The notes beneath the pieces are model-generated. The model saw only the letters and a program-made list of their open reading frames with translations, was not told the DNA's origin and made no database searches. A program made the position numbers and the translations under genes. A DNA stretch of 64,000 nucleotides from Geitlerinema sp. PCC 7407 (GTDB lineage: Bacteria > Cyanobacteriota > Cyanobacteriia > PCC-7407): the NCBI RefSeq assembly GCF_000317045.1, contig NC_019703.1:2902501-2966500 (forward strand). The letters run 5' to 3'. Below are positions 1 to 64,000 of the stretch, one piece after another (within the stretch, counting starts at the first letter, position 1; each line of letters opens with the position of its first letter).

Positions 1-1068
1 CAATTTCCGGCCCTGAGCGCTGCTCGCGGCTGGAAGTTCTACGACAAGCCGCGGCAGTTTGAGAAGCTGGCCCTCAGCACCGACATTGCTCAGGGAGCCC
101 CCGATCGCCTGGTGGACCTGCTTCAGGGGCGGCGCTATCGCGTCTTCCAGGAAGGCAACCAGATCTATGCTCGCAAAGGGCTTGTGGGGCGCATCGGGCC
201 GATCGTGGTCCACGCCAGCATGCTGCTGATCCTGGCGGGGGCGATCTGGGGCAGCATGACGGGCTTTTTCGCCCAGGAGATGGTGCCCAGCGGCCAGACT
301 TTCCAGATTCGCAATATTTTTGATGCCGGTCCCTGGGCGGAGGCCCAAATTCCCAAGGATTGGTCCGTGCGCGTCAACCGGTTCTGGATCGACTACACGC
401 CCGAGGGCACGATTGATCAGTTTTATTCTGATTTGTCGGTCCTGGACAATGACGGGCAGGAGCTCCAGCGCAAAACGATTCACGTTAATGAGCCTCTGCG
501 CCATCGCGGCGTGACGCTCTACCAGGCTGATTGGTCGATCGCGGCGGTGCAGGTGCGGCTCAACAACAGCCCGACCTTCGAACTGCCCATGGCCCCGCTG
601 GACCTGGGGGGCGGTCGGATTTGGGGGACCTGGCTGCCCACCAAGCCGGACCTGAGTGAAGGGGTTTCGCTGGTCACCAAGGACTTGCAGGGGATGCTGC
701 TGGTCTATGACATGGGAGGCAAGCTGATCGGCACGGTGCGGGTCGGGATGGCCCTGGATCTGCCAGGGGTGACGCTGTCTGTGGTCGATCTGATCGGCAG
801 CACGGGTCTCCAGATCAAGGCCGACCCTGGGATCCCGCTGGTCTACGCAGGCTTTGGCTTGCTGATGGTGGGCGTGGTCATGAGCTACGTGTCGCACTCC
901 CAGGTGTGGGCGCTGAAAGTGGGCGATCGCCTCTATGTGGGAGGACGGACCAATCGCGCTCAGGTGACCTTTGAGCGGGAGCTGCTGGGGATTCTCGATC
1001 GCCTCAGTAGCCCGAGCGAGAACTCGGATGCGATCGCCCCTAGCGGAGACCTGGCACCGCTGGCCTAG
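1..1068 (+). CDS. ccs1: Cytochrome c biogenesis protein Ccs1/ResB (5' end outside window)
   Basis: The reading frame is already open at base 1, so the N-terminal part lies upstream; 355 residues and the stop are visible. Ccs1/ResB works with CcsA in system II cytochrome c maturation, helping to deliver haem to apocytochromes on the lumenal side of the thylakoid membrane. A hydrophobic helix is visible around [18 protein letters not shown] long hydrophilic, probably lumenal, domain follows, then a last helix near [18 protein letters not shown] and a cytoplasmic tail ending in HIP1-rich codons. The layout with a large loop between the last two helices is typical of the family. Family assignment is firm; the true start cannot be seen. 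Confidence 0.9.
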
Positions 1069-1125
1069 ACCCGCTGTATCCCTCACTTCCAGAGCTCTGA
1101 GCTAGAAACTCCTATAAGTGCTCAA

Positions 1126-1152
1126 AAACCCCTGCCAATCCAGCAGGGGTTT
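1126..1152. terminator. Bidirectional hairpin terminator between ccs1 and queF
   Basis: AAACCCCTGC and GCAGGGGTTT form a perfect 10-bp stem around a 7-base loop. A-rich and T-rich flanks on the two sides let it end transcription from both convergent genes. Confidence 0.85.
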
Positions 1153-1189
1153 AATTTTGGAATTATCCAGAGCTAGGCAGAGTCAAGCT

Positions 1190-1609
1190 CTACTTTTTAT
1201 GCGTGACCTCAATCACGGTATGGACGTTGCCCCGGGGCGAGAAATCTCCCTTGATGTGGACCTCTAGCGGGTCGCAGGCCGCCACAAAGTCATCTAAAAT
1301 CTGGTTGACCGATTCTTCGTGGGAGATATAGCGATCGCGATAGCTGTTGATGTACAGCTTGAGAGCCTTGAGCTCTACCACCCGCTCATCGGGGACATAG
1401 GTGATGTGGATGGTGGCAAAGTCAGGGTAGCCGGAGAAGGGGCATTTGCAGGTAAACTCCGGCAAGGTCACATTCACGTTGTAGCGGCGGCCGACCCGCG
1501 GGTTGGGGAAGGTGATCAGCTCTCCCTCTGCGATCGCCCGCTCACCGTACTTCACCCCAGAAGTTTCCGAAGTTGCGGTAGAATTCTCTGCCAATTGCTC
1601 TGACTGCAT
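1190..1609 (-). CDS. queF: NADPH-dependent preQ0 reductase QueF
   Basis: This enzyme reduces 7-cyano-7-deazaguanine (preQ0) to preQ1 in queuosine tRNA modification. The 139-residue protein matches the short, unimodular QueF type. It carries FTCKCPFSGYPDFA, in which Cys56 is the expected thioimide-forming nucleophile and Asp63 the general acid. A conserved segment VVELKALKLYINSYRDRYISHEE follows with the NADPH and substrate residues of the family. The start at 1609 (MQSEQ) is preferred. The frame stays open to 1651, but the extra 14 residues do not resemble the family and overlap a hairpin in the leader. Confidence 0.93.
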   Translation of the reverse strand: MQSEQLAENSTATSETSGVKYGERAIAEGELITFPNPRVGRRYNVNVTLPEFTCKCPFSGYPDFATIHITYVPDERVVELKALKLYINSYRDRYISHEESVNQILDDFVAACDPLEVHIKGDFSPRGNVHTVIEVTHKK

Positions 1610-1908
1610 GAACCGAATCTTTGCTGAAACGACTGACCCAGGGGCTAGCACTTTGAATCGCTAGATAGCTGGGTTTCTTTCTCAGTATAGAGTCAGGGTC
1701 TGGGCAAAGTTCACAGGCCACGCTCCGAGTCCTATTCCCCAGGTAGACGAGTCCTGGAGTCTAGCGATCGCGGTTGTCCTTCTCCGTACGATCGCGATGT
1801 CAGACGTATCGCAAATTTACAAAGCGTCTACTGTCAGACTGATTGATTTCGACTATTCTGGGGCATATCTATTTGAACGCTTTTTCGGCTATAAATACGG
1901 CTAAACCG

Positions 1909-2514
1909 ATGACACCTCTCAATAGCAAGCCACCTATGCGAAACCATACCGTTCCTGGACCTCACCACCAGGCGGGCAGCAGCAACTACGCACCCTCAGT
2001 GCCGATTTCGGTTTACCGAGAGCTAGCCGCCGAGCTTCAGACCGCTCAGGTGATGATGAACTCCCTCAAGGCGCAAAATCAGCAGCTCCAAAACCACAAC
2101 CAGCAGCTTCGTCTCGAAATCGAGCGCGTGGTGCAGACGTCCCTTCACTTGCGTCAGGTTGCCGATGCCTTCCAGCCTGTCGCTCTCCAAGAGCTGGAGA
2201 TTCCTCGCGCTGAGCCAGAGGTCTGGTTTGAGCCCAGCGTGCCCCAGGCCCAGCCGCCTCGGCCCGCGCCGGCCCCCAGACCCGCCGCCCCGGCTGCCAA
2301 GCATGCACCGGTGGCTCCTCCCACGATTGCTGAGCCGCCTCGCCAACCCAAGCTGGTCACCGAGCAAGAGGAACCGCGCAACCGTCGCCCCGCTCCCCCA
2401 GAGCACTCCAGAGACCTGGGCGGCATTGGTCTGACCATCGCGATCTTGCTGATTATCGTCACGGCCTTTGGCGCAGGCTTTGCTATTGTTCGCCCCTTCC
2501 TCCCCAGCAAGTAA
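1909..2514 (+). CDS. Coiled-coil, proline-rich, C-terminally anchored membrane protein
   Basis: I do not recognise a family. From the chosen start the protein has 201 residues. About 20 polar residues lead into a glutamine-rich coiled coil (residues about 35-80, with QNQQLQNHNQQL), then a proline/alanine-rich linker (about 100-165), then one hydrophobic helix near the C-terminus (GGIGLTIAILLIIVTAFGAGFAIV) with a short tail. This is the topology of a tail-anchored or single-pass scaffold protein. Starts at 1843 and 1936 are also possible, because no strong ribosome site distinguishes them. It stands alone, ahead of glnB. Confidence 0.65.
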   Translation: MTPLNSKPPMRNHTVPGPHHQAGSSNYAPSVPISVYRELAAELQTAQVMMNSLKAQNQQLQNHNQQLRLEIERVVQTSLHLRQVADAFQPVALQELEIPRAEPEVWFEPSVPQAQPPRPAPAPRPAAPAAKHAPVAPPTIAEPPRQPKLVTEQEEPRNRRPAPPEHSRDLGGIGLTIAILLIIVTAFGAGFAIVRPFLPSK

Positions 2515-2529
2515 CCTGGCGACGAAATC

Positions 2530-2585
2530 AGGCGATCGCGGCTGATTTTGTATCCTAGGCGGCGTCTGAGCAAGCGCGATCGCCT
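2530..2585. terminator. HIP1-arm inverted repeat, possible terminator
   Basis: AGGCGATCGCG (2530-2540) and CGCGATCGCCT (2575-2585) are perfect 11-base inverted repeats, each containing the HIP1 octamer, separated by 34 bases. It lies just downstream of the coiled-coil gene and upstream of the glnB promoter. There is no clear T-run, so its role as a terminator is uncertain. Confidence 0.4.
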
Positions 2586-2610
2586 AAAAGCTGGTCATCC
2601 CCGGCAATTC

Positions 2611-2624
2611 GTATCCTGTGTTAC
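2611..2624 (+). promoter_or_regulatory. NtcA box upstream of glnB
   Basis: The sequence GTA-TCCTGTGT-TAC fits the NtcA consensus GTA-N8-TAC exactly. It lies 82 bases before the glnB start codon. A weak -10-like TAGAAG sits 23 bases downstream (2648-2653), close to the spacing of NtcA-activated class II promoters. glnB is a known NtcA target in cyanobacteria. Confidence 0.75.
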
Positions 2625-2672
2625 AAAAGGATGCTGTGAGGCGGTGATAGAAGAAGGTGTCATCGTGGTTGA

Positions 2673-3044
<372 letters not shown>

Positions 3045-3103
3045 CCTGAAGGACCGATCTCCTAAGATTGGTCCAAGATTTCTGATTCTTTTCTTGACTT
3101 GCT

Positions 3104-3132
3104 TAGGTCCCCTGGCGGGGACCTATTTTTTT
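3104..3132 (+). terminator. Intrinsic terminator after glnB
   Basis: TAGGTCCCC and GGGGACCTA form a perfect 9-bp stem with a TGGC loop, followed by seven T. Confidence 0.9.
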
Positions 3133-3150
3133 GGCGCAGAGTCTAGCCCT

Positions 3151-3735
3151 CTAGGCTTGGCTTGCCATGAGCGATCGCAGCTTTGGCAGGAGCTGGTCAA
3201 AGGCGCGGCCTCGATGGCTCACTGAGCGCTTGAGATCGGGGGACATCTCGGCGAAGGAGAGGCGATGCTCGGGCACATAGAAGACGGGGTCGTAGCCAAA
3301 GCCTGCTTCGCCGCGCGGCGCATGGAGAATTTCGCCGGGGCAAATGCCCTCAGCCTGGAGGGCGATCGCGCCATCAGGACGGGCGATCGCCACCACGCAC
3401 ACAAACTGAGCCGCGCGATCGAGCTCGTTGCCCAGCTCTCCTAGCAGCCGCTCAATGCGCTCCGCATCGGTTTTGCCGTAGCGCGCCGAAAAGACGCCCG
3501 GAGCGCCCTCTAGGGCATCGACCGCCAGCCCCGAGTCGTCGGCGATCGCCCACTCGCCAGTCGCCCGAGCAATTTCAGAGGCTTTGAGGCAGGCGTTTTC
3601 TGCGAAGGTCAAGCCTGTCTCATCTACATCTAGCTCTGCTGGTTTTAGCTCCAGCGTCACCGGCACATCCGCCAGGTAAGACTGCATTTCCTTGAGCTTG
3701 CCGGGATTTCCCGTCGCCACAATCAGCCGTTTCAT
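3151..3735 (-). CDS. rdgB: XTP/dITP diphosphatase (RdgB/HAM1)
   Basis: This housekeeping enzyme hydrolyses non-canonical purine triphosphates (dITP, XTP) to monophosphates, keeping deaminated bases out of DNA and RNA. The 194-residue protein begins MKRLIVATGNPGKLKE, the nucleotide-binding start of the family. It continues with ADDSGLAVDAL (metal and substrate acidic residues), GYDPVF and the C-terminal SHRGRAF motif. The start at 3735 is chosen because the family signature follows at once; the codon just before it is also ATG. The frame runs open further upstream, but that part is unrelated sequence. Convergent with glnB. Confidence 0.95.
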   Translation of the reverse strand: MKRLIVATGNPGKLKEMQSYLADVPVTLELKPAELDVDETGLTFAENACLKASEIARATGEWAIADDSGLAVDALEGAPGVFSARYGKTDAERIERLLGELGNELDRAAQFVCVVAIARPDGAIALQAEGICPGEILHAPRGEAGFGYDPVFYVPEHRLSFAEMSPDLKRSVSHRGRAFDQLLPKLRSLMASQA

Positions 3736-3836
3736 CATGCTTTGAAGTAGTTGTAAGTTGGGGTTCACAGCAAACGTCCTCACGGTCTTTAGCAGGATTC
3801 GTGAGAACGCTTGACGCTATTTCAATCAAATTTGGG

Positions 3837-5297
3837 CTAGAAAGAATCGGCCCAGTCCTTGGCCCAGCGGAGGGTTTGGCTGACGGCCTGGGGCGTCGCC
3901 GCTTCGCAGTAAAGCCGCAGCACAGGCTCGGTGCCGCTAAAGCGAATCAGCAGCCAGCGATCGTCCGCCAAGCGGAACTTGTAGCCGTCGATCGCCAAGC
4001 AGTCGACCACTTTTTGGCCAGCGATTTCCTGGGGCGGGTTTTCTTGGAGCTGGCTGAGCAGGCGCGATCGCACGTCCATGCTGGCCAGGGGCAGATCAAT
4101 GCGATCGTAGGCCGAGAAAAAGCCCGTTTTCTCTTGCAGCTGGCGATACAGAGCGCTCAGATCTTGGCCGGTTTGGACCATCGTTTCTAGAACGAACAGC
4201 GCCGAGAGCAGGGCGTCTCGCTCCGGGATGTGGTGCCCATAGCCAATGCCGCCGGATTCTTCGCCGCCCAGCAGCACCGACGCCTCCAGCATCCGATCGG
4301 CAATGTACTTGTAGCCGATCGCCGTTTCGGTCACCGGCAGATCGTAGAGAGCCGCCACCTTGGGGAACAGATCCGAGCCGCTGATGGTTTTCACCAGTTC
4401 GCCCCGGTAGCCGCGCCGCAGGGTCAGGTGCTCCATCAAGATCGGAATCAAGATTTGGGAGCTGAGGAAGTTGCCATCGCCATCGACTGCGGCGATGCGA
4501 TCGCTGTCTCCATCGAAGACTAAGCCAGCAATCAGGCGATCGGGGTCCTGGCGGCGCTGGGTCCGAATCCGGCGGAAAAGCTGAGAAAGGTAGCGGGGCA
4601 GGGGCTCGGGCGCACCGCCTTCAAACAGCGGGTCTCGGTTGCTGTTGAGCTCCTGGATCGGCACGCCGAGCAGCCGCTCTAGGCCGCTAGCGGCGGCCCC
4701 GTGCATCACGTCTGCAAAAACCGTCAGCTTGCCAGCGGCGATCGCCTCCTGAATCGCGGCGATGTCAACCTGCGATCGCAGCCCTTCGCAGTAGCCCGGC
4801 CACGGATCAAAGGTCTGCCACTGCCCCGGCGCAGCCGCCGGTGAGGTGCCCGCCGCCAGCTTCTGCTCGATCTGTTGGGTTACCTGGGGCGAAATTGAAC
4901 CACCAAAAGATCCCTTCACCTTCAGGCCGGAGTACAGCCCCGGGTTGTGGCTGGCCGTGATCACGATCGCGCCCAACGCGTTGAGGTGATGGGCCGCCCA
5001 GCTAAAGGCGGGCGTCGGCGCGTAGGTCTCCGCCAGCAAAACATCGAATCCCTGGGCCTGAACTGCCTCTGCGGCAGTCTTCGCGAAGGACTCGGACAAA
5101 AAACGGCGATCGAAGCCGACCACAATTTTGCGATCGCGCCCCTCTGTGTCCACCTCGGCCAGCACCTCCGCCACCGCCGCCGCTACCCGAGCAACCCGCT
5201 CAAAGGTAAAGTCCGCTGCAATGATCCCTCGCCAACCATCCGTGCCAAACTGAATGGGTTTAACTGTGATGGGAACGGAGGACGCATGAACCGCCAT
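3837..5297 (-). CDS. Phosphoglucomutase/phosphomannomutase family protein
   Basis: A member of the alpha-D-phosphohexomutase superfamily, interconverting hexose-1- and hexose-6-phosphates. The 486 residues contain all four active-site loops in order: TASHNPGLYSG with the phosphoserine, DGDSDR for Mg2+, GEESGGIG for sugar specificity, and RFSGTEPVLR for phosphate. The family includes phosphoglucomutase, phosphomannomutase and phosphoglucosamine mutase. The sugar loop alone does not decide between them, so no symbol is given. The start ATG at 5297 is the first in frame, and FGTDGWRG, the usual N-terminal motif, follows about 18 residues later. Confidence 0.93.
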   Translation of the reverse strand: MAVHASSVPITVKPIQFGTDGWRGIIAADFTFERVARVAAAVAEVLAEVDTEGRDRKIVVGFDRRFLSESFAKTAAEAVQAQGFDVLLAETYAPTPAFSWAAHHLNALGAIVITASHNPGLYSGLKVKGSFGGSISPQVTQQIEQKLAAGTSPAAAPGQWQTFDPWPGYCEGLRSQVDIAAIQEAIAAGKLTVFADVMHGAAASGLERLLGVPIQELNSNRDPLFEGGAPEPLPRYLSQLFRRIRTQRRQDPDRLIAGLVFDGDSDRIAAVDGDGNFLSSQILIPILMEHLTLRRGYRGELVKTISGSDLFPKVAALYDLPVTETAIGYKYIADRMLEASVLLGGEESGGIGYGHHIPERDALLSALFVLETMVQTGQDLSALYRQLQEKTGFFSAYDRIDLPLASMDVRSRLLSQLQENPPQEIAGQKVVDCLAIDGYKFRLADDRWLLIRFSGTEPVLRLYCEAATPQAVSQTLRWAKDWADSF

Positions 5298-6191
5298 GAG
5301 ATCTGCCTCGTTTGAGAATCATGAACAACACTCCTCCGAGTGTATCCGCACTGGGAGCCAGAAGCAGACACTTTTTCGGATCGCGGAAGCGATCGCCCCT
5401 GGCAGATTACGGGCCTTTCACTGCACTTTCAAGCAGCGAGAAATTGACCCCTCAGGCTTTTGATCTCAAGCAGGAATAAGGCTTCGGGGTTTTTTGTGAT
5501 TGAAATCCGCTTTTTTGCGGATATATACGGGGATAGCGCGATCGTTACAATACAAGAATCACCCCATCTACCGAAAACCCTTGGGAGGACCGCAGGCGAT
5601 CGCCCTTCCCTTTCAGCCCTAAATCATTTATTTTTTGTTTTTTTTGATTAGAAACTGTCTATTTTCAAAAACTCTAGCCCTATTTTTGAGCCTCAAAGTA
5701 TCAAGGAAAGCTTTAAGTCTAGATTTTTCAAAAAGGTACTTTTACTCATTGCCTTTTTCAAGAAAATTTCTTTATTAAAACTGTTTACCCAAAACAGAAA
5801 ATATTTGAAATCTTCGAAAGTCTCTAGTTCAAAGCTTTCCATTGTAGTAGAAACCCCTTAGAGATCTCAAAATCAGTCTTTTCTGAAAGCACAATTTTCT
5901 GATTCTTTCGTGCAGAGCACTATTAGTTAAAAGTCAATTTCTTTGCCAAATTGGCAGTATTCATCCCCAGATAGATAGCTCTTATCGAAGATAGGCAATA
6001 TAATCTTTAAGATTTATTTCCGAACCTCAGGGTGTGCTCATTCCGACCTCAGCGTTTGACCGGTTTCCCTTCACTCCTGTGTCCTCCACGGCAAAGCCGC
6101 CTGTCTCCGTATGGTTCTTGATTTCCCTTCCTTCCAAAGCAAGTCACGCCCCGGTAATGATTCATTCCTCGCGCCCCTAGGGACTGTGCCC
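5298..6191. other. Gene-free AT-rich region with a small palindrome and a -10-like box
   Basis: About 890 bases without a convincing gene; the short open frame at 5460-5651 has no family features. The stretch from about 5630 to 6010 is much more AT-rich than the coding DNA around it. TGCCAA-A-TTGGCA (5944-5956) is a perfect palindrome. A TATAAT (5999-6004) follows about 43 bases later and may be the -10 of the downstream kinase, although no good -35 is visible. Confidence 0.6.
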
Positions 6192-8093
6192 ATGGATAGT
6201 GATCCTCTGGATTTGCAACTTCAGCAGCAGGTCCAGTTTTCACAGCTGCTCAATCAGATCAGCACAGAGATCTGCAAGACACTGGATCTCGATGAGGTGC
6301 TGGAAGTCGCCTGCCATCTGCTGGGACAGGCCCTGGGCTGTAGCCGAGTTTCTATGCTGATTCGGAAAACGGACGAGGATGACTTTTTGATCACGCGGGG
6401 GGAGTATCGCCAGGGCGAGATTGCGTCTCAGATCGGGCTGCAGCTGCCCATCGCCAACGATCCGCATTTGCAGGCGCTGATGGAGCGGCCCGGGGTGTTG
6501 GCGATCGCTCGACTCGAGGAGGCGGCAGAGCTGGGGGACCAAGGACAAGCCATGGCCGCTGAGCTGGGGATTCGGTCGATGCTGGCGGTGGCCACGCGCT
6601 ACCAGGGGCAGGTCAACGGGATTTTGGGGCTGCACCAGTGCGATCGCCAGCGGGAGTGGCTGCCCTGGGAAGAAGCGCTCGTAGAAGGGGTCGCAGGGCA
6701 GTTAGCGATCGCGATCAATCAGGCGCGCCTCTACGACGAAATGCGCCATCGGGCCGAGCGGGAGTCTCTGCTGCGCTTGGTGACCAACCAAATTCGCCAG
6801 ACCCTCAATCTGTCAGTCATCCAGCAAACCGTCGTCCAGGAAGTCCGCAAGCTGCTCAACACCGACCGGGTGGTGATTTACAAGTTTGATCAAGACTGGA
6901 ACGGCACGGTGGTGGTCGAGGACGTCATCGCGCCCTGGTGCTCGGTCCTAGGCGTGATCGGTCAAGATGACTGCTTCTCAGGCAACTATGCGCACCTCTA
7001 CCTCGGCGGGCGAGTGCGGGCCATCAACGATGTCGAGAAGGCGGGCCTCAACACCTGTCACGTAGAGTTTCTCAAGCGGCTCCAGGTCAAGGCCAACTTG
7101 ATTGTGCCCATTGTGATCGGCGCTCAGCTGTGGGGGCTGCTGATCGCCCACGAGTGCCGCAGCACCCGCCGGTGGCAGCGCTGGGAAACCGATCTCCTCG
7201 AGCAGCTGGCCAATCAGGTGGCGATCGCCATTCAGCAGGCCGAGCTGTACGCCCGCTCCCAGGCCCAAACCCAGCAAATTCGCACCACCCTAGAGCAGCT
7301 CCAAACCGCTCAAATGCAGCTTATCCAGAGCGAAAAGCTGTCTCTCTTGGGCCAAGTCACCGCGGGCGTTGCCCACGAGGTCAACAACGCCATGAACTTT
7401 GTGCACGCCAATCTTCCCCATGCCCAAGGCTACGCGCTCTCGCTGTTTGAGGCCCTCGATCGCTACCGCCAAGCGGTGCCAGAAGCTCAAGATCGCCTAG
7501 ACGCCATCGACGAAGATCTCGACCTAGACTATCTGCGTCGAGACTTCCCGCTGATGCTCCAGTCGATGCGGGACGGAGCCAGCCGGGTGCGGGAGGTGGT
7601 CTTGGCGCTGCGGCGCTTCGCTCACTTAGACGAAGCGAAGCACAAGGCCATCGACCTCCACGAAAGCATCGATAGCTGCTTGGTCATTTTGCGCCACCGC
7701 CTAGATATGGGGGTCAAAGTGACCAAAGAGTACGGCGCGCTGCCGCCCATTCACTGCCGCGCCGGACAGCTCAATCAAGTCTTTCTGAATTTGATCAACA
7801 ATGCCATTGATGCGGGGGGCGATGCGACTCAGTTGACGATCCGCAGCTGGCAGGCCGATCCTCAGACCGTCTGCATTTCCTTCAAGGACAATGGTCCCGG
7901 CGTTCCCCAGGAGCTGCTAGAGCGAATCTTTGAGCCGCTCTTTACCACCAAGGACAAGAAAGAAGCCCGCGGCCTGGGACTGTCGATTTGTCGGGAAATC
8001 GTCGTGAACGGACACCAGGGGCGGTTGGAGTGCATCAGCTCGCCGGGAGAAGGGGCAGAATTTCTCATTGAGCTGCCGATCAAGCTGGCCTAG
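6192..8093 (+). CDS. Sensor histidine kinase with a predicted DXCF-type cyanobacteriochrome GAF domain
   Basis: From the chosen start the protein has 633 residues. A first GAF domain (about 18-177) is followed by a second (about 195-350), a short coiled coil, a HisKA region with HEVNN (His395), and a HATPase domain (about 520-630) with NLINNAIDAGG, DNGPGVP, FEPLFTTK and GLGLSI. The second GAF has DDCF (Cys261) and, 28 residues on, TCHVEFL (Cys289-His290). This pair defines DXCF cyanobacteriochromes, in which the second Cys anchors the bilin and the first bonds C10. It then continues QVKANLIVPI and [10 protein letters not shown], typical of that lineage. Blue or green light sensing is therefore likely. 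ATG 6192 follows an AGGGA site; ATG 6111 is an alternative. No partner response regulator lies next to it. Confidence 0.88.
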   Translation: MDSDPLDLQLQQQVQFSQLLNQISTEICKTLDLDEVLEVACHLLGQALGCSRVSMLIRKTDEDDFLITRGEYRQGEIASQIGLQLPIANDPHLQALMERPGVLAIARLEEAAELGDQGQAMAAELGIRSMLAVATRYQGQVNGILGLHQCDRQREWLPWEEALVEGVAGQLAIAINQARLYDEMRHRAERESLLRLVTNQIRQTLNLSVIQQTVVQEVRKLLNTDRVVIYKFDQDWNGTVVVEDVIAPWCSVLGVIGQDDCFSGNYAHLYLGGRVRAINDVEKAGLNTCHVEFLKRLQVKANLIVPIVIGAQLWGLLIAHECRSTRRWQRWETDLLEQLANQVAIAIQQAELYARSQAQTQQIRTTLEQLQTAQMQLIQSEKLSLLGQVTAGVAHEVNNAMNFVHANLPHAQGYALSLFEALDRYRQAVPEAQDRLDAIDEDLDLDYLRRDFPLMLQSMRDGASRVREVVLALRRFAHLDEAKHKAIDLHESIDSCLVILRHRLDMGVKVTKEYGALPPIHCRAGQLNQVFLNLINNAIDAGGDATQLTIRSWQADPQTVCISFKDNGPGVPQELLERIFEPLFTTKDKKEARGLGLSICREIVVNGHQGRLECISSPGEGAEFLIELPIKLA

Positions 8094-8647
8094 GCGGCTT
8101 GGGGGGTCTCGCTGGGCGATCGCCCAAAAGCCACGCGATCGACGATGAAGGTGGTGTTGGCGGTCAGGACAGCCCGGGCGATCGCCTCTCCTTCGAGGGT
8201 CAGCTCGTGGTGGGGTAGCGGCACCTCCAGATCGGTGCTAGGGCCCAGGTGGTAGCGCTGGCCCCCTCTAATGTGGCTCATGCAGCGGCCCTGACCATCG
8301 AAGACGGCTAGCTGAACTGGACTGGCACTACAGACTTGGACTTTGACGGTTCGCACGGACTGGCGAAACTGCACCGTGATGCCGCGATCGCTGGTTTTCG
8401 GCGCAATCACCCGCTGCCCAGAGCATCCCTGAAGAAATAGGGGATTAGAGGGCTGGAGGGCGATCGCTCCTTGGAAGGCGACGCCCAAGTCGGTGTACTG
8501 ATGCTGAATTTCTTCGTACAAAGCTCGCTCATCGAAATTGATTTCGGCCCAGGCCGGCATGGGGGTCGCCGCAGCCCGTTGCAGGTGCCCAGGGGGGGTT
8601 GTGTCGATCCTGAGAACAGGAGCAGTCTTGGTGGTGGGGGGCAACAT
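8090..8647 (-). CDS. Hypothetical protein, 185 residues
   Basis: I do not recognise a family. No signal peptide, membrane helix or catalytic motif is evident. The N-terminal third is polar (AWAEINFDERALYEEIQHQYTD). The rest alternates short hydrophobic strands with turns, ending ELTLEGEAIARAVLTANTTFIVDRVAFG, which suggests a beta-rich soluble domain. ATG 8647 is preferred over an ATG eight codons upstream. Its stop codon and that of the convergent kinase gene share one CTAG (8090-8093), which supports both reading frames. Confidence 0.6.
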   Translation of the reverse strand: MLPPTTKTAPVLRIDTTPPGHLQRAAATPMPAWAEINFDERALYEEIQHQYTDLGVAFQGAIALQPSNPLFLQGCSGQRVIAPKTSDRGITVQFRQSVRTVKVQVCSASPVQLAVFDGQGRCMSHIRGGQRYHLGPSTDLEVPLPHHELTLEGEAIARAVLTANTTFIVDRVAFGRSPSETPQAA

Positions 8648-8983
8648 AGTGATTTCCAGGATGAGATGCACTGAACGTAGCGGGAGACCGTCCCCAGGAG
8701 GTCTACAAACATCCTCCGTAATATTTCGGGGAGCTGGCCCCTGGGTATGACAGTTTGCTAAGTGATTTTTCCTGATTGGGCGGGCGATCGCGGGTAGGGA
8801 AGACCAAAAGTGCTGTCAAGGGCAGGCGATCGCGACTAAGCAGCCCTCATATCAGGACACTTGGCAAAGTGCCACACTGCCTCTAGGCCCAGAAGCACAA
8901 TTTCTGCGGCGGTCCTTAAATGATTTCGATACAATGGCTTGTCAGTGCGAACCAAGCCTCTCTTGCCGTCCACTACGATCTTC
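8648..8983. other. Divergent intergenic region
   Basis: About 335 bases between the hypothetical gene and the permease gene. It contains several HIP1 sites. I see no convincing promoter, operator, terminator or small gene in it. Confidence 0.5.
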
Positions 8984-9991
8984 ATGAACCAGCTACACAG
9001 TGCGTTCACACTCTTTTTGAGCCTTCTAGTGGAAGCAATTCCCTTTTTGCTCTTGGGCGTTCTTTTCTCCAGCTTTTTGCTGATATTTGTGGACGAGCGC
9101 AAGCTCGTGGCGTCCCTCCCCAAACATCCGCTGTTTGGGGCCTTGTCGGGCGGCATGGTCGGTTTTTTGTTTCCGGTGTGCGAGTGCGGCAACGTACCGG
9201 TGGCGCGGCGACTGCTGATCCAGGGTGCTCCTGCCCCGGTTGCCATCGGATTTTTGCTGGCGGCCCCCACGATTAACCCGATTGTGATTTGGTCGACCTG
9301 GATTGCTTTTCGCGACCAGCCCGAGATTGTGTTTTGGCGCGTGGGGCTAACGCTGGCCATTGCGACGTTGATTGGCTGGCTCTTTAGCACCCAAAAAGAT
9401 ATTCGCCCACTGCTGCAGCCCAATGTTGCCAATTTGGTGCGATCGCCCGAACCTGAAAAATCTTCGGGGGGCAGCGTTTCGCCTCTGCTCCAGTCGGGCA
9501 CGTTTTTGATCGGTCAGGGAGAGTCGATGCGCTTTGAGACGGCGACGGCCACTGCGGCGGCCGCTCCGGCGATCGCCGCGCCCAACAGCCGATTCTGGCT
9601 CTTCCTAGAAAACGCGGTGCAGGAGCTGCGGGAGCTGGGGGGCGTTTTGATTCTCGGCAGCGCGATCGCCGCTTCGATCCAGATTTTTGTGCCGCGGGAA
9701 GTTATCCTGGGGCTGGGCCAGGGACCGATTACTTCGATCGTGGCCATGATGCTGCTGGCCGCCATCGTGTCGATTTGCTCCACGGTGGATTCCTTTTTTG
9801 CCCTGTCCTTTGCGTCGGCCTTCACCGGCGGGTCTCTGCTGGCGTTTCTGATTTTCGGACCGATGATCGACCTCAAGGCGATTGGCCTGATGATGTCGCT
9901 GTTTCGCGGGCGGGCGATCGCCTACATCTTCGTCATTGCGGCCCAGTTGACCTTCCTTGCGACTTTGTTCTTGAACCTGCATGTCAGCTAA
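8984..9991 (+). CDS. Permease of the DUF318/ArsP-like family
   Basis: A polytopic inner-membrane protein of 335 residues with about eight hydrophobic helices in two bundles around a less conserved central stretch (about 145-200). The motif FPVCECGNVPVARRL lies near residue 70 and PTINPIVIWST near 110, both typical of PF03773 permeases. The second half repeats the pattern with SICSTVDSFFALSFAS. The start ATG 8984 gives MNQLHSAFTLFLSLLVEAIPF, directly followed by helix 1. The next gene overlaps it by 11 bases. In Bacillus the equivalent pair YcgR-YcgQ belongs to the zinc (Zur) regulon. The transported substrate here is unknown. Confidence 0.85.
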   Translation: MNQLHSAFTLFLSLLVEAIPFLLLGVLFSSFLLIFVDERKLVASLPKHPLFGALSGGMVGFLFPVCECGNVPVARRLLIQGAPAPVAIGFLLAAPTINPIVIWSTWIAFRDQPEIVFWRVGLTLAIATLIGWLFSTQKDIRPLLQPNVANLVRSPEPEKSSGGSVSPLLQSGTFLIGQGESMRFETATATAAAAPAIAAPNSRFWLFLENAVQELRELGGVLILGSAIAASIQIFVPREVILGLGQGPITSIVAMMLLAAIVSICSTVDSFFALSFASAFTGGSLLAFLIFGPMIDLKAIGLMMSLFRGRAIAYIFVIAAQLTFLATLFLNLHVS

Positions 9992-10784
9992 CTCTTCCCC
10001 CCGCACCGTTCGCTCTCCTCAAGCGCGGATCTGGCCAGCCCTGACAAATTTGCTGGATATTCTGGCGATCGCCGCTTGGGGAGCCCTCCTGATGCACTAC
10101 TGGCGCGATGGCAAGCTGGGGCTCTTGATCCACCCCAACTACCACTGGCTGACGATCGCCACCGGCCTGCTGCTGCTGATCATCGGCGTTGCCAAGCTGC
10201 TGCTGCTGATCAGCCGTATCGTGCGCCGTCGCGCCATTGTCAGTCAGCGGTCTCACATGACGCTGCTGCCTTCGGGCTGGAGCAGCGCCCTGCTGTTGGC
10301 CGCTGCGATCGCAGGCTTTTTGATCACGCCCCGCGCCTTCGCCAGCGACATCGCCCTCAACCGAGGCATCGCCGACTTTGTCACCCTCACCCGCAGCCAG
10401 CCTCAGTCCTTTCAGGTGGTGGCTCGCCCCGAGGATCGCTCGATTGTAGAGTGGGTGCGGACCCTCAATGTGTACCCAGAGCCAGACGCCTACACAGGCC
10501 AAGCGGCCAAGGTTCAGGGCTTCGTGGTGTACCCGCCCAACTACCCAGCGGGGTACCTGGTGATTTCGCGGTTTGTGATCACCTGCTGCGCGGCTGACGT
10601 GTATCCGGTCGGCCTGCCGGTGAAGCTGCCCGAGGGCAGCGCTGCCCAGCCCTATCCCGCCGACCAGTGGCTCGAAATCGAGGGCACCATGGCCACTGAG
10701 GAACTCGACCAGCGGCGTCAGCTGGTGATTGTGGCCAAGTCCTTCAAAACCATTCCTGAACCCAAAAATCCCTACGATTACTAG
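9981..10784 (+). CDS. TIGR03943-family membrane protein
   Basis: 267 residues. Two hydrophobic helices lie in the first 75 (LLDILAIAAWGALLMHYW and WLTIATGLLLLIIGVAKLLLL), a third near 110 (LLLAAAIAGFLIT), then an exposed C-terminal domain. That domain carries VITCCAADVYPVGLPV and DQWLEIEGTM, which mark the TIGR03943/YcgQ family that accompanies DUF318 permeases. The gene starts inside the end of the permease gene, so the two are surely cotranscribed and probably translationally coupled. The CC pair is an obvious candidate for metal or redox chemistry, but its role is unproven. Confidence 0.85.
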   Translation: MSANSSPRTVRSPQARIWPALTNLLDILAIAAWGALLMHYWRDGKLGLLIHPNYHWLTIATGLLLLIIGVAKLLLLISRIVRRRAIVSQRSHMTLLPSGWSSALLLAAAIAGFLITPRAFASDIALNRGIADFVTLTRSQPQSFQVVARPEDRSIVEWVRTLNVYPEPDAYTGQAAKVQGFVVYPPNYPAGYLVISRFVITCCAADVYPVGLPVKLPEGSAAQPYPADQWLEIEGTMATEELDQRRQLVIVAKSFKTIPEPKNPYDY

Positions 10785-10857
10785 GCCATTTCGAGCTCCC
10801 CGAGGAATCGCGGCTTTTGCCGGACCTGTGGCCCCGTCGTTTTGAGCAGCATCCGCT

Positions 10858-12360
10858 ATGGCTTCGTCATTTCCCAAGGAAAAAATTTCTCTGTCTACCC
10901 TCGATCGCGTTGCGCTGGGGGCGATGGTGGCTTTGTCAATTGTGATCGGCTTGCTGATCTGGAGCGGTGATCACACCGAGCCCAAGGTCCGGGACTTTAG
11001 CTGGGCCAGTCAGCGCATCGGCTCCGAGGACCGGGCCTTTATCGTCACCTTCAATCGCCCCATGAACACCGAAAGCGTGGAGCGCAACCTGCGCATCAGT
11101 CCAGCACTCCCAGGGAAAATCAGCTGGGCGGGGCGGCGCATGGCCTACACGCTGACCCTGCCAGCCCCCTACAGCACGCAATTTAGCATTGCCCTTGAGG
11201 GGGCTAGGGACCGCTTTAGCAATACTGCTGAGCAAGCTGCTTCCATTGAACCTTTCTTGAGCCAGTTTCAGACGCGCGATCGCGCCTTTGCCTACATCGG
11301 CACCAACGGTGACGAAGAGGGACGCTTGGTTCTCTACAACTTCACCCAGGAAAAAAAGCAGATTCTCTCGCCAGCGGGCTTGGTGGTGCGGGAGTTCGAG
11401 AGCTATCCCAAGGGCGATCGCATTCTTTTTGCGGCTACGGACCGGACCAGCTACAACCAGGGCAAATTTGACCAAAAGCTGTACGTCGTGGGCACCGGCG
11501 CCAATGGGTCGCCGCGTGAGGAAAATCCAGCCCCTGAGCTCGTCCTAGACAGTGGTCCCTATCAAAATCTCAAGTTTGACCTCTCACCCGATGGAGAATT
11601 TATCATCGTGCAGCGGGTCAAGCGGGACGACCCCAGTGACTTTGGCTTTTGGAAAATCCTGGGCAACAAGGAACCGGTCCCCTTTGAGACCCAGCCCGGG
11701 GGCGAGTTTTTGATCACGCCAGACAGCAAAGCCGTGGCCATGGCCCAGGGGCAAGGGGTTGCCATTGTGCCGCTAGACGAAAGCAAGGCCCAAACAGCCG
11801 ATACCCTGGACTTTTTGCCGAAGTACGGCACGGTGCTGAGTTTTGCCCCGGACGGCACCCAGGCCGCCATGGTGAAATTCAACACAGACCGGACGCGATC
11901 GCTCTTTTTGGTGACCAACCAGGGCAGCGAGGTGGAGCTGATGCGCACGACCGGATCGATTCGCTCCGTTACCTTTGACCCGCTACAGCAGCAGCTCTAC
12001 TGCCTGCTGACGGAGCTGATCGAGGACCCGAACGCCTATCGAGAGCAGCCCTACATCGCCACGCTCAACCTCAAGACCAAAGAAAAAACCACGCTGGTTC
12101 AGCTACCTGCGCAGCCGGATGTGCGCATGAGCCTAGCGCCGGACGGGCTGGCGCTGCTGTTTGACCGCTCGATCCGCGCAGACGCAGCTCAGCAGAGCGA
12201 GCCCAGCGCCCTGCGCAACGATGCGGGGGAGGCGATCGCCACCAGTCAGCTTTGGCTGCTGCCCCTGACGCCGCCTGACGCCGAAACCGGCAAAACTCTG
12301 GCTCTCCAGCAGCCGGAGCTACTGCCCTTTGAAGGATTCCGGCCAGTCTGGCTGCCCTAG
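10858..12360 (+). CDS. Membrane-anchored Ig-like and beta-propeller protein
   Basis: 500 residues. One N-terminal helix (about 17-37, [18 protein letters not shown]) anchors the protein, leaving the rest in the periplasm or lumen. A bacterial Ig-like fold of the Big_5/SbsA type follows at about 45-125 ([20 protein letters not shown]). The remainder shows repeated blade-like segments ([41 protein letters not shown]), as in TolB-like WD40 propellers. Such proteins usually bind other proteins or glycans; the partner is unknown. Its 3' end overlaps the convergent coaBC by 42 bases. Confidence 0.75.
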
Positions 12361-13599
12361 GTCGGCGAGGCCACCAGCACCGTTACTGGTGTCGATAGTT
12401 AGCACAAAGTCGTAGAGCTGGTGGGCCATGGACAGTTTGGAGCAGGGGGCGATCGCCTGCTGGCGGCCGTGGCGATCGAGGAAAATCGCCTGATTGGTCG
12501 AAGTGCCAAAGCCGCTATCGGCTTGGTCAACGGGATTGGCGGCGATCGCGTCGAGCTTCTTGCGCTGGAGCTTGTCCCGCGCGGGCGGCAAAATATCGCC
12601 GGTCTGGGCCGCGAACCCTACGAGGGTCTGGCGCGGCAGGCGGCGATCGCCCAGGGTCATCAGGATATCCGGCACCGGCGCTAGTTCCAGCTGATCCGGG
12701 AGCGATCGCTTGGGCAGTTTCTCCGCCACGTAGCGGGCCGGTTTCACATCGGCCACCGCCGCCGACATCACAATCCAGTCTGCCTCTGGCTGGTGGGCGA
12801 GCATGGCCGCATACATTTCTTCTCCGGTGGTCACCGGCACTGTCTGGACCGGCGGCAGCAGCGATCGCAGGGACGCCTCCATCGGGCCATGGACCAGCGT
12901 CACCGCTGCGCCGCGATAGTAGGCCGCCTGGGCCAGCGCCACCCCCATCTTGCCGGTGGACGGATTGCCCAAAAAGCGCACTGGGTCTAGGTACTCGCGG
13001 GTCGAGGCGCCGCTGATGAGGACGCGCTGTCCTGCCAAGTCCCGCCGACCGCCGGTTTGCAGCAGCGACTCAATGGCCACCAAAATTTCTGGCGGCTCGG
13101 CCATGCGGCCCATCCCAACGCGATCGCACGCCAGAATTCCCGCCCCTGGCCCCACGCCATGGCAGCGCGGATTGCCCAAAACCTGCTGCCAGTTCGCCTG
13201 GACCGTCCGCTGCTCCCACATATCCGTATTCATGGCCGGGGCCAGCAGGATCGGGCAGGTCGAGGCCAGGACTGTATTGGTCAGGAGATTGTCCGCTAGG
13301 CCGTGGGCCAGCTTACCGAGGGTGTTTGCGGTCAGGGGAGCCAACACCAGCAGCTCCGCCCACTCCCCCAGCTCGATGTGCAGCGGGCGAGCATGGGTCG
13401 GCTGCCAAAAGTCTTGGTCCGTGTAGGCCGGATGGCGACAGAGCGTCGCCACCGACAGCGGCGTAATGAATTCTTGGGCAGCATCAGTCAGGATGGCCCG
13501 AACTTCAGCCCCGGACTTCGCCAGGGAAGAAATCACTTCGCATACTTTATAGGCCGCGATGCCACCACCGAGGCCTAGGAGAATTCGCCGACCTTTCAC
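12319..13599 (-). CDS. coaBC: Bifunctional phosphopantothenoylcysteine decarboxylase/synthetase
   Basis: Two steps of coenzyme A synthesis in one protein of 426 residues. The N-terminal CoaC flavoprotein half starts [14 protein letters not shown]. It contains [22 protein letters not shown] with the active-site His, PAMNTDMW, and [13 protein letters not shown] with the redox Cys of the substrate flap. The C-terminal CoaB half has the nucleotide-binding GNPSTGKMG, the AAVAD motif, and a lysine-rich dimer segment [18 protein letters not shown] 13599 overlaps the stop of the DUF2555 gene as ATGA, so the two are translationally coupled. Confidence 0.95.
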
Positions 13600-13808
13600 G
13601 CTTCGTCGTAGGCTTCTAGGTCGAGTAGGTGAATGTAGGGTTCAACCAGTTCTGGACGCTGGAAGGCGATCGCTCGCAGCAGGTGCCAGTCTTCTAGCCC
13701 CTCGAATACGCTGCTGTAATCATCATCTTCCAAGCGATTGGCTAGGGCAGCCACCTCTGCTTCGGTAATTTCAGCAACGTCCTTATGGGAAAAATTGGCA
13801 GTTGTCAT
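13596..13808 (-). CDS. DUF2555 family small cyanobacterial protein
   Basis: A 70-residue acidic soluble protein with the conserved centre [43 protein letters not shown] place it in DUF2555, a cyanobacterial family of unknown function; the number is from memory. It heads a two-gene operon with coaBC through an ATGA overlap. The ribosome site GGAGG lies about eight bases before the ATG. A regulatory or partner role towards CoA synthesis is only suggested by the context. Confidence 0.75.
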
Positions 13809-13963
13809 GGCTCCGCACCTCCTATCCTCCGCGCTTTCAGTTCACTTGCTTTGCTGAGCAGCGGGCAGGAAACTCGCCTCAGGCTTTAATTTTATCTGAA
13901 ATCCCTACCCCTTCCCGGAAAAGGTCATCAAGTGTTTCAATTGGTCGGCGCTAAGTCCCCGGG

Positions 13964-14587
13964 TCAATTTGCCCAGGCGGCGCTCTGGGCCTCGATAAAT
14001 GCCTTGATTCGCTCTAGCACCACCATCTGGATTTCGTGACCCATGTCATATTCTTCGTACTGCACGCTCACCCCCCGCTGGGTGAGGTCCTCCCGGGCGT
14101 GGTGGGCAGCTCGCAAGGGAACGACGGCATCCTGGCGGCCGTGGACGACGAGCACGGGCGGCACCGGATCGGCCAGAGGCTGGGTCACCGGGTGGAGGTA
14201 GCCGCTGAGGGAAAGGAGCCCCGCTAGCGGCAGCTGCAGCCCCACATCGAGGGTCATCGCGCCGCCCTGGGAGAAGCCGCTGAGAAAGGTCCGATCGAGG
14301 GGCACGCCGGTCTCGCCTTCGAGCGATCGCAGCCAGTCATGGAGCAGCTGGCGACTCTCAGTAATGCCGGTGTACTGGTCGCTTTCCAGGTCATACCACA
14401 TTTTGCCGTCAGCGGCGTAGGGGTGGGGAAAGGGGGCATCCGGCAGCAGGAACTGATAATCGCCCAAGCCCAAGAAAGGCACCAGTCCGGCCAAATCCGC
14501 AGCGTTCGCGCCCCAGCCGTGGAGGGCGACAATCACACCTTTGGGGGGCTGATTCGAGGTGGGCAGGATCGATTTGACCGACAGCAT
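13964..14587 (-). CDS. Alpha/beta-hydrolase, carboxylesterase/phospholipase family
   Basis: 207 residues with the fold and triad of PF02230 esterases. An oxyanion segment VALHGWGANAADL lies near residue 25, the nucleophile elbow is GFSQGGAMTLD (near 110), the acid is in VHGRQDAVVP, and the histidine is in YDMGHEI near the C-terminus. Related enzymes hydrolyse short-chain or acylated small esters; the substrate here cannot be told. ATG 14587 is chosen because the frame upstream of it continues only through a TTG. No operon partner is evident. Confidence 0.88.
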   Translation of the reverse strand: MLSVKSILPTSNQPPKGVIVALHGWGANAADLAGLVPFLGLGDYQFLLPDAPFPHPYAADGKMWYDLESDQYTGITESRQLLHDWLRSLEGETGVPLDRTFLSGFSQGGAMTLDVGLQLPLAGLLSLSGYLHPVTQPLADPVPPVLVVHGRQDAVVPLRAAHHAREDLTQRGVSVQYEEYDMGHEIQMVVLERIKAFIEAQSAAWAN

Positions 14588-14699
14588 AGGCGTTCTCAAT
14601 CTGGTTTGCTGCTTCTACTGTGCCGCGTCGAGCGCCTTTGAGGCCAGCCTTGGGCACCAGATCCAGAAAAGGGGCGATCGCCTGCTGAGATCACTGCGC

Positions 14700-15380
14700 T
14701 CACCGGCCCTTGGGGCACTGCTCTAGATAGGCGACAAGCTGCTGGCCCGCTTCGGTGATGTGAGCCTCTAGCAGGGCGATCGCGCCAGGGGTGTCTTGCT
14801 GGCGACAGGCGGCCAAGAGCTGGTAGTGCTCTCTCTGCGATCGCTCCAGGTAGTGCATTTTGCTCATTTGCAGGCGGACATAGCGATCCATGTTCACGTG
14901 GATGGCCTTCAGCATGGTCATCAGGCGGGGCCGATGGGCCGGGGCATAGAGCGTGGCGTGAAATTCCCAGTTCAGCTCTGACCAGCGGCCCACATCCGTC
15001 GCCTGGTCCGTGGCGGCCAGCAGCGTCTCGGCCTTTTGCAAATCTTCGGCCTGGAGCTGGGGCAGCGCCACCCGCAGGGCCGTAGTTTCCAGGGCAGCGC
15101 GAATTTCGCACAGCTCCTGGGCCTCTGCGGGCGAGAGGACCGAAACCGTGGCGCCTCGGTTGGTGTAGAAGGTGACCAGTCCCTCGACTTCGAGCTGGCG
15201 CAGGGCCTCTCGAACCGGAATGCGGCTCACCCCAAACTTGGTCGCGATTTGGTCTTGGCGCAGGGATTCCCCTTCCTGAAAGATGCCGTGCAGGATGGCC
15301 TGACGCAGGGCATCGGCGATTAGATCGGGCGTGCTGCGCTGCTGCTGAAGCACAGTGGCGGCAAGGTCGTTGAGATTCAT
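14700..15380 (-). CDS. GntR-family transcriptional regulator, FCD subfamily
   Basis: 226 residues. The N-terminal winged helix-turn-helix (about 15-85) contains IADALRQAILHGIFQEGESLRQDQIATKFGVSRIPVREALRQLE, the classic GntR motif. A C-terminal FCD ligand-binding domain follows with CEIRAALETTALRVA, the ELNWEFHATLY helix and HYQLLAACRQQD. FCD regulators sense small organic acids and often use a bound metal. ATG 15380 lies only two bases from a perfect inverted repeat that is probably its own operator, and no ribosome site can fit between. The divergent neighbour is leuA, a plausible target along with the gene itself. Confidence 0.9.
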   Translation of the reverse strand: MNLNDLAATVLQQQRSTPDLIADALRQAILHGIFQEGESLRQDQIATKFGVSRIPVREALRQLEVEGLVTFYTNRGATVSVLSPAEAQELCEIRAALETTALRVALPQLQAEDLQKAETLLAATDQATDVGRWSELNWEFHATLYAPAHRPRLMTMLKAIHVNMDRYVRLQMSKMHYLERSQREHYQLLAACRQQDTPGAIALLEAHITEAGQQLVAYLEQCPKGR

Positions 15381-15382
15381 GT

Positions 15383-15415
15383 GGATATTGTATACGATTT
15401 TTGTATACAATATCC
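15383..15415. promoter_or_regulatory. Perfect inverted-repeat operator between gntR and leuA
   Basis: GGATATTGTATAC and GTATACAATATCC form 13-base perfect arms around a 7-base spacer (gattttt). Each arm holds GTATAC, matching the GT-N-AC half-site style of GntR regulators. On the minus strand the arm includes TACAAT, a good -10 seven bases before the A of the gntR ATG, which would give a leaderless mRNA. Confidence 0.85.
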
Positions 15416-15529
15416 AAAGCGAGTAGCTGAGACTGGTGAGCAAACGCCTAGCCATGGGCGATCGCCCACCGAGCGACTCCAAGTCCTCAGCCGCCCTTCC
15501 ATCACTCCCCTCAATTAAAAGGAGTCAGT

Positions 15530-17134
<1,605 letters not shown>

Positions 17135-17489
17135 GAAAAGCGCGGGCTAATCCAGACTGAGAGTAGTCTCAAGCCAGTTCCAGCGGCCCGCAGGCTTCTC
17201 TGATCCTGGGATTTTTCCGGGAACCAGAGGTTCTCTTTGAAGGTCTTATTGAGCGAGTTCTCCCAGAATTTGCGGACGACGGGATACTGACCGAGCCGCA
17301 GACGCCCGTCAGATCGCCCAAGTGGATGAGTCTGTTGCACGAAGTCCATTTGGAGCCGAGCCGCTAAGCTCAAGGTCAGCTCTCATCCCGAGTTTGAGTC
17401 TCTCCGCCCTCAGACCTTCGGTATCAAATGTCAGAGCACGTGTGCGCCACTGTTGGGATCGCTATGCACTTGTTAATTAGGAGCCAATC
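17135..17489. other. Intergenic region after leuA
   Basis: About 355 bases without a credible gene; an 80-codon minus-strand frame has no family features or ribosome site. A loose hairpin near 17200-17230 may act as a terminator for leuA, but its pairing is imperfect. Confidence 0.45.
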
Positions 17490-17984
17490 ATGGTGAGACT
17501 GCCCCATTTGCGATCGCCCGGTCTGTCGGCCCAGAAGTCTTTGGGCATTGCGCTGCTGACCACAGTGGCCCTGCTCGGGAGCGCGATCGCCCCGGCCTCC
17601 GCCGAGGTCAAAATCATCATCGGTGATGACTACGATTCCTACGATCGCTATGGCCGCTACGAAAACTATCGGCCCTATCCAGCGACGATCCGCCCGAGCA
17701 GCCGCAGCACGTCTGTAGACCTGTCCATCGACCCCAATCGCCCCACCGGCACGCGATCGCGCGGTGGCGTCGTCTGCTGCGTCAGCAACAGCTCTAGCTC
17801 CCGCTACGACTACAACCCCTACGGCCGCGGCACCCTGGTCAACCCGACCATCATCAACTCCGAGATCAACGACTCCACGCTGATCAACCCCACCATTATC
17901 AATTCCGAAATCAACGGCTCTCGGCGCGGGCGGGTCATTTATCGGCGAGTCGAGTATCCCTCGGGCTACTACTACACCTACTAG
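17490..17984 (+). CDS. Small secreted protein with a tandem Asn/Ile-rich repeat
   Basis: 164 residues with a clear signal peptide (hydrophobic SLGIALLTTVALLGSAIAPA, cleavage after ASA near residue 38). The mature part is rich in Tyr, Arg and Ser. It contains a CC pair (VVCCVSN) and two almost identical 15-residue repeats, TLVNPTIINSEINDS and TLINPTIINSEINGS, then a basic, tyrosine-rich tail. TAGGAG precedes the ATG at good spacing. I know no function. The repeat could form stacked beta turns, suggesting a cell-surface or periplasmic structural role. Confidence 0.75.
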   Translation: MVRLPHLRSPGLSAQKSLGIALLTTVALLGSAIAPASAEVKIIIGDDYDSYDRYGRYENYRPYPATIRPSSRSTSVDLSIDPNRPTGTRSRGGVVCCVSNSSSSRYDYNPYGRGTLVNPTIINSEINDSTLINPTIINSEINGSRRGRVIYRRVEYPSGYYYTY

Positions 17985-18014
17985 GGACTGGATTCACCCA
18001 GCCAAATTTTGCGG

Positions 18015-18047
18015 GCGATCGCTTTCTGCAAGGGAGCGATCGCTTTT
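18015..18047 (+). terminator. HIP1-stem terminator after the secreted protein gene
   Basis: Two GCGATCGC copies (18015-18022 and 18036-18043) pair with each other. The stem is extended inward by TTTC against GGGA, and TTTT follows. Confidence 0.6.
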
Positions 18048-18174
18048 GATTGCTTTGGCGTATGCTCAGGATTGGCCAATTTCTAGAGAAGGCTGGGGTC
18101 CGCGCAAGACCGAGGTGCTAGGCCACAGCCGCTAACCGCCTGTTCTGTTGTGGGTGAGCGATCGCAAATAACCT

Positions 18175-19107
18175 ATGAAACGTCTATTACTAGCCAGTTT
18201 AGTCAGTCTCCTGCTGCCTCTCGCAGCCTGCTCGTCCTCACCGGAGGGAGGTTCCGCCAGCAGTCCCTTACCCAATGCCCAGGGAGAAGCAGTCCGCACC
18301 TTCACTACCGGGGCAATTCCTGATCAAGACCCCGAGAAGCTCCAGCGGCTCTACGGCAAGCTAGCCACCTACCTAGAAGCCAAGCTGGGAGTGCCGGTGG
18401 AGTACAAGCCCGTCACCGACTACGCCGCCGCCGTGACGGCCTTCAAAGTCGGAGACCTAGACATGGTCTGGTTTGGGGGGCTCACAGGGGTGCAGGCTCG
18501 TTTGCAGGTTCCCGGAGCCGAAGCCCTAGCGCAGCGAGACATCGACGCCGAATTTCGCAGCGTTTTTATTGCCAACAAAAACTCAGATCTTCAGCCTTTT
18601 GAGGATTTGCAAGGACTCTATGCCCTGAGGGGGCGCTCCTTCACTTTTGGTAGCGAGTCCTCGACCTCAGGCCGTTTGATGCCCCAGTACTTCTTGCAGC
18701 AGGCCGGGGTCAAACTTGAAGACTTCAAGGGAGAGCCGGGCTTTTCGGATTCTCACGACGCGACGATCAAGCTGGTGACCGCAGGCTCCTACGAGGTCGG
18801 AGCGCTCAATGAGCAGGTGTGGGAAAGCCGTCTGAAAGAGGGCGCGATCGACACGAGCAAGGTCCAGGTCATTTGGCGGACGCCCACCTACTACGACTAC
18901 CACTGGGTAATCAATCCGGCGGTGAAAGAGCGCTACGGCGCGGATTTCGTGGACAAGGTCCAGGCCGCGCTGCTGAGCCTCGACCCGGCCGACCCAGACC
19001 AAAAGGAAATTTTGGAGCTGTTTGGGGCTCAGAAGTTTATCCCAACGGAGAATAAGAACTACGCCCAAATCGAGGCGGTCGGTCGCCAAATCGGCAAGAT
19101 CAAGTAG
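18175..19107 (+). CDS. PhnD-like ABC transporter substrate-binding lipoprotein
   Basis: 310 residues with a lipoprotein signal (LVSLLLPLAAC, acylated Cys near residue 19). The binding domain begins FTTGAIPDQDPEKLQRLYGKL and has VTDYAAAVTAFKVGDLDMVWFGG, the pattern of phosphonate, phosphite and putative selenate binding proteins. The segment with FRSVFIANKNSDL and GRSFTFGSESSTSGRLMP forms the ligand pocket of this group. The opening matches most closely what I remember of the putative selenate subfamily, but substrate cannot be decided by eye. It is the first gene of a three-gene transporter operon. Confidence 0.85.
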   Translation: MKRLLLASLVSLLLPLAACSSSPEGGSASSPLPNAQGEAVRTFTTGAIPDQDPEKLQRLYGKLATYLEAKLGVPVEYKPVTDYAAAVTAFKVGDLDMVWFGGLTGVQARLQVPGAEALAQRDIDAEFRSVFIANKNSDLQPFEDLQGLYALRGRSFTFGSESSTSGRLMPQYFLQQAGVKLEDFKGEPGFSDSHDATIKLVTAGSYEVGALNEQVWESRLKEGAIDTSKVQVIWRTPTYYDYHWVINPAVKERYGADFVDKVQAALLSLDPADPDQKEILELFGAQKFIPTENKNYAQIEAVGRQIGKIK

Positions 19108-19130
19108 TTCACGGATCAACTTCCTAGGTC

Positions 19131-19931
19131 ATGAATCCAGAGAGAGCGGTGCAGGAACCCCACAGTCAGGCGGCGGCGCCAGCAGCCGATCGCAGCGTCA
19201 TTTTCGAGCTGCGGCAGGTGGGCGTGCGCTTTGGAGGGTTCGAGGCGCTGCGGGAGGTCAGCCTGACGGTGCGGGCCGGGGAGCGGCTGGCGCTGGTAGG
19301 CCCCAGCGGCGCTGGCAAGTCCACGCTGCTGGGCCTCCTAAATGGATCCCAGGCACCGACGACCGGGGAGGTGTGGGCCTTGGGCCGAAACCTGGCCCAC
19401 CTCAAGGCGCGATCGCGCCGTCAGGTCCAGCGCCGCATCGGCACGATCTACCAGCAGTTTCACCTGGTGGACAATCTGCGGGTGATCCACAACGTGAACG
19501 CAGGCAACCTGGGGCGCTGGTCCCTGCTGAAGTCGGCTCTGTCCCTGGTGTTTCCCCAGGAGGTGGAGCGGGCGGCCCAAGTGCTGGGCCAGGTGGGCAT
19601 CCCCGAGAAGCTCTACGAACGCACAGATCGGCTGTCGGGCGGCCAGCAGCAGCGGGTGGCGATCGCCCGCGTTTTGGTTCAAAATCCCGAAGCCATCCTG
19701 GCCGATGAGCCCATTTCTAGCCTAGACCCGGAGCGATCGCGGGAGGTCATGGACTTGCTGGGCCGCCTGAGCGCTGACCTGGGAACTACGCTAGTGACGA
19801 CGCTGCACTCCGTGGCCTTTGCCCGCAGCCACTGCGATCGCATTGTGGGTCTGCGCCAGGGTCAGGTGATGTTTGACGCTCCAGCGCCAGCGGTCACAGA
19901 GGAGATGGTGACCGAGCTGTACCGCTTATGA
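19131..19931 (+). CDS. ABC transporter ATPase, PhnC type
   Basis: 266 residues, cytoplasmic. Walker A GPSGAGKST lies near residue 58, the Q-loop is in IGTIYQQFHLV, the signature is LSGGQQQRVAIARVL (near 165), Walker B AILADEPISSLDP, and the switch histidine is in TTLHSV. It powers uptake by the fused permease encoded just after it. The two genes overlap as ATGA (19928-19931), so their synthesis is coupled. About 30 unusual residues precede the ATPase fold, and the start could be slightly downstream. Confidence 0.92.
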   Translation: MNPERAVQEPHSQAAAPAADRSVIFELRQVGVRFGGFEALREVSLTVRAGERLALVGPSGAGKSTLLGLLNGSQAPTTGEVWALGRNLAHLKARSRRQVQRRIGTIYQQFHLVDNLRVIHNVNAGNLGRWSLLKSALSLVFPQEVERAAQVLGQVGIPEKLYERTDRLSGGQQQRVAIARVLVQNPEAILADEPISSLDPERSREVMDLLGRLSADLGTTLVTTLHSVAFARSHCDRIVGLRQGQVMFDAPAPAVTEEMVTELYRL

Positions 19932-21628
19932 GCGCTGAATTCGATCTCTCTGCTTTGCCGCGCCCCCAGCGCTGGACCCTGCGGAACCTATGGGGGGCGA
20001 TCGCCCTGGTTGCCATCGGCGCGGCGATCGCCCAAACCGGGATCTTCAGCCGCGACGTGGTCAACGAGGGGGGCTGGTCTCTGGTGCAGGAATTTTGGGC
20101 AGCGGCTCTGCGCCCGGACCTGTCGCCGGAGTTTGTGGCGATCGCCCTAGACGCCTCCCTAAAAACCCTGGGCTACGCCGTCTGCGGCACGGTGTTCAGC
20201 GCCGCTATTGGCCTGGTGGGCGGCGTACTCTGCTCAGAGGTCTGGTGGCAGTCGGTCTGGCCCACCCATCCCCGCCGCGCCCAGATGATCTGGGTGGCGC
20301 TGCGCGGGGCTTTGGCCGTGCCTCGCGCCATCCACGAGCTGATCTGGGGCCTGTTTTTCGTCAATATTTTTGGCCTCGATCCGCTGGTGGCCATTTTGGC
20401 GATCGCCCTTCCCTTCGGCGCGATCACCGCCAAAGTTTTTTCTGAGCTGCTCGACGAGACCCCCCGAGCTCCCCTGGGAACGCTCCTCAGCAGCGGCGCC
20501 TCCCCCATCAGCGCCTTTCTCTACAGCATCTTGCCCCAGGCTTTCCCGAGCTTGCTGTCCTACGGCTTTTATCGCTTTGAGTGCTCGGTGCGATCGGCCG
20601 CAGTTCTCGGCGTGATCGGGGCCGGGGGCCTGGGCTACCAGCTCCTCTTGAGCCTAAAGTCCCTGCGCTACAGCCAGCTCTGGACCCTCTTTATCGCCTT
20701 GATTTTGCTGAGCGGCGCCATCGACGCCTGGAGCGCAATTCTGCGCCGTCGCATCGGGGCGCCCAGCCGCCTGGATCTGAATGTCGGCAAGCTCCAGCGC
20801 CGCCAGCCGCGCCGGGAGGCAGACTGGATCTTGCGCGCTTCCTGGATAGGGACCGTTGGGCTGGTTATTTTCTCGTTTTTCTATGTAGGGGCCGACTTTA
20901 GCAAGCTATGGTCGCCGCGCACCCAGGCCCTGCTGGCAGATATCGCGGCCACCGCCTTTCCGCCGGACTTTTCCCAAGCCGGGGACCTGTTGGAGCTGTC
21001 GCTTCAGACCTTGGCGATGTCCATTGTCGCCATGAGCTGGGCGGGGGCCGTGGCGATTTTTCTGTCCTTCTGGGCCGCCCAAAATCTCCTGCTCCCCGGC
21101 GGCCTCTTCCGGCCGGAGGCGGGCGATCGCGCGGCTTGGCTGCGAGGAATGGCCGTGCTGGTGACCACCCGGCTGGTGCTGCTGGTCAGTCGAGCGATTC
21201 CGCCGCCGATCTGGGCGCTGGTGCTGCTGTTTGTGCTGTTTCCCGGCATCTTGCCGGGGGCGATCGCCCTCGGTCTCTACAACCTGGGGGTGCTCGGTCG
21301 CCTGATGGCCGAAGTGATCGAAAATCTCGATGAGCGTCCCGCCCGCGCCCTGCACAGCCTGGGCGCCTCCCGGGGGCAAATCATTTTCTACAGCCTGCTG
21401 CCCAATACCCTGCCGCGCTTTTTGGCCTACATTCTCTACCGCTGGGAAGTGTGCATCCGGGCCACCGTGATCGTGGGGCTAGTGGGGGCCGGGGGTCTGG
21501 GCCGCCGCCTCACCGAGCAGCTCAGCAACTTCGACTATCCTGGCCTGCTGTCAACGCTGCTGTGCTTCATGGCATTGACTTTCATGGTCGACCTGATCAG
21601 CGCTTCGGTGCGGCGATCGCTGCGCTAG
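19928..21628 (+). CDS. Fused double-domain ABC permease, PhnE type
   Basis: 566 residues made of two complete MetI-like permease domains in one chain, about 20-270 and 285-560. Each has its own ATPase-contact EAA loop: ELLDETPRAPLGTLLSSGASP then ILPQAFP in the first, EVIENLDERPARALHSLGASRGQ then LLPNTLP in the second. Each ends with a similar VLGVIGAGGLGYQL or IVGLVGAGGLGRRL block. Most PhnE proteins are single-domain and work as dimers, so this is an internal fusion. With the two preceding genes it makes a full importer for an oxyanion or phosphonate-like solute. Confidence 0.9.
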   Translation: MSAEFDLSALPRPQRWTLRNLWGAIALVAIGAAIAQTGIFSRDVVNEGGWSLVQEFWAAALRPDLSPEFVAIALDASLKTLGYAVCGTVFSAAIGLVGGVLCSEVWWQSVWPTHPRRAQMIWVALRGALAVPRAIHELIWGLFFVNIFGLDPLVAILAIALPFGAITAKVFSELLDETPRAPLGTLLSSGASPISAFLYSILPQAFPSLLSYGFYRFECSVRSAAVLGVIGAGGLGYQLLLSLKSLRYSQLWTLFIALILLSGAIDAWSAILRRRIGAPSRLDLNVGKLQRRQPRREADWILRASWIGTVGLVIFSFFYVGADFSKLWSPRTQALLADIAATAFPPDFSQAGDLLELSLQTLAMSIVAMSWAGAVAIFLSFWAAQNLLLPGGLFRPEAGDRAAWLRGMAVLVTTRLVLLVSRAIPPPIWALVLLFVLFPGILPGAIALGLYNLGVLGRLMAEVIENLDERPARALHSLGASRGQIIFYSLLPNTLPRFLAYILYRWEVCIRATVIVGLVGAGGLGRRLTEQLSNFDYPGLLSTLLCFMALTFMVDLISASVRRSLR

Positions 21629-21649
21629 CGACTCTGTCCCCACGCAAAA

Positions 21650-21688
21650 GCCCCTTGCCTCCCGAGCCTTTGACGGGAAGCAAGGGGC
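21650..21688. terminator. Bidirectional hairpin between the permease and txlA-like genes
   Basis: GCCCCTTGC pairs with GCAAGGGGC, and inside it TCCCG pairs with CGGGA. It lies between two convergent genes. No long T-run, but the stem is strong. Confidence 0.7.
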
Positions 21689-21724
21689 GATCGCGCACTT
21701 GCAAAATTTCAGCCGTCGCAGCCT

Positions 21725-22318
21725 CTAGTTCGCCACCACCTGACTGCCGTGGCTGCGCGGATCGCTTTGGCCACCCGCTGCGGTCACCGGCGCCTCAAAG
21801 GCAGAGGTTTGGCCGCTGGCTTGGCCATAGGGCAGCGCCTCTCCAGAAAGCAGCGCCTCTAGGTTGGCCGCCATGATGGCCTTGGGCTGCTCGCCCAGGG
21901 TGCTGCCCAGGGTTTCGCTCTGGGCATCGAGGAACACAAACTGGGGAATGCCATCGACACGGTAGTGCAGCATCTCAGGCAGCCACTTGCTGTTATCGAC
22001 ATTCAGCATCACAAAATTGATGCGATCGCCGTAGGTTTGCTTCAGCTCGCCCATATCCTCGGCCATGGCCTGACAGCTCGTGCACCAGTTGGCGTAGAAC
22101 TCAATCAGGGTAGGCTTATTGCTGGTGAGGGCAGCCTCTAGAGGAATCGCCGACTCTGCCAGGGCCGTCAGCGAAGAGGACGGGTTGGCGGTCTGGAGCC
22201 CCAGGAAGACACTCACGCTCAGGAAAACAGCCACCAGCACCGTGGCAAAGTTGCGAATGCGCTTGGCAAAGTTGACCGGAGTTGCTTCGGGGGTTGCTGT
22301 GGGAGAGTGCTCAGCCAT
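21725..22318 (-). CDS. txlA: Membrane-anchored thioredoxin-like protein, TxlA/HCF164 type
   Basis: 197 residues. One hydrophobic helix (about 24-42) anchors the N-terminus. A thioredoxin fold follows with YANWCTSCQAM (Cys79 and Cys82) and a cis-proline in VDGIPQFVFLD. The plant homologue HCF164 passes reducing power across the thylakoid membrane for cytochrome b6f and c assembly, which fits an organism that also uses Ccs1. About 40 polar residues, rich in Gly, Ala and Ser, extend past the domain. The symbol follows cyanobacterial usage and is fairly safe. Confidence 0.85.
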   Translation of the reverse strand: MAEHSPTATPEATPVNFAKRIRNFATVLVAVFLSVSVFLGLQTANPSSSLTALAESAIPLEAALTSNKPTLIEFYANWCTSCQAMAEDMGELKQTYGDRINFVMLNVDNSKWLPEMLHYRVDGIPQFVFLDAQSETLGSTLGEQPKAIMAANLEALLSGEALPYGQASGQTSAFEAPVTAAGGQSDPRSHGSQVVAN

Positions 22319-22523
22319 GATTTCTGTATGTGCCGTGTTGTGCCGAAAATCGTTGAAGTACTGGATCGAAGCCCAATGCTCTTGATCCTAGAGCAGACCA
22401 CCGCTCTTCGCAGGGCGATCGCCCCTTTTCCCGCCAAATTCGCCAATCCAGCCAAAAGCCAGCAGCCCAAGGGCTGGGCGCTTCTTGGTATGCTGGAGTA
22501 CTGGAACTCCGTCAACGAAAAGG

Positions 22524-24566
22524 ATGTCTGTGCTCAGTCGCTCTGCACCCCTAACCTTTCCCCTCGCAGCCGTCGTCGGCCAGGAAGCGATCAAGGTCGC
22601 CCTGCTGCTGTCGGCGGTGGATCCAGGCCTTGGCGGCATCATCATTTCGGGTCGACGCGGCACGGCCAAATCCGTGATGGCGCGCGCAATTCACGCCCTG
22701 CTGCCCCCCATCGAAATCGTCCAAGGCTCCCTCAACTGCGATCCCAACCTGCCCTCGGAATGGGACGACCAAACCGCCGCTGAGTATGGCGATCGCCCCA
22801 CCGAAGCGCCGACCCAAGTCGTTCCGGCTCCCTTTGTTCAGGTGCCGCTGGGCGTCACCGAGGACCGCTTGCTGGGCTCTGTGGACGTCGCCCAGTCCAT
22901 CAAGCGCGGCGAAACCGTCTTTCAGCCAGGACTGCTGGCCGAAGGCCACCGAGGCGTCCTCTACGTTGACGAAATCAACCTCCTCGACGACCAAATCGCC
23001 AACCTGCTGCTGGGCGCCCTCAGCGACGGCCGCAACCAGATCGAGCGAGAAGGCATCAGCGTCCAGCACCCCTGCAAGCCGATCCTGATTGCCACCTACA
23101 ACCCCGAGGAAGGGGCGCTGCGGGAGCACGTCCTCGACCGATTTGCGATCGCCCTCTCCGCCGACATGGTGCTGGGCCTCGATGATCGGGTGGCCGCCGT
23201 CGAGCAGGCCACCAGCTACGCCAACTCCCCCACCGCCTTCCTCGAGCAGTACGAAGAAGACACCGAAAGTCTCAAAACCCAAATCATCCTGGCCCGCGAG
23301 TGGCTCAAGGATGTCCAGATTTCCCAAGACCAAATCACCTACCTGGTGAACGAGGCCGTGCGCGGTCGCGTCCAGGGACACCGGGCCGAGCTCTTCGCCG
23401 TGCGGGTGGCCAAGGCCAGCGCCGCCCTCGATGGCCGCACCCAGGTCAGCGCCGACGACCTGCGACGGGCCGTCGAGCTGGTGATTATTCCCCGGGCAAC
23501 AGTCATCGAGACGCCGCCCGAGGAGCAGCCACCGCCACCGCCGCCGCCACCCCCTGCCAACCAGGACAACCCGGACGAGCCCACCGACCAAGATCAGGAC
23601 GAGGACGATCAAACCGAGGACGAGAGCGAAAACGAGGACACCGAGGAGCCCGAAGACCCCCCCAGCGTTCCAGAAGAATTTGTTTTTGACCCGGAGGGCG
23701 TGATTCTCGATCCGACGGTCCTGTACTTCGCCCAGATGGCCCAGCGGCGCGGCAAGTCGGGGGCTCGCAGCCTCATGTTTACCGAGGACCGGGGCCGCTA
23801 CGTGAAGCCTATGCTGCCCAAGGGGCCTGTGCGGCGCATCGCAGTGGACGCCACCCTGCGCGCCGCCGCCCCCTACCAAAAGGCGCGGCGCCTGCGCAAC
23901 CCGGAGCGCCGGGTGATCGTGGAGCAGCCCGACATTCGCTCGAAGCGGCTGGCGCGGCGATCGGGCGCGCTGGTGGTCTTTGTGGTGGATGCATCGGGAT
24001 CCATGGCCCTGAACCGGATGCAGTCGGCTAAGGGCGCAGTGATGCAGCTGCTCACCGAGGCCTACCAGAGCCGCGACCAGGTGGCCCTGATTCCCTTCCG
24101 GGGCGAGCAGGCCGAAGTGCTGCTGCCCCCCACGCGATCGATCGCGTCGGCGCGGCGACGTCTGGACCGGCTGCCCTGCGGCGGCGGTTCGCCCCTGGCC
24201 CACGGCCTGACCCAGGCCGTGCGGGTCGGCATGAATGCTCAGCAAACCGGGGACGTAGGCCAGGTGGTGATCGTGGCCATTACCGACGGGCGGGGGAATA
24301 TCCCGCTGGCGCGCTCCCTGGGCGAGGTGATGATGGAGGGCGAAAAGCCAGACATCAAGGGCGAGCTGCTGGAGATCGCGGGACGCATTCGCGGCCTGGG
24401 TATCCAGCTGCTGGTCATCGACACCGAGAATAAGTTCATCTCCACGGGATTTGCCAAAGAGCTGGCCAAAACCGCCGGCGGCAAGTACTATCACCTGCCG
24501 AAGGCAACGGATCAGGCGATCGCCTCTATGACTCGCAGCGCGATCGCCGACATGAAAGCGCGCTAG
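22524..24566 (+). CDS. chlD: Magnesium chelatase subunit D
   Basis: ChlD works with ChlI and ChlH to insert Mg2+ into protoporphyrin IX, the first committed step to chlorophyll. The 680 residues show an N-terminal AAA+ domain ([15 protein letters not shown], then [15 protein letters not shown] and [18 protein letters not shown]). A linker with nine consecutive prolines and a very acidic stretch follows (about 335-380). The C-terminal von Willebrand A domain has the MIDAS motif [13 protein letters not shown] and the [11 protein letters not shown] segment. AAAAGG lies just before ATG 22524, and the frame upstream lacks family sequence. It could also energise the CobN encoded 6 kb away. Confidence 0.95.
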
Positions 24567-24593
24567 TCACCCACCCCTGCATCAACAGAAAAG

Positions 24594-24623
24594 CCTTGGA
24601 AGCGAACTGCTCCCAAGGTTTTT
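24594..24623 (+). terminator. Intrinsic terminator after chlD
   Basis: CCTTGG and CCAAGG pair outside, AGC and GCT inside, followed by five T. Confidence 0.8.
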
Positions 24624-24747
24624 CTAGCAATCTAGAATCTAATGTCTGCGTAATTCTACGGGGCGATCGCCTGCCAGCCAGCGCTTCAGCGTTTTCAGAG
24701 GGATGGGTTTTGCTCCATCGTCTCCCCAAAGCGGGAAAAATGCACCC

Positions 24748-24789
24748 TGACACACCCTTGTCACACCAGTGTCAAACCATTGACAAGCG
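24748..24789 (+). repeat. Four direct repeats of TGWCAMACC at 11-base spacing
   Basis: TGACACACC (24748), TGTCACACC (24759), TGTCAAACC (24770) and TGACAAGCG (24781) start exactly 11 bases apart, one helical turn. The last one forms a TTGACA (24780-24785). This looks like a cooperative activator or repressor array on a promoter. Confidence 0.65.
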
Positions 24790-24799
24790 GGTTGTCTAT

Positions 24800-24868
24800 C
24801 TTGTTTGTAGGAACCTCATTCATCCAAGGCAACCGCTTCTCTATTCTCTGGGGAGAAGCGGTTTTTTA
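24800..24868 (+). ncRNA. Candidate small RNA ending in a strong terminator
   Basis: The TTGACA at 24780-24785 could be a -35, with a weak TTTGTA (24804-24809) 18 bases on. An RNA from about 24815 would have an unstructured ACCTCATTCATCC segment and end at the terminator. The layout recalls short trans-acting cyanobacterial RNAs such as Yfr1, but the conserved Yfr1 core is absent. This is inference only. Confidence 0.3.
24832..24868 (+). terminator. Orphan intrinsic terminator
   Basis: ACCGCTTCTC and GAGAAGCGGT form a perfect 10-bp stem with an 11-base loop, followed by six T. It lies 200 bases past the chlD terminator, with no gene between. Confidence 0.85.
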
Positions 24869-24954
24869 TTAGAAGTTTTCGTGAAAGTTTGCCGCTTCTT
24901 CGCCCTCTCTCCAAGATTCCCCGGAGAAGCCGCGTATCCCAAGTTTCTCTAACC

Positions 24955-26112
24955 TCAGGGAGTCAACCCCGCAGCGGCACGCTCTGCGGCGCTGAGATTG
25001 GCTTCTTCGACGTCTCGGCGCAGGATCCAGCCATTGGGGCCGACGACCAGCCGGGGCAGAGTCTGCTGATCGACCACTTGCCAAGTTCTCAGATCGTAGG
25101 TGGTGTACACCGTGTCGGCTTCGGCGAGGCGAACATCTACGACGGTCAGCGTCTTGAACGGGGCAAGGTTGCTGTTGAGGAGCGGGCGCGGTCCGCCGCC
25201 CATGGCCCCCGCGTGGAGCATTTGTAGGCTGCCCCGATGGCCGGGGAAGTAGGCGTGGTGGTGGCCGCTGATGTAGGTGTGCACCCGGTGGCGCTCGAGG
25301 AGCGATCGCAGTCTGTCCGCATCATCCAGGATTTCCCCTGGCCTGTCCCGGCCCACCGCCACCGCGTACAGCGGCAGGTGACCAATGGCGATGCGCAGGG
25401 TGGCTGACTGGGCCGCTTCGCTGGCGAGGCTGCGCTCCACCCAGGCAAGCTGCTCCGCCGACAGGCGGCTGGCCGACGCATCCCAGACGAGATAAAAAAT
25501 ATTCTTTTGGGCAAAGGTGTAATAGAAGGGAAACTGGGCGCGATCGACAAAGGTCAGGCCAGGATTGTGCTGGGACGCATTCCAGTAGGCGGCGGCTAGG
25601 TCGCGCTCTTGCTGAAAACTGTACTGGCCACCAGACTGGGCAGCGGAGGCGTCGTGGTTGCCCACCGTGAAGCCAAAGGGAATCTGGGCGCGGCGCAGCG
25701 GCGCCGCCACGTGCTGATCAAAGGCGGCCCACATCGCTTCGATCTGGGCGCGGCTGAGGGAAGCGGACTGTCCTGCCACCATGTCGCCCCCGCAGAGCAC
25801 CAGATCGGGCTGCCAGTCCGGGGTAAAGGCGATCGCCTGGTCGACTTCGGGGTCATAGTCAGTGGAGCCGTACTGGCTGTTGAGATCGCTGATCACCACG
25901 ATGCGCACATCTCCCCGAGCCGGCGCAAACAGGCCCGCAGGGGCTGGCGAGGCCACAGGGCTCGGCACCGGTTCAGGCAGGGGCGAAGGGGCTGGCCCCC
26001 TTGTCGGGACTGGGGCTGAATCAGCCAGCAGTCGGTGGCCTATCATCGAGAGGCCCACGCCCCCCAAAATGCCACCACCGAGGCCTAGAAAACGACGGCG
26101 CTTGAGTCCCAT
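24955..26112 (-). CDS. Tat-exported metallophosphoesterase
   Basis: 385 residues from ATG 26112. The N-terminus MGLKRRRFLGLGGGILGGVGL is a twin-arginine signal, so a folded metalloenzyme is sent to the periplasm. A proline-rich spacer follows, then the calcineurin-like fold with VVISDLNSQYGS, LVLCGGDMV, TVGNHDAS, AIGHLPLY and ISGHHHAYF. These supply the dinuclear metal ligands, although the usual DxH of the first motif reads DLN here. The closest purple-acid-type relatives hydrolyse phosphomonoesters; the substrate is unknown. The frame is open to 26187, but the Tat motif fixes the later start. Confidence 0.88.
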   Translation of the reverse strand: MGLKRRRFLGLGGGILGGVGLSMIGHRLLADSAPVPTRGPAPSPLPEPVPSPVASPAPAGLFAPARGDVRIVVISDLNSQYGSTDYDPEVDQAIAFTPDWQPDLVLCGGDMVAGQSASLSRAQIEAMWAAFDQHVAAPLRRAQIPFGFTVGNHDASAAQSGGQYSFQQERDLAAAYWNASQHNPGLTFVDRAQFPFYYTFAQKNIFYLVWDASASRLSAEQLAWVERSLASEAAQSATLRIAIGHLPLYAVAVGRDRPGEILDDADRLRSLLERHRVHTYISGHHHAYFPGHRGSLQMLHAGAMGGGPRPLLNSNLAPFKTLTVVDVRLAEADTVYTTYDLRTWQVVDQQTLPRLVVGPNGWILRRDVEEANLSAAERAAAGLTP

Positions 26113-26332
26113 GATGTGTTGGTAGTCCCAGACGAGTTGACCAATGCTGTGATGGTGGAGAATCCCCTGGAGTGCCCCAGGATTCAAAATTGGCAGGGCG
26201 GCGCGATCGGCGATCGCCGTTTACCCCCAGCCCCAAAAAGCCAGAAACATCATAGCAAGGGGGCTCCCGGCAGTTTCCGGTTCCTCGTATGCTGGTATAT
26301 AGCTGTGCAAAGGCGAATGGTGAGCGGCAGAC

Positions 26333-27304
26333 ATGACTGAAGAACCCAAAGAGCCCGGATTTTCGCAACCTGAACCCCCCAAGTCTTCACCCCAGCGTCA
26401 GGGGGAGAATCCTGCAGCGCAGCTCCTGACCCAGGCCCAAGCCACTTGGCAGAAAGCGCAGCCGGTGCTGCGGACCCAGGCCCTGAATGTGCTGCGGCTG
26501 ACGGTGCAGGCCTTGCAGGGGGCGATCGCCAAGCTGGAAGCCAGCGGCCCTCCCCAGTCAGGCAGCCCGAGCGGCACCTCCATTGACTGGGAGCAGCAGA
26601 TTGGCCGATGGCGATCGCAGCTGCGGCCCTGGCTCGAGCGCTTTCAGGCCTGGTGGCAAAAGCTGCTGACTCAGGTGCGATCGCGTCTGCCCCAGTCTGC
26701 CACCGAAAATCTATCCGACCGGACGTTATCAGCGATCGTGGCGGGCGCGATCTTCCTGGCGCTGTGGATCTTGTCGTCGCTCTTTTCGGGCAGTCCAGGG
26801 CGATCGCCTGACGTGGTCCGAGTTCCCCCGGTCCAGCGCCCCGCCCCCATAAGCCAACCAGCTCCGCCGACCTTGACCGCGCCGCCGACGCTGACGGCTC
26901 CCGAGACGCCGGCTCCCGTCGCTGTCCTGCCGGAGGAACCTACCGAGCCTGCGGCCGAGGACGTCCCGGCCCTACCTGAGTTAGTGCCCGAGCCGATGCT
27001 GTCCCCTGAGGAGCAGTTTCTTGCTAGCGTGCGATCGCCCTTGGTGGCCATCAGCGATCGCTACGTCCCCGACCTGATCGAGTCGCTGCAAATCAACGAA
27101 GCTACCCATCGGCTGGTGGTCTCCCTCAGCGATCGCTGGTACAGCCTCTCCGTCACGGAGCAAGACCGCCTGGCCAGCGCCCTCCAGCGCCAGGCCCAGG
27201 ACCTCCGCTTTGACTATCTGCGGCTGGTGAATCGGCAGGGGGATTTGGTGGCGCGCAGCCCCATCGTGGGCAGCGACATGATCATTCTCAAGCGCCAGGC
27301 CTAG
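26333..27304 (+). CDS. Single-pass membrane protein with conserved C-terminal domain
   Basis: 323 residues, no recognised family. The N-terminal half is polar and amphipathic helical (AAQLLTQAQATWQKAQPVLRTQAL; WLERFQAWWQKLLTQVRSRL). One transmembrane helix lies at about 133-150 (LSAIVAGAIFLALWILSSLF), followed by a Pro/Thr/Glu-rich linker with a PPTLTAPPTLTAP duplication. The last 100 residues form a compact domain (VAISDRYVPDLIESLQINEATHRLVVSLSDRWYSL). The plan suggests a sensor or scaffold with an exposed C-terminal domain. Its stop shares CTAG with the convergent nanE stop. Confidence 0.7.
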   Translation: MTEEPKEPGFSQPEPPKSSPQRQGENPAAQLLTQAQATWQKAQPVLRTQALNVLRLTVQALQGAIAKLEASGPPQSGSPSGTSIDWEQQIGRWRSQLRPWLERFQAWWQKLLTQVRSRLPQSATENLSDRTLSAIVAGAIFLALWILSSLFSGSPGRSPDVVRVPPVQRPAPISQPAPPTLTAPPTLTAPETPAPVAVLPEEPTEPAAEDVPALPELVPEPMLSPEEQFLASVRSPLVAISDRYVPDLIESLQINEATHRLVVSLSDRWYSLSVTEQDRLASALQRQAQDLRFDYLRLVNRQGDLVARSPIVGSDMIILKRQA

Positions 27305-28014
27305 AGCCGGTGATCCTCCGCCGGGGCGATCGCCCGGCAGTAGGCCTGCACCTGCAAGTCAATTCCCGTGATCGCCGTCCCCACCACCACCGCGTGGGCC
27401 CCTAGGTCCAGGGCCTTGCGGGTCATCTCCGGAGAAGCCACGCCGCCCTCGCAGATCGCCGGTTTCCCCAGGAGCGTCATCTGGCTCAGCAATTCCCAGC
27501 CCGGCGGCGTCTGGCCAGCCGTCGCTGGCGTGTAGCCGTAGAGGGTCGTTCCCACGAGGTCAGCGCCCGCTTCGACCGCCGCGATCGCCGCCTCCAGCGT
27601 GTCCACATCGGCCATCACCAGCTTGCCCAGAGAGTCGTGAATTTGGCCGATCAGCTCCACCACCGTTTCCCCGGCGGGCCGGGGCCGCAGCGTCGCGTCG
27701 ATGGCGATAATGTCTGCCCCCGCCTCGGCCACAGCCCGAGCATGCTCAAACTGGGGCGTGATATAGACCTCGCAGCCCGGAATTTGCCGCTTCCACAGCC
27801 CAATGATCGGAGCCTGGACCCGCTGGCGCACCGCCGCGATGTGGGCTGGGGTGTCGATGCGCACGCCCACCGCGCCCCGCAGCACCGCCGCCTGGGCGAT
27901 CGCCGCGATCACTGACGGTTCATAGAGCGGCGAATCGGCGGGCGCCTGACAGGACACCACCAAGCCACCACGGAGCGTTTCTAGCAGCGCCAAAGACCCC
28001 TCGGGCAACACCAT
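27301..28014 (-). CDS. nanE: N-acetylmannosamine-6-phosphate 2-epimerase
   Basis: 237 residues, a TIM-barrel of the NanE family that interconverts ManNAc-6-P and GlcNAc-6-P. Visible family motifs are RGGLVVSCQAPADSPLY at the N-terminus, GAVGVRIDTPAHI, PIIGLWKRQIPGCEVYITP with the catalytic Lys, ADIIAIDATLRPRP, MADVDTLEAAIAAVEAGADLVGTTLYGYT, and AICEGGVASPE with the catalytic Glu. No sialic-acid catabolic genes lie nearby. In a cyanobacterium the enzyme may instead serve amino-sugar recycling or surface-polysaccharide precursors. Confidence 0.92.
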   Translation of the reverse strand: MVLPEGSLALLETLRGGLVVSCQAPADSPLYEPSVIAAIAQAAVLRGAVGVRIDTPAHIAAVRQRVQAPIIGLWKRQIPGCEVYITPQFEHARAVAEAGADIIAIDATLRPRPAGETVVELIGQIHDSLGKLVMADVDTLEAAIAAVEAGADLVGTTLYGYTPATAGQTPPGWELLSQMTLLGKPAICEGGVASPEMTRKALDLGAHAVVVGTAITGIDLQVQAYCRAIAPAEDHRL

Positions 28015-28083
28015 AAATCAGACCCTTCCACACAGTGCTTTGCCACTCTAGCAAGAATCTCGGTCCTGCCGCGATCGCCGGTT

Positions 28084-30378
28084 TCAGGGCGTCGAGGTCC
28101 GGCCCAGGGTCATCACCGGCGGCACCGTCAGGCTCATCAGCGCATTCACCTTGATCAGCAGCTGCTCGGGGTGAATGGGCTTGGTGAGATAGTCGTCCGC
28201 TCCCATTTCCAGGTAGGCCACGTAGTCAGCAGGGGTCGCCTTGGACACCAGGGCCAAAATTCGCAGATCCCGCAGAAGGGTGACGCTGCGCAAATACCGA
28301 ATCACCTCATCGCCGTCGATGCTGGGCAGCTGCGTGTCGGTAATCACGGCCGCTGGCTGCAAAATCTCAATTTGCTTGAGAGCCGTGATGCCCTCCACCA
28401 TCCACACCACCTGATAACCGGCGGCGGTCAAGATATCGCAGATGAGCATCGCGCTCTCTTCGTGCTCTTGGATCAGCACGATGTTGCCCTGGAGCGGCTC
28501 CGAGGGCTGCTCCCGAAAGGACGACGGAGGCGCGATCGCCGAGCTTGAGGCGCGCGTTTGGGCCGGCAGGTGCACCGTAAAGGTCGAGCCCACCCCCACC
28601 GACGACTCCACGTTGATCCAGCCCCGGTGCAGCTCCACCAGCTGCTTTGTGAGGGCCAGACCCAGGCCCGTTCCCCCGTACTTTCGCCGGTAGGACGTGT
28701 CGAGCTGCTGAAATTTTTGGAACAGCAGGGGCCGCTGATGCTCCGGAATGCCGATTCCCGTATCTTCGACCTGGAGCACCGCCGTCTCGCCCTCACGCCA
28801 CACCCGCAAAATCACCTGGCCCCCGTCCGGCGTGAACTTGATTGCGTTGCTCAGCAGGTTCAGCAGGATCTGACGGACGCGCCGCTGATCCGCCACAAAG
28901 CGGCTACGGGATGCCTCCAGGCGCAAGTCCAGAATGAGCTGCACTTGGTGGCTTTGGGCTCTTTCCTCGATGGCGCGCATCACCTGCTGGGCCAAGCGGC
29001 TGAGGGAAAATTCGCTGATGGTCAAGAAAGCCTTGCCCGACTCCACCTGGGACAGGTCCAGGATGTCGTTAATGAGGCTGAGCAGGTGCTCGCCGCTGCT
29101 GTGAATGGTTTTGAGGTAGTCGCGCTGCTTGGGGGTCAGTTCCCCCAGGGTCGATCGCAGCAGGGTCGCCGACATACCTATCACGCAGGTGAGGGGCGTG
29201 CGCAGCTCGTGGCTCATCGTCGCCAGAAACTCGCTTTTGGCCTGGTTGGCGGACTGAGCCAGCTGGAGGGTGTCGTAGAGCTCCTGGGTCCGCTCGATGA
29301 CCCGCTGCTTGAGGGTTTGCTGCTGCTGCTGGAGCTGAGCGTAGAGAGACGCCTGCTGAATGGCGATGGCGAGATGCTCAGCCGTGTGCTTGAGAAAGGC
29401 TTGCTCGGTCTCGGTCCAGACCCGGGGCTGGCACTGATGGGCAATCAGCAGGCCCCACAGCTCGTCTTGGAGCACGATCGGGACGACGAGCTTGGCGCGA
29501 ATTTGATGCCGCCGCACCAGTTCCAGGAGACAAGGCAGGTCGGCGTAGGAGACCTCGGTGTCGGCGATCGCCACAGCCGTTCCCTGGCGATATTTTTCGT
29601 GGCACTCCGTGGACGGTTTGAGGCAGGTGTTGGACTCGACCACATGCAAAATCGAGCCGACGCTGGCCGAGACCCGAGCTTCGTAGACGATGCCTGCCTC
29701 CGGCACACCGGTCTGGCGCTGGCACTGGTAGATCACCAGGCGATCGGCCACCAAAAAGTGCCGCACCTGCTGGACTGCCGTCTCCAAAATCACCGGCAGC
29801 TCGAGGCTTTGGCGAATTTGGGTGATGACTTGGTTGAGGAGGCGCTCCTGCTCCACTTGCGGTTGGAGAGCGGCTTCAATGGTTTTGAAGCTGCTTTGGT
29901 CGGAGCTGCACTGGGCCATCGGCGTCTGGGGCGGCTGCATCAGGAGGCCGAGGAGCTCCTGGGTGAATTCACTCTGATGCAGGGGATTGTTGGTTCCGAG
30001 GACGGCCAGGGCCTGCTTGAGCTGCTTGGCCAGGGTCGATGTGCGGCTCAGGTGGGCGGCCAGCTGATGGCCGAAGCTCGCGATCGCCTCGGGCTCAAAG
30101 GTAATCTGCGCTTTGCAGAGATCGGCTGGGTTTTCGGGGAGGCGATCGCCCAGCAGCAGCGCACTGAAGTCAGCAGAGATCACCAGCGTAAATAAAGCTG
30201 GCAAAGGCGCGCAGTCCTGGCGACCCTTTGCCAGCTTGGCAGTGGCGAGGGTAAGCTCACTCACGGCGATCGTCGGCGTGCCCGCGTTGCGAACCATTTG
30301 CTGCAGGAGGCTGCGTAAGCGATTACAAAGCTCAAGGGACAGCGGTTGATGCAGCGTTTGATGCTGGTGAAGACTCAT
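28084..30378 (-). CDS. Hybrid sensor histidine kinase (GAF-HisKA-HATPase-REC)
   Basis: 764 residues. An unassigned N-terminal region (1-175) precedes a GAF domain (about 180-345), a coiled coil, HisKA with [13 protein letters not shown] (His390), and HATPase ([31 protein letters not shown]). A C-terminal receiver (about 632-755) has phosphoacceptor Asp681 in VITDTQLPS and the conserved Lys in DDYLTKP. The receiver's usual acidic pair is degenerate (QEHEE). The GAF resembles cyanobacteriochromes ([20 protein letters not shown]). It has a Cys (283) at the bilin-anchoring place, but with Leu instead of the usual His, so chromophore binding is doubtful. Confidence 0.88.
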
Positions 30379-30580
30379 TCGTTCAACGACAGAGCAACGA
30401 GGGCCGGTCTGATAAAGATGAAGGGCTGAAATGAAACAATGGGGGCTCCCGCAGCCAGCCGTCCAGCATCAGGACCGAGCTCGCGATCGCCTTCAGAATT
30501 TCTGGCTGAAATAATTTGAAGCGTTTAATCCCCTAATCTATTACTGTGCCATAGTGCGCTGGACATCTTAACAGGAGTTT

Positions 30581-30646
30581 ATGGGCGCGCTGGCTGAAAG
30601 TCAGCTCAAGTCCTATCCCTGGCATATTCTCCTGCTTCCTGGCTAG
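30581..30646 (+). CDS. Possible 21-residue micro-ORF in the cobN leader
   Basis: ATG 30581 follows AACAGGAGTTT, a Shine-Dalgarno match with rather short spacing. The peptide begins MGALAESQLKSYPWH and ends in a hydrophobic ILLLPG. There is no family evidence; it may be a leader peptide or chance. Confidence 0.25.
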   Translation: MGALAESQLKSYPWHILLLPG

Positions 30647-30714
30647 CAGCGCACACCTTGCCGAGCTCGAAGCGCGATCGCTGGGCCGTCGATTCACGCA
30701 TTGTGCCTCTTGCG

Positions 30715-30731
30715 AAGCCCTAGGCTTTTTT
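30715..30731 (+). terminator. Short terminator in the cobN leader
   Basis: AAGCC and GGCTT form a 5-bp stem with a three-base loop, followed by six T. It is small, but the T-run is clear. Confidence 0.5.
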
Positions 30732-30826
30732 ATCCAAGAATCCTGGGAAAATCGCCCAGGCGTCTGCAAAAGTCCTGACTATTTCTGACAAACACCGCCA
30801 ACACTCCCGACACTAACGAGGTTACG

Positions 30827-33800
30827 ATGCATCGCCTTGCAGCCACTCCCGGCGGCTGGACCCCGGATACAGAGGGCGTCATTTTTGTGGAGCAAACTCC
30901 CGCTCCGCTGGTGATCCTGACAGCAGCAGACACAGATATTCAGGCGATCGCCCAGGCCCTGCCCCATTTACCGTCGGATTTTCCGGCGCTGCGGGTGGCA
31001 AACTTGCTCCAGCTCCAGCAGGCCCTGACCATCGACACCTACGCCGAGGACGTCCTAGAGCAGGCCCAAGGCATCGTGCTGCGTCTGCTGGGGGGACGAG
31101 CCTACTGGTCCTACGGCCTAGAGGTGGTGCAGGAGCTGGCCGAGCACCGCGGCATTGCCCTGATCGTGCTGCCAGGGGACGATCGCCCCGATCCAGACTT
31201 GATGAGTCTCTCGACGGTCCCCCTGCGGGCGGTTCACGAGCTGTGGCAGTACTTCACCGAAGGGGGCGTCGAAAACCTGGCCCAGGGACTCCAGCACCTG
31301 GCCCAGGTAGTGCTGGGACTGTCCTATAGGCCGCTGGCGCCCCAGCCGGTGCCTCGAGTGGGCCGCTATCCGTTCCAGACTCCCCAGGCGCGTGATTCTT
31401 CGACCCGGTTTCGGGTGGGGGTGCTGTTTTACCGGGCGCACTATCTGGCGGGCAACACGGCACCCATCGATGCGCTCTGTGAGGCGATCGCCGCCCAAAA
31501 TCTCGAGCCGGTGCCTGTCTTTGTCGCCTCCATGCAAGATCCCGATCTGCCAGAAGAGCTAGAGGCCCATTTCCGGCCATCGGACGCGCCGAGGATTGAT
31601 TTGCTGCTCAACTGCACGAGCTTTTCCCTAGCGAAGCTCTCGACGGAGCAGCCCAAGCTGGATCTGTGGCGGGCCCTCGACGTTCCGATCTTGCAGGTGA
31701 TCTTGAGCGGGGGGACTGCGGAGCAGTGGCGATCGCAGGTGCGGGGACTGTCGCCTCGGGACACGGCCATGAATGTGGCGCTGCCCGAAGTCGATGGCCG
31801 CATCATTAGCCGCGCCGTCTCCTTCAAGACCGTGCAGGCCCATCACCCCCGCCTCGAAACGGACGTCGTCATCTACGAGCCTGCGCGCGATCGCGTGGAG
31901 TTTGTGGCGGCGCTGGCCGCAGCCTGGGTGCATCTGCGCCACACCCCACCGCCGGATCGCCGAGTCGCCTTGGTCCTGGCCAATTACCCGACCCGCAACG
32001 GTCGCCTAGCCAACGGCGTTGGGCTGGATACCCCGGCTAGCTGCGTGGCCGTTTTGGCGGCAATGCAGGCCGCAGGGTACCGCGTTGATAGTCCGCCGCA
32101 ATCGAGCGAGGAGCTGATCGCCCAGCTAACGGCGGGCCGAACCAACGACCCTGAAAATCAGGCGATGTGGGACGCGCGGCAACAGTTTTCGCTGCCGGAG
32201 GGCTGCCGGCCATCGGTGATCGACACTCTGCCGCTGGCGGAATATCGGCGCTTTTTTGCTGGACTGCCCGAGGCGGTGCAGCAGGCCATTTGCGATCGCT
32301 GGGGAGCGCCGGATCGCTACGCACCCCAGGGAGAATTTGCGATCGCTGGCATTCGGCTAGGAAACGTGTTTGTCGGCATTCAGCCGGCCCGGGGCTATGA
32401 CCTCGACCCGGCGCTGAACTACCACGCGCCGGACTTGGAGCCGCCCCACACCTATTTGGCGTTCTATTACTGGCTGCGATCGCGCTTTGGGGCCCAGGCG
32501 ATCGCCCACCTCGGCAAACACGGCAACCTCGAATGGCTGCCGGGCAAGAGCGTTGCCCTGGCCGAAAGCTGTTTCCCCGAGGCGGTTTTTGGCCCCATGC
32601 CCCACCTGTACCCATTCATCGTGAATGACCCAGGGGAAGGCTCCCAGGCCAAGCGGCGCGCTCAGGCAGTGATTTTGGATCACCTGACTCCGCCTTTGAC
32701 CCGAGCGGAGCTCTACGGCCCGCTCCAGCAGGTCGAGCACCTCGTGGACGAGTATTACGAAGCCCAGACCCTCGACCCCACGCGCCTGCCGCTGATTCGC
32801 GATCGCCTCTTGCAGGTGATTGACGAGGCGCAGCTCCACCGCGATCTGGGACTGGAGGAATTCGCCGAGGCCCTGACCGAGGGCGATCGCCCCATCAGCC
32901 AGCCTTCCACCGTTGATGCGGCAGCCTTTGAGACGGCGATCTTGAACTCCCTCGATGGCTATCTCTGCGAGCTCAAGGAAGCCCAAATCCGCGACGGGCT
33001 GCACATTTTTGGCCAGTGTCCTCAGGGCCGTCAGCTGCGCGACTTGGCAGTGGCGATCGCCCGCTCTCCGGCCCGCCAGCGCCAGGGCCTCACCCGCGCG
33101 ATCGCCCAAGACCTAGGGTTAGAGGCCGATCCCCTGGGGCCTGATTTGGGAGAACGCCTTGCGGAGGGCGATCGCCAGATTTTGGCCAGCGGGTCGCGAT
33201 CGCCCGAAGCCTTGCGCACGGTGGGGGATGCCGTGGAAATCTTGGAGGCGATCGCCGCTCGTCTCTTGGAAGCTCTGGTCGACTCTCCCATCGACGATTC
33301 GAGCAATTTACCCACCCTCGCGGAGGCTTGGCGGGCGATCGCGCCTGACGCCCCAGGGGCACCCAGCAGCACCGCCACGGCCACCGAACTGGCCTGGATC
33401 AGCCGCCATCTCTTGCCCAATCTCCGCCAGACCTCCCAAGAAATCACCCAGTTTTTGCGGGCTCTCGATGGACGCTACGTGCCCAGCGGCCCCTCCGGCG
33501 CACCAACCCGCGGCCGCCCAGAGGTTCTGCCCACCGGGCGCAACTTTTACTCCGTGGACATTCGCGCTCTGCCCACCGAAACCGCCTGGGACGTAGGTCG
33601 CAAGGCTGCTGAGGCCCTGGTCGAGCGCTACGTCCAAGACAACGGCGAGTATCCCCGCAGCATTGGCCTGTCGGTGTGGGGCACCTCGACCATGCGCACG
33701 GGCGGTGACGACATCGCTGAGGCCCTGGCCCTTCTGGGCGTGCAGCCCGTGTGGGATGGGCCGTCGCGGCGAGTGGTGGACTTTGAAGTGTTGCCCGTGA

Positions 33801-34744
33801 GTCTGTTGGGCCGTCCTCGGGTCGATGTCACCCTGCGGATTTCGGGCTTTTTCCGAGATGCCTTCCCAAATTTGATCGATCTGTTCGACCAAGCAGTGGA
33901 GGCGATCGCCGCCTTGCCAGAGCCGCCCGATCAAAATCCCCTGGCAGCCCAGGTCCATCAGGAAACCCAGCGCTGGCAAGCAGCCGGCCTGCCCGCAGAC
34001 CAGGCCCAGACCCGTGCCCAGTACCGCGTCTTTGGCTCCAAGCCCGGTGCCTATGGTGCCGGTCTGCAAGGGCTCATTGAGGCCCAAAACTGGCAAGATG
34101 ACGCCGATCTGGCCCGGGCCTACATCAACTGGAGCAGCTACGCCTACACGCGCCAGGGGGAAGGCCGCGCAGCTCCGGAGGCCTTTGGCGATCGCCTGCG
34201 CCAGATGCAGGTAGTCCTGCACAACCAAGACAATCGCGAGCACGATCTCCTCGATTCTGATGACTACTACCAGTTTCAGGGCGGGCTGACCGCCGCCGTG
34301 CGGGCCATCCAGGGGCGCAACCCCCAGACCTACTTTGGCGATCACTCTCGGCCCGAAAGTCCTCGGGTGCGATCGCTGCGCCAAGAGATCGCGCGGGTCT
34401 ACCGCTCGCGGGTCGTCAACCCCAAGTGGATCGCAGGCGTGATGCGCCACGGCTACAAGGGGGCCTTTGAAATGGCGGCCACCGTGGACTATCTCTTTGC
34501 CTACGACGCCACAGCCCGCTGCGTCGAGGACCACATGTACACCGGCGTCGCCGAGGCCTATCTTCTGGACCCAGAGGTACAAGCTTTTATTCAAGCCAAA
34601 AATCCCTGGGCGCTGCGAGATATGGCAGAGCGGCTGCTAGAAGCCCAGCAGCGAGGACTTTGGGCCTCGGCCTCACCAGACTTGCTCGACGACCTGCGAT
34701 CGCTGGTGCACGAAGCCGAAGGAGCCATCGAAGCAGGCACCTAG
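30827..34744 (+). CDS. cobN: Cobaltochelatase large subunit CobN
   Basis: 1305 residues, the expected size. CobN is the porphyrin-binding catalytic subunit that inserts cobalt into the corrin ring of cobalamin using an AAA+ motor. The N-terminus MHRLAATPGGWTPDTEGVIFVEQ is the characteristic cyanobacterial CobN opening. Central blocks include RVGVLFYRAHYLAGNTAPIDAL, HLGKHGNLEWLPGKSVAL and FIVNDPGEGSQAKRRAQAVILDHL. Near the C-terminus lie GRNFYSVDIRALPTETAW and WGTSTMRTGGDDIAEALAL. It resembles the chlorophyll subunit ChlH, but these blocks identify CobN. GAGG lies six bases before the start. No cobS or cobT is in the window. Confidence 0.95.
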   Translation: MHRLAATPGGWTPDTEGVIFVEQTPAPLVILTAADTDIQAIAQALPHLPSDFPALRVANLLQLQQALTIDTYAEDVLEQAQGIVLRLLGGRAYWSYGLEVVQELAEHRGIALIVLPGDDRPDPDLMSLSTVPLRAVHELWQYFTEGGVENLAQGLQHLAQVVLGLSYRPLAPQPVPRVGRYPFQTPQARDSSTRFRVGVLFYRAHYLAGNTAPIDALCEAIAAQNLEPVPVFVASMQDPDLPEELEAHFRPSDAPRIDLLLNCTSFSLAKLSTEQPKLDLWRALDVPILQVILSGGTAEQWRSQVRGLSPRDTAMNVALPEVDGRIISRAVSFKTVQAHHPRLETDVVIYEPARDRVEFVAALAAAWVHLRHTPPPDRRVALVLANYPTRNGRLANGVGLDTPASCVAVLAAMQAAGYRVDSPPQSSEELIAQLTAGRTNDPENQAMWDARQQFSLPEGCRPSVIDTLPLAEYRRFFAGLPEAVQQAICDRWGAPDRYAPQGEFAIAGIRLGNVFVGIQPARGYDLDPALNYHAPDLEPPHTYLAFYYWLRSRFGAQAIAHLGKHGNLEWLPGKSVALAESCFPEAVFGPMPHLYPFIVNDPGEGSQAKRRAQAVILDHLTPPLTRAELYGPLQQVEHLVDEYYEAQTLDPTRLPLIRDRLLQVIDEAQLHRDLGLEEFAEALTEGDRPISQPSTVDAAAFETAILNSLDGYLCELKEAQIRDGLHIFGQCPQGRQLRDLAVAIARSPARQRQGLTRAIAQDLGLEADPLGPDLGERLAEGDRQILASGSRSPEALRTVGDAVEILEAIAARLLEALVDSPIDDSSNLPTLAEAWRAIAPDAPGAPSSTATATELAWISRHLLPNLRQTSQEITQFLRALDGRYVPSGPSGAPTRGRPEVLPTGRNFYSVDIRALPTETAWDVGRKAAEALVERYVQDNGEYPRSIGLSVWGTSTMRTGGDDIAEALALLGVQPVWDGPSRRVVDFEVLPVSLLGRPRVDVTLRISGFFRDAFPNLIDLFDQAVEAIAALPEPPDQNPLAAQVHQETQRWQAAGLPADQAQTRAQYRVFGSKPGAYGAGLQGLIEAQNWQDDADLARAYINWSSYAYTRQGEGRAAPEAFGDRLRQMQVVLHNQDNREHDLLDSDDYYQFQGGLTAAVRAIQGRNPQTYFGDHSRPESPRVRSLRQEIARVYRSRVVNPKWIAGVMRHGYKGAFEMAATVDYLFAYDATARCVEDHMYTGVAEAYLLDPEVQAFIQAKNPWALRDMAERLLEAQQRGLWASASPDLLDDLRSLVHEAEGAIEAGT

Positions 34745-34747
34745 AGT

Positions 34748-34802
34748 CAATTAATTCCCTGAGAAGCAATTGCTCTAGGGCAGCACCTCAGGGAATTAAT
34801 TG
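34748..34802. terminator. Perfect 16-base inverted repeat at the cobN 3' end
   Basis: CAATTAATTCCCTGAG (34748-34763) and its exact complement (34787-34802) enclose 23 bases that include the palindrome AGCAATTGCT. It separates cobN from a convergent gene and probably terminates both, although no T-run follows. Confidence 0.65.
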
Positions 34803-35468
34803 CCCTTGATGCTCGCAGCGGACCGCCGGCGATCGCCCGACTCTCCCATCGACTGTCGCTAGCGGCATTACCGCCCCACACTGGGGCTGCCATCCCTGAC
34901 TGATCACCGCCCACCCCAGGCTACGCGTCACATCCAGCGCCGTCTTCAGCCACGATTCCCGGTTTCCCGGAATTCCGGTTTCTGGCACCACTTCCACCTC
35001 CACCCATATCCCGTGAGCCCCCAGCAAGATCTGCGCCATCCACCTCGCTCGCGGCAGATGGGTCGCCGAAGTTAGCAGCTTGACCTTATGGACTCTCCAG
35101 CGCCGCAAAATCGGCAAGCCATAGAAAAAATTTCCAAAGGTTGATTGGGCGCAGGTTTCTAGCCACACGCGATCGGCTGGTGCCAAAGCTCGCTGAAAAA
35201 TCGCCCGAATGCAGGGTGCCTCAGACCCTTGGGAAATCAAAACTGGTATCTCCGGGCGCTGACGCACCAGATCCGCCACCACTATCTCCCGGCGGATGCT
35301 GCCCCCCAGCACAAAGTAGCCATCCACTGGGTGGCGCGCTGCTAGCAACAGCCTTGCGCCTACCGTCAGCAGCCACAGACCCAAAATCATCGCGATCAGG
35401 GCGACCATCCGTTTCCAAAAGCCGCGTTTGTGACAGCGATCGCGTTCATATCGAGAATTCTTGGGCAT
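34788..35468 (-). CDS. YdcF/DUF218-family membrane protein
   Basis: 226 residues. A basic N-terminus and one hydrophobic helix (about 21-44, MVALIAMILGLWLLTVGARLLLA) precede a DUF218 domain. Its landmarks are GYFVLGGSIRREIVVADLV, PVLISQGSEAPC, ETCAQSTFGNFFYGLPIL and VKLLTSATHLPRARWMAQIL. Family members such as SanA and ElyC act on cell-envelope barriers in other bacteria; the chemistry is not settled. A second member lies at 53038-53691. Its stop codon lies within the right arm of the cobN palindrome. Confidence 0.85.
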   Translation of the reverse strand: MPKNSRYERDRCHKRGFWKRMVALIAMILGLWLLTVGARLLLAARHPVDGYFVLGGSIRREIVVADLVRQRPEIPVLISQGSEAPCIRAIFQRALAPADRVWLETCAQSTFGNFFYGLPILRRWRVHKVKLLTSATHLPRARWMAQILLGAHGIWVEVEVVPETGIPGNRESWLKTALDVTRSLGWAVISQGWQPQCGAVMPLATVDGRVGRSPAVRCEHQGQLIP

Positions 35469-35871
35469 TATGGTAAGCAGAACAACTCAGGGTAGCTCGA
35501 GTTCGGCGATCGCGCCTCCAGCGTCCTCAGGACGCCACTTCAGGACCGCTTTTCCGAGACGCTCAACAAACTGTCACACGATTACCCGTACCATTCAGTC
35601 AAACTTCGCTATCGTGAAGCCAATTTCTATCTTGTCTACTGGCCAAGAGATTTTTATCGAAACTTCACACCCTGTCTCCCCAATCATGCCCAAAAGGCCC
35701 CTGATAATCGTGAGACAAGCCCGTTAAAAGATAGTAGTTTTTCCCTAAGCGTCCAGAAAACTACATTTCAGGCCATCGCGAGCGCACCCTCATTTCCTCA
35801 GCCTTACACGAGCCATAGCGGTTTTCAGTCCACCGTCAGTCACTGACTTTTCCCTCGTCCCGGCACTCTCC
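35469..35871. other. Divergent intergenic region
   Basis: About 400 bases between the YdcF and Ctp genes. No credible small gene. I see no clear promoter or operator motif. Confidence 0.45.
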
Positions 35872-37182
35872 ATGAATCGAACCCCCAAGCACCCCCACAT
35901 CTTTCACATAGCACTCTTCAGCGGTGCGATCGCCACCACAGCAACCCTCTCGCTTTTCATTCCTGGCGTCACCAACTCGGTTCGGGCAGCCCTCCAGGAG
36001 AGCCCCAAAGCCATCCTCGACGAAGCTTGGCAAATCGTTAATCGCGAGTACGTCGACGCCACTTTCAACCAAACCGACTGGCAGGCCGCCCGTCAGCGCC
36101 TCCTCAGCCGAGATTACAGCTCCCGAGAGCAGGCCTACGACGCCTTGCGCAAAGAACTAGAGCTCCTCAATGATCCCTATACTCGCTTCATGGATCGCGA
36201 GCAGTACCAAGCGCTGAGCAACCAAACCTCCGGAGAGCTCTCTGGCGTTGGCATGCGCCTCGAAATTAACGAGGAAAGCAAAAAGCTGGTGGTGGTCGAG
36301 CCCATCGAGGGCTCTCCTGCCGTCAAAGCTGGCATCCAGCCCGGAGACGAGATCCTAGCAATCAATGGCAAATCAACCGAAGGCATTGCCGTTGAAGCCG
36401 CAGCAGCCATGATTCGAGGCGAAGAGGGCACCAAGGTTGATCTCAAACTCGCCCGAGACGGTCAGGCCCCCTTCGATGTCTCCCTCGTCCGTGCCCGCAT
36501 TGAGCTACCCACAGTACGCTACACCCTCAACCGCGAAGGCAGTCGGGCTATTGGCTACATTCGCCTCAACCAGTTCAGCGGCCACGCCTCCGAGCAAATG
36601 CGGCGAGCTATCCAAGAGCTCAAGCAGCAAGGTGCAGAGGCGTTTGTGCTGGACTTGCGGGGCAACCCAGGCGGCCTCCTAAATGCGAGCATCGACATTG
36701 CGCGCATGTGGCTTGACCAAGGGGACATCGTGAAAACCGTCAACCGAGTAGGCCAAAGCGAAAATATCTCCGCCAACAACTCCGCGCTGACACAGCTCCC
36801 CCTCACGGTACTCGTAGACGGGAACTCGGCTAGCTCCAGCGAGATCCTGACCGGCGCACTCCAGGACAACGGTCGAGCGACGGTTATCGGCAGTCAAACC
36901 TTTGGAAAAGCCCTTGTACAGTCTGTTCACTCGCTCTCAGATGGATCTGGGGTTGCAGTAACGATCGCCCACTACTACACCCCCAATGGCACGGACATCA
37001 GCCACAAGGGCATTACCCCTGATATCCAAATCGAGCTCAGCGAGGCTCAGCAGATGCAGCTCTCAAGCAATCCGAAGCTGATTGGCACCATGAACGATCC
37101 GCAGTACGCAAAGGCCATCGACACGCTGATGGCAACTGCCTTCCGCCCGAACGCGAAGCCGCCGCAGCGCGCGAGTCGTTAA
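35872..37182 (+). CDS. Carboxyl-terminal processing protease
   Basis: 436 residues of the S41 family, exported by an N-terminal signal or anchor (about 10-38). A PDZ domain lies at about 120-205 (SGVGMRLEINEESKKLVVVEPIEGSPAVKAGIQPGD). The catalytic domain has VLDLRGNPGGLL, then GNSASSSEI with the likely nucleophile Ser321, and FGKALVQ with the general base Lys346, exactly 25 residues later as in the family. CtpA matures the D1 protein, whereas CtpB and CtpC paralogues have other targets. Which one this is cannot be told, so no symbol is given. psbD lies just downstream. Confidence 0.92.
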   Translation: MNRTPKHPHIFHIALFSGAIATTATLSLFIPGVTNSVRAALQESPKAILDEAWQIVNREYVDATFNQTDWQAARQRLLSRDYSSREQAYDALRKELELLNDPYTRFMDREQYQALSNQTSGELSGVGMRLEINEESKKLVVVEPIEGSPAVKAGIQPGDEILAINGKSTEGIAVEAAAAMIRGEEGTKVDLKLARDGQAPFDVSLVRARIELPTVRYTLNREGSRAIGYIRLNQFSGHASEQMRRAIQELKQQGAEAFVLDLRGNPGGLLNASIDIARMWLDQGDIVKTVNRVGQSENISANNSALTQLPLTVLVDGNSASSSEILTGALQDNGRATVIGSQTFGKALVQSVHSLSDGSGVAVTIAHYYTPNGTDISHKGITPDIQIELSEAQQMQLSSNPKLIGTMNDPQYAKAIDTLMATAFRPNAKPPQRASR

Positions 37183-37209
37183 AGCTAGTTACAATTACTT
37201 ATTCTTAGC

Positions 37210-37241
37210 AATCCTTTGGGCGATCGCCCAAAGGATTTTTT
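37210..37241 (+). terminator. Terminator after ctp built on a HIP1 palindrome
   Basis: A 28-base perfect palindrome (37210-37237) with GCGATCGC at its centre and AATCCTTTGG as outer arm, running into a T-tract. Confidence 0.85.
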
Positions 37242-37340
37242 GCATTTGAGAAGTCATTACTCCAGCAGCATTTCCCGCTCACTGCAAGGGTTCTGGACTT
37301 TCATCAGAAAGCAAAATTCAGAATAAATTCAAAAATAGGG

Positions 37341-37369
37341 GTGAAACTTTTAGCAGTTCCTCCTATACT
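37341..37369 (+). promoter_or_regulatory. Predicted sigma-70 type promoter of psbD
   Basis: GTGAAA (37341-37346) and TATACT (37364-37369) are separated by 17 bases. The start of transcription would be near 37376. No clear HLR1 (paired TTACA) element was found. Confidence 0.5.
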
Positions 37370-37489
37370 TTGAGTAAAGAAACGTAAACTCTCCTCATTT
37401 TCCGACTTACTTCTACATCATTAGAGTCGTAAGCAGTCGGAATTGAGAGCAAAGTTTCGATGTACTCATAAGATTTGGAGATTAGCGCT

Positions 37490-38548
37490 ATGACCATCGC
37501 AGTCGGACGCGCACAGGCCCAGCGAGGATGGTTTGACGTTCTCGACGACTGGCTGAAGCGCGATCGGTTTGTGTTCATTGGGTGGTCTGGTTTGCTGCTG
37601 TTCCCCTGCGCCTACTTGGCGGTTGGGGGATGGCTGACGGGGACCACCTTCGTAAGCTCGTGGTACACCCACGGGTTGGCATCGTCCTACCTGGAAGGAT
37701 GCAACTTTTTGACCGTGGCGGTGTCGACACCGCCCAACAGCCTGGGACACTCCCTGCTGTTTTTGTGGGGACCTGAGGCCCAAGGGGACTTTGTCCGCTG
37801 GTGCCAACTGGGAGGTCTGTGGACCTTTGTCGCCCTGCACGGAGCTTTCGGGTTGATCGGGTTCATGCTGCGTCAGTTTGAGATTTCTCGACTGGTGGGC
37901 ATTCGTCCGTACAACGCGATCGCCTTCAGCGCGCCGATTGCAGTGTTTGTGTCGGTGTTTCTGATGTACCCGCTGGGTCAGTCTGGCTGGTTTTTTGCAC
38001 CGAGCTTTGGTGTAGCGGCGATTTTCCGCTTTCTGCTGTTCTTCCAAGGTTTCCACAACTGGACGTTGAACCCCTTCCACATGATGGGAGTGGCTGGCGT
38101 TCTGGGGGGTGCACTGCTGTGCGCGATCCACGGAGCGACGGTGGAGAACACGCTGTTTGAGGACGGCGAGAACGCGAACACCTTCCGGGCGTTCAACCCG
38201 ACGCAGGCAGAAGAGACGTACTCGATGGTGACGGCGAACCGTTTCTGGTCGCAGATCTTCGGGATTGCGTTTTCGAACAAGCGCTGGCTGCACTTCTTCA
38301 TGCTGTTCGTGCCTGTGACGGGCCTGTGGATGAGCTCGGTGGGTATCATTGGTTTGGGTCTGAACCTGCGGGCATACGACTTTGTTTCGCAGGAGATTCG
38401 GGCAGCGGAGGACCCTGAGTTCGAGACGTTCTACACGAAGAACATCTTGCTGAACGAGGGTATCCGGGCCTGGTTGGCGCCGCAGGACCAGCCGCACGAA
38501 GGATTTGCTTTCCCTGAGGAAGTACTGCCTCGCGGTAACGCTCTCTAA
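37490..38548 (+). CDS. psbD: Photosystem II D2 protein, stand-alone copy
   Basis: D2 forms the photosystem II reaction-centre core with D1 in the thylakoid membrane. The 352 residues match the family and start with [27 protein letters not shown] at ATG 37490, after GGAG at good spacing. The five membrane helices, the chlorophyll and iron ligand His residues ([37 protein letters not shown]) and the C-terminal [10 protein letters not shown] are intact. In the usual psbDC operon, psbC begins inside the end of psbD. Here no psbC follows and a terminator lies 35 bases downstream, so this is most likely the second, often stress-induced, copy (psbD2). Confidence 0.97.
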
Positions 38549-38582
38549 TCGCAGCGAGCTCTGGTTTTAAGACCAAATCAGA

Positions 38583-38611
38583 AGTCCCTGCACTGAGGTG
38601 TGGGGGCTTTT
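38583..38611 (+). terminator. Intrinsic terminator after psbD
   Basis: AGTCCCTGCAC pairs over 11 positions (with G-U pairs) with GTGTGGGGGCT around a TGAG loop, followed by TTTT. Confidence 0.8.
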
Positions 38612-38641
38612 GATTTAAGAGCACTACAAACTGAAAACCTG

Positions 38642-38650
38642 TGTTACACT
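38642..38650 (+). promoter_or_regulatory. Extended -10 promoter of the structured RNA
   Basis: TG-T-TACACT is a good extended -10 element. No -35 match is needed for this class and none is seen. It lies after the psbD terminator, so the RNA has its own promoter, with a start near 38657. Confidence 0.5.
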
Positions 38651-38705
38651 GGCTGACAGTTGAGCTCTTCAAATCAACCATTTAGGGATTAAGGAGGTGA
38701 TGCCC

Positions 38706-38777
38706 ATGATTGATAGTAGTAAATGCATGGGTCATCACGTTGACAATAGCCGGCTGAGCGCCGGGGCTGTTCTCTAG
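38706..38777 (+). CDS. Possible 23-residue micro-ORF in the structured RNA
   Basis: ATG 38706 lies eight bases after the GGAGG of a perfect Shine-Dalgarno sequence. The peptide begins MIDSSKCMGHHVDN and ends SAGAVL. An in-frame ATG at 38700 is too close to the ribosome site. The ribosome site is partly sequestered by hairpin 1, whose loop includes the first codons, so translation might be switched. There is no family evidence. Confidence 0.35.
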   Translation: MIDSSKCMGHHVDNSRLSAGAVL

Positions 38778-38879
38778 AAAGAAAGCTCTTGTTTAAGCCA
38801 GCCAAGTGCTGACTTAGGCTAAGCGAACTGGACGGGGTTCCTCCCGGCAGTCAGGTGTCAACGATGATGATCCGCTACA

Positions 38880-38949
38880 CCGCTCCCATCTTTACAAACC
38901 TTGTGCTTTTTTGTACAGCGTTTGTCCCAGGTGGGAGCGGATAGTTTTT
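38880..38949 (+). terminator. Long multi-tier terminator of the structured RNA
   Basis: CCGCTCCCATCT pairs with AGGTGGGAGCGG (12 bp, one G-U), then ACAAAC with GTTTGT, then TTGTGC with GTACAG (two G-U pairs), closed by a six-T loop. TTTTT follows at 38945-38949. Confidence 0.8.
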
Positions 38950-39077
38950 AAAGGCAGTTGGCCCTCGCTAGAGGATTACAAGCATTCATCACCTTGAAGC
39001 TTGTTTCAGACTACTCAAGTGGATTTATAGAATCTCCTAGGATAGAAGAATGTTGTCCTTGGAGAATTTTTTGTTTT

Positions 39078-39356
39078 ATGGCTCCGTTATTGACAGAGGC
39101 TGAAATTCAAGCTCGATTTGACCAGCTCCGCGGTTGGGAGTTGGGAGACAAAGCGCTCCGCTGTCGCCGGACTTTTCCAGGCTTTGTAGAAGCGATCGAA
39201 TTTGTCAATCAACTGGTTCAGCCTGCCGAGGCAATGGGACATCATCCTGATCTGGCGATCGCCTACAACAAGGTACAGATCACGCTAACAACTCATGATG
39301 CCGGCGGGTTAACAACAAAAGATTTTGAGTTGGCTCAAATAATTTCGAAAATTTAG
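39078..39356 (+). CDS. Pterin-4a-carbinolamine dehydratase family protein
   Basis: 92 residues. The family signature is complete: MGHHPDLAIAYNKVQITLTTHDAGGLTTKDFELA, with the paired His, the Tyr, the later His and the Asp in order. The enzyme dehydrates 4a-hydroxytetrahydropterin when an aromatic hydroxylase is active. In bacteria without such a hydroxylase its role is less clear. ATG 39078 gives MAPLLTEAEIQARF, typical of the start; the frame extends 40 codons upstream without family sequence. It is the first gene after the structured RNA. Confidence 0.9.
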   Translation: MAPLLTEAEIQARFDQLRGWELGDKALRCRRTFPGFVEAIEFVNQLVQPAEAMGHHPDLAIAYNKVQITLTTHDAGGLTTKDFELAQIISKI

Positions 39357-39783
39357 TGATCCTTTTGGCTGGATAACTATTAGGCTTCAGAGATAGAAGT
39401 CTCTGGCTTCAATATTGAGAGCTTTCAATCCAAACAGAGCGGTCAACAAAGCTAGACTTCTTTGCAAAACCCTCATCCAGCCTTGAAGACACCACAGCGT
39501 CCCCGCCTAACAAAATTCTCAAGGTCCTTTCCGAAAAAGTAGGGAACTTGCTTGTTTTCACTAACGTCCTTACTAGGCAGCACTCCTTAGGGATAAAGTA
39601 TTCTCGTCAGCCTTAAGGATCTGCTAGGATTAATTTTGTACGTGTGTCTTGGCACACAGTACCTTGATGCTAAGCTTCAGTGCTCTGACGCGTAGCCGGC
39701 GGTCCTTCAAGGATCCAGTGTTTTGGATGTAGACAGGTCAATTCATCGAATTGTTCTACAACTCAGGTGTGAGGATAACGATA
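39357..39783. other. Intergenic region upstream of the porin gene
   Basis: About 430 bases without a gene. A TAGGAT near 39627 could be a -10. The presumed leader contains two small hairpins: GTAC-TGTG against CACA-GTAC near 39640-39662, and CCTT against AAGG near 39702-39715. No terminator for the dehydratase is evident. Confidence 0.45.
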
Positions 39784-41568
39784 ATGTCGAAAATTTTGTG
39801 GAAGTCACTGCTAGTAAGCCCTGCAGTTCTGGGAGCTGCTCTGGTTGCTTCTGCGGGCGCGATCGCTGCTGAAAGCGCTCCCGCGACAAGCCAAGTTAGC
39901 GAACTGGCTGCTGTCGAGTCTCTGCAATCTGTTGAAGCTGTAGCATCCCAGTCTGCCGCTCCTGAGGCACCTGTTGCTGAAGCAGCCCCTTCTTTTGCTG
40001 AGCCGACGACCCTGGCCCAAGCCGCTGATGCTGGGTCCCTCAGCCAAATCAATACTTACAGCCTGGAAGGCCGCGCAGACGATGCCGGTCAGGTAACCTC
40101 TGTATCTCAGCTCTCCGACGTTCAGCCGACCGACTGGGCCTTCCAAGCGCTTCAGTCCCTCGTTGAGCGCTACGGCTGTATCGCTGGTTATCCCGACGGC
40201 ACCTACCGCGGCAACCGGGCCATGACCCGCTACGAGTTCGCCGCTGGTCTCAACGCCTGCTTGGACCGCGTGAACGAGCTGATCGCCGCTGGCACCGCTG
40301 ACCTGGCCACCCGCGAAGACCTCGCCACCCTGCAGCGCCTGCAAGAAGAGTTCGCTGCTGAGCTCGCCACCCTGCGCGGCCGCGTGGACTCCCTCGAAGC
40401 TCGCACCGCTGAGCTCGAAGCCAACCAGTTCTCCACCACCACCAAGCTGAACGGTGAAGCAATCTTTGCTTTGACCGATTCTTTTGGCGACAACGACGAT
40501 AACGAAATCGTCTTTGGTAACCGGGTTCGCTTAGCTCTGGAATCTAGCTTCACGGGCCGTGACAAGTTGGTTACCCGTCTGGCTGCTGGTAACCTGTCTC
40601 CTCTGCCGGTCGCTTTTGGTACTCCTGAGTCGACCCAAACCTTCAACCTCTCTGATAGCGACAACGACATTGTCCTCGATTGGTTGTCCTATACCTTCCC
40701 CTTCGGCAACTCCCGCGTTTACGTAGCGGCAACGGGTGGTATTCACAGCGACTACGCTCCTACGCTGAATCCCTACTTTGAAGACTACGACGGCGGTAAC
40801 GGCGCGCTCTCGACTTTTGCGTCTGAGAGCCCCATCTACCGGATCGGTGGCGGCGCCGGTGCTGCTGTGAGCTTTGGCTTCAGCCCGCTAGAGAGCATCC
40901 TTGGTCCTAGCACCGTCACGCTTGGCTACTTGGCTGGCGGTCTGTCGACCAGCGATCCCGCTTCTCCTGAGGAGAAGAACGGCCTATTCAACGGCGACTA
41001 TGCAGCTCTTGCTCAAGCTAACTTCAACGTTAGCGATCGCTTCGGTCTGGGCCTGACCTACGTTCACGGTTACCACACCAGCGGCAGCGCTATCTTTGAC
41101 CTGGGTAGCGGTAATGGTGTTGTTGGTAGCACCCTGGCTAACTTCCCCAGCCTGGGCACTTCTCCCACTGTGACCAACTCCTACGGCGTTGAAGCAGCCT
41201 TCCGTCTGAGCGATCGCGTTTCCGTTAGCGGCTACGGTGCTTACACCGATGCCAAGCTGGTGGAAGCTGGTGACGCTGAAATCTGGACCTATGGCTTGGG
41301 TGTTGCTTTCCCTGACCTGGGCAAAGAGGGCAACCTCCTGGGTATCTTCGCTGGTGCTCAGCCCTACGCAGGTCTGATCGAAGTTCCCGGCTCTGACTAC
41401 CGCAACCAAGAAGTGCCTTTCCACGTGGAAGCCTTCTACAAGTACCAGTTGAACGACAACATCTCCATCACTCCCGGTGTCATCTGGCTGACCAGCCCCA
41501 ACGAAGACATCTTCGGATCTGACAGCGATGCTGTGATTGGTACCCTTCGTACCACCTTCAAGTTCTAA
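39784..41568 (+). CDS. SLH-domain porin (iron-uptake/OprB-like outer-membrane porin)
   Basis: 594 residues from ATG 39784, where a signal peptide begins (MSKILWKSLLVSPAVLGAALVASAGAIAA). After a low-complexity Ala/Glu/Val stretch comes one SLH domain (QLSDVQPTDWAFQALQSLVERYGCIAGYPDGTYRGNRAMTRYEFAAGL). A coiled coil follows (LATREDLATLQRLQEEFAAELATLRGRVDSLEARTAELE), then an OprB-type 16-strand barrel ending in the outer-membrane signature Phe (TLRTTFKF). The SLH domain binds peptidoglycan-linked glycan and the barrel allows solute or iron entry. Codon use suggests high expression. The frame is open 11 codons further upstream. Confidence 0.92.
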   Translation: MSKILWKSLLVSPAVLGAALVASAGAIAAESAPATSQVSELAAVESLQSVEAVASQSAAPEAPVAEAAPSFAEPTTLAQAADAGSLSQINTYSLEGRADDAGQVTSVSQLSDVQPTDWAFQALQSLVERYGCIAGYPDGTYRGNRAMTRYEFAAGLNACLDRVNELIAAGTADLATREDLATLQRLQEEFAAELATLRGRVDSLEARTAELEANQFSTTTKLNGEAIFALTDSFGDNDDNEIVFGNRVRLALESSFTGRDKLVTRLAAGNLSPLPVAFGTPESTQTFNLSDSDNDIVLDWLSYTFPFGNSRVYVAATGGIHSDYAPTLNPYFEDYDGGNGALSTFASESPIYRIGGGAGAAVSFGFSPLESILGPSTVTLGYLAGGLSTSDPASPEEKNGLFNGDYAALAQANFNVSDRFGLGLTYVHGYHTSGSAIFDLGSGNGVVGSTLANFPSLGTSPTVTNSYGVEAAFRLSDRVSVSGYGAYTDAKLVEAGDAEIWTYGLGVAFPDLGKEGNLLGIFAGAQPYAGLIEVPGSDYRNQEVPFHVEAFYKYQLNDNISITPGVIWLTSPNEDIFGSDSDAVIGTLRTTFKF

Positions 41569-41604
41569 AACTGTAGACAATCTAGTTTTTTAGCTTGAAG
41601 TTCG

Positions 41605-41633
41605 AAGCCCCTAGCCCTGCTAGGGGCTTTTTT
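41605..41633 (+). terminator. Intrinsic terminator after the porin gene
   Basis: AAGCCCCTAG and CTAGGGGCTT form a perfect 10-bp stem with a CCCTG loop, followed by six T. Confidence 0.9.
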
Positions 41634-41833
41634 GCGTTGATTGCTACGATTGTTAAAATTTCAGAGCATTTAAGGGGGTAAGTACTCTCTTGGCGATCTA
41701 TTATCTTGGTGAGCTAGATCTGGAAATTCGGCAGTTATTGCAAACAAGTGTGAAATATCGCAGGGTTTTCCAAGACTCAAGTGCTCACTAACTAGAATCT
41801 GTTCAGCTACTCCTCTGTTGAGGCACTACAACT

Positions 41834-41959
41834 ATGATGGAAGTTAAGTTGCTTTTGGTGGGACTCTCTGCCTTTTTTGTGGTTGCCTGCCTGTTTTTTG
41901 GCACTCGCAACGGTTTCTATGACACCGACAAGTACCACGGCAACGGTTCAGCTCACTAA
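41834..41959 (+). CDS. 41-residue single-helix membrane protein
   Basis: ATG 41834 opens a 41-codon gene; the next codon is also ATG. The peptide has one hydrophobic helix (VKLLLVGLSAFFVVACLFFG) followed by a polar tail GTRNGFYDTDKYHGNGSAH. This is the build of the low-molecular-mass subunits of photosynthetic complexes. It reminds me of small NDH-1 subunits such as NdhP, but I cannot confirm this. A TAGAAT -10 (41793-41798) lies about 40 bases upstream, and GAGG precedes the start at long spacing. Convincing as a gene by composition and context, uncertain in identity. Confidence 0.65.
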   Translation: MMEVKLLLVGLSAFFVVACLFFGTRNGFYDTDKYHGNGSAH

Positions 41960-42109
41960 GACTCTTTGTGAGGTGCGATCGCCCTTCGATAGCTTCAGCG
42001 CACCTACGGCAATATCAACGAAGGCTCATGCAAACTGAGCCTCTAAAACCTCTGTAAACACTGCTCAGGGCTGACAAAACCCTTGGGTGTTGGGAAGTGC
42101 GGTGCAGAT

Positions 42110-43834
42110 GTGACTGAACTGGAATGCGTACCCTATGGTGTGAGTTACCTCGATGGGGGAACCTCTCTCCTAGTGAAAATGGGCCCTCACCGGATTCTGC
42201 TGGATTGCGGGCCAACCAACCTCGAAGTATTACGGCAACAGCCCGATCCTCCGGTTGATCTGGTGTTGTGCACTCACGCTCATTCCGATCACGCTCGCGG
42301 ACTGCTGGAGTTTCACCACGCATTTCCCAAGGTTCCAATTTATGCCAGTGAAGTAACCACCCAATTACTTCATCTCAATTGGCCATCCCTTCATCCCTCA
42401 GAAGTACCCACTTTTTGCCAAGCACTACCTTGGCGATCGCCTGTTGAGTTTCGGGACGGCTTGAGCGCCGAGCTTTGGCCTGCTGGTCATCTACCAGGAG
42501 CCGCAGCGATTTTATTGACCTATGCATCCCCCCCTTACTCAGAGGGAGCAGGTCGACATTACACGATTTTCTATACTGGGGATTTTTTTCTATCCAGTTC
42601 GCGGTTGGTCGATGGCTTTCCGCTGGATGAGGTGCGGGGACTCAAGCCCGATGTCTTGATCGTAGAGGGAAGCTACGGAACCGCCAGACAGCCTCATCGC
42701 CGTCAGCAAGAAAATCAGCTTGCAGAGCGCATCGATCAGGCAATCGCCTCTCGCTATTCCATTTTGATGCCCGTGCCGCCCCTAGGTCTGGGCCAAGAGC
42801 TTCTCATGCTGCTGCGCAGCCACCACCACTTCACGGGCCGGGAGATCGACATTTGGGTTTCAGGCACAGTCGCTCAGGCGTGCGATGCCTATCTCGACAT
42901 CTTGCCCCACCTCCCGTCCTCAGTGCAAAACTTCGCGCGGCATCAGCCTCTATTTTGGGATGAGCGCATTCGCCCGCGAATGCGTCGATGGAGCAGCTCC
43001 CAGGCACTACAAAGCGTGCGTGACGGAGCAGCTCCTTGCATCATGCTGGTCGACGAAACAGTCGATTTAACCCCCTATACTGCCGATGACGCCGGAAACT
43101 GGGCCATCCTGATTCCCGAGCATCCCGGCTACAGCACCCCTTCCAACGCCATTCAGCAATTTTTGCAGGGTCAGGCTCCCGACACCGCGCAAAAATTGCA
43201 GGCAGCGCTCCGCCAGGGGCGAATCAAGATCCAAACCTATCTGCTATCAGAGCACTGTGATGGTCCAGGCACCACGCAGCTGATTCACAATCTGAGGCCG
43301 CAGCATGTGGTCTTTGTGCATGGATCGCCCACCTATCTCGCCGATCTGACAGGCCTCGATGAACTGAATCATCGCTATCAGCTGCACTCACCCTCGCTGG
43401 GAATACCGCTAGAGTTGCCTATCGGTGAGACTTTCCTGCAGCCTGCGGTCCCTGAGACAACCTACGAAGGAGAGCTAACTGAGTTAGAAACCGCTGTGAC
43501 GATCACCCTGCCCCATGCGCTGATCTCTGACCCCCGATGGCAAAACTTCGCGGATACTGGGCTCGTGGATGTCCGCTGGCAGGGTGAGGAGCTCGTGCTT
43601 CGGGGGATTTCTCAGCGCGAGCTCCTCAGTCAGGGGGGCGATCGCCCGCTGCCGTCCGATCTAGAATGCTGCGGGAACTGCTACCACTATCGAGGACGGC
43701 GCTGCTGGAACCAAAAATCACCGCTCTTCGGCTTCAAGGTCACCACAGAAGGCTATTGTCCTGTCTTCGAGTGGGGCATGCTCAGTCCAGATCGGGAGAT
43801 CGCCTCTTTAGAAGAACTTGATGAGCCCAATTGA
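42110..43834 (+). CDS. Metallo-beta-lactamase fold hydrolase, beta-CASP-like, with C-terminal Cys cluster
   Basis: 574 residues from GTG 42110. The MBL core has DGGTSLLVKMGPHRILLDCG, the dizinc motif THAHSDHARG, and FYTGDFFLSSSRLVDG with the bridging Asp. A beta-CASP-like insert follows, and SEHCDGPGTTQLIHNLRPQHVVFVHGSP matches the RNA-processing MBL subgroup. This suggests a nuclease-like or related hydrolase. The last 60 residues add a cysteine cluster (CCGNCYHYRGRRCWNQ, then EGYCPVFEW) that could bind zinc or an iron-sulphur centre. The start is uncertain because in-frame TTG codons exist upstream. Confidence 0.82.
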   Translation: MTELECVPYGVSYLDGGTSLLVKMGPHRILLDCGPTNLEVLRQQPDPPVDLVLCTHAHSDHARGLLEFHHAFPKVPIYASEVTTQLLHLNWPSLHPSEVPTFCQALPWRSPVEFRDGLSAELWPAGHLPGAAAILLTYASPPYSEGAGRHYTIFYTGDFFLSSSRLVDGFPLDEVRGLKPDVLIVEGSYGTARQPHRRQQENQLAERIDQAIASRYSILMPVPPLGLGQELLMLLRSHHHFTGREIDIWVSGTVAQACDAYLDILPHLPSSVQNFARHQPLFWDERIRPRMRRWSSSQALQSVRDGAAPCIMLVDETVDLTPYTADDAGNWAILIPEHPGYSTPSNAIQQFLQGQAPDTAQKLQAALRQGRIKIQTYLLSEHCDGPGTTQLIHNLRPQHVVFVHGSPTYLADLTGLDELNHRYQLHSPSLGIPLELPIGETFLQPAVPETTYEGELTELETAVTITLPHALISDPRWQNFADTGLVDVRWQGEELVLRGISQRELLSQGGDRPLPSDLECCGNCYHYRGRRCWNQKSPLFGFKVTTEGYCPVFEWGMLSPDREIASLEELDEPN

Positions 43835-43940
43835 CAATTTCACCCAGCTTTTAGCCCCAAGGAAAATGCACATTTCTCTCGGGGTTCAGTGACTCCTGGG
43901 CCTTTGGGCAAGACAGCTAACCCCCACCAGGGATTCACTA

Positions 43941-43975
43941 AAAAGGCCAGCCAAAGTCGTTTTGGCTGGCCTTTT
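43941..43975. terminator. Bidirectional terminator between convergent genes
   Basis: AAAAGGCCAGCCAAA pairs perfectly with TTTGGCTGGCCTTTT (15 bp) around a five-base loop. The flanks supply a T-run in both directions. Confidence 0.92.
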
Positions 43976-43982
43976 ACTTGGT

Positions 43983-44294
43983 TTATTCCAAACCGCTGTC
44001 TGGACGATGATTGCGAATTTGCTCTGCTTCTGGGCAGTCGTCGGACACCATCGGTTCGACATCGCCCCGAGGCACAGTTGCCAGCTTCTGGGTGACTGCG
44101 CCGATGCTCTCTAGGCGCACCATCTCCTCCCAGGAGCAGATTTCATCTTCTTCTTCGGTTTCATAGCGAAGCGTCACCAAATCTCCTTCGATATCAAGGA
44201 TGCGGGCGCGTTCAATCCAGCGCTGTTGGTCCCGCAAAAAGATCCATACTTCGCGACCATCACAGCAAAGTTGATAGATCTTGCGATGTAGCAT
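43983..44294 (-). CDS. Conserved cyanobacterial protein, probably DUF6679
   Basis: 103 residues, acidic, soluble, with a strand-rich core: MLHRKIYQLCCDGREVWIFLRDQQRWIERARILDIEGDLVTLRYE. Then come EEEDEICSWEEMVRLESIGAVTQKLA and a variable tail. The core looks like a small beta barrel, as in Sm- or SH3-like domains. I recall the family as DUF6679, of unknown function, and that number is from memory. AGGAG lies eight bases before the ATG, which supports the start. Confidence 0.75.
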   Translation of the reverse strand: MLHRKIYQLCCDGREVWIFLRDQQRWIERARILDIEGDLVTLRYETEEEDEICSWEEMVRLESIGAVTQKLATVPRGDVEPMVSDDCPEAEQIRNHRPDSGLE

Positions 44295-45023
44295 TGCCGC
44301 GTCTCCTGAGCCGGTAACGTTTCTATAGTTGCTTGGCAGGGCTTCCGTAAAACGGAGGCGCCTTGGCCTAAGGACTAAACTGCAAAGGGCTTAAACGAAT
44401 TTACCAACCTTGTGTCCTTGTAAAGGCAGGTTGCCCAGAAAAGTAACAAGGCGTTAGCGAACCGTTTTGCAAATAGTCGGTGGAATTAGGCAAGCGAGGG
44501 GGTCAAACACTGCTCGGTGAAGTACGGTCATTCCAATAAAATCCTCAAGGAGTATGCGCCGCAATGGTCGATATCGAAAGGAATTGGAAAGGTCTGTGGA
44601 AAACAACCTGGGGGCCAACTTCAAAGCAATAGTACCGATAATTTGCTGCGAAAAATAGTCGTGTGGGGGGCAGGGTCGCTCGAAGCTTGACAAAACCCTA
44701 GTGCTGAGTAATGGACAGGAACAATGGGAGCCTGTAGTCTGCAAGGTTTAGCTCGCTGCTACTGGGGAGTGTCGCTTGGACCCCATTATATATAAGGTGC
44801 TCTAAATCACTATTTAATGTTATCCCCCATTCTAGCGATTGTTAATGGTGGTTTGGGGAAGTTGGATGGGTCAGGCAGCCAGAAACCCAAAAGCGGGCTG
44901 GATGTGCCTAGCCACTGCAACCCCTTTCAGGCGATCGCGCACGGGCTCGAGGGTGGCTTTTTTAGAATGAGGGAGAGGGCTCGCTTGCAGAGCACTGTTG
45001 TTGTGCACCTAAGGTTTTAGCGA
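44295..45023. other. 730-base region without a convincing gene
   Basis: Open frames here (for example 96 codons on the minus strand at 44454-44744) lack family features. Weak hairpins involving CCTTGT/ACAAGG lie at 44410-44455. A TTGACA near 44688 and a TATATATA near 44788 could be promoter elements, but no matching partner boxes were found. A small RNA is possible but not supported. Confidence 0.5.
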
Positions 45024-45770
45024 ATGTTGCTACAGCTGAGTACTTGGCCAGAGGTGGAGGCGTATTTAGAGCGCTCCCAGGGAATTATTTTGCCGATCGG
45101 CTCAACGGAGCAGCACGGGCCGACGGGACTGATCGGCACAGATGCAATCTGCGCGGAGGCGATCGCCCACGGCGTGGGGAAAGAAATCGGCGCTCTAGTC
45201 GGCCCGACGATCAATGTGGGCATGGCGCTCCACCACACAGGCTTTCCGGGCACGATGAGCCTGCGTCCTAGCACGATGATTTTGGTTATTCGGGACTATC
45301 TGGTGAGTTTGGCCCGTGCGGGCTTCTGCCAGTTTTTCTTCATTAATGGTCATGGCGGCAATGTCGCAACGCTGAAGGCTGCGTTTGCAGAGAGCTACGT
45401 GACGCTGACGGATTTGGGACTGCCTAACGGCGATCGCGCGCGCTGCCGAGTAGCCAACTGGTATATGTGCTCACCGGTATACAAGCTAGCGAAAGAACTG
45501 TACGGCGATCAGGAGGGGGCCCACGCAACGCCCAGCGAAGTGGCAGTGACTCAGTTTGTGTATCCTGAGGCTATCAAGCGGGTACCACTATCGCCCGAGG
45601 TGGCCAAGGGTCACAGTATCTACGGGGCGGCTGATTTTCGGCGGCGCTATCCGGACGGTCGGATGGGCTCAAATCCTGACTTGGCAACGCCGGAACACGG
45701 CAAGCAGTTTTATGAGGCGGCGGTGAAGGCGCTCAGCGCGGAGTATTTGGAGTTTTTGGCAGCGGATTAG
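45024..45770 (+). CDS. Creatininase-family amidohydrolase
   Basis: 248 residues. Metal ligands of the creatininase fold are visible: Glu and His in LPIGSTEQHGPTGLIGTDA with the following Asp, NGHGGNVATLK, and EGAHATPSEVAVT. The family includes creatininase, the deazapurine enzyme ArfB and the mycofactocin peptidase MftE. No mycofactocin or creatine genes are nearby, so the substrate is open. The start ATG 45024 gives a natural N-terminus, but the ribosome site is weak. Confidence 0.87.
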   Translation: MLLQLSTWPEVEAYLERSQGIILPIGSTEQHGPTGLIGTDAICAEAIAHGVGKEIGALVGPTINVGMALHHTGFPGTMSLRPSTMILVIRDYLVSLARAGFCQFFFINGHGGNVATLKAAFAESYVTLTDLGLPNGDRARCRVANWYMCSPVYKLAKELYGDQEGAHATPSEVAVTQFVYPEAIKRVPLSPEVAKGHSIYGAADFRRRYPDGRMGSNPDLATPEHGKQFYEAAVKALSAEYLEFLAAD

Positions 45771-45774
45771 GAGA

Positions 45775-46143
45775 CTAGGGGGCGGCCGACTCTAGCTGAG
45801 TAACGCGGCGATCGAGGGACTGCAAGTCTTGCTTGAGCTCGATCACCAGGGTGGCGAGGCGGTCGAATTGGCCATCGGTCGGGGGCGGGGCTGCGGGACG
45901 ATCGGGCAGTTCGAGGGGCGCCACGGGGCGATCGCTGGTCGGGGGGCGGCGATCGGCGCGGGAGGCTTGGCTATCGAGGCGGTTGACCTGGGAGCGCAGC
46001 TGCAAGACTTCTGACTCTAGGCGACGAATCTGAGCCTGGAGACTGCCTAGGTTTTGGGCAGAGGCCCGAGGGGCGATCGCGGTTCCCCAGAAAAGCAGGG
46101 CAACTAGGGCGATCGCAGCGAACAGTAAGCCAGGACGCTTCAT
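45775..46143 (-). CDS. Secreted coiled-coil protein coupled to radA
   Basis: 122 residues with a signal peptide (LLFAAIALVALLFWGTAIAPRASA, cleavage near 29). A leucine-zipper-like coiled coil follows (LGSLQAQIRRLESEVLQLRSQVNRLDSQ), then a Pro/Arg-rich linker, then a second heptad segment (FDRLATLVIELKQDLQSLDRRVTQLE). It is likely an oligomeric periplasmic or thylakoid-lumen protein of unknown function. Its ATG overlaps the radA stop as ATGA, so it is translated after radA, although nothing links the functions. Confidence 0.75.
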   Translation of the reverse strand: MKRPGLLFAAIALVALLFWGTAIAPRASAQNLGSLQAQIRRLESEVLQLRSQVNRLDSQASRADRRPPTSDRPVAPLELPDRPAAPPPTDGQFDRLATLVIELKQDLQSLDRRVTQLESAAP

Positions 46144-47627
46144 GGTTCGTCTCCTAAATCAGAACTCTCTGGCGCCGATGACAGGGCAGCCGCCAAGGCA
46201 TCTACCACCCGCGCTACCGGAATGACCTCTAGACCAGCGTCAGCGATCGTCTGGCCCTTGGGAATGATGGCGCGCTGAAACCCGAGCTTCGCGGCCTCCT
46301 TGAGGCGCAGTTCCATCTGGGAAACGGGCCGCACCTGGCCGCCTAGGCCGACCTCGCCAATCACCACAGTGTAGGGATCTACGACGCGATCGCGGAAGCT
46401 CGCGGCCACCGCCACCGCCACCCCCAGGTCCGCCGCTGGTTCGCCCACATTGAGGCCGCCGGAGGACGCCACGTAGGCATCCAGCTTGGACAGAGGAATC
46501 CCGACCCGCTTTTCGAGCACCGCCAGGATTTGCAGCAGGCGATTGAATTCAATCCCCGTCGTCGAGCGGCGGGGGGAACTGTAGCTGGTGGGACTGACCA
46601 AGGCCTGGAGCTCAACCACAATCGGCCGCGTTCCTTCGCAGGCAACAATCGTTGCGGTGCCAGGGTTCACCTCTTCCCGATTGCCCAAAAACAGCTCCGA
46701 CGGGTTGGGCACCTCGGTCAGTCCCCGATCCGCCATCTCGAAAACGCCCAGCTCATGGGTGGCCCCAAAGCGGTTTTTGACGGAGCGCAGCAGACGATGA
46801 CTGGCAAAGCGCTCGCCCTCGAAGTACAGCACCGTATCAACCAAGTGCTCCAGCACCTTCGGGCCGGCGATCGCCCCCTCCTTCGTCACGTGACCCACAA
46901 TCATCAGCGTGATATTCGCTCGCTTGGCCAGCTGCATCAGCGCCGACGTACACTCGCGCACCTGGGCCACTGACCCCGGCGCCGAGCTGAGGGCCGCAAA
47001 GTGCAGCGCCTGAATACTGTCAATCACGGCGATCTGGGGCCGCAAAGACTCCAGCTCCAGCAAAATCGCCTCCAGATTTGTCTCTGGCAGCAAGAAGAAA
47101 TTCGCCAAATCTGCTCCCGGCTCAGTCTGGGTCTCCGGCCCATCAGCAAAGCCTTCTCGCAGCCGCTGCCATCGCAGCTTCACCTGGTGGCCCGACTCCT
47201 CTGCGCAGACATAGAGAACCTGATAGCAGCGCGACATCCGATCGGCCGCCTGCAAAAGCAGCGTTGACTTGCCAATGCCAGGGTCGCCGCCCAAAAGCAC
47301 CAGCGACCCTGGGACAATGCCGCCCCCCAGTACCCGATCGAGCTCTCCGTAGCCTGAGGGCATCCGGGCCTGGGCAGACTGGACAATCTGGGGCAACGTC
47401 AGCGCCGCCAAAGGCGCACCCGGCCCGCGATCGCCCTCTGACCGAGACCGTCGCCCCGATCGCCCCCCACTCGCCGAGGGACGGGCGATCGCCTCCACCA
47501 CTGACGTCGGCCCAACCACTTCTTCGATCAGCGTGTTCCAACTTTCACAGGCCGGGCACTTACCAAAATACTGGGGTGAGGCAACCCCGCACTCACTGCA
47601 GACATACTGAGTTCTAGACTTAGGCAT
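46140..47627 (-). CDS. radA: DNA repair protein RadA/Sms
   Basis: 495 residues. A four-Cys zinc finger opens the protein (CSECGVASPQYFGKCPACESWNT). A RecA-like ATPase follows with Walker A GGDPGIGKST, Walker B-like IAVIDSIQ and the RadA-specific VKNRFGATHELGVFEM. A Lon-protease-like C-terminal domain lacking the catalytic dyad ends the protein. RadA is a branch-migration helicase that processes recombination intermediates. ATG 47627 begins MPKSRTQYVCSECG, exactly at the zinc finger. It is followed by the coupled coiled-coil gene. Confidence 0.95.
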   Translation of the reverse strand: MPKSRTQYVCSECGVASPQYFGKCPACESWNTLIEEVVGPTSVVEAIARPSASGGRSGRRSRSEGDRGPGAPLAALTLPQIVQSAQARMPSGYGELDRVLGGGIVPGSLVLLGGDPGIGKSTLLLQAADRMSRCYQVLYVCAEESGHQVKLRWQRLREGFADGPETQTEPGADLANFFLLPETNLEAILLELESLRPQIAVIDSIQALHFAALSSAPGSVAQVRECTSALMQLAKRANITLMIVGHVTKEGAIAGPKVLEHLVDTVLYFEGERFASHRLLRSVKNRFGATHELGVFEMADRGLTEVPNPSELFLGNREEVNPGTATIVACEGTRPIVVELQALVSPTSYSSPRRSTTGIEFNRLLQILAVLEKRVGIPLSKLDAYVASSGGLNVGEPAADLGVAVAVAASFRDRVVDPYTVVIGEVGLGGQVRPVSQMELRLKEAAKLGFQRAIIPKGQTIADAGLEVIPVARVVDALAAALSSAPESSDLGDEP

Positions 47628-47758
47628 TCCCGTCAGTTTCTTGCGATAGCTCTCCCCCCGAAAACGCCTCCCCAGAACAATGTAGAGAAGTCCTGTTTCA
47701 GGCAGCGCCCACGAGAGAGCAAGGACAACAAAAGTGAATCTTAAGAAAGCGTGAAATG

Positions 47759-47792
47759 TCCTGGAAACAAGTGTTTCAGGAATCTTTATAAT
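47759..47792 (+). promoter_or_regulatory. rpaB promoter with overlapping dyad
   Basis: TATAAT (47787-47792) is a consensus -10. Just upstream, TCCTG-GAAAC and GTTTC-AGGA (47759-47781) form a dyad over the -35 position. The start of transcription would be near 47799, giving a leader of about 75 bases. Confidence 0.55.
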
Positions 47793-47872
47793 TTAGCGGC
47801 ACGGTAATATCTTAATGATAAGGTATTGAAAATTAATGATTAGATATGTAGGTTCGAGGAGCGTCGGGTAAC

Positions 47873-48604
47873 TTGGAAAATCATAAAGAAAAGATCTTGG
47901 TGGTGGATGACGAAGCTAGCATCCGCCGCATCCTAGAGACTCGTCTATCAATGATTGGCTACGACGTCGTTACGGCCGCTGACGGAGAAGAGGCTCTGGA
48001 AACCTTCCGGAACACTGCCCCTGACTTGGTTGTGCTGGATGTCATGATGCCCAAGCTAGACGGCTACGGCGTCTGTCAAGAGCTGCGCAAAGAGTCTGAC
48101 ATCCCCATCATCATGCTAACGGCCCTGGGAGATGTCGCCGACCGGATTACGGGTTTGGAGCTCGGAGCCGACGATTATGTCGTCAAGCCCTTCTCCCCAA
48201 AGGAGCTCGAGGCCCGCATTCGCTCTGTGCTGCGCCGCGTTGAGAAAACGGGGACTTCAGGCATTCCCAGCTCTGGCGTCATCCATGTCAGCAGTCTGCG
48301 CATCGACACCAACAAGCGCCAAGTCTACAAAGGCGATGAGCGAATTCGGCTGACCGGTATGGAATTTAGCCTGCTGGAGCTGCTCGTTAGCCGCTCTGGT
48401 GAACCCTTCTCGCGCTCTGAAATTCTGCAAGAGGTTTGGGGCTACACGCCTGAGCGCCATGTGGACACTCGCGTGGTAGACGTCCACATCTCGCGTTTGC
48501 GGGCCAAGCTGGAGGATGACCCCAGCAATCCGGAGCTGATTTTGACGGCTCGAGGTACGGGCTACCTGTTCCAGCGGATTGTGGAGCCCGGCATGGAGGA
48601 GTAG
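47873..48604 (+). CDS. rpaB: Response regulator RpaB (Ycf27)
   Basis: 243 residues, OmpR/PhoB class. The receiver has Asp12-Asp13, the phosphoacceptor Asp56 in LVVLDVMMPK and Lys in DYVVKPF. The C-terminal winged helix contains LTGMEFSLLELLVSRSGEPFSRSEILQEVWGY and RVVDVHISRLRAKLEDD. The opening MENHKEKILVVDDEASIRRILETRLSMIGYDVVTA is nearly diagnostic of RpaB. RpaB is an essential regulator of high-light and photosystem genes through HLR1 sites, paired with kinase NblS. Translation starts at TTG 47873, after GAGGAG 11 bases upstream. Confidence 0.96.
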   Translation: MENHKEKILVVDDEASIRRILETRLSMIGYDVVTAADGEEALETFRNTAPDLVVLDVMMPKLDGYGVCQELRKESDIPIIMLTALGDVADRITGLELGADDYVVKPFSPKELEARIRSVLRRVEKTGTSGIPSSGVIHVSSLRIDTNKRQVYKGDERIRLTGMEFSLLELLVSRSGEPFSRSEILQEVWGYTPERHVDTRVVDVHISRLRAKLEDDPSNPELILTARGTGYLFQRIVEPGMEE

Positions 48605-48632
48605 GTCCGGTTGGACGGGTGGCGAATTAAAA

Positions 48633-48674
48633 GCGATCGCCCGATTTCTGCATGCAGGGGGCGATCGCCGTTTT
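48633..48674 (+). terminator. HIP1-stem terminator after rpaB
   Basis: GCGATCGCCC (48633-48642) and GGGCGATCGC (48659-48668) form a perfect 10-bp stem with a 16-base loop, followed by CGTTTT. Confidence 0.8.
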
Positions 48675-48691
48675 ACTCCATCTTCACGGGT

Positions 48692-48728
48692 CCCTGTCTT
48701 CCCGGACAGGGGTCTTGGCCAAGACAGG
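48692..48728 (+). repeat. Nested palindromes upstream of plsX
   Basis: CCCTGTC (48692-48698) pairs with GACAGGG (48705-48711). Directly after, GTCTTGGCCAAGAC (48712-48725) is a perfect palindrome, followed by AGG so that GACAGG recurs. The first arm could pair with either downstream copy, giving two alternative hairpins. Confidence 0.6.
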
Positions 48729-48892
48729 CTTCACAGGCTAGATCACGCCTCAGCAGGCCGCTCAAAGCAAGGGGCGATCGCCCCAAGATCAAAGGTTTTG
48801 AGGCAGGCAATTCGCAATAAGACTTCTGTGAAGAGTGCGTATTGCGCGAAAACCATCTGTTAAAATTTTTGAGGTTTCTACAAATTTGATCG

Positions 48893-49930
48893 ATGGGATC
48901 GACTCGCGCACGGATCGCAATTGACGCAATGGGAGGGGATCACGCCCCTGCCGAGATCGTTGCTGGAGCGCTCAGAGCGCACGAAGAACTTGGCGTGGAA
49001 GTCCTGCTTGTCGGGGACCCAGCCCAGATCGAAGCCTCTTTGAAACGTCATGGCTCCTCGCACCAGCTGCAGATTGTGCCCGCAGAAGGCACGATTGAAA
49101 TGCATGAAGAGCCCCTGAGCGGCCTGCGGCGCAAGCCGAAAGCATCGATCAATGTCGCCATGAACTTGGTCAAATCTGGCCAAGCAGATGCAGTCGTCTC
49201 TGCCGGACACTCTGGTGCAGCGATGGCCGCGGCCCTTCTGCGCCTCGGTCGTCTGCCAGGCATCGATCGCCCGGCCATCGGAACCGTTCTGCCGACCCAG
49301 GTTGCCGGCAAGCCCGTCATTATCCTGGACGTGGGCGCCAACGTAGACTGTCGCCCCAAGTTCCTAGAGCAGTTCGCCGCGATGGGAAGCATTTACAGCA
49401 AGTACGTCTTGGGCATCGACGACCCCAAGGTTGGCCTGCTGAACATTGGTGAGGAAGAGTCCAAGGGCAATGAGCTCGCTCTGCGGACCCACCAACTCCT
49501 TCAGGAAAACACCAACCTTTCGTTCATTGGCAATGCAGAAGGCCGCGACGTTTTGTCGGGTCGTTTTGACGTGATTGTGTGTGACGGCTTCGTCGGAAAC
49601 GTCTTGCTAAAGTTTGCGGAAGCCGTTGGCGAAGTAGCCTTGCAGATTCTGCGAGAGGAGCTGCCCCGGGGAATTCGCGGCAAGATCGGGACCTGGCTGC
49701 TCCGGCCCAACTTGAAGCGCATCAAACAGCGGATGGATCACGCTGAGCATGGCGGCGGTCTGCTTTTGGGGGTGGCGGGCGTCTGCATCATCAGCCATGG
49801 CAGCTCCCAGGCACCATCAGTGTTCAATGCGATCCGCTTGGCGATGGAAGCTGTGGATAATCGCGTGCTCGATCGCATTCAATCGCAGTACCAAAAACAA
49901 GTAGCCACGCCCACGACTGACGGAGAGTAA
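48893..49930 (+). CDS. plsX: Phosphate acyltransferase PlsX
   Basis: 345 residues. PlsX converts acyl-ACP to acyl-phosphate, the acyl donor for glycerol-3-phosphate in phospholipid synthesis. Family motifs are IAIDAMGGDHAPAEIV at the start, SAGHSGAAMAAALL, VILDVGANVDCRP, LLNIGEEESKGNEL and VCDGFVGNVLLKF. Some 20 variable residues end the protein. It heads a lipid block with fabH, fabD and plsC. Its TAA stop overlaps the fabH ATG by one base (TAATG), so the two are coupled. Confidence 0.95.
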   Translation: MGSTRARIAIDAMGGDHAPAEIVAGALRAHEELGVEVLLVGDPAQIEASLKRHGSSHQLQIVPAEGTIEMHEEPLSGLRRKPKASINVAMNLVKSGQADAVVSAGHSGAAMAAALLRLGRLPGIDRPAIGTVLPTQVAGKPVIILDVGANVDCRPKFLEQFAAMGSIYSKYVLGIDDPKVGLLNIGEEESKGNELALRTHQLLQENTNLSFIGNAEGRDVLSGRFDVIVCDGFVGNVLLKFAEAVGEVALQILREELPRGIRGKIGTWLLRPNLKRIKQRMDHAEHGGGLLLGVAGVCIISHGSSQAPSVFNAIRLAMEAVDNRVLDRIQSQYQKQVATPTTDGE

Positions 49931-50931
49931 TGCATCAATTTATCGGGGCAGGAGTTGCCGTTACGGGTAGCGGTTCGGCAGCGCCGTCGCTATCGCTAGA
50001 TAATGTTGGCCTGAGTCAGATCGTCGAGACCTCGGATGAGTGGATCTCGAGTCGGACTGGGATTCAGCAGCGCCGTTTGGCCACTCCCCAAGAAACACTG
50101 GCAACCTTGGCGACGGAGGCGTCGCGCAGTGCCCTCGCTATGGCTGAGGTTGAGCCGCAGGAGATTGACCTAATCATCTTGGCGACCTCCACACCGGATG
50201 ATTTGTTTGGCACTGCGAGCAAGGTCCAGGCGGAACTGGGTGCGGTCAATGCGGTGGCCTTTGACTTGACGGCGGCCTGCTCGGGCTTTGTCTTTGGCCT
50301 GGTGACGGCGTCTCAGTTCATCCGGACCGGCGTCTATCGCAAGGTGCTGCTGATCGGGGCGGATGTTTTGTCGCGCTGGGTTGATTGGAGCGATCGCCGG
50401 ACCTGTGTGCTCTTTGGTGACGGGGCTGGGGCGGTAGTGCTCCAGGCCAATGATCGCGATCGCCTGCTGGGGTTCGAGCTGCGCAGCGACGGCAGCCAAA
50501 ATAGCTGCCTCAATCTGGCCTATGCGGGTCAGCCGCGATCGCTGGTCGGTGAGCACGCGATCGCCCAGGGCAACTACCAGTTCATTACGATGAATGGCCA
50601 GGAAGTTTATCGCTTTGCCGTCAAGCGGGTGCCAGAGGTGATCGAAAAGGCCCTCCACCGCGCCAGCCTGAGCACCGAGGATCTCGACTGGCTCCTGCTG
50701 CACCAGGCCAACCAGCGGATTCTAGACGCCGTTGCCCAGCGGCTCAAAGTCCCGTCCGAAAAAGTGGTCAGCAACCTGGCCCGCTACGGCAACACCTCCG
50801 CTGCCTCGATTCCCCTCGCCCTCGATGAGTACGTCCGCGCAGGCAAGATCCAGCCGGGACAGACGATCGCAGCATCTGGCTTTGGCGCTGGCCTGACCTG
50901 GGGAGCGGCGATCTTCCAGTGGGGACGCTAG
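49930..50931 (+). CDS. fabH: 3-Oxoacyl-ACP synthase III (FabH)
   Basis: 333 residues. FabH starts type II fatty acid synthesis by condensing acetyl-CoA with malonyl-ACP. The catalytic triad is visible: Cys117 in DLTAACSGFVFG, His in LLHQANQRILDAV and Asn in ARYGNTSAAS. Further family blocks are SDEWISSRTGIQQRR and FGDGAGAVVLQ. The start overlaps plsX by one base. Its place between plsX and fabD is conserved in many bacteria. Confidence 0.95.
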   Translation: MHQFIGAGVAVTGSGSAAPSLSLDNVGLSQIVETSDEWISSRTGIQQRRLATPQETLATLATEASRSALAMAEVEPQEIDLIILATSTPDDLFGTASKVQAELGAVNAVAFDLTAACSGFVFGLVTASQFIRTGVYRKVLLIGADVLSRWVDWSDRRTCVLFGDGAGAVVLQANDRDRLLGFELRSDGSQNSCLNLAYAGQPRSLVGEHAIAQGNYQFITMNGQEVYRFAVKRVPEVIEKALHRASLSTEDLDWLLLHQANQRILDAVAQRLKVPSEKVVSNLARYGNTSAASIPLALDEYVRAGKIQPGQTIAASGFGAGLTWGAAIFQWGR

Positions 50932-51080
50932 GTCGCCGCAGCGCTGGATAGCTGGATAGCCTGACTTGAGGGCGATCGCCCATTGAGGAGCCCAAGCATC
51001 GCTTTGGGCTACCTTTTCTGCCCGCTTGCTGAGAATATTTCTTTAACCCTTCACCAACCCTACCTTTCGAGAACGAAGCG

Positions 51081-51962
51081 ATGACCAAGACCGCATGGGT
51101 GTTTCCTGGACAAGGCTCACAAGCAACCGGCATGGGCGCTGACCTCGTGGATTTGCCCGTTGGGCAAGCCAAGCTCGCCATTGCTGAAGATATCCTGGGC
51201 TGGTCTGTCTCCGAGGTGTGCAGCAGCGACGATGCCCAGCTCTCTCGCACTCTCTACACGCAGCCCTGCCTCTACGTGATCGAAAGCATTTTGGTGGACC
51301 TGCTGCGGGAGAAGGGGCACCAGCCCGCCTTAGTGGCGGGCCACAGCCTTGGGGAGTATGTTGCTCTCTATACTGCCGGGGTTTTTAGCTTTGAGGCGGG
51401 CCTCCGGCTGGTCCAGCGTCGGGCCGAGCTGATGGACAGCACCTCCGACGGCAAAATGGCGGCTCTGATCGGGTTCGATCGCGAGGCTCTCGATCAGCAG
51501 CTTCAGCAAACGCCTGGGGTCGTTTTGGCAAACGATAACAATGCGGGCCAGGTCGTGATTTCAGGCACGCCCGAAGCGGTGGCGCACATCATGGCCACGG
51601 TGAAAGCGAAGCGAGCCGTGCCGCTCAATGTTTCCGGCGCTTTCCACTCGCCCTTGATGGCCCCAGCCGCCACAGAATTTCAGCAGGTCCTCGATTCAGT
51701 GACCTTCCAAGACGCTCAGGTCCCGGTCCTGTCAAACGTAGAGCCCCTGCCGGCCACCGACGGTTCGGTTCTGCGCGATCGCCTGAGTCGGCAGATGACG
51801 GGCTCGGTCCGCTGGCGCGAGCTGTCGCTCCAGCTCGCAGCTGAAGGGGTTGATCGGGTAATCGAAGTCGGCCCTGGCAAAGTCCTGACGGGACTGATCA
51901 AGCGGACCTGCGGTGACATCGCCCTGGAGAATATCAGCAGCGCCGCCGAGATTCCAGCATAA
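51081..51962 (+). CDS. fabD: Malonyl-CoA:ACP transacylase (FabD)
   Basis: 293 residues. FabD loads malonyl groups onto acyl carrier protein. The oxyanion loop is FPGQGSQATGMG. The nucleophile is Ser89 in AGHSLGEYVAL. The conserved Arg lies in LVQRRAELM, and the His is in NVSGAFHSPLMAPA. It follows fabH after about 150 bases that include HIP1, and is probably still in the same operon. A cyanobacterial FabD of normal length with nothing unusual. Confidence 0.95.
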   Translation: MTKTAWVFPGQGSQATGMGADLVDLPVGQAKLAIAEDILGWSVSEVCSSDDAQLSRTLYTQPCLYVIESILVDLLREKGHQPALVAGHSLGEYVALYTAGVFSFEAGLRLVQRRAELMDSTSDGKMAALIGFDREALDQQLQQTPGVVLANDNNAGQVVISGTPEAVAHIMATVKAKRAVPLNVSGAFHSPLMAPAATEFQQVLDSVTFQDAQVPVLSNVEPLPATDGSVLRDRLSRQMTGSVRWRELSLQLAAEGVDRVIEVGPGKVLTGLIKRTCGDIALENISSAAEIPA

Positions 51963-51986
51963 CGTGACGAAGGAACCAAGATTCCC

Positions 51987-52625
51987 ATGGGCCGAAGCCG
52001 CGAACCTTTAGCTAGCCTACTGCTCTATCACTTGTTCAAGTGGTCAGTGGTTAGCCCTGTTTTGAGCGTGTATTTGCGGGGTCGGGTGTATGGCGTCAAT
52101 CACGTACCGAAGACAGGGGCGTTTGTAGCAGTCAGCAATCACGCTAGCTACTTTGATCCGCCGTTGCTCTCTTGTGCAGTCCGGCGGCCTGTGGCCTACA
52201 TGGCCAAGGAAGAGCTCTTCGAGGTCCCTGTCTTGAAGCAGGCGATTTCTCTGTATGGGGCCTATCCAGTGAAGCGCGGAGCAGGCGATCGCGCTGCGAT
52301 TCGCGCGGCCATACAGTCCCTCGAGCAGGGCTGGGCAACGGGGGTCTTTCTGGAGGGGACGCGCACCGAAGATGGCCAAATTCACGAGCCCAAGCTGGGG
52401 GCGGCGCTGATTGCGGCCAAGGCTCAGGTACCGCTTTTGCCGGTGAGCCTGTGGGGCACAGAAAAGATTCTCCGCAAAGGCTCAGCGCTCCCGCAGCCTG
52501 TCCCGATCACCATTCGCATTGGCTCTTTGATACCGCCCCCGCCCAGCACCAAGCGAGAAGCCCTGGACGCAGTGACGCAGCAGTGCGCTCAGGTGATTAC
52601 AGAGATGCACGATCTTGGGCGGTAG
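51987..52625 (+). CDS. plsC: 1-Acyl-sn-glycerol-3-phosphate acyltransferase
   Basis: 212 residues. PlsC adds the second acyl chain, giving phosphatidic acid. The HX4D active site is NHASYFDPPLLS; the substrate-binding motif is FLEGTRTEDG, followed by AALIAAKAQVPLLPVSLWGTEKI. The N-terminal hydrophobic part associates with the membrane. AAGGAA lies about eight bases before ATG 51987, and only 24 bases separate it from fabD, so it belongs to the same operon. Family assignment is firm, although paralogues with other acceptors exist. Confidence 0.9.
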   Translation: MGRSREPLASLLLYHLFKWSVVSPVLSVYLRGRVYGVNHVPKTGAFVAVSNHASYFDPPLLSCAVRRPVAYMAKEELFEVPVLKQAISLYGAYPVKRGAGDRAAIRAAIQSLEQGWATGVFLEGTRTEDGQIHEPKLGAALIAAKAQVPLLPVSLWGTEKILRKGSALPQPVPITIRIGSLIPPPPSTKREALDAVTQQCAQVITEMHDLGR

Positions 52626-52715
52626 GGGAGCCTGTGGGCCGAAGTCTGCAATTTAGAGCCACTCACTGAAGCCTGACAGCCAATCTAGAGGCCCCCTGAG
52701 GGGCAAGGTAGAACG

Positions 52716-53015
52716 ATGGAAGACTTGAAAACCCAGTTAGCAGACAACCTGGCCGAAGCAGAATGGGATTGGCTCAAGCCCCATGCCCAGCGCGACGCAA
52801 TCATTTTGGTGTCGTCTGAGCTGGACATTCTGGAGGTGGGGGTCGCGATCGCCAATGACAACGTCCAGGCCGTCCAGCGCTGGATCACGGAGCAGCTGAT
52901 CGCCAAACCGTCTGCGGAGCAGCTGTCCTTCTGGAACCAAGACGACACCCGGAAATTTACGTCTCTGATTGTGGCGCCCTACGTCCTGATCAAGGAAATT
53001 GCTCCTGAAGCCTAG
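52716..53015 (+). CDS. DUF2288 family protein
   Basis: 99 residues, soluble and acidic, with the family pattern LADNLAEAEWDWLKPHAQRDAIILVSSELDILEVGVAIANDN, then QRWITEQLIAKPSAEQLSFW and a C-terminal VAPYVLIKEI. Function is unknown in all members I know of. A small hairpin (GCCCC-CTGA-GGGGC, 52691-52704) lies just before the ribosome site in the leader and could influence translation. Convergent with the second YdcF gene. Confidence 0.85.
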   Translation: MEDLKTQLADNLAEAEWDWLKPHAQRDAIILVSSELDILEVGVAIANDNVQAVQRWITEQLIAKPSAEQLSFWNQDDTRKFTSLIVAPYVLIKEIAPEA

Positions 53016-53037
53016 GAATTGCGATCGCCTTGTATCG

Positions 53038-53691
53038 CTAGCTGTCGGGCGGCAGCTGGGTTTTGGGCGGTAGCCAGCGGCTGAGGGTGGTGCCGGTCCG
53101 GCCTGTCGCGAGCCAAAGCACCGCTCGGGCCCCGTCTCGCACCGCTTTCTCGATGGGCTCGGGTTCGCGGGTCGAGGGGACGGCGATCGGCTTGAAGCTG
53201 ATGTTGCGGCTTCCCAAGATAATTTCACCAATCACCTGAGCGCGACGCATGTGGTCCTCAGAGGTGATGAGATAGACGCTATCGATTTTGCGCGCCTGTA
53301 GCTCATCGACCAAGGTCGTGAAGTTGCTGACCGTGTCAACGGCCTGGTAGTCCAGGTGAATCCGCTCTGGCGAAATGCCCGCCTGATCAAACACCCATTC
53401 CGCATATTCAGGGTTGCTGCCCGACGAAACCCAAATGTCCAAGTGGGGATGCTGACGGGCAAACTCTGCTGCGAAGACTTCTCGATCCGGGGAGCCACCC
53501 AAAACCAGCATGGCATCCGGTCGCAGCAAGAGCGCTTGGGTTTTGCGATACCCCACCCAGAGGCTCAGACACAGCAAAGGCAAAATCAGGGCCAAGCGCG
53601 ATCGCCGCTTAGGGCGAACACGCGCAGGCCGCTTTCTGGAGCGCGGGTGGGGAGAAGTCTTTAGCTGCATGCGTTGATCAAGGCTGCTCAT
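53038..53691 (-). CDS. YdcF/DUF218-family membrane protein, second copy
   Basis: 217 residues. A very basic N-terminus (RSRKRPARVRPKRRSR) leads into one helix (LALILPLLCLSLWVGY) and a DUF218 domain with AMLVLGGSPDREVFAAEFA, LDIWVSSGSNPEYA, TVSNFTTLVDEL and VYLITSEDHMRRAQVIGEIILG. Related in plan to the protein at 34788-35468, but clearly diverged. ATG 53691 is preferred; an in-frame ATG seven codons later is also possible. It lies 76 bases after lpxB on the same strand, so it may share the envelope operon. Confidence 0.85.
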   Translation of the reverse strand: MSSLDQRMQLKTSPHPRSRKRPARVRPKRRSRLALILPLLCLSLWVGYRKTQALLLRPDAMLVLGGSPDREVFAAEFARQHPHLDIWVSSGSNPEYAEWVFDQAGISPERIHLDYQAVDTVSNFTTLVDELQARKIDSVYLITSEDHMRRAQVIGEIILGSRNISFKPIAVPSTREPEPIEKAVRDGARAVLWLATGRTGTTLSRWLPPKTQLPPDS

Positions 53692-53767
53692 TCTCGGGCA
53701 AGGCTGCACACGAAGTTTACAGCAATTTTCTGCTGGGCTTCTATCTGATCCGCAGAGCTTCAGAAGT

Positions 53768-55003
53768 TTATTCGCTGGCGATCGCCTTTTGGTTCGGCAG
53801 GAGGGACAAGATTTCCTCCGCAGCGCGATCGCAGACTCCCTCGCTACCCAGCACTGCGCGCATGGCGTCGTAGTCTGCCAGCATCTGGGCGCGGCGCTCT
53901 GCATTGAGCAGCAGCTCGAGCCCGGCCTCGGCAACATTGTGGGGGGTCGCTTCGTGCTGGAGAAACTCGGGCACGATCGATCGCATCGCCACTAGGTTGG
54001 GCGGCGACATGAAAGGAATCGAAAACTTCAGCACGTGCTGAGCAATCCAGGCCGTCAGAGGGCTGACGCGATAGAGAACCACCTGGGGAATCTTCAGCAG
54101 AGCCAGCTCGAGATTGACCGTGCCGGACTTGGTCAGGGCCAGATCGGCAGCGGCGGCGATCGCCTGACTCTGGCCCGAGACGATCGTCGCCGCGAGGCCA
54201 TAGCGCTTGATGGCGGCCTCGATAGCGGGCCGATAGGTCTCCAGGGACAGCGGAATCCAAAAGCGCGCTTGGGGCAGCCGCTTTTGGATTTGCTGCGCCG
54301 CCTCAAACATCACCGGCAGCAGATACTGAATCTCCTGGCGCCGGGAAGCCGGGAAAAGCGCGATCGCCGTTTCGGTTTCCCCGATGCCTAGACTGGCGCG
54401 CGCAGCGGCTCGGCTCGGGGCCGACCGGACGCGATCCACCAGCGGGTGGCCCACAAAGGTCACATCTGCGCCCTGCTCCGCAAAATAGCGCGCTTCCTCC
54501 GGGAAAATCGCCAGCAGACGCTTCGTCATTTGGACGATCGTGGCGGTGTTGCGCGACCCAAAGGACCACACCCACTCTTGGGGAGCGATGTAGTACACCA
54601 GCGGCACCTGGGACCACTGCTGCTGGAGGTAGCGCCCGATGCCCAGGTTGGGGCCTAGATAGTCGATCAAAACAGCCACATCCGGCGATCGCTGCTGCAG
54701 CACACGGCGGGCGCGCCGCTGGAGGAGCAGCGTCGGAATCACATAGGGCACAGACTCCAGAATCCCCACCGAGCCGATCGCGCTCGTGTTTCCCAGGAGC
54801 TCTGCGCCAGCTTGCGCCATGCGATCGCCGCCCAGCGCAAACACCTCGATGGCAATCTTGCGAGCTGCGGCTCGGCGGTACAGAGCCTCGACTAACAGGC
54901 CGCCCTGCAAGTCTCCTGAGACCTCACCTGTACTAATAAATATTTGATAAGTGCGCTCAGCAGACTGACCCGACCCATTTTTGGGCTTCTCCAACGCCGT
55001 CAC
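53768..55003 (-). CDS. lpxB: Lipid-A-disaccharide synthase
   Basis: 411 residues. LpxB joins UDP-diacylglucosamine to lipid X to form the disaccharide core of lipid A at the inner membrane. Motifs of the GT19 family are IFISTGEVSGDLQGGLLVEAL at the start, ALGGDRMAQAGAELLGN, YYIAPQEWVWSFG, FVGHPLVDRV, LFPASRRQEI, and KSGTVNLELALLKIPQVVLYR. Translation starts at GTG 55003, overlapping the lpxA stop as GTGA. It is the last gene of the lpxC-fabZ-lpxA-lpxB block. Confidence 0.94.
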   Translation of the reverse strand: MTALEKPKNGSGQSAERTYQIFISTGEVSGDLQGGLLVEALYRRAAARKIAIEVFALGGDRMAQAGAELLGNTSAIGSVGILESVPYVIPTLLLQRRARRVLQQRSPDVAVLIDYLGPNLGIGRYLQQQWSQVPLVYYIAPQEWVWSFGSRNTATIVQMTKRLLAIFPEEARYFAEQGADVTFVGHPLVDRVRSAPSRAAARASLGIGETETAIALFPASRRQEIQYLLPVMFEAAQQIQKRLPQARFWIPLSLETYRPAIEAAIKRYGLAATIVSGQSQAIAAAADLALTKSGTVNLELALLKIPQVVLYRVSPLTAWIAQHVLKFSIPFMSPPNLVAMRSIVPEFLQHEATPHNVAEAGLELLLNAERRAQMLADYDAMRAVLGSEGVCDRAAEEILSLLPNQKAIASE

Positions 55004-55839
55004 GCTTCCTCCCGGCCACTCGATCGCCGCCGCCCCGGAATCAGCCCCCGGCGGTCGGGCTGCTGAGACGCCACCAAAAATCGGCGCAGATTCGCCAAAG
55101 GCTCACTTTCAGGCAGCAGATCAAGGCGCTCTAGCGCCTCATTGAGCGTCAGCCCCGAGCGATACAAAAGCCGGTAGGCCTTTTTGAGGGACTGGAAGGT
55201 GCGACCTCCGTCTCCATCGACCAGGCCAGCCCGCTTGAGGCCTACCTGATTGAGCGATCGCACCCGAGACGGATTGCCCTCCACCAACATGTAAGGCGGT
55301 ACATCGCGATCGATCCGGCTCATGCCGCCCACCATTGCCAACCGGCCAATGTGGACGAACTGGTGCACTCCCAACACACCGCCAATCACAGCCCGCGACT
55401 CAATATGAACATGGCCTGCTAAAGCCACCGAGTTGGCGATCACAATGTTGTCTTCCAAGACACAGTTGTGCGCCACATGGACATAGGCCATCAGCAGATT
55501 GCCGTTGCCAATCAGCGTTGCTTCGTCGGCTCGCGTTGCGCGATTGATCGTGACGTATTCGCGAATTCGGTTGTCATCCCCAATCCGCACCAGGCTTATA
55601 GAGCCGTCGTACTTCAGATCCTGGGGCTCCAGACCAATGGCAGCCCCAGGAAAAATATGGTTGCGGGCACCGATTTCCGTCCAGCCGTCGATCACCACAT
55701 GGGCTCCAACCGTCGTTTCAGGACCGATTTTGACCCGTGGACCAATCACGGCATAGGCGCCGATCTGCGCAGTAGGGTGCACCTCGGCAGCGGGATGAAT
55801 CACCGCAGTCGGATGAATTAAGGTTGTCAAGGGATTCAC
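55000..55839 (-). CDS. lpxA: UDP-N-acetylglucosamine O-acyltransferase
   Basis: 279 residues. LpxA performs the first acylation of lipid A synthesis. The N-terminal two-thirds is a left-handed beta helix of hexapeptide repeats (HPTAVIHPAAEVHPTAQIGAYAVIGP and onward). The catalytic His lies in MAYVHVAHNCVLED. The C-terminal helical domain (GRTFQSLKKAYRLLYRSGLTLNEAL) has the expected form. The apparent start is GTG 55839, after a G-rich leader. It is followed by lpxB through a four-base overlap. Confidence 0.95.
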   Translation of the reverse strand: MNPLTTLIHPTAVIHPAAEVHPTAQIGAYAVIGPRVKIGPETTVGAHVVIDGWTEIGARNHIFPGAAIGLEPQDLKYDGSISLVRIGDDNRIREYVTINRATRADEATLIGNGNLLMAYVHVAHNCVLEDNIVIANSVALAGHVHIESRAVIGGVLGVHQFVHIGRLAMVGGMSRIDRDVPPYMLVEGNPSRVRSLNQVGLKRAGLVDGDGGRTFQSLKKAYRLLYRSGLTLNEALERLDLLPESEPLANLRRFLVASQQPDRRGLIPGRRRSSGREEA

Positions 55840-55877
55840 TCCAGGGATTGCGTCCCAACTCGTGGTAGGAGGGGCAG

Positions 55878-56393
55878 CTAGTCGGTGACCAAGGAGAACA
55901 TCAGCTCGCCTTCTGCCGCGATCTGACCGTTCACTTCAGCACGTCCCTGCATCTTTCCAAAACGACGGCGCTTCACGCACAGCAGTTCCACGGTCATGAC
56001 CAGCTGATCGCCGGGCACCACAGGCCGACGAAAACGCACCTTGTCAATGCCGGCAAACAGAAACAGTCCGCCCTCCATATCGGCCATCTGGGTCAGCACA
56101 ACCCCACCCACTTGGGCCATGGCTTCGACGATCAGAACGCCCGGCATGATGGGCCGTCCCGGAAAATGTCCCTGGAAGTGGGGCTCGTTGAACGTCACGT
56201 TTTTGATACCAACCGCCCGCTCACCCGGAACATATTCGATGATTCGATCGACCAGCGCAAAAGGATAGCGATGGGGCAGCAGCTTTTGGATATCCTCGGC
56301 CGCCAAAATCGCGGGCGCAGACGGGGTCGGCTGAGAGCGGACCTGAACTTCACTGGCGGTATTGTCGGCGTGTACGTCAATTAGCGTGGACAT
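55878..56393 (-). CDS. fabZ: 3-Hydroxyacyl-ACP dehydratase FabZ
   Basis: 171 residues, hot-dog fold. The active-site His is in [16 protein letters not shown] and the Glu in [12 protein letters not shown]. The substrate-tunnel segment is [28 protein letters not shown]. FabZ dehydrates 3-hydroxyacyl-ACP. Its neighbours compete for or use the same hydroxyacyl pool for lipid A, which explains the conserved order lpxC-fabZ-lpxA. About 25 unusual residues precede the domain. Confidence 0.95.
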
Positions 56394-56440
56394 GGGTTAA
56401 CTTCTTGATGACTGTGCGAAAGGGTAATCGGGCGACGTTT

Positions 56441-57364
56441 TCAAGCCTGGGGTGACTGGCACCCTCGCTGTGCCAGAAGCCGAGTGAGTTGCGTGTGCAA
56501 AAAGTGACTGGCTTTGTAGGCCAAAAAATGAGCGGTCGGCAGCGTTCCCAATAAACTTAAATCCCCTACTAAGTCTAAAAGTTTATGACGCGCTGGCTCA
56601 TTTGAAAATCGCAGCGGAGGATTGATCCATCCGTCTGGACCGCAAACTAAGGCATTTTCGAGGCTGCCGCCGCGAATCAGTCCGGCGGCCCGGAGCTGAT
56701 CGATTTGGTGGGCGAGGGCAAAGGTCCGCGCCGGGGCGATCGCGCTGCCGAAGGGCTCTCGGGCCGGCTGCCAGCTGTGCCACTGGGTGCCGATGGCGGG
56801 CAGCTCAAATTCAATGCCGTAGGTAAAGCGCAGCTCGGAGGCTGGCAGCGCTGCGACAAAGGCGTCGCCCTGATAGACCCACAAGGGTCGAGTCAGCGCA
56901 GGCTGGGAGGCCCTGGGCGCTGACTGAGCCACAACCCCCACCTGGGCGATCGCCTCTGCCCACTCCTTGGCCGAACCGTCTAGGAGCGGCACCTCAGGGC
57001 CGTCGATTTCGATGCGCACATTGTCAACGCCAAATCCTTGCAGCGTCGCGAGGAGGTGCTCCACCGTGCGCACCTTGGCCTCGCCGTGCTGCAGCTCCGT
57101 AGAAAGCGTCGTCTGGCTGACCGCTCCGATCGTCGCGGCCACAGTCGGCGCTGCGGGCAAATCCGTCCGCACAAATATTCGACCCGTATCCGCGGCCGCA
57201 GGCAAGAGCCGCACCTCTACCCGAGCCCCGCTGTGCAGCCCAACCCCAATTTGACGGACGGGCTGGGCCAGCGTTTGCTGAGCGGCAGCGGTAGATACCC
57301 CAAACTGCGATCGCCCCGGAACGTCGGGTGCAGATACCGGAAAATTGTCCGTAGCTCCTGACAT
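56441..57364 (-). CDS. lpxC: UDP-3-O-acyl-N-acetylglucosamine deacetylase
   Basis: 307 residues. LpxC is the zinc deacetylase committing precursor to lipid A. Zinc ligands lie in [10 protein letters not shown] (His) and in [16 protein letters not shown] (His and Asp). [18 protein letters not shown] starts the domain, after about 35 extra residues. The active-site Glu/Asp region [15 protein letters not shown] is intact. It lies between the Omp85 gene (12 bases away) and fabZ, all on one strand. Confidence 0.95.
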
Positions 57365-57376
57365 TCTGTGGATTAC

Positions 57377-59755
57377 CTAGAAACGCTCGCCAATACCAAA
57401 GTGGATGCGGCTATCACCGTCGTCATTGACCGCATAGTCAATACGAATCGGTCCCAGAGGCGACTGAATGCGCACCCCAGCCCCAACGCCAAAGCCGCTA
57501 CCCGGCTTGCCGCGGACCTCTGCGGGTCTACCGGGCACATTGTCACCCGTTCCCAGATCCGAGCCAAAGTCCGCAAACAGCGCGCCCCCAATGAAGGAGA
57601 ACAGCGGGAAGCGGTACTCTGCGCTGGCCTGCACAAAGCTGCGGCCACTACCCAGTTCGCCCTCGCCATAGCCCCGCACCGAGCTGCTGCCTCCCAAAGA
57701 GAAAGCTTCATAGGGCGGCAGATCTCCCAGAACCGTTCCGGCCTGGACGTTAAAGGCCAGAGCTTGGGGACAATCGTTGGGAGTCGAGTCTTCTTGGCGG
57801 CAGCCTTCGGTGAAGTTGGTGAAGCGCACCGGCATGTAGTAGCTATAGCTGCCCCGCAGGCGGTTAAAGAGGATGCCGCCCAAGGGAACCGTTTGCTCGA
57901 CGCCTAGGCGCAGCAGGGAGCCCTGGGTGGGACGAATCCGGTCGTTTCGGCGATCGCGCACCCCCCCAAACTGCACCGACAAAATATCGTCTGTGCCGTC
58001 ATCATCAAAGCTCAGAACATTCCCCAGCTCGTCTACAAAGCTCAGGTCGCCATCCGCATCGCGCAGGGACACCCGCTGGTACTGGCCTCCCAAGGACAGG
58101 GTCCAGCCATCATCGAGAGGCCGGGTAAAGCTGATACCGCCACCGGTTCTCGTCACCCGAGGCCGGTCTTCGTTGGGCAACGTCACCTCATTTTCGCCGC
58201 CGTCAAAAATCAGCGAAATCGATCGCCGACGGAACGCGTTGACCGTGTACGAGGTGCGGTAGGGGTCGCCCGCAATCCAGGGATCGGTGAAGTTGACGTC
58301 AAATAGCAGCTCACGAACGCCCACCTGGACCTCAGCCCCTAGCTTCTGGTTGTTGCCGCCCAGGTTTTGTTCTTGGTAGCTTACCGAACCAAACAGGCCG
58401 CTGGCAGAGCTAAAGCCCGCCCCGGCGGCGATGGAGCCGGTGTCTCGCTCGATCACGTTGACCACCACGACTACCTTGCGGGGGTCTTGGCCGGGCTCGA
58501 GGGAGAGGCGCACGTCCTCAAAGATGCCGAGGCCAAAGACTCGGCGCAAATCCTCCTCTACCTGGGTCCGGTTGAAGGTCTTGCCGGGCTCAAGCTGAAG
58601 TTCGCGCGTGATGATGAAGGGGCGCGTCTTGCCCTTGATGGGCTCGTCGTTCTCGTCCGTCAGTTCGCCATCTTCGCTCAAAAAGCGCACTTGGACATCT
58701 TCGATTTCACCTTCGGCGACTTCGAGGGTCACAACGCCGTCTTGGCTGACTTCGGGCGCATCAATCACCTGGGCCAGCACGTAACCATTTTCTTGGTACC
58801 AGTCGTTGACCTGCTGGATACCGCGCTGCAAATCTCGGAAGTTGAGGATTTCGCCGTACTGCTCTTCGAAGGCTTCGTTGACGACATCGTCGGGCAAAAC
58901 CTCGTCGCCTGTGACGGTGACCTGACGCAAGATGGGGTTGGGCTGCACCACAAAGGTCACCCGCACGCCTAGGGGAGTGTTTTCGGGTTCGTAGGTGACG
59001 TTGGAAAAATAGCCCGTCCGGAAAATGGCGTTGACGTCTTCCTGGAGCTGGGACTGGGTGGTCGGGCGGCCGGGCGTGGTGCGCGCTGCGCTGTAGATGG
59101 CATCTAGCAATTCTGCTTCGGCAGGATTACCGGCGACGCCTCGGACGTCTAGCTCGCTGATCAAGACGCGCGCTTCGGTCTCCTGGGCGGGGGTGTCGGT
59201 TGTCTCGCCAGCGGCGTCAGGCGTGGGGCTTTCGCCTTCGGGAGCCATCTCACCTTCGGGGGCCATTTCGCCTTCGGGAGGTATTTCTTCGTCAGCGGGC
59301 GATCGCCGCTGGAGCTCCGGCGAAATCTCGATCTGAGGTTCTGAGCCGTCCGGCGACACCTCAAATTCGATTTGATTGGGGGTTTCTTGGTCGGGGCCTT
59401 GGGTGCCTGGGGGTGGGGAGCCTGCCTGAGCCAGCTCACTGCCAGTAAACAGCTGAAGATCGGCGTTGCGGCTGATTTGGAACGCCTCAAAGCGATCGCT
59501 CTGTGGGGCTACATCTGCCGCATCGGGCTCAAGGACCAGCGAGGCAGCAGGGGCGCTTTCGGGCTCCACCGGCAAAACTTCAGGGCTCGGGGTTTCCAGA
59601 AGCGACAAATCCGCTTCGGAGGAGGCCCCTTCCGTCTGGCTGGTTTCAACGACGACGCTAGATTCAGCATCAACGGTTTGTCCACGGGCAGGATTGGAGA
59701 AACCCAAAGTGGCGGAAGCCGCAAAAACCGCCATCAGAGCAGGAGAAAATCGCAT
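57377..59755 (-). CDS. bamA: Omp85-family outer-membrane assembly protein (BamA-like)
   Basis: 792 residues from ATG 59755. A signal peptide (MRFSPALMAVFAASATLGFSNPARG) precedes a long Glu/Pro-rich extension (about 25-195) with tandem PEGEMA repeats. Three POTRA domains follow (about 195-440), including GYFSNVTYEPENTPLGVRVTFVV and NGYVLAQVIDAPEV. The C-terminal 16-strand barrel ends FGIGERF and includes the family loop near VRGYGEGELG. It inserts beta-barrel proteins into the outer membrane, and its chloroplast relative is Toc75. The frame is open upstream of the chosen start, but the signal peptide fixes it. It is the first gene of the lpx block. Confidence 0.93.
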   Translation of the reverse strand: MRFSPALMAVFAASATLGFSNPARGQTVDAESSVVVETSQTEGASSEADLSLLETPSPEVLPVEPESAPAASLVLEPDAADVAPQSDRFEAFQISRNADLQLFTGSELAQAGSPPPGTQGPDQETPNQIEFEVSPDGSEPQIEISPELQRRSPADEEIPPEGEMAPEGEMAPEGESPTPDAAGETTDTPAQETEARVLISELDVRGVAGNPAEAELLDAIYSAARTTPGRPTTQSQLQEDVNAIFRTGYFSNVTYEPENTPLGVRVTFVVQPNPILRQVTVTGDEVLPDDVVNEAFEEQYGEILNFRDLQRGIQQVNDWYQENGYVLAQVIDAPEVSQDGVVTLEVAEGEIEDVQVRFLSEDGELTDENDEPIKGKTRPFIITRELQLEPGKTFNRTQVEEDLRRVFGLGIFEDVRLSLEPGQDPRKVVVVVNVIERDTGSIAAGAGFSSASGLFGSVSYQEQNLGGNNQKLGAEVQVGVRELLFDVNFTDPWIAGDPYRTSYTVNAFRRRSISLIFDGGENEVTLPNEDRPRVTRTGGGISFTRPLDDGWTLSLGGQYQRVSLRDADGDLSFVDELGNVLSFDDDGTDDILSVQFGGVRDRRNDRIRPTQGSLLRLGVEQTVPLGGILFNRLRGSYSYYMPVRFTNFTEGCRQEDSTPNDCPQALAFNVQAGTVLGDLPPYEAFSLGGSSSVRGYGEGELGSGRSFVQASAEYRFPLFSFIGGALFADFGSDLGTGDNVPGRPAEVRGKPGSGFGVGAGVRIQSPLGPIRIDYAVNDDGDSRIHFGIGERF

Positions 59756-59937
59756 TTTGTTCACGTTACTTGGCACGTCCACACACCATGACCTGCCCTT
59801 GGCAGGCACGAGAAAGAGGATCTGTTCAGAAGTCAGGCAAGAAGAAACCCCTGCACGGGTCGCACTGTGGACTCTGCGCGATCGCGCAAAGTGAGAGCAC
59901 GTCGAGCAAACGGGCAAATTCTACCGCATTGACAGAC

Positions 59938-60672
59938 CTAAGTCTCGGCGGTTTGGGCCAGAACGCGCTCTAGCACACGCTGATAGGCATGTTCTACGTT
60001 GCCCAAATCTCGCCGAAAGCGGTCTTTGTCCATTACCCGCAGATTGGGGTCAGTTTCACCTTGGTCCCACAGTCGGCAGGTGTCCGGACTGATTTCGTCT
60101 GCGAGCAGCATCGTGCCATCAGGGCGGAGACCAAACTCCAGCTTGAAGTCCACAAGGGTAATATTGCACCGCTGAAAGAAGTCGATGAGAACTTCATTCA
60201 CCTTGAGGGCCATGGCTCGCAGCTGATCGACTTGAGCGGGCGTGGCTAGCTTCATCAGCAGTAGCCGGTCAACCGTGAGCATCGGGTCTCCCAGGTCATC
60301 GTTTTTGTAATAAAACTCGACGAGGGGAGGGGCGATCGCGGTCCCCAGTTCCAGTCCCGTCTGTTGACAGAGACTGCCAGCCGCAATGTTCCTGACCACG
60401 ACCTCGATGGGCACGATGGTCACGGCGCGTACGCGCATCTGGTTGGGGGTAGGGCAGTCGATGAAGTGGGTGGGGACTCCCTGGGTTTCGAGAACCTTGA
60501 ACAGGTGAGCAGCGACGCGGCAGTTAATCTCTCCTTTGCCCGCAATGCTGCCTCGCTTTTGAGCATTGAAGGCCGTGGCGTCATCCTTATAGTGGGTGAG
60601 CAAAATATCGGGGTCATCTGTGGCGTACAGAATCTTGGCTTTACCTTCGTAGCGCTTTTCGAGGCCAGACAT
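59938..60672 (-). CDS. purC: SAICAR synthase
   Basis: 244 residues, standard bacterial length. PurC joins CAIR and aspartate in purine synthesis. Family motifs are YEGKAKILYATDDPDILLTHYKDDATAFNAQKRGSI, then EVVVRNIAAGSLCQQ, FYYKNDDLGDPMLT, LVDFKLEFG and ADEISPDTCRLWD. ATG 60672 starts MSGLEKRYEGKAK, as expected. It lies after the Omp85 gene region on the same strand; nothing suggests a functional link. Confidence 0.96.
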   Translation of the reverse strand: MSGLEKRYEGKAKILYATDDPDILLTHYKDDATAFNAQKRGSIAGKGEINCRVAAHLFKVLETQGVPTHFIDCPTPNQMRVRAVTIVPIEVVVRNIAAGSLCQQTGLELGTAIAPPLVEFYYKNDDLGDPMLTVDRLLLMKLATPAQVDQLRAMALKVNEVLIDFFQRCNITLVDFKLEFGLRPDGTMLLADEISPDTCRLWDQGETDPNLRVMDKDRFRRDLGNVEHAYQRVLERVLAQTAET

Positions 60673-61309
60673 GTTTTCGCTGTTAGGAGGGTGATCGAGG
60701 ATTGTCCCAAGCCAAGACTGCCACCTAGGCAGCGACCCATTGCCTTAGCGGTGAGCTTGCAGCGATGCTTTGGCCGGGAGAATCCCAAGAAGGCCATTTT
60801 AGCCCGCGAAGGAAGTTCTGGGACAGCGGGCTCTGGGGCCAGATGGAGGCTGTTGAGTGAGCGATCGCAGACATTGCCTTTTACGGAAGAGCACTCAGAC
60901 AGCAAACAAGGATTGACTTCAATTGATTGCGTTTTTGAGAATTCACTAATTTTTTGAAAATCACTTTCTTTCCTTATTCAAGCTTTATACTCTTGTTAAG
61001 AGCTTAATCATTGCTTCATTAGCTTCTCATCAAGCAACCGCAAGAACTCTGAAAGATCGCCTCTGTTATTCATTCTTATTGAATTTTCTCGATTAATCTT
61101 GATTCATTTAAATCTTCAAAAATTTATCAAGTGCACGGATATATTTAACTGGTCTTTATAATTTTCTGGTGAAATCTACATAGGATTGATCTCAATTTAG
61201 ACTTCTTCTTTGAGCCTTACAGTTTTCCAAATTCGACTTGATTTTGACTGGAAGGCCTGACTATTGCCACGTTTTGGGCCACTGAGAATTTCCTTCCCTC
61301 TTCAACACC
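60673..61309. other. AT-rich divergent region before the PEP-CTERM gene
   Basis: About 640 bases without a gene. From about 60950 it becomes strikingly AT-rich. TATACT near 60987 is a possible -10 without a clear -35. I see no terminator or repeat of note. Confidence 0.5.
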
Positions 61310-62110
61310 ATGAAGCTATTTTTTGCTGCGTTCAGTTCCGTTACTTTAGGTACTTTACTCACAGCTCTTCCTGGAGAGGCTGCAACTTTTTCTAGCTCTA
61401 TCGGCAATGTCCTGATTCGATACAATCAGTCTGCATCGGATTTCCAAACGGATGTTAATACTGATACCTTTTCGATCGCTAGAGAAGGTGGCTCTAATGG
61501 GGCGATCGCAGACGCAGATGCCACTTTCAGCAATGAGTCTCTTTTCTCCTCCAACTCCACAAACAGTGAAGCTTTTGGTCAGGGCAAAAATTACTTCGGT
61601 CTTGCCAATAGCACGGCTTCAGTCTTGGGAAACTTCTGGGTTGAGGCAGGTCAAAGCTTCGGTTTTGACTTTTTTGCCAGTCTCGACTTGCTCACCCAAA
61701 TTGATAATCCAGTTCAGGAATACGTAGAATCCCTGGGATCCATCTCTTTCTTTTTGGAAGCTGATAGCTCCCCAAACCCCATTGCTTTCTTTAGCTTCTC
61801 AGGCGGCCTAAAGACAACGGGAACGGATTTTGTTTCTCTTGACAGCAGTGAAAATATTGTTCTAGGCGACGCCTCTTCTATCTCCTTCAACACGGGTGGA
61901 ACTTCAGAGGTTCTGTCTGGTTTGGTTCTCGGGTCGTTTGGGCAAACCTTTGCGAGTCGTACTCAGCTTCGCCTGGTCGAGGTCAAAAGCAATACCGCTC
62001 TCGCTAAAGCTCCGGAACCCGGGTCGGCGATCGCCTTTTTGGTTTTTGGTGGATTGACTGGAGTTTCAGCTCTTCAAAAAGCATCAAAAAAACGCCAAAA
62101 TTTCAACTAA
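61310..62110 (+). CDS. PEP-CTERM sorting domain protein
   Basis: 266 residues. An N-terminal signal peptide (FAAFSSVTLGTLLTALPGEAA) and a C-terminal PEP-CTERM tail are visible. The tail has PEPGSAIAFLVFGGLTGVSAL, then the basic KASKKRQ. This tail is cut by an exosortase and directs the protein to the cell surface or matrix. The middle is Ser-, Asn- and Phe-rich with a beta-sandwich look (FGFDFFASLDLLTQI, SISFFLEADSSP, FFSFSGGLKTTG). Lower GC than the core genes suggests a more recent or mobile origin. No exosortase gene is in the window. Confidence 0.85.
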   Translation: MKLFFAAFSSVTLGTLLTALPGEAATFSSSIGNVLIRYNQSASDFQTDVNTDTFSIAREGGSNGAIADADATFSNESLFSSNSTNSEAFGQGKNYFGLANSTASVLGNFWVEAGQSFGFDFFASLDLLTQIDNPVQEYVESLGSISFFLEADSSPNPIAFFSFSGGLKTTGTDFVSLDSSENIVLGDASSISFNTGGTSEVLSGLVLGSFGQTFASRTQLRLVEVKSNTALAKAPEPGSAIAFLVFGGLTGVSALQKASKKRQNFN

Positions 62111-62491
62111 TTTCGAGATTGCAAATAAAAAGCTCAGGCATTAAATCCTGAGCTTTTTATTCTTTATAAATTCATTTGCATTCTAGATTTAATAACTTTT
62201 TTGCCAATTCAGTCAATCAAAAATAGAATTTTTCTAAGAGAAATTATTGATTTTTATGGATTAACGAAGTTCGATATTTTCATTTATTCAAGAAAGCATT
62301 ATTGAAACTCTCTAAGTTAAATTTGCAACCAAAGAAGCACAAAATCACTAAGCTATCTTTCATTTTTGGCAAAGAACAAAATTAATTAAAATTTGATATC
62401 AAAAAACTGCCATTTTGGCCCACAAGCTTTTTAGCGAGTTTCTATAGTATCCCTAGCATGAACTCATTTTTTAAGCTAGGAGTTGTTCATC
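62111..62491. other. AT-rich region between the PEP-CTERM and RTX genes
   Basis: About 380 bases. It holds the terminator of the upstream gene and then AT-rich DNA with no gene. A possible -10, TATAGT, lies near 62443. TTTTGGCCCAC upstream of it resembles TTTTGGGCCAC upstream of the PEP-CTERM gene. Confidence 0.5.
62127..62158. terminator. Terminator after the PEP-CTERM gene
   Basis: AAAAAGCTCAGG pairs perfectly with CCTGAGCTTTTT (12 bp) around an eight-base loop, with a built-in T-run. Confidence 0.92.
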
Positions 62492-63583
62492 ATGGCTTTA
62501 GTCAGAGGTACTTTTAGCGCAGACTTAATCTCTTTAACCAGTGCATTGGCTTCCACAATAGATGCCGATATTATCTACGCAGGGGAAGGCAATGATACGG
62601 TTTTTGGTGCTGGCGGCGACGACTTTATTAAAGGCGACAGCGGTAACGATGAGCTGCGCGGAGAAGAAGGCAATGACCAGATCTTTGGCGATCGCGGCCT
62701 AGACACGATCTTTGGCGGGAACGGCGACGACCTCGTCGACGGCGGCAGCGATGCGGACTTGCTTTTCGGGGACGCTGGTCTTGACACACTCCTAGGCGGT
62801 TCTGGCAATGACACGCTTCTGGGCGGCTCCGGCAATGATCAACTCCTCGGCAGCATCGGCAACGATGTCTCTGTCGGCGAAACTGGGGATGATGAGCTGA
62901 TCGACACCAGCGGCAACAACACCCTTGACGGCGGCCTAGGAAATGACAGCTTGACCGCAGGCGGCGGCATCGACGTCCTTGTCGGCGACGGCGTCTACAT
63001 CCCCGGCACCACATTGTTTCAGGGTGGTAACGACAGTCTTTTTGGCGGCAATGGCAACGACAGCCTATACGGCGGCTATGTTGTCATTAACGCCACGACT
63101 GGCTTGCCTCAGAGCTTTTTGGCAGCGAGCGGTAACGACACCCTTGATGGCAGCGGCGGCAACGATCTGGTGGACGGCCAAGACGGCACCGACGTTTTGA
63201 TCGGCGGCAGCGGCAATGACACAGTTGTGGGGGGACGAGGAGCCGATACTGTCCAAGGAGCCGGGGCTACAGGGGACTTTGAAATTGATCTTCTCTACGG
63301 GGATGTGCCGGGTTCGACCACTGGAGCGGGTGCTGATGTCTTCGTGCTGGGCAACAGCACGACGGTTTTCTACGATGCAGCCGGAACCGGGGATTTTGCG
63401 CTGATTGTGGATTTTCAGGCTGGAAGCGACAAGATTCAGCTCAACGGCAGCAATATGATGGCCTACGGGTTTGGCATCAGCGGCACAGAAACACAAATCT
63501 TCTACAACGGCGATTTGATTGGTCGCGTTTTGAACATCACGCCCACTAATCTACTGAATTCTGGATCTATCGTGTTTGCTTAG
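62492..63583 (+). CDS. RTX-type calcium-binding repeat protein
   Basis: 363 residues. After about 20 residues the protein consists of glycine/aspartate-rich nonapeptides of the GGxGxDxUx type (for example GGNGDDLVD, GGSGNDTLL, GGSGNDQLL, GGSGNDTVV). These form a calcium-bound parallel beta roll. The last 100 residues (GADVFVLGNSTTVFYDAAG, ALIVDFQAGSDKIQLNG) are the C-terminal secretion-type segment seen in RTX proteins exported by type I systems. There is no toxin, protease or lipase domain, so it is likely an extracellular or surface structural protein. AGGAG lies nine bases before ATG 62492. The DNA repeats strongly within the roll. Confidence 0.9.
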   Translation: MALVRGTFSADLISLTSALASTIDADIIYAGEGNDTVFGAGGDDFIKGDSGNDELRGEEGNDQIFGDRGLDTIFGGNGDDLVDGGSDADLLFGDAGLDTLLGGSGNDTLLGGSGNDQLLGSIGNDVSVGETGDDELIDTSGNNTLDGGLGNDSLTAGGGIDVLVGDGVYIPGTTLFQGGNDSLFGGNGNDSLYGGYVVINATTGLPQSFLAASGNDTLDGSGGNDLVDGQDGTDVLIGGSGNDTVVGGRGADTVQGAGATGDFEIDLLYGDVPGSTTGAGADVFVLGNSTTVFYDAAGTGDFALIVDFQAGSDKIQLNGSNMMAYGFGISGTETQIFYNGDLIGRVLNITPTNLLNSGSIVFA

Positions 63584-63967
63584 GTGGATTGGAGCCGGGT
63601 TTCTACAGCCATGATTCCGGTGTAATGCCGGAATTTTTTATGTTTACCGAAATGCCAGAGTGGCAACATGGTGCGAGAAATTCTTTTTAAGATTTGCTTA
63701 CGCGTTCAGGGCTGATTGAGAAGCGATCGTCTTTTTCAGGATCTCCCAAAAAACTTCTATTTTTAGAACTTTTGAGGGACTTTAAAGGCGATCGCCCTTT
63801 TTTTTCGCAGTTTTTTAGGATTATCTAACCCGCTTGCCAATCTGTTTTTAGATCCCGGTCAGGTAATCCTTAGTCGTTCTGTGACATTCCCTGAGCCGCC
63901 GAGCGAGTTTTTGCCCCCTGCCGTATCACGTTCACTCATCTGAAATATCCGCGAGGAGTTCACTGTG
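63584..63967. other. Intergenic region at the right edge
   Basis: About 380 bases. It holds the RTX terminator and a second T-run hairpin at 63784-63805 (AAAGG-CGATCGC-CCTTT then six more T). No gene is seen. Confidence 0.5.
63614..63639 (+). terminator. Terminator after the RTX gene
   Basis: ATTCCGG and CCGGAAT form a 7-bp stem, followed by six T. Confidence 0.8.
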
Positions 63968-64000
63968 ATGCACCCTTTTGAATTATTTCCTCAGCAGGCT
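63968..64000 (+). CDS. Start of a gene cut by the window end
   Basis: GAGGAG (63953-63958) lies nine bases before ATG 63968, and 11 codons are visible (MHPFELFPQQA). The ribosome site makes a real gene likely. The product cannot be identified from so little sequence. Confidence 0.45.
   Translation, partial: MHPFELFPQQA

Follow-up and report, generated by a model that had tools for sequence, protein, structure and literature searches.

A cyanobacterial small RNA, taken as a Sye_sRNA1 homologue, whose conserved micro-ORF forms one arm of its main helix

Results and discussion

A separate transcription unit downstream of psbD

The 64,000-nucleotide stretch of the Geitlerinema sp. PCC 7407 genome analyzed here (the window) contains psbD at 37490-38548 and, downstream of it, a compact RNA element whose parts are listed in Table 1. 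An earlier note on this DNA had described an extended -10 element, a Shine-Dalgarno (SD) sequence, an ATG at 38706, a 23-codon open reading frame (ORF) and a terminator running into TTTTT, and all of these are present (the GC-rich terminator stem occupies 38874-38945, immediately before the five T residues). Its reading of the RNA as a transcription unit of its own is borne out by the homologues described below: the terminator is conserved, and an extended -10 motif (TGnTAnnnT) lies 5' of approximately 70% of those having enough upstream sequence. Folding of the window RNA, compared with that of shuffled sequences, gave z = -5.2. The SD site is the single occurrence of AAGGAGGTGATNNNNATG in the 4.68-Mb genome; its complementarity to the anti-SD is judged against the cyanobacterial 16S sequence in general, since a pattern search did not locate a 16S 3' end in this genome, where rRNA is possibly masked. 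The ACCGYTTAGG block ahead of the SD is kept nearly always, also in homologues that have no apical helix.

Table 1. Features of the RNA element in the window
Feature	Position	Strand	Basis or remark
Extended -10 promoter element TGT-TACACT	38642..38650	+	Sequence
RNA, putative Sye_sRNA1 homologue	38657..38950	+	5' end deduced from the -10 element; 3' end is the T run
5' UTR element AACCATTTAGGGA (consensus ACCGYTTAGGnnA), directly 5' of the SD	38676..38688	+	Near-universal in homologues
Shine-Dalgarno AAGGAGGTGAT	38691..38701	+	GGAGG retained by nearly all homologues
Hairpin 1, alternative fold of the nascent 5' part (predicted)	38698..38737	+	Arms 38698-38708 and 38726-38737; hides the AUG
Micro-ORF MIDSSKCMGHHVDNSRLSAGAVL, 23 codons, ATG 38706, stop TAG at 38777	38706..38777	+	Open in homologues
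Main long-range helix, 5' arm (helices 1-4), equal to ORF codons 8-24	38729..38775	+	Covariation
Variable apical loop or extension	38778..38833	+	Length and sequence vary; nearly gone in L029 and L021
Main helix, 3' arm, including the conserved pyrimidine block TTCCTCCCGGCAGTC (38838-38852)	38834..38873	+	Covariation; near-invariant columns
Intrinsic terminator, stem CTA.ACCGCTC...GAGCGG.TAG plus T run	38874..38950	+	Compensatory change, 8/15 pairs

Distribution and family assignment

BLASTN across cyanobacteria found homologues with the same layout throughout the class (in 41 of 59 genomes spread over it). Covariance models A1 and R1, built from 24 of these homologues, matched 279 of the 390 genomes of the class and 133 of 157 genera, almost always in single copy; the window genome has one copy, scoring 212.5 bits with model R1. 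Across a sample of the phylum, the sole match outside the class was marginal (29.9 bits, at G442:C14:104398-104500) and is probably due to chance. To the model search, the RNA is missing or unrecognizable in genus g17 and, save for one weak match, in the small-genome family f2. That weak match (L225, 36.5 bits), from a small-genome cyanobacterium, has an SD and a 17-codon ORF and may be a picocyanobacterial homologue that has diverged. Two loci of family f23 (L224 and L226) have the RNA in reduced form, with in-frame insertions of about 9 and 33 nt within the ORF. An exact pattern search returned no cyanophage or other viral copies. The earlier view that known RNA families do not fit was upheld by Rfam 15, in which the window RNA matched nothing at the gathering score and, at a relaxed threshold, only a meaningless entry (E = 6.5); three distant homologues likewise had no match there.

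The description of the RNA as unassigned must, however, be revised, because it appears by locus, size and a 24-codon extension of cobB to match a published family, Sye_sRNA1. The open-access text of Tan et al. (2018; PMC6091082) describes Sye_sRNA1 as a small RNA (sRNA) of approximately 200 nt with 53 homologues and a conserved structure, the most abundant sRNA of Synechococcus elongatus UTEX 2973 in control conditions and transiently down in high light; in several cyanobacteria its members rank with the most abundant transcripts, and no function has been assigned to them. The same text reports confirmed homologue transcripts in Nostoc 7120, S. elongatus 7942, Synechocystis 6714 (TU2045) and Synechocystis 6803 (TU475), places the homologues downstream of psbD or cobB, and notes that in Synechocystis 6803 the cobB gene sll1501 is lengthened by 24 codons by running into the RNA (PMC6091082).

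Our homologues reproduce this arrangement. In the genus taken as Synechocystis the RNA lies downstream of cobB; at two of its loci (L177 and L194) the cobB stop stands 61 nt before the ATG of the homologue, and the next in-frame stop comes exactly 24 codons on. The region covered by the model measures 221-222 nt in S. elongatus-like and Synechocystis loci. Because the 24-codon cobB extension is reproduced exactly, we take the window RNA to be a member of the Sye_sRNA1 family, an assignment made by synteny, size and the cobB detail. The window RNA shares with Sye_sRNA1 the locus, the size class, the promoter-terminator unit and phylum-wide conservation, and it is probably very abundant. PmgR1/Ncr0700 of Synechocystis is likewise an abundant, widely conserved and light-responsive cyanobacterial sRNA; it was rejected as an identity by locus, being TU1715 beside ssr2227 (PMC5386190), whereas the Synechocystis homologue of the window RNA is downstream of cobB, that is, TU475.

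The conserved structure is a long-range helix

When the 5' part of the window RNA is folded alone, two local hairpins are predicted, and the earlier note had taken them for two strong structural elements of the RNA. Compensatory change does not bear this out: hairpin 1 and local hairpin 2 have zero covariation support in the homologue alignments, and both were rejected as conserved structure. The conserved structure is instead a long-range helix joining the ORF and a 3' block, the second half of the ORF pairing with sequence about 100 nt downstream (38834-38873 in the full window RNA). From a MAFFT alignment that had not been fitted to any structure, RNAalifold returned a consensus in which ORF codons 8-24 pair with the TTCCTCCCGGCAGTC...GACCC block in one long helix, plus the terminator. 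Two-sided (compensatory) changes were found in 23 of the 45 pairs of helix and terminator, a level reached in 0 of 500 shuffles, and sliding the pairing as a control lowered the paired fraction from 97% to 33-52%. A model-fitted alignment of 80 sequences gave two-sided changes in 37 of 48 pairs, a figure to be read in the knowledge that such an alignment is biased toward the model. The loop joining the two helix arms differs widely among homologues, being nearly absent in some and over 150 nt long in others.

For 75 homologues, energy calculations predict that the two folds exchange as the RNA is completed. Hairpin 1 has a mean pairing probability of 0.79 when the 5' part is folded by itself and of 0.06 in the full RNA, in which helix 1 is paired at 0.87, and the accessibility of the AUG rises from 0.16 to 0.54; the SD in the predicted full fold is only partly free (mean 0.35). 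The window's own RNA is predicted to open at the SD (from 0.08 in the 5' part to 0.78 in the full fold), its AUG remaining mostly paired in the full fold (only 0.10 free). The earlier claim that the 3' half of the SD lies inside hairpin 1 is possible, but it does not apply to the predicted full-length fold. Because hairpin 1 shows no covariation, the argument for a switch is one from these energy calculations.

A micro-ORF selected for frame, start and stop

The 23-codon ORF and its notable SD, both singled out by the earlier note, are conserved. A start codon (ATG, rarely GTG) follows the SD in each of the 203 distinct homologues, and the frame then stays open for 16-28 codons in all of them and for exactly 23 codons in 168, which end in TAA (97), TAG (70) or TGA (1). 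Length changes before codon 17 are mostly multiples of three: wherever the anchor was found, codon 17 almost always lies 48, 51 or 54 nt from the start, with true exceptions at L201, L221 and L222 (some of the non-48 distances proved on inspection by eye to be false anchor matches). Column permutation gave P = 0.003 for stop avoidance and P = 0.05 for amino-acid similarity. The ORF is clearly under strong selection on its frame, start and stop, and the amino-acid sequence is constrained weakly and partly through the helix.

These observations bear on the reading under which the RNA is purely non-coding, with the SD and AUG acting as a 30S docking site or seed and the ORF arising as a by-product of conserved RNA sequence. 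It was as an sRNA that the family was published (PMC6091082, open-access text), its RNA structure is strong, and the codons AGT AGT AAA (AGTAGTAAA) are kept down to the wobble base, as expected of a signal at the RNA level. The earlier note had suggested looking for synonymous bias, and among close pairs such an excess does appear in codons 9-23 (0.48 versus 0.34, P = 0.01). Codons 2-8 have no such excess and show no constraint at the amino-acid level; codons 9-23 lie inside the helix, and structure could contribute to the excess there. A by-product would not, however, be expected to keep 203 of 203 frames open, with indels mostly of 3n and stops avoided, or to place a stop codon, not always the same one, close to the apex of the helix in almost every homologue. 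We consider the non-coding reading unlikely, although it is by a small margin the likeliest of the alternatives; the sequence comparisons indicate that the RNA is probably translated and not simply non-coding.

If the RNA served chiefly as the message for a functional micropeptide, its helix and terminator would do no more than stabilize an abundant transcript. The ORFs do yield a recognizable peptide consensus (M-x-[DE]-S-S-K-x-M-G-x-Q-V-x-x-S-R-L-C-A-G-A-V-L), with which the synonymous excess of codons 9-23 is in keeping, and in distant lineages the N-terminus remains rich in Ser, encoded there by different Ser codons and with insertions that keep the frame; searches of NCBIfam and Pfam assigned the peptide to no known family. 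Against this reading, codons 2, 7, 10, 13 and 14 vary freely, and C-terminal residues are dispensed with in several lineages. Several, including the S. elongatus-like one (17 codons), have an ORF of just 16-17 codons, and in the short ORFs of families f12, f26 and others the stop sits in a helix bulge, with pairing continuing beyond it; in two genomes of family f33 (L221 and L222) a 1-nt shift rewrites the C-terminus, and the ORF still ends after 23-24 codons. Because C-terminal residues are lost in f12, f26 and f33 while the pairing stays, constraint on the peptide is weaker than that on the RNA, and a role chiefly as a micropeptide message seems to us rather improbable.

Neighboring genes and cis-regulation

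The genes around the RNA differ among lineages. Upstream, psbD is found in 96 of 188 loci and cobB in 12 of 132. Downstream, a pterin dehydratase gene is found in 100 of 184 loci and an OprB-type porin gene, on the same strand, in 112 of 133, their starts lying at a median of about 0.4 kb and about 1 kb, respectively, from the start of the RNA. In the window, the OprB-type porin gene occupies 39784-41568; its linkage to the RNA is more constant across cyanobacteria than that of psbD.

Leader-peptide attenuators of the trp and tna type combine a short ORF, mutually exclusive hairpins and a terminator. The window RNA is like them in all three respects; unlike them, it is free-standing and has no dependent downstream gene. 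The earlier note had offered attenuation of the pterin dehydratase gene as an alternative, and the frequency of both downstream genes, together with the attenuator-like ORF and terminator, could be taken to favor a leader of the dehydratase or the porin gene. The downstream gene is not constant, however, the dehydratase being found there in only 100 of the 184 loci and the next gene at L177 lying on the opposite strand, and the distances to the next gene are those given above. A cis-leader role, that for the dehydratase included, is unlikely because the RNA has its own promoter and its own conserved terminator; Northern and dRNA-seq analyses in the open-access text of PMC6091082 further show a free RNA of about 200 nt. 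Taken together, we regard the leader reading as highly improbable. Porin mRNA start regions were also considered as antisense targets and rejected, the RNA showing no signal of complementarity to them (the neighboring porin only was covered). That the RNA derives from the 3' UTR of an upstream psbD or cobB mRNA, as the frequency of these two neighbors might suggest, is scarcely credible given the extended -10 motif of most homologues, the change of upstream gene among lineages and the transcription start site mapped in S. elongatus (PMC6091082, open-access text).

A proposed model: folding that depends on translation

The reading that we prefer, with a probability of roughly 0.5, is that of a translated, bifunctional small RNA of the Sye_sRNA1 family, free-standing, in which ORF and main helix are mutually exclusive. 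A strong SD and an AUG would start a 23-codon ORF whose stop codon comes near the helix apex and, because codons 8-24 are the 5' arm of the helix, translation by a ribosome is incompatible with a closed helix. From these features we infer translation, a switch and any target.

We propose that the way the RNA folds is governed by whether it is itself being translated. While the RNA is still nascent, hairpin 1 would hide the AUG; the completed 3' arm would then capture GGGUC, dissolve hairpin 1 and free the AUG. Entering ribosomes would open the helix up to its apex, so that the pyrimidine-rich 3' arm (UUCCUCCCGG) would become accessible and could base-pair with an SD, either that of the same RNA or that of another mRNA. 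In this way the RNA would report on translation or on the availability of ribosomes, with downstream effects exerted by the RNA, by the micropeptide or by both. The translational switch or regulated micropeptide suggested by the earlier note remains the best class of explanation, but with the long-range helix, not hairpins 1 and 2, as its conserved structure. A more specific version, in which the RNA is a translation sensor that ribosome passage, more than the peptide, switches so as to expose an anti-SD-like strand, is a doubtful one at present; if true, a transcript that, rRNA aside, ranks with the most abundant in cyanobacteria would carry a 23-codon ORF that is itself one strand of a regulatory helix.

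Dual-function sRNAs such as SgrS/SgrT, RNAIII/delta-haemolysin and SR1 are small structured RNAs with an SD and a short ORF, and the window RNA is like them in this. It differs in that its ORF itself is one arm of the main helix, so that reading excludes folding. The selection on the ORF that is expected of a dual-function sRNA is found here in the frame, the start and the stop, the amino-acid signal being weak.

The transcript, its conservation, and its abundance and light response in homologues were already known (PMC6091082, open-access text); as far as open-access text shows, three things are new, namely the occurrence of the micro-ORF across the phylum, a covariation model in which the ORF is part of the main helix, and the coupling hypothesis that results. 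Sye_sRNA1 was published as an sRNA only, whereas the family of the window RNA carries a micro-ORF; our literature search for the ORF, or for later work on the RNA, returned PMC6091082 alone, whose main text mentions no ORF. The main published work used a species in which the ORF is probably truncated, which may be why it escaped notice. An abundant sRNA with neither an assigned function nor an Rfam entry is thereby turned into a set of testable questions, namely whether it is translated, whether it is the peptide that counts or translation itself, and whether translation switches the fold.

The promoter region of the window RNA (38640-38650) and the upstream sequence of one homologue (L036) contain a GTTACA-like sequence that resembles an RpaB HLR1 half-site; such a putative half-site in the promoter would agree with the decrease reported in high light.
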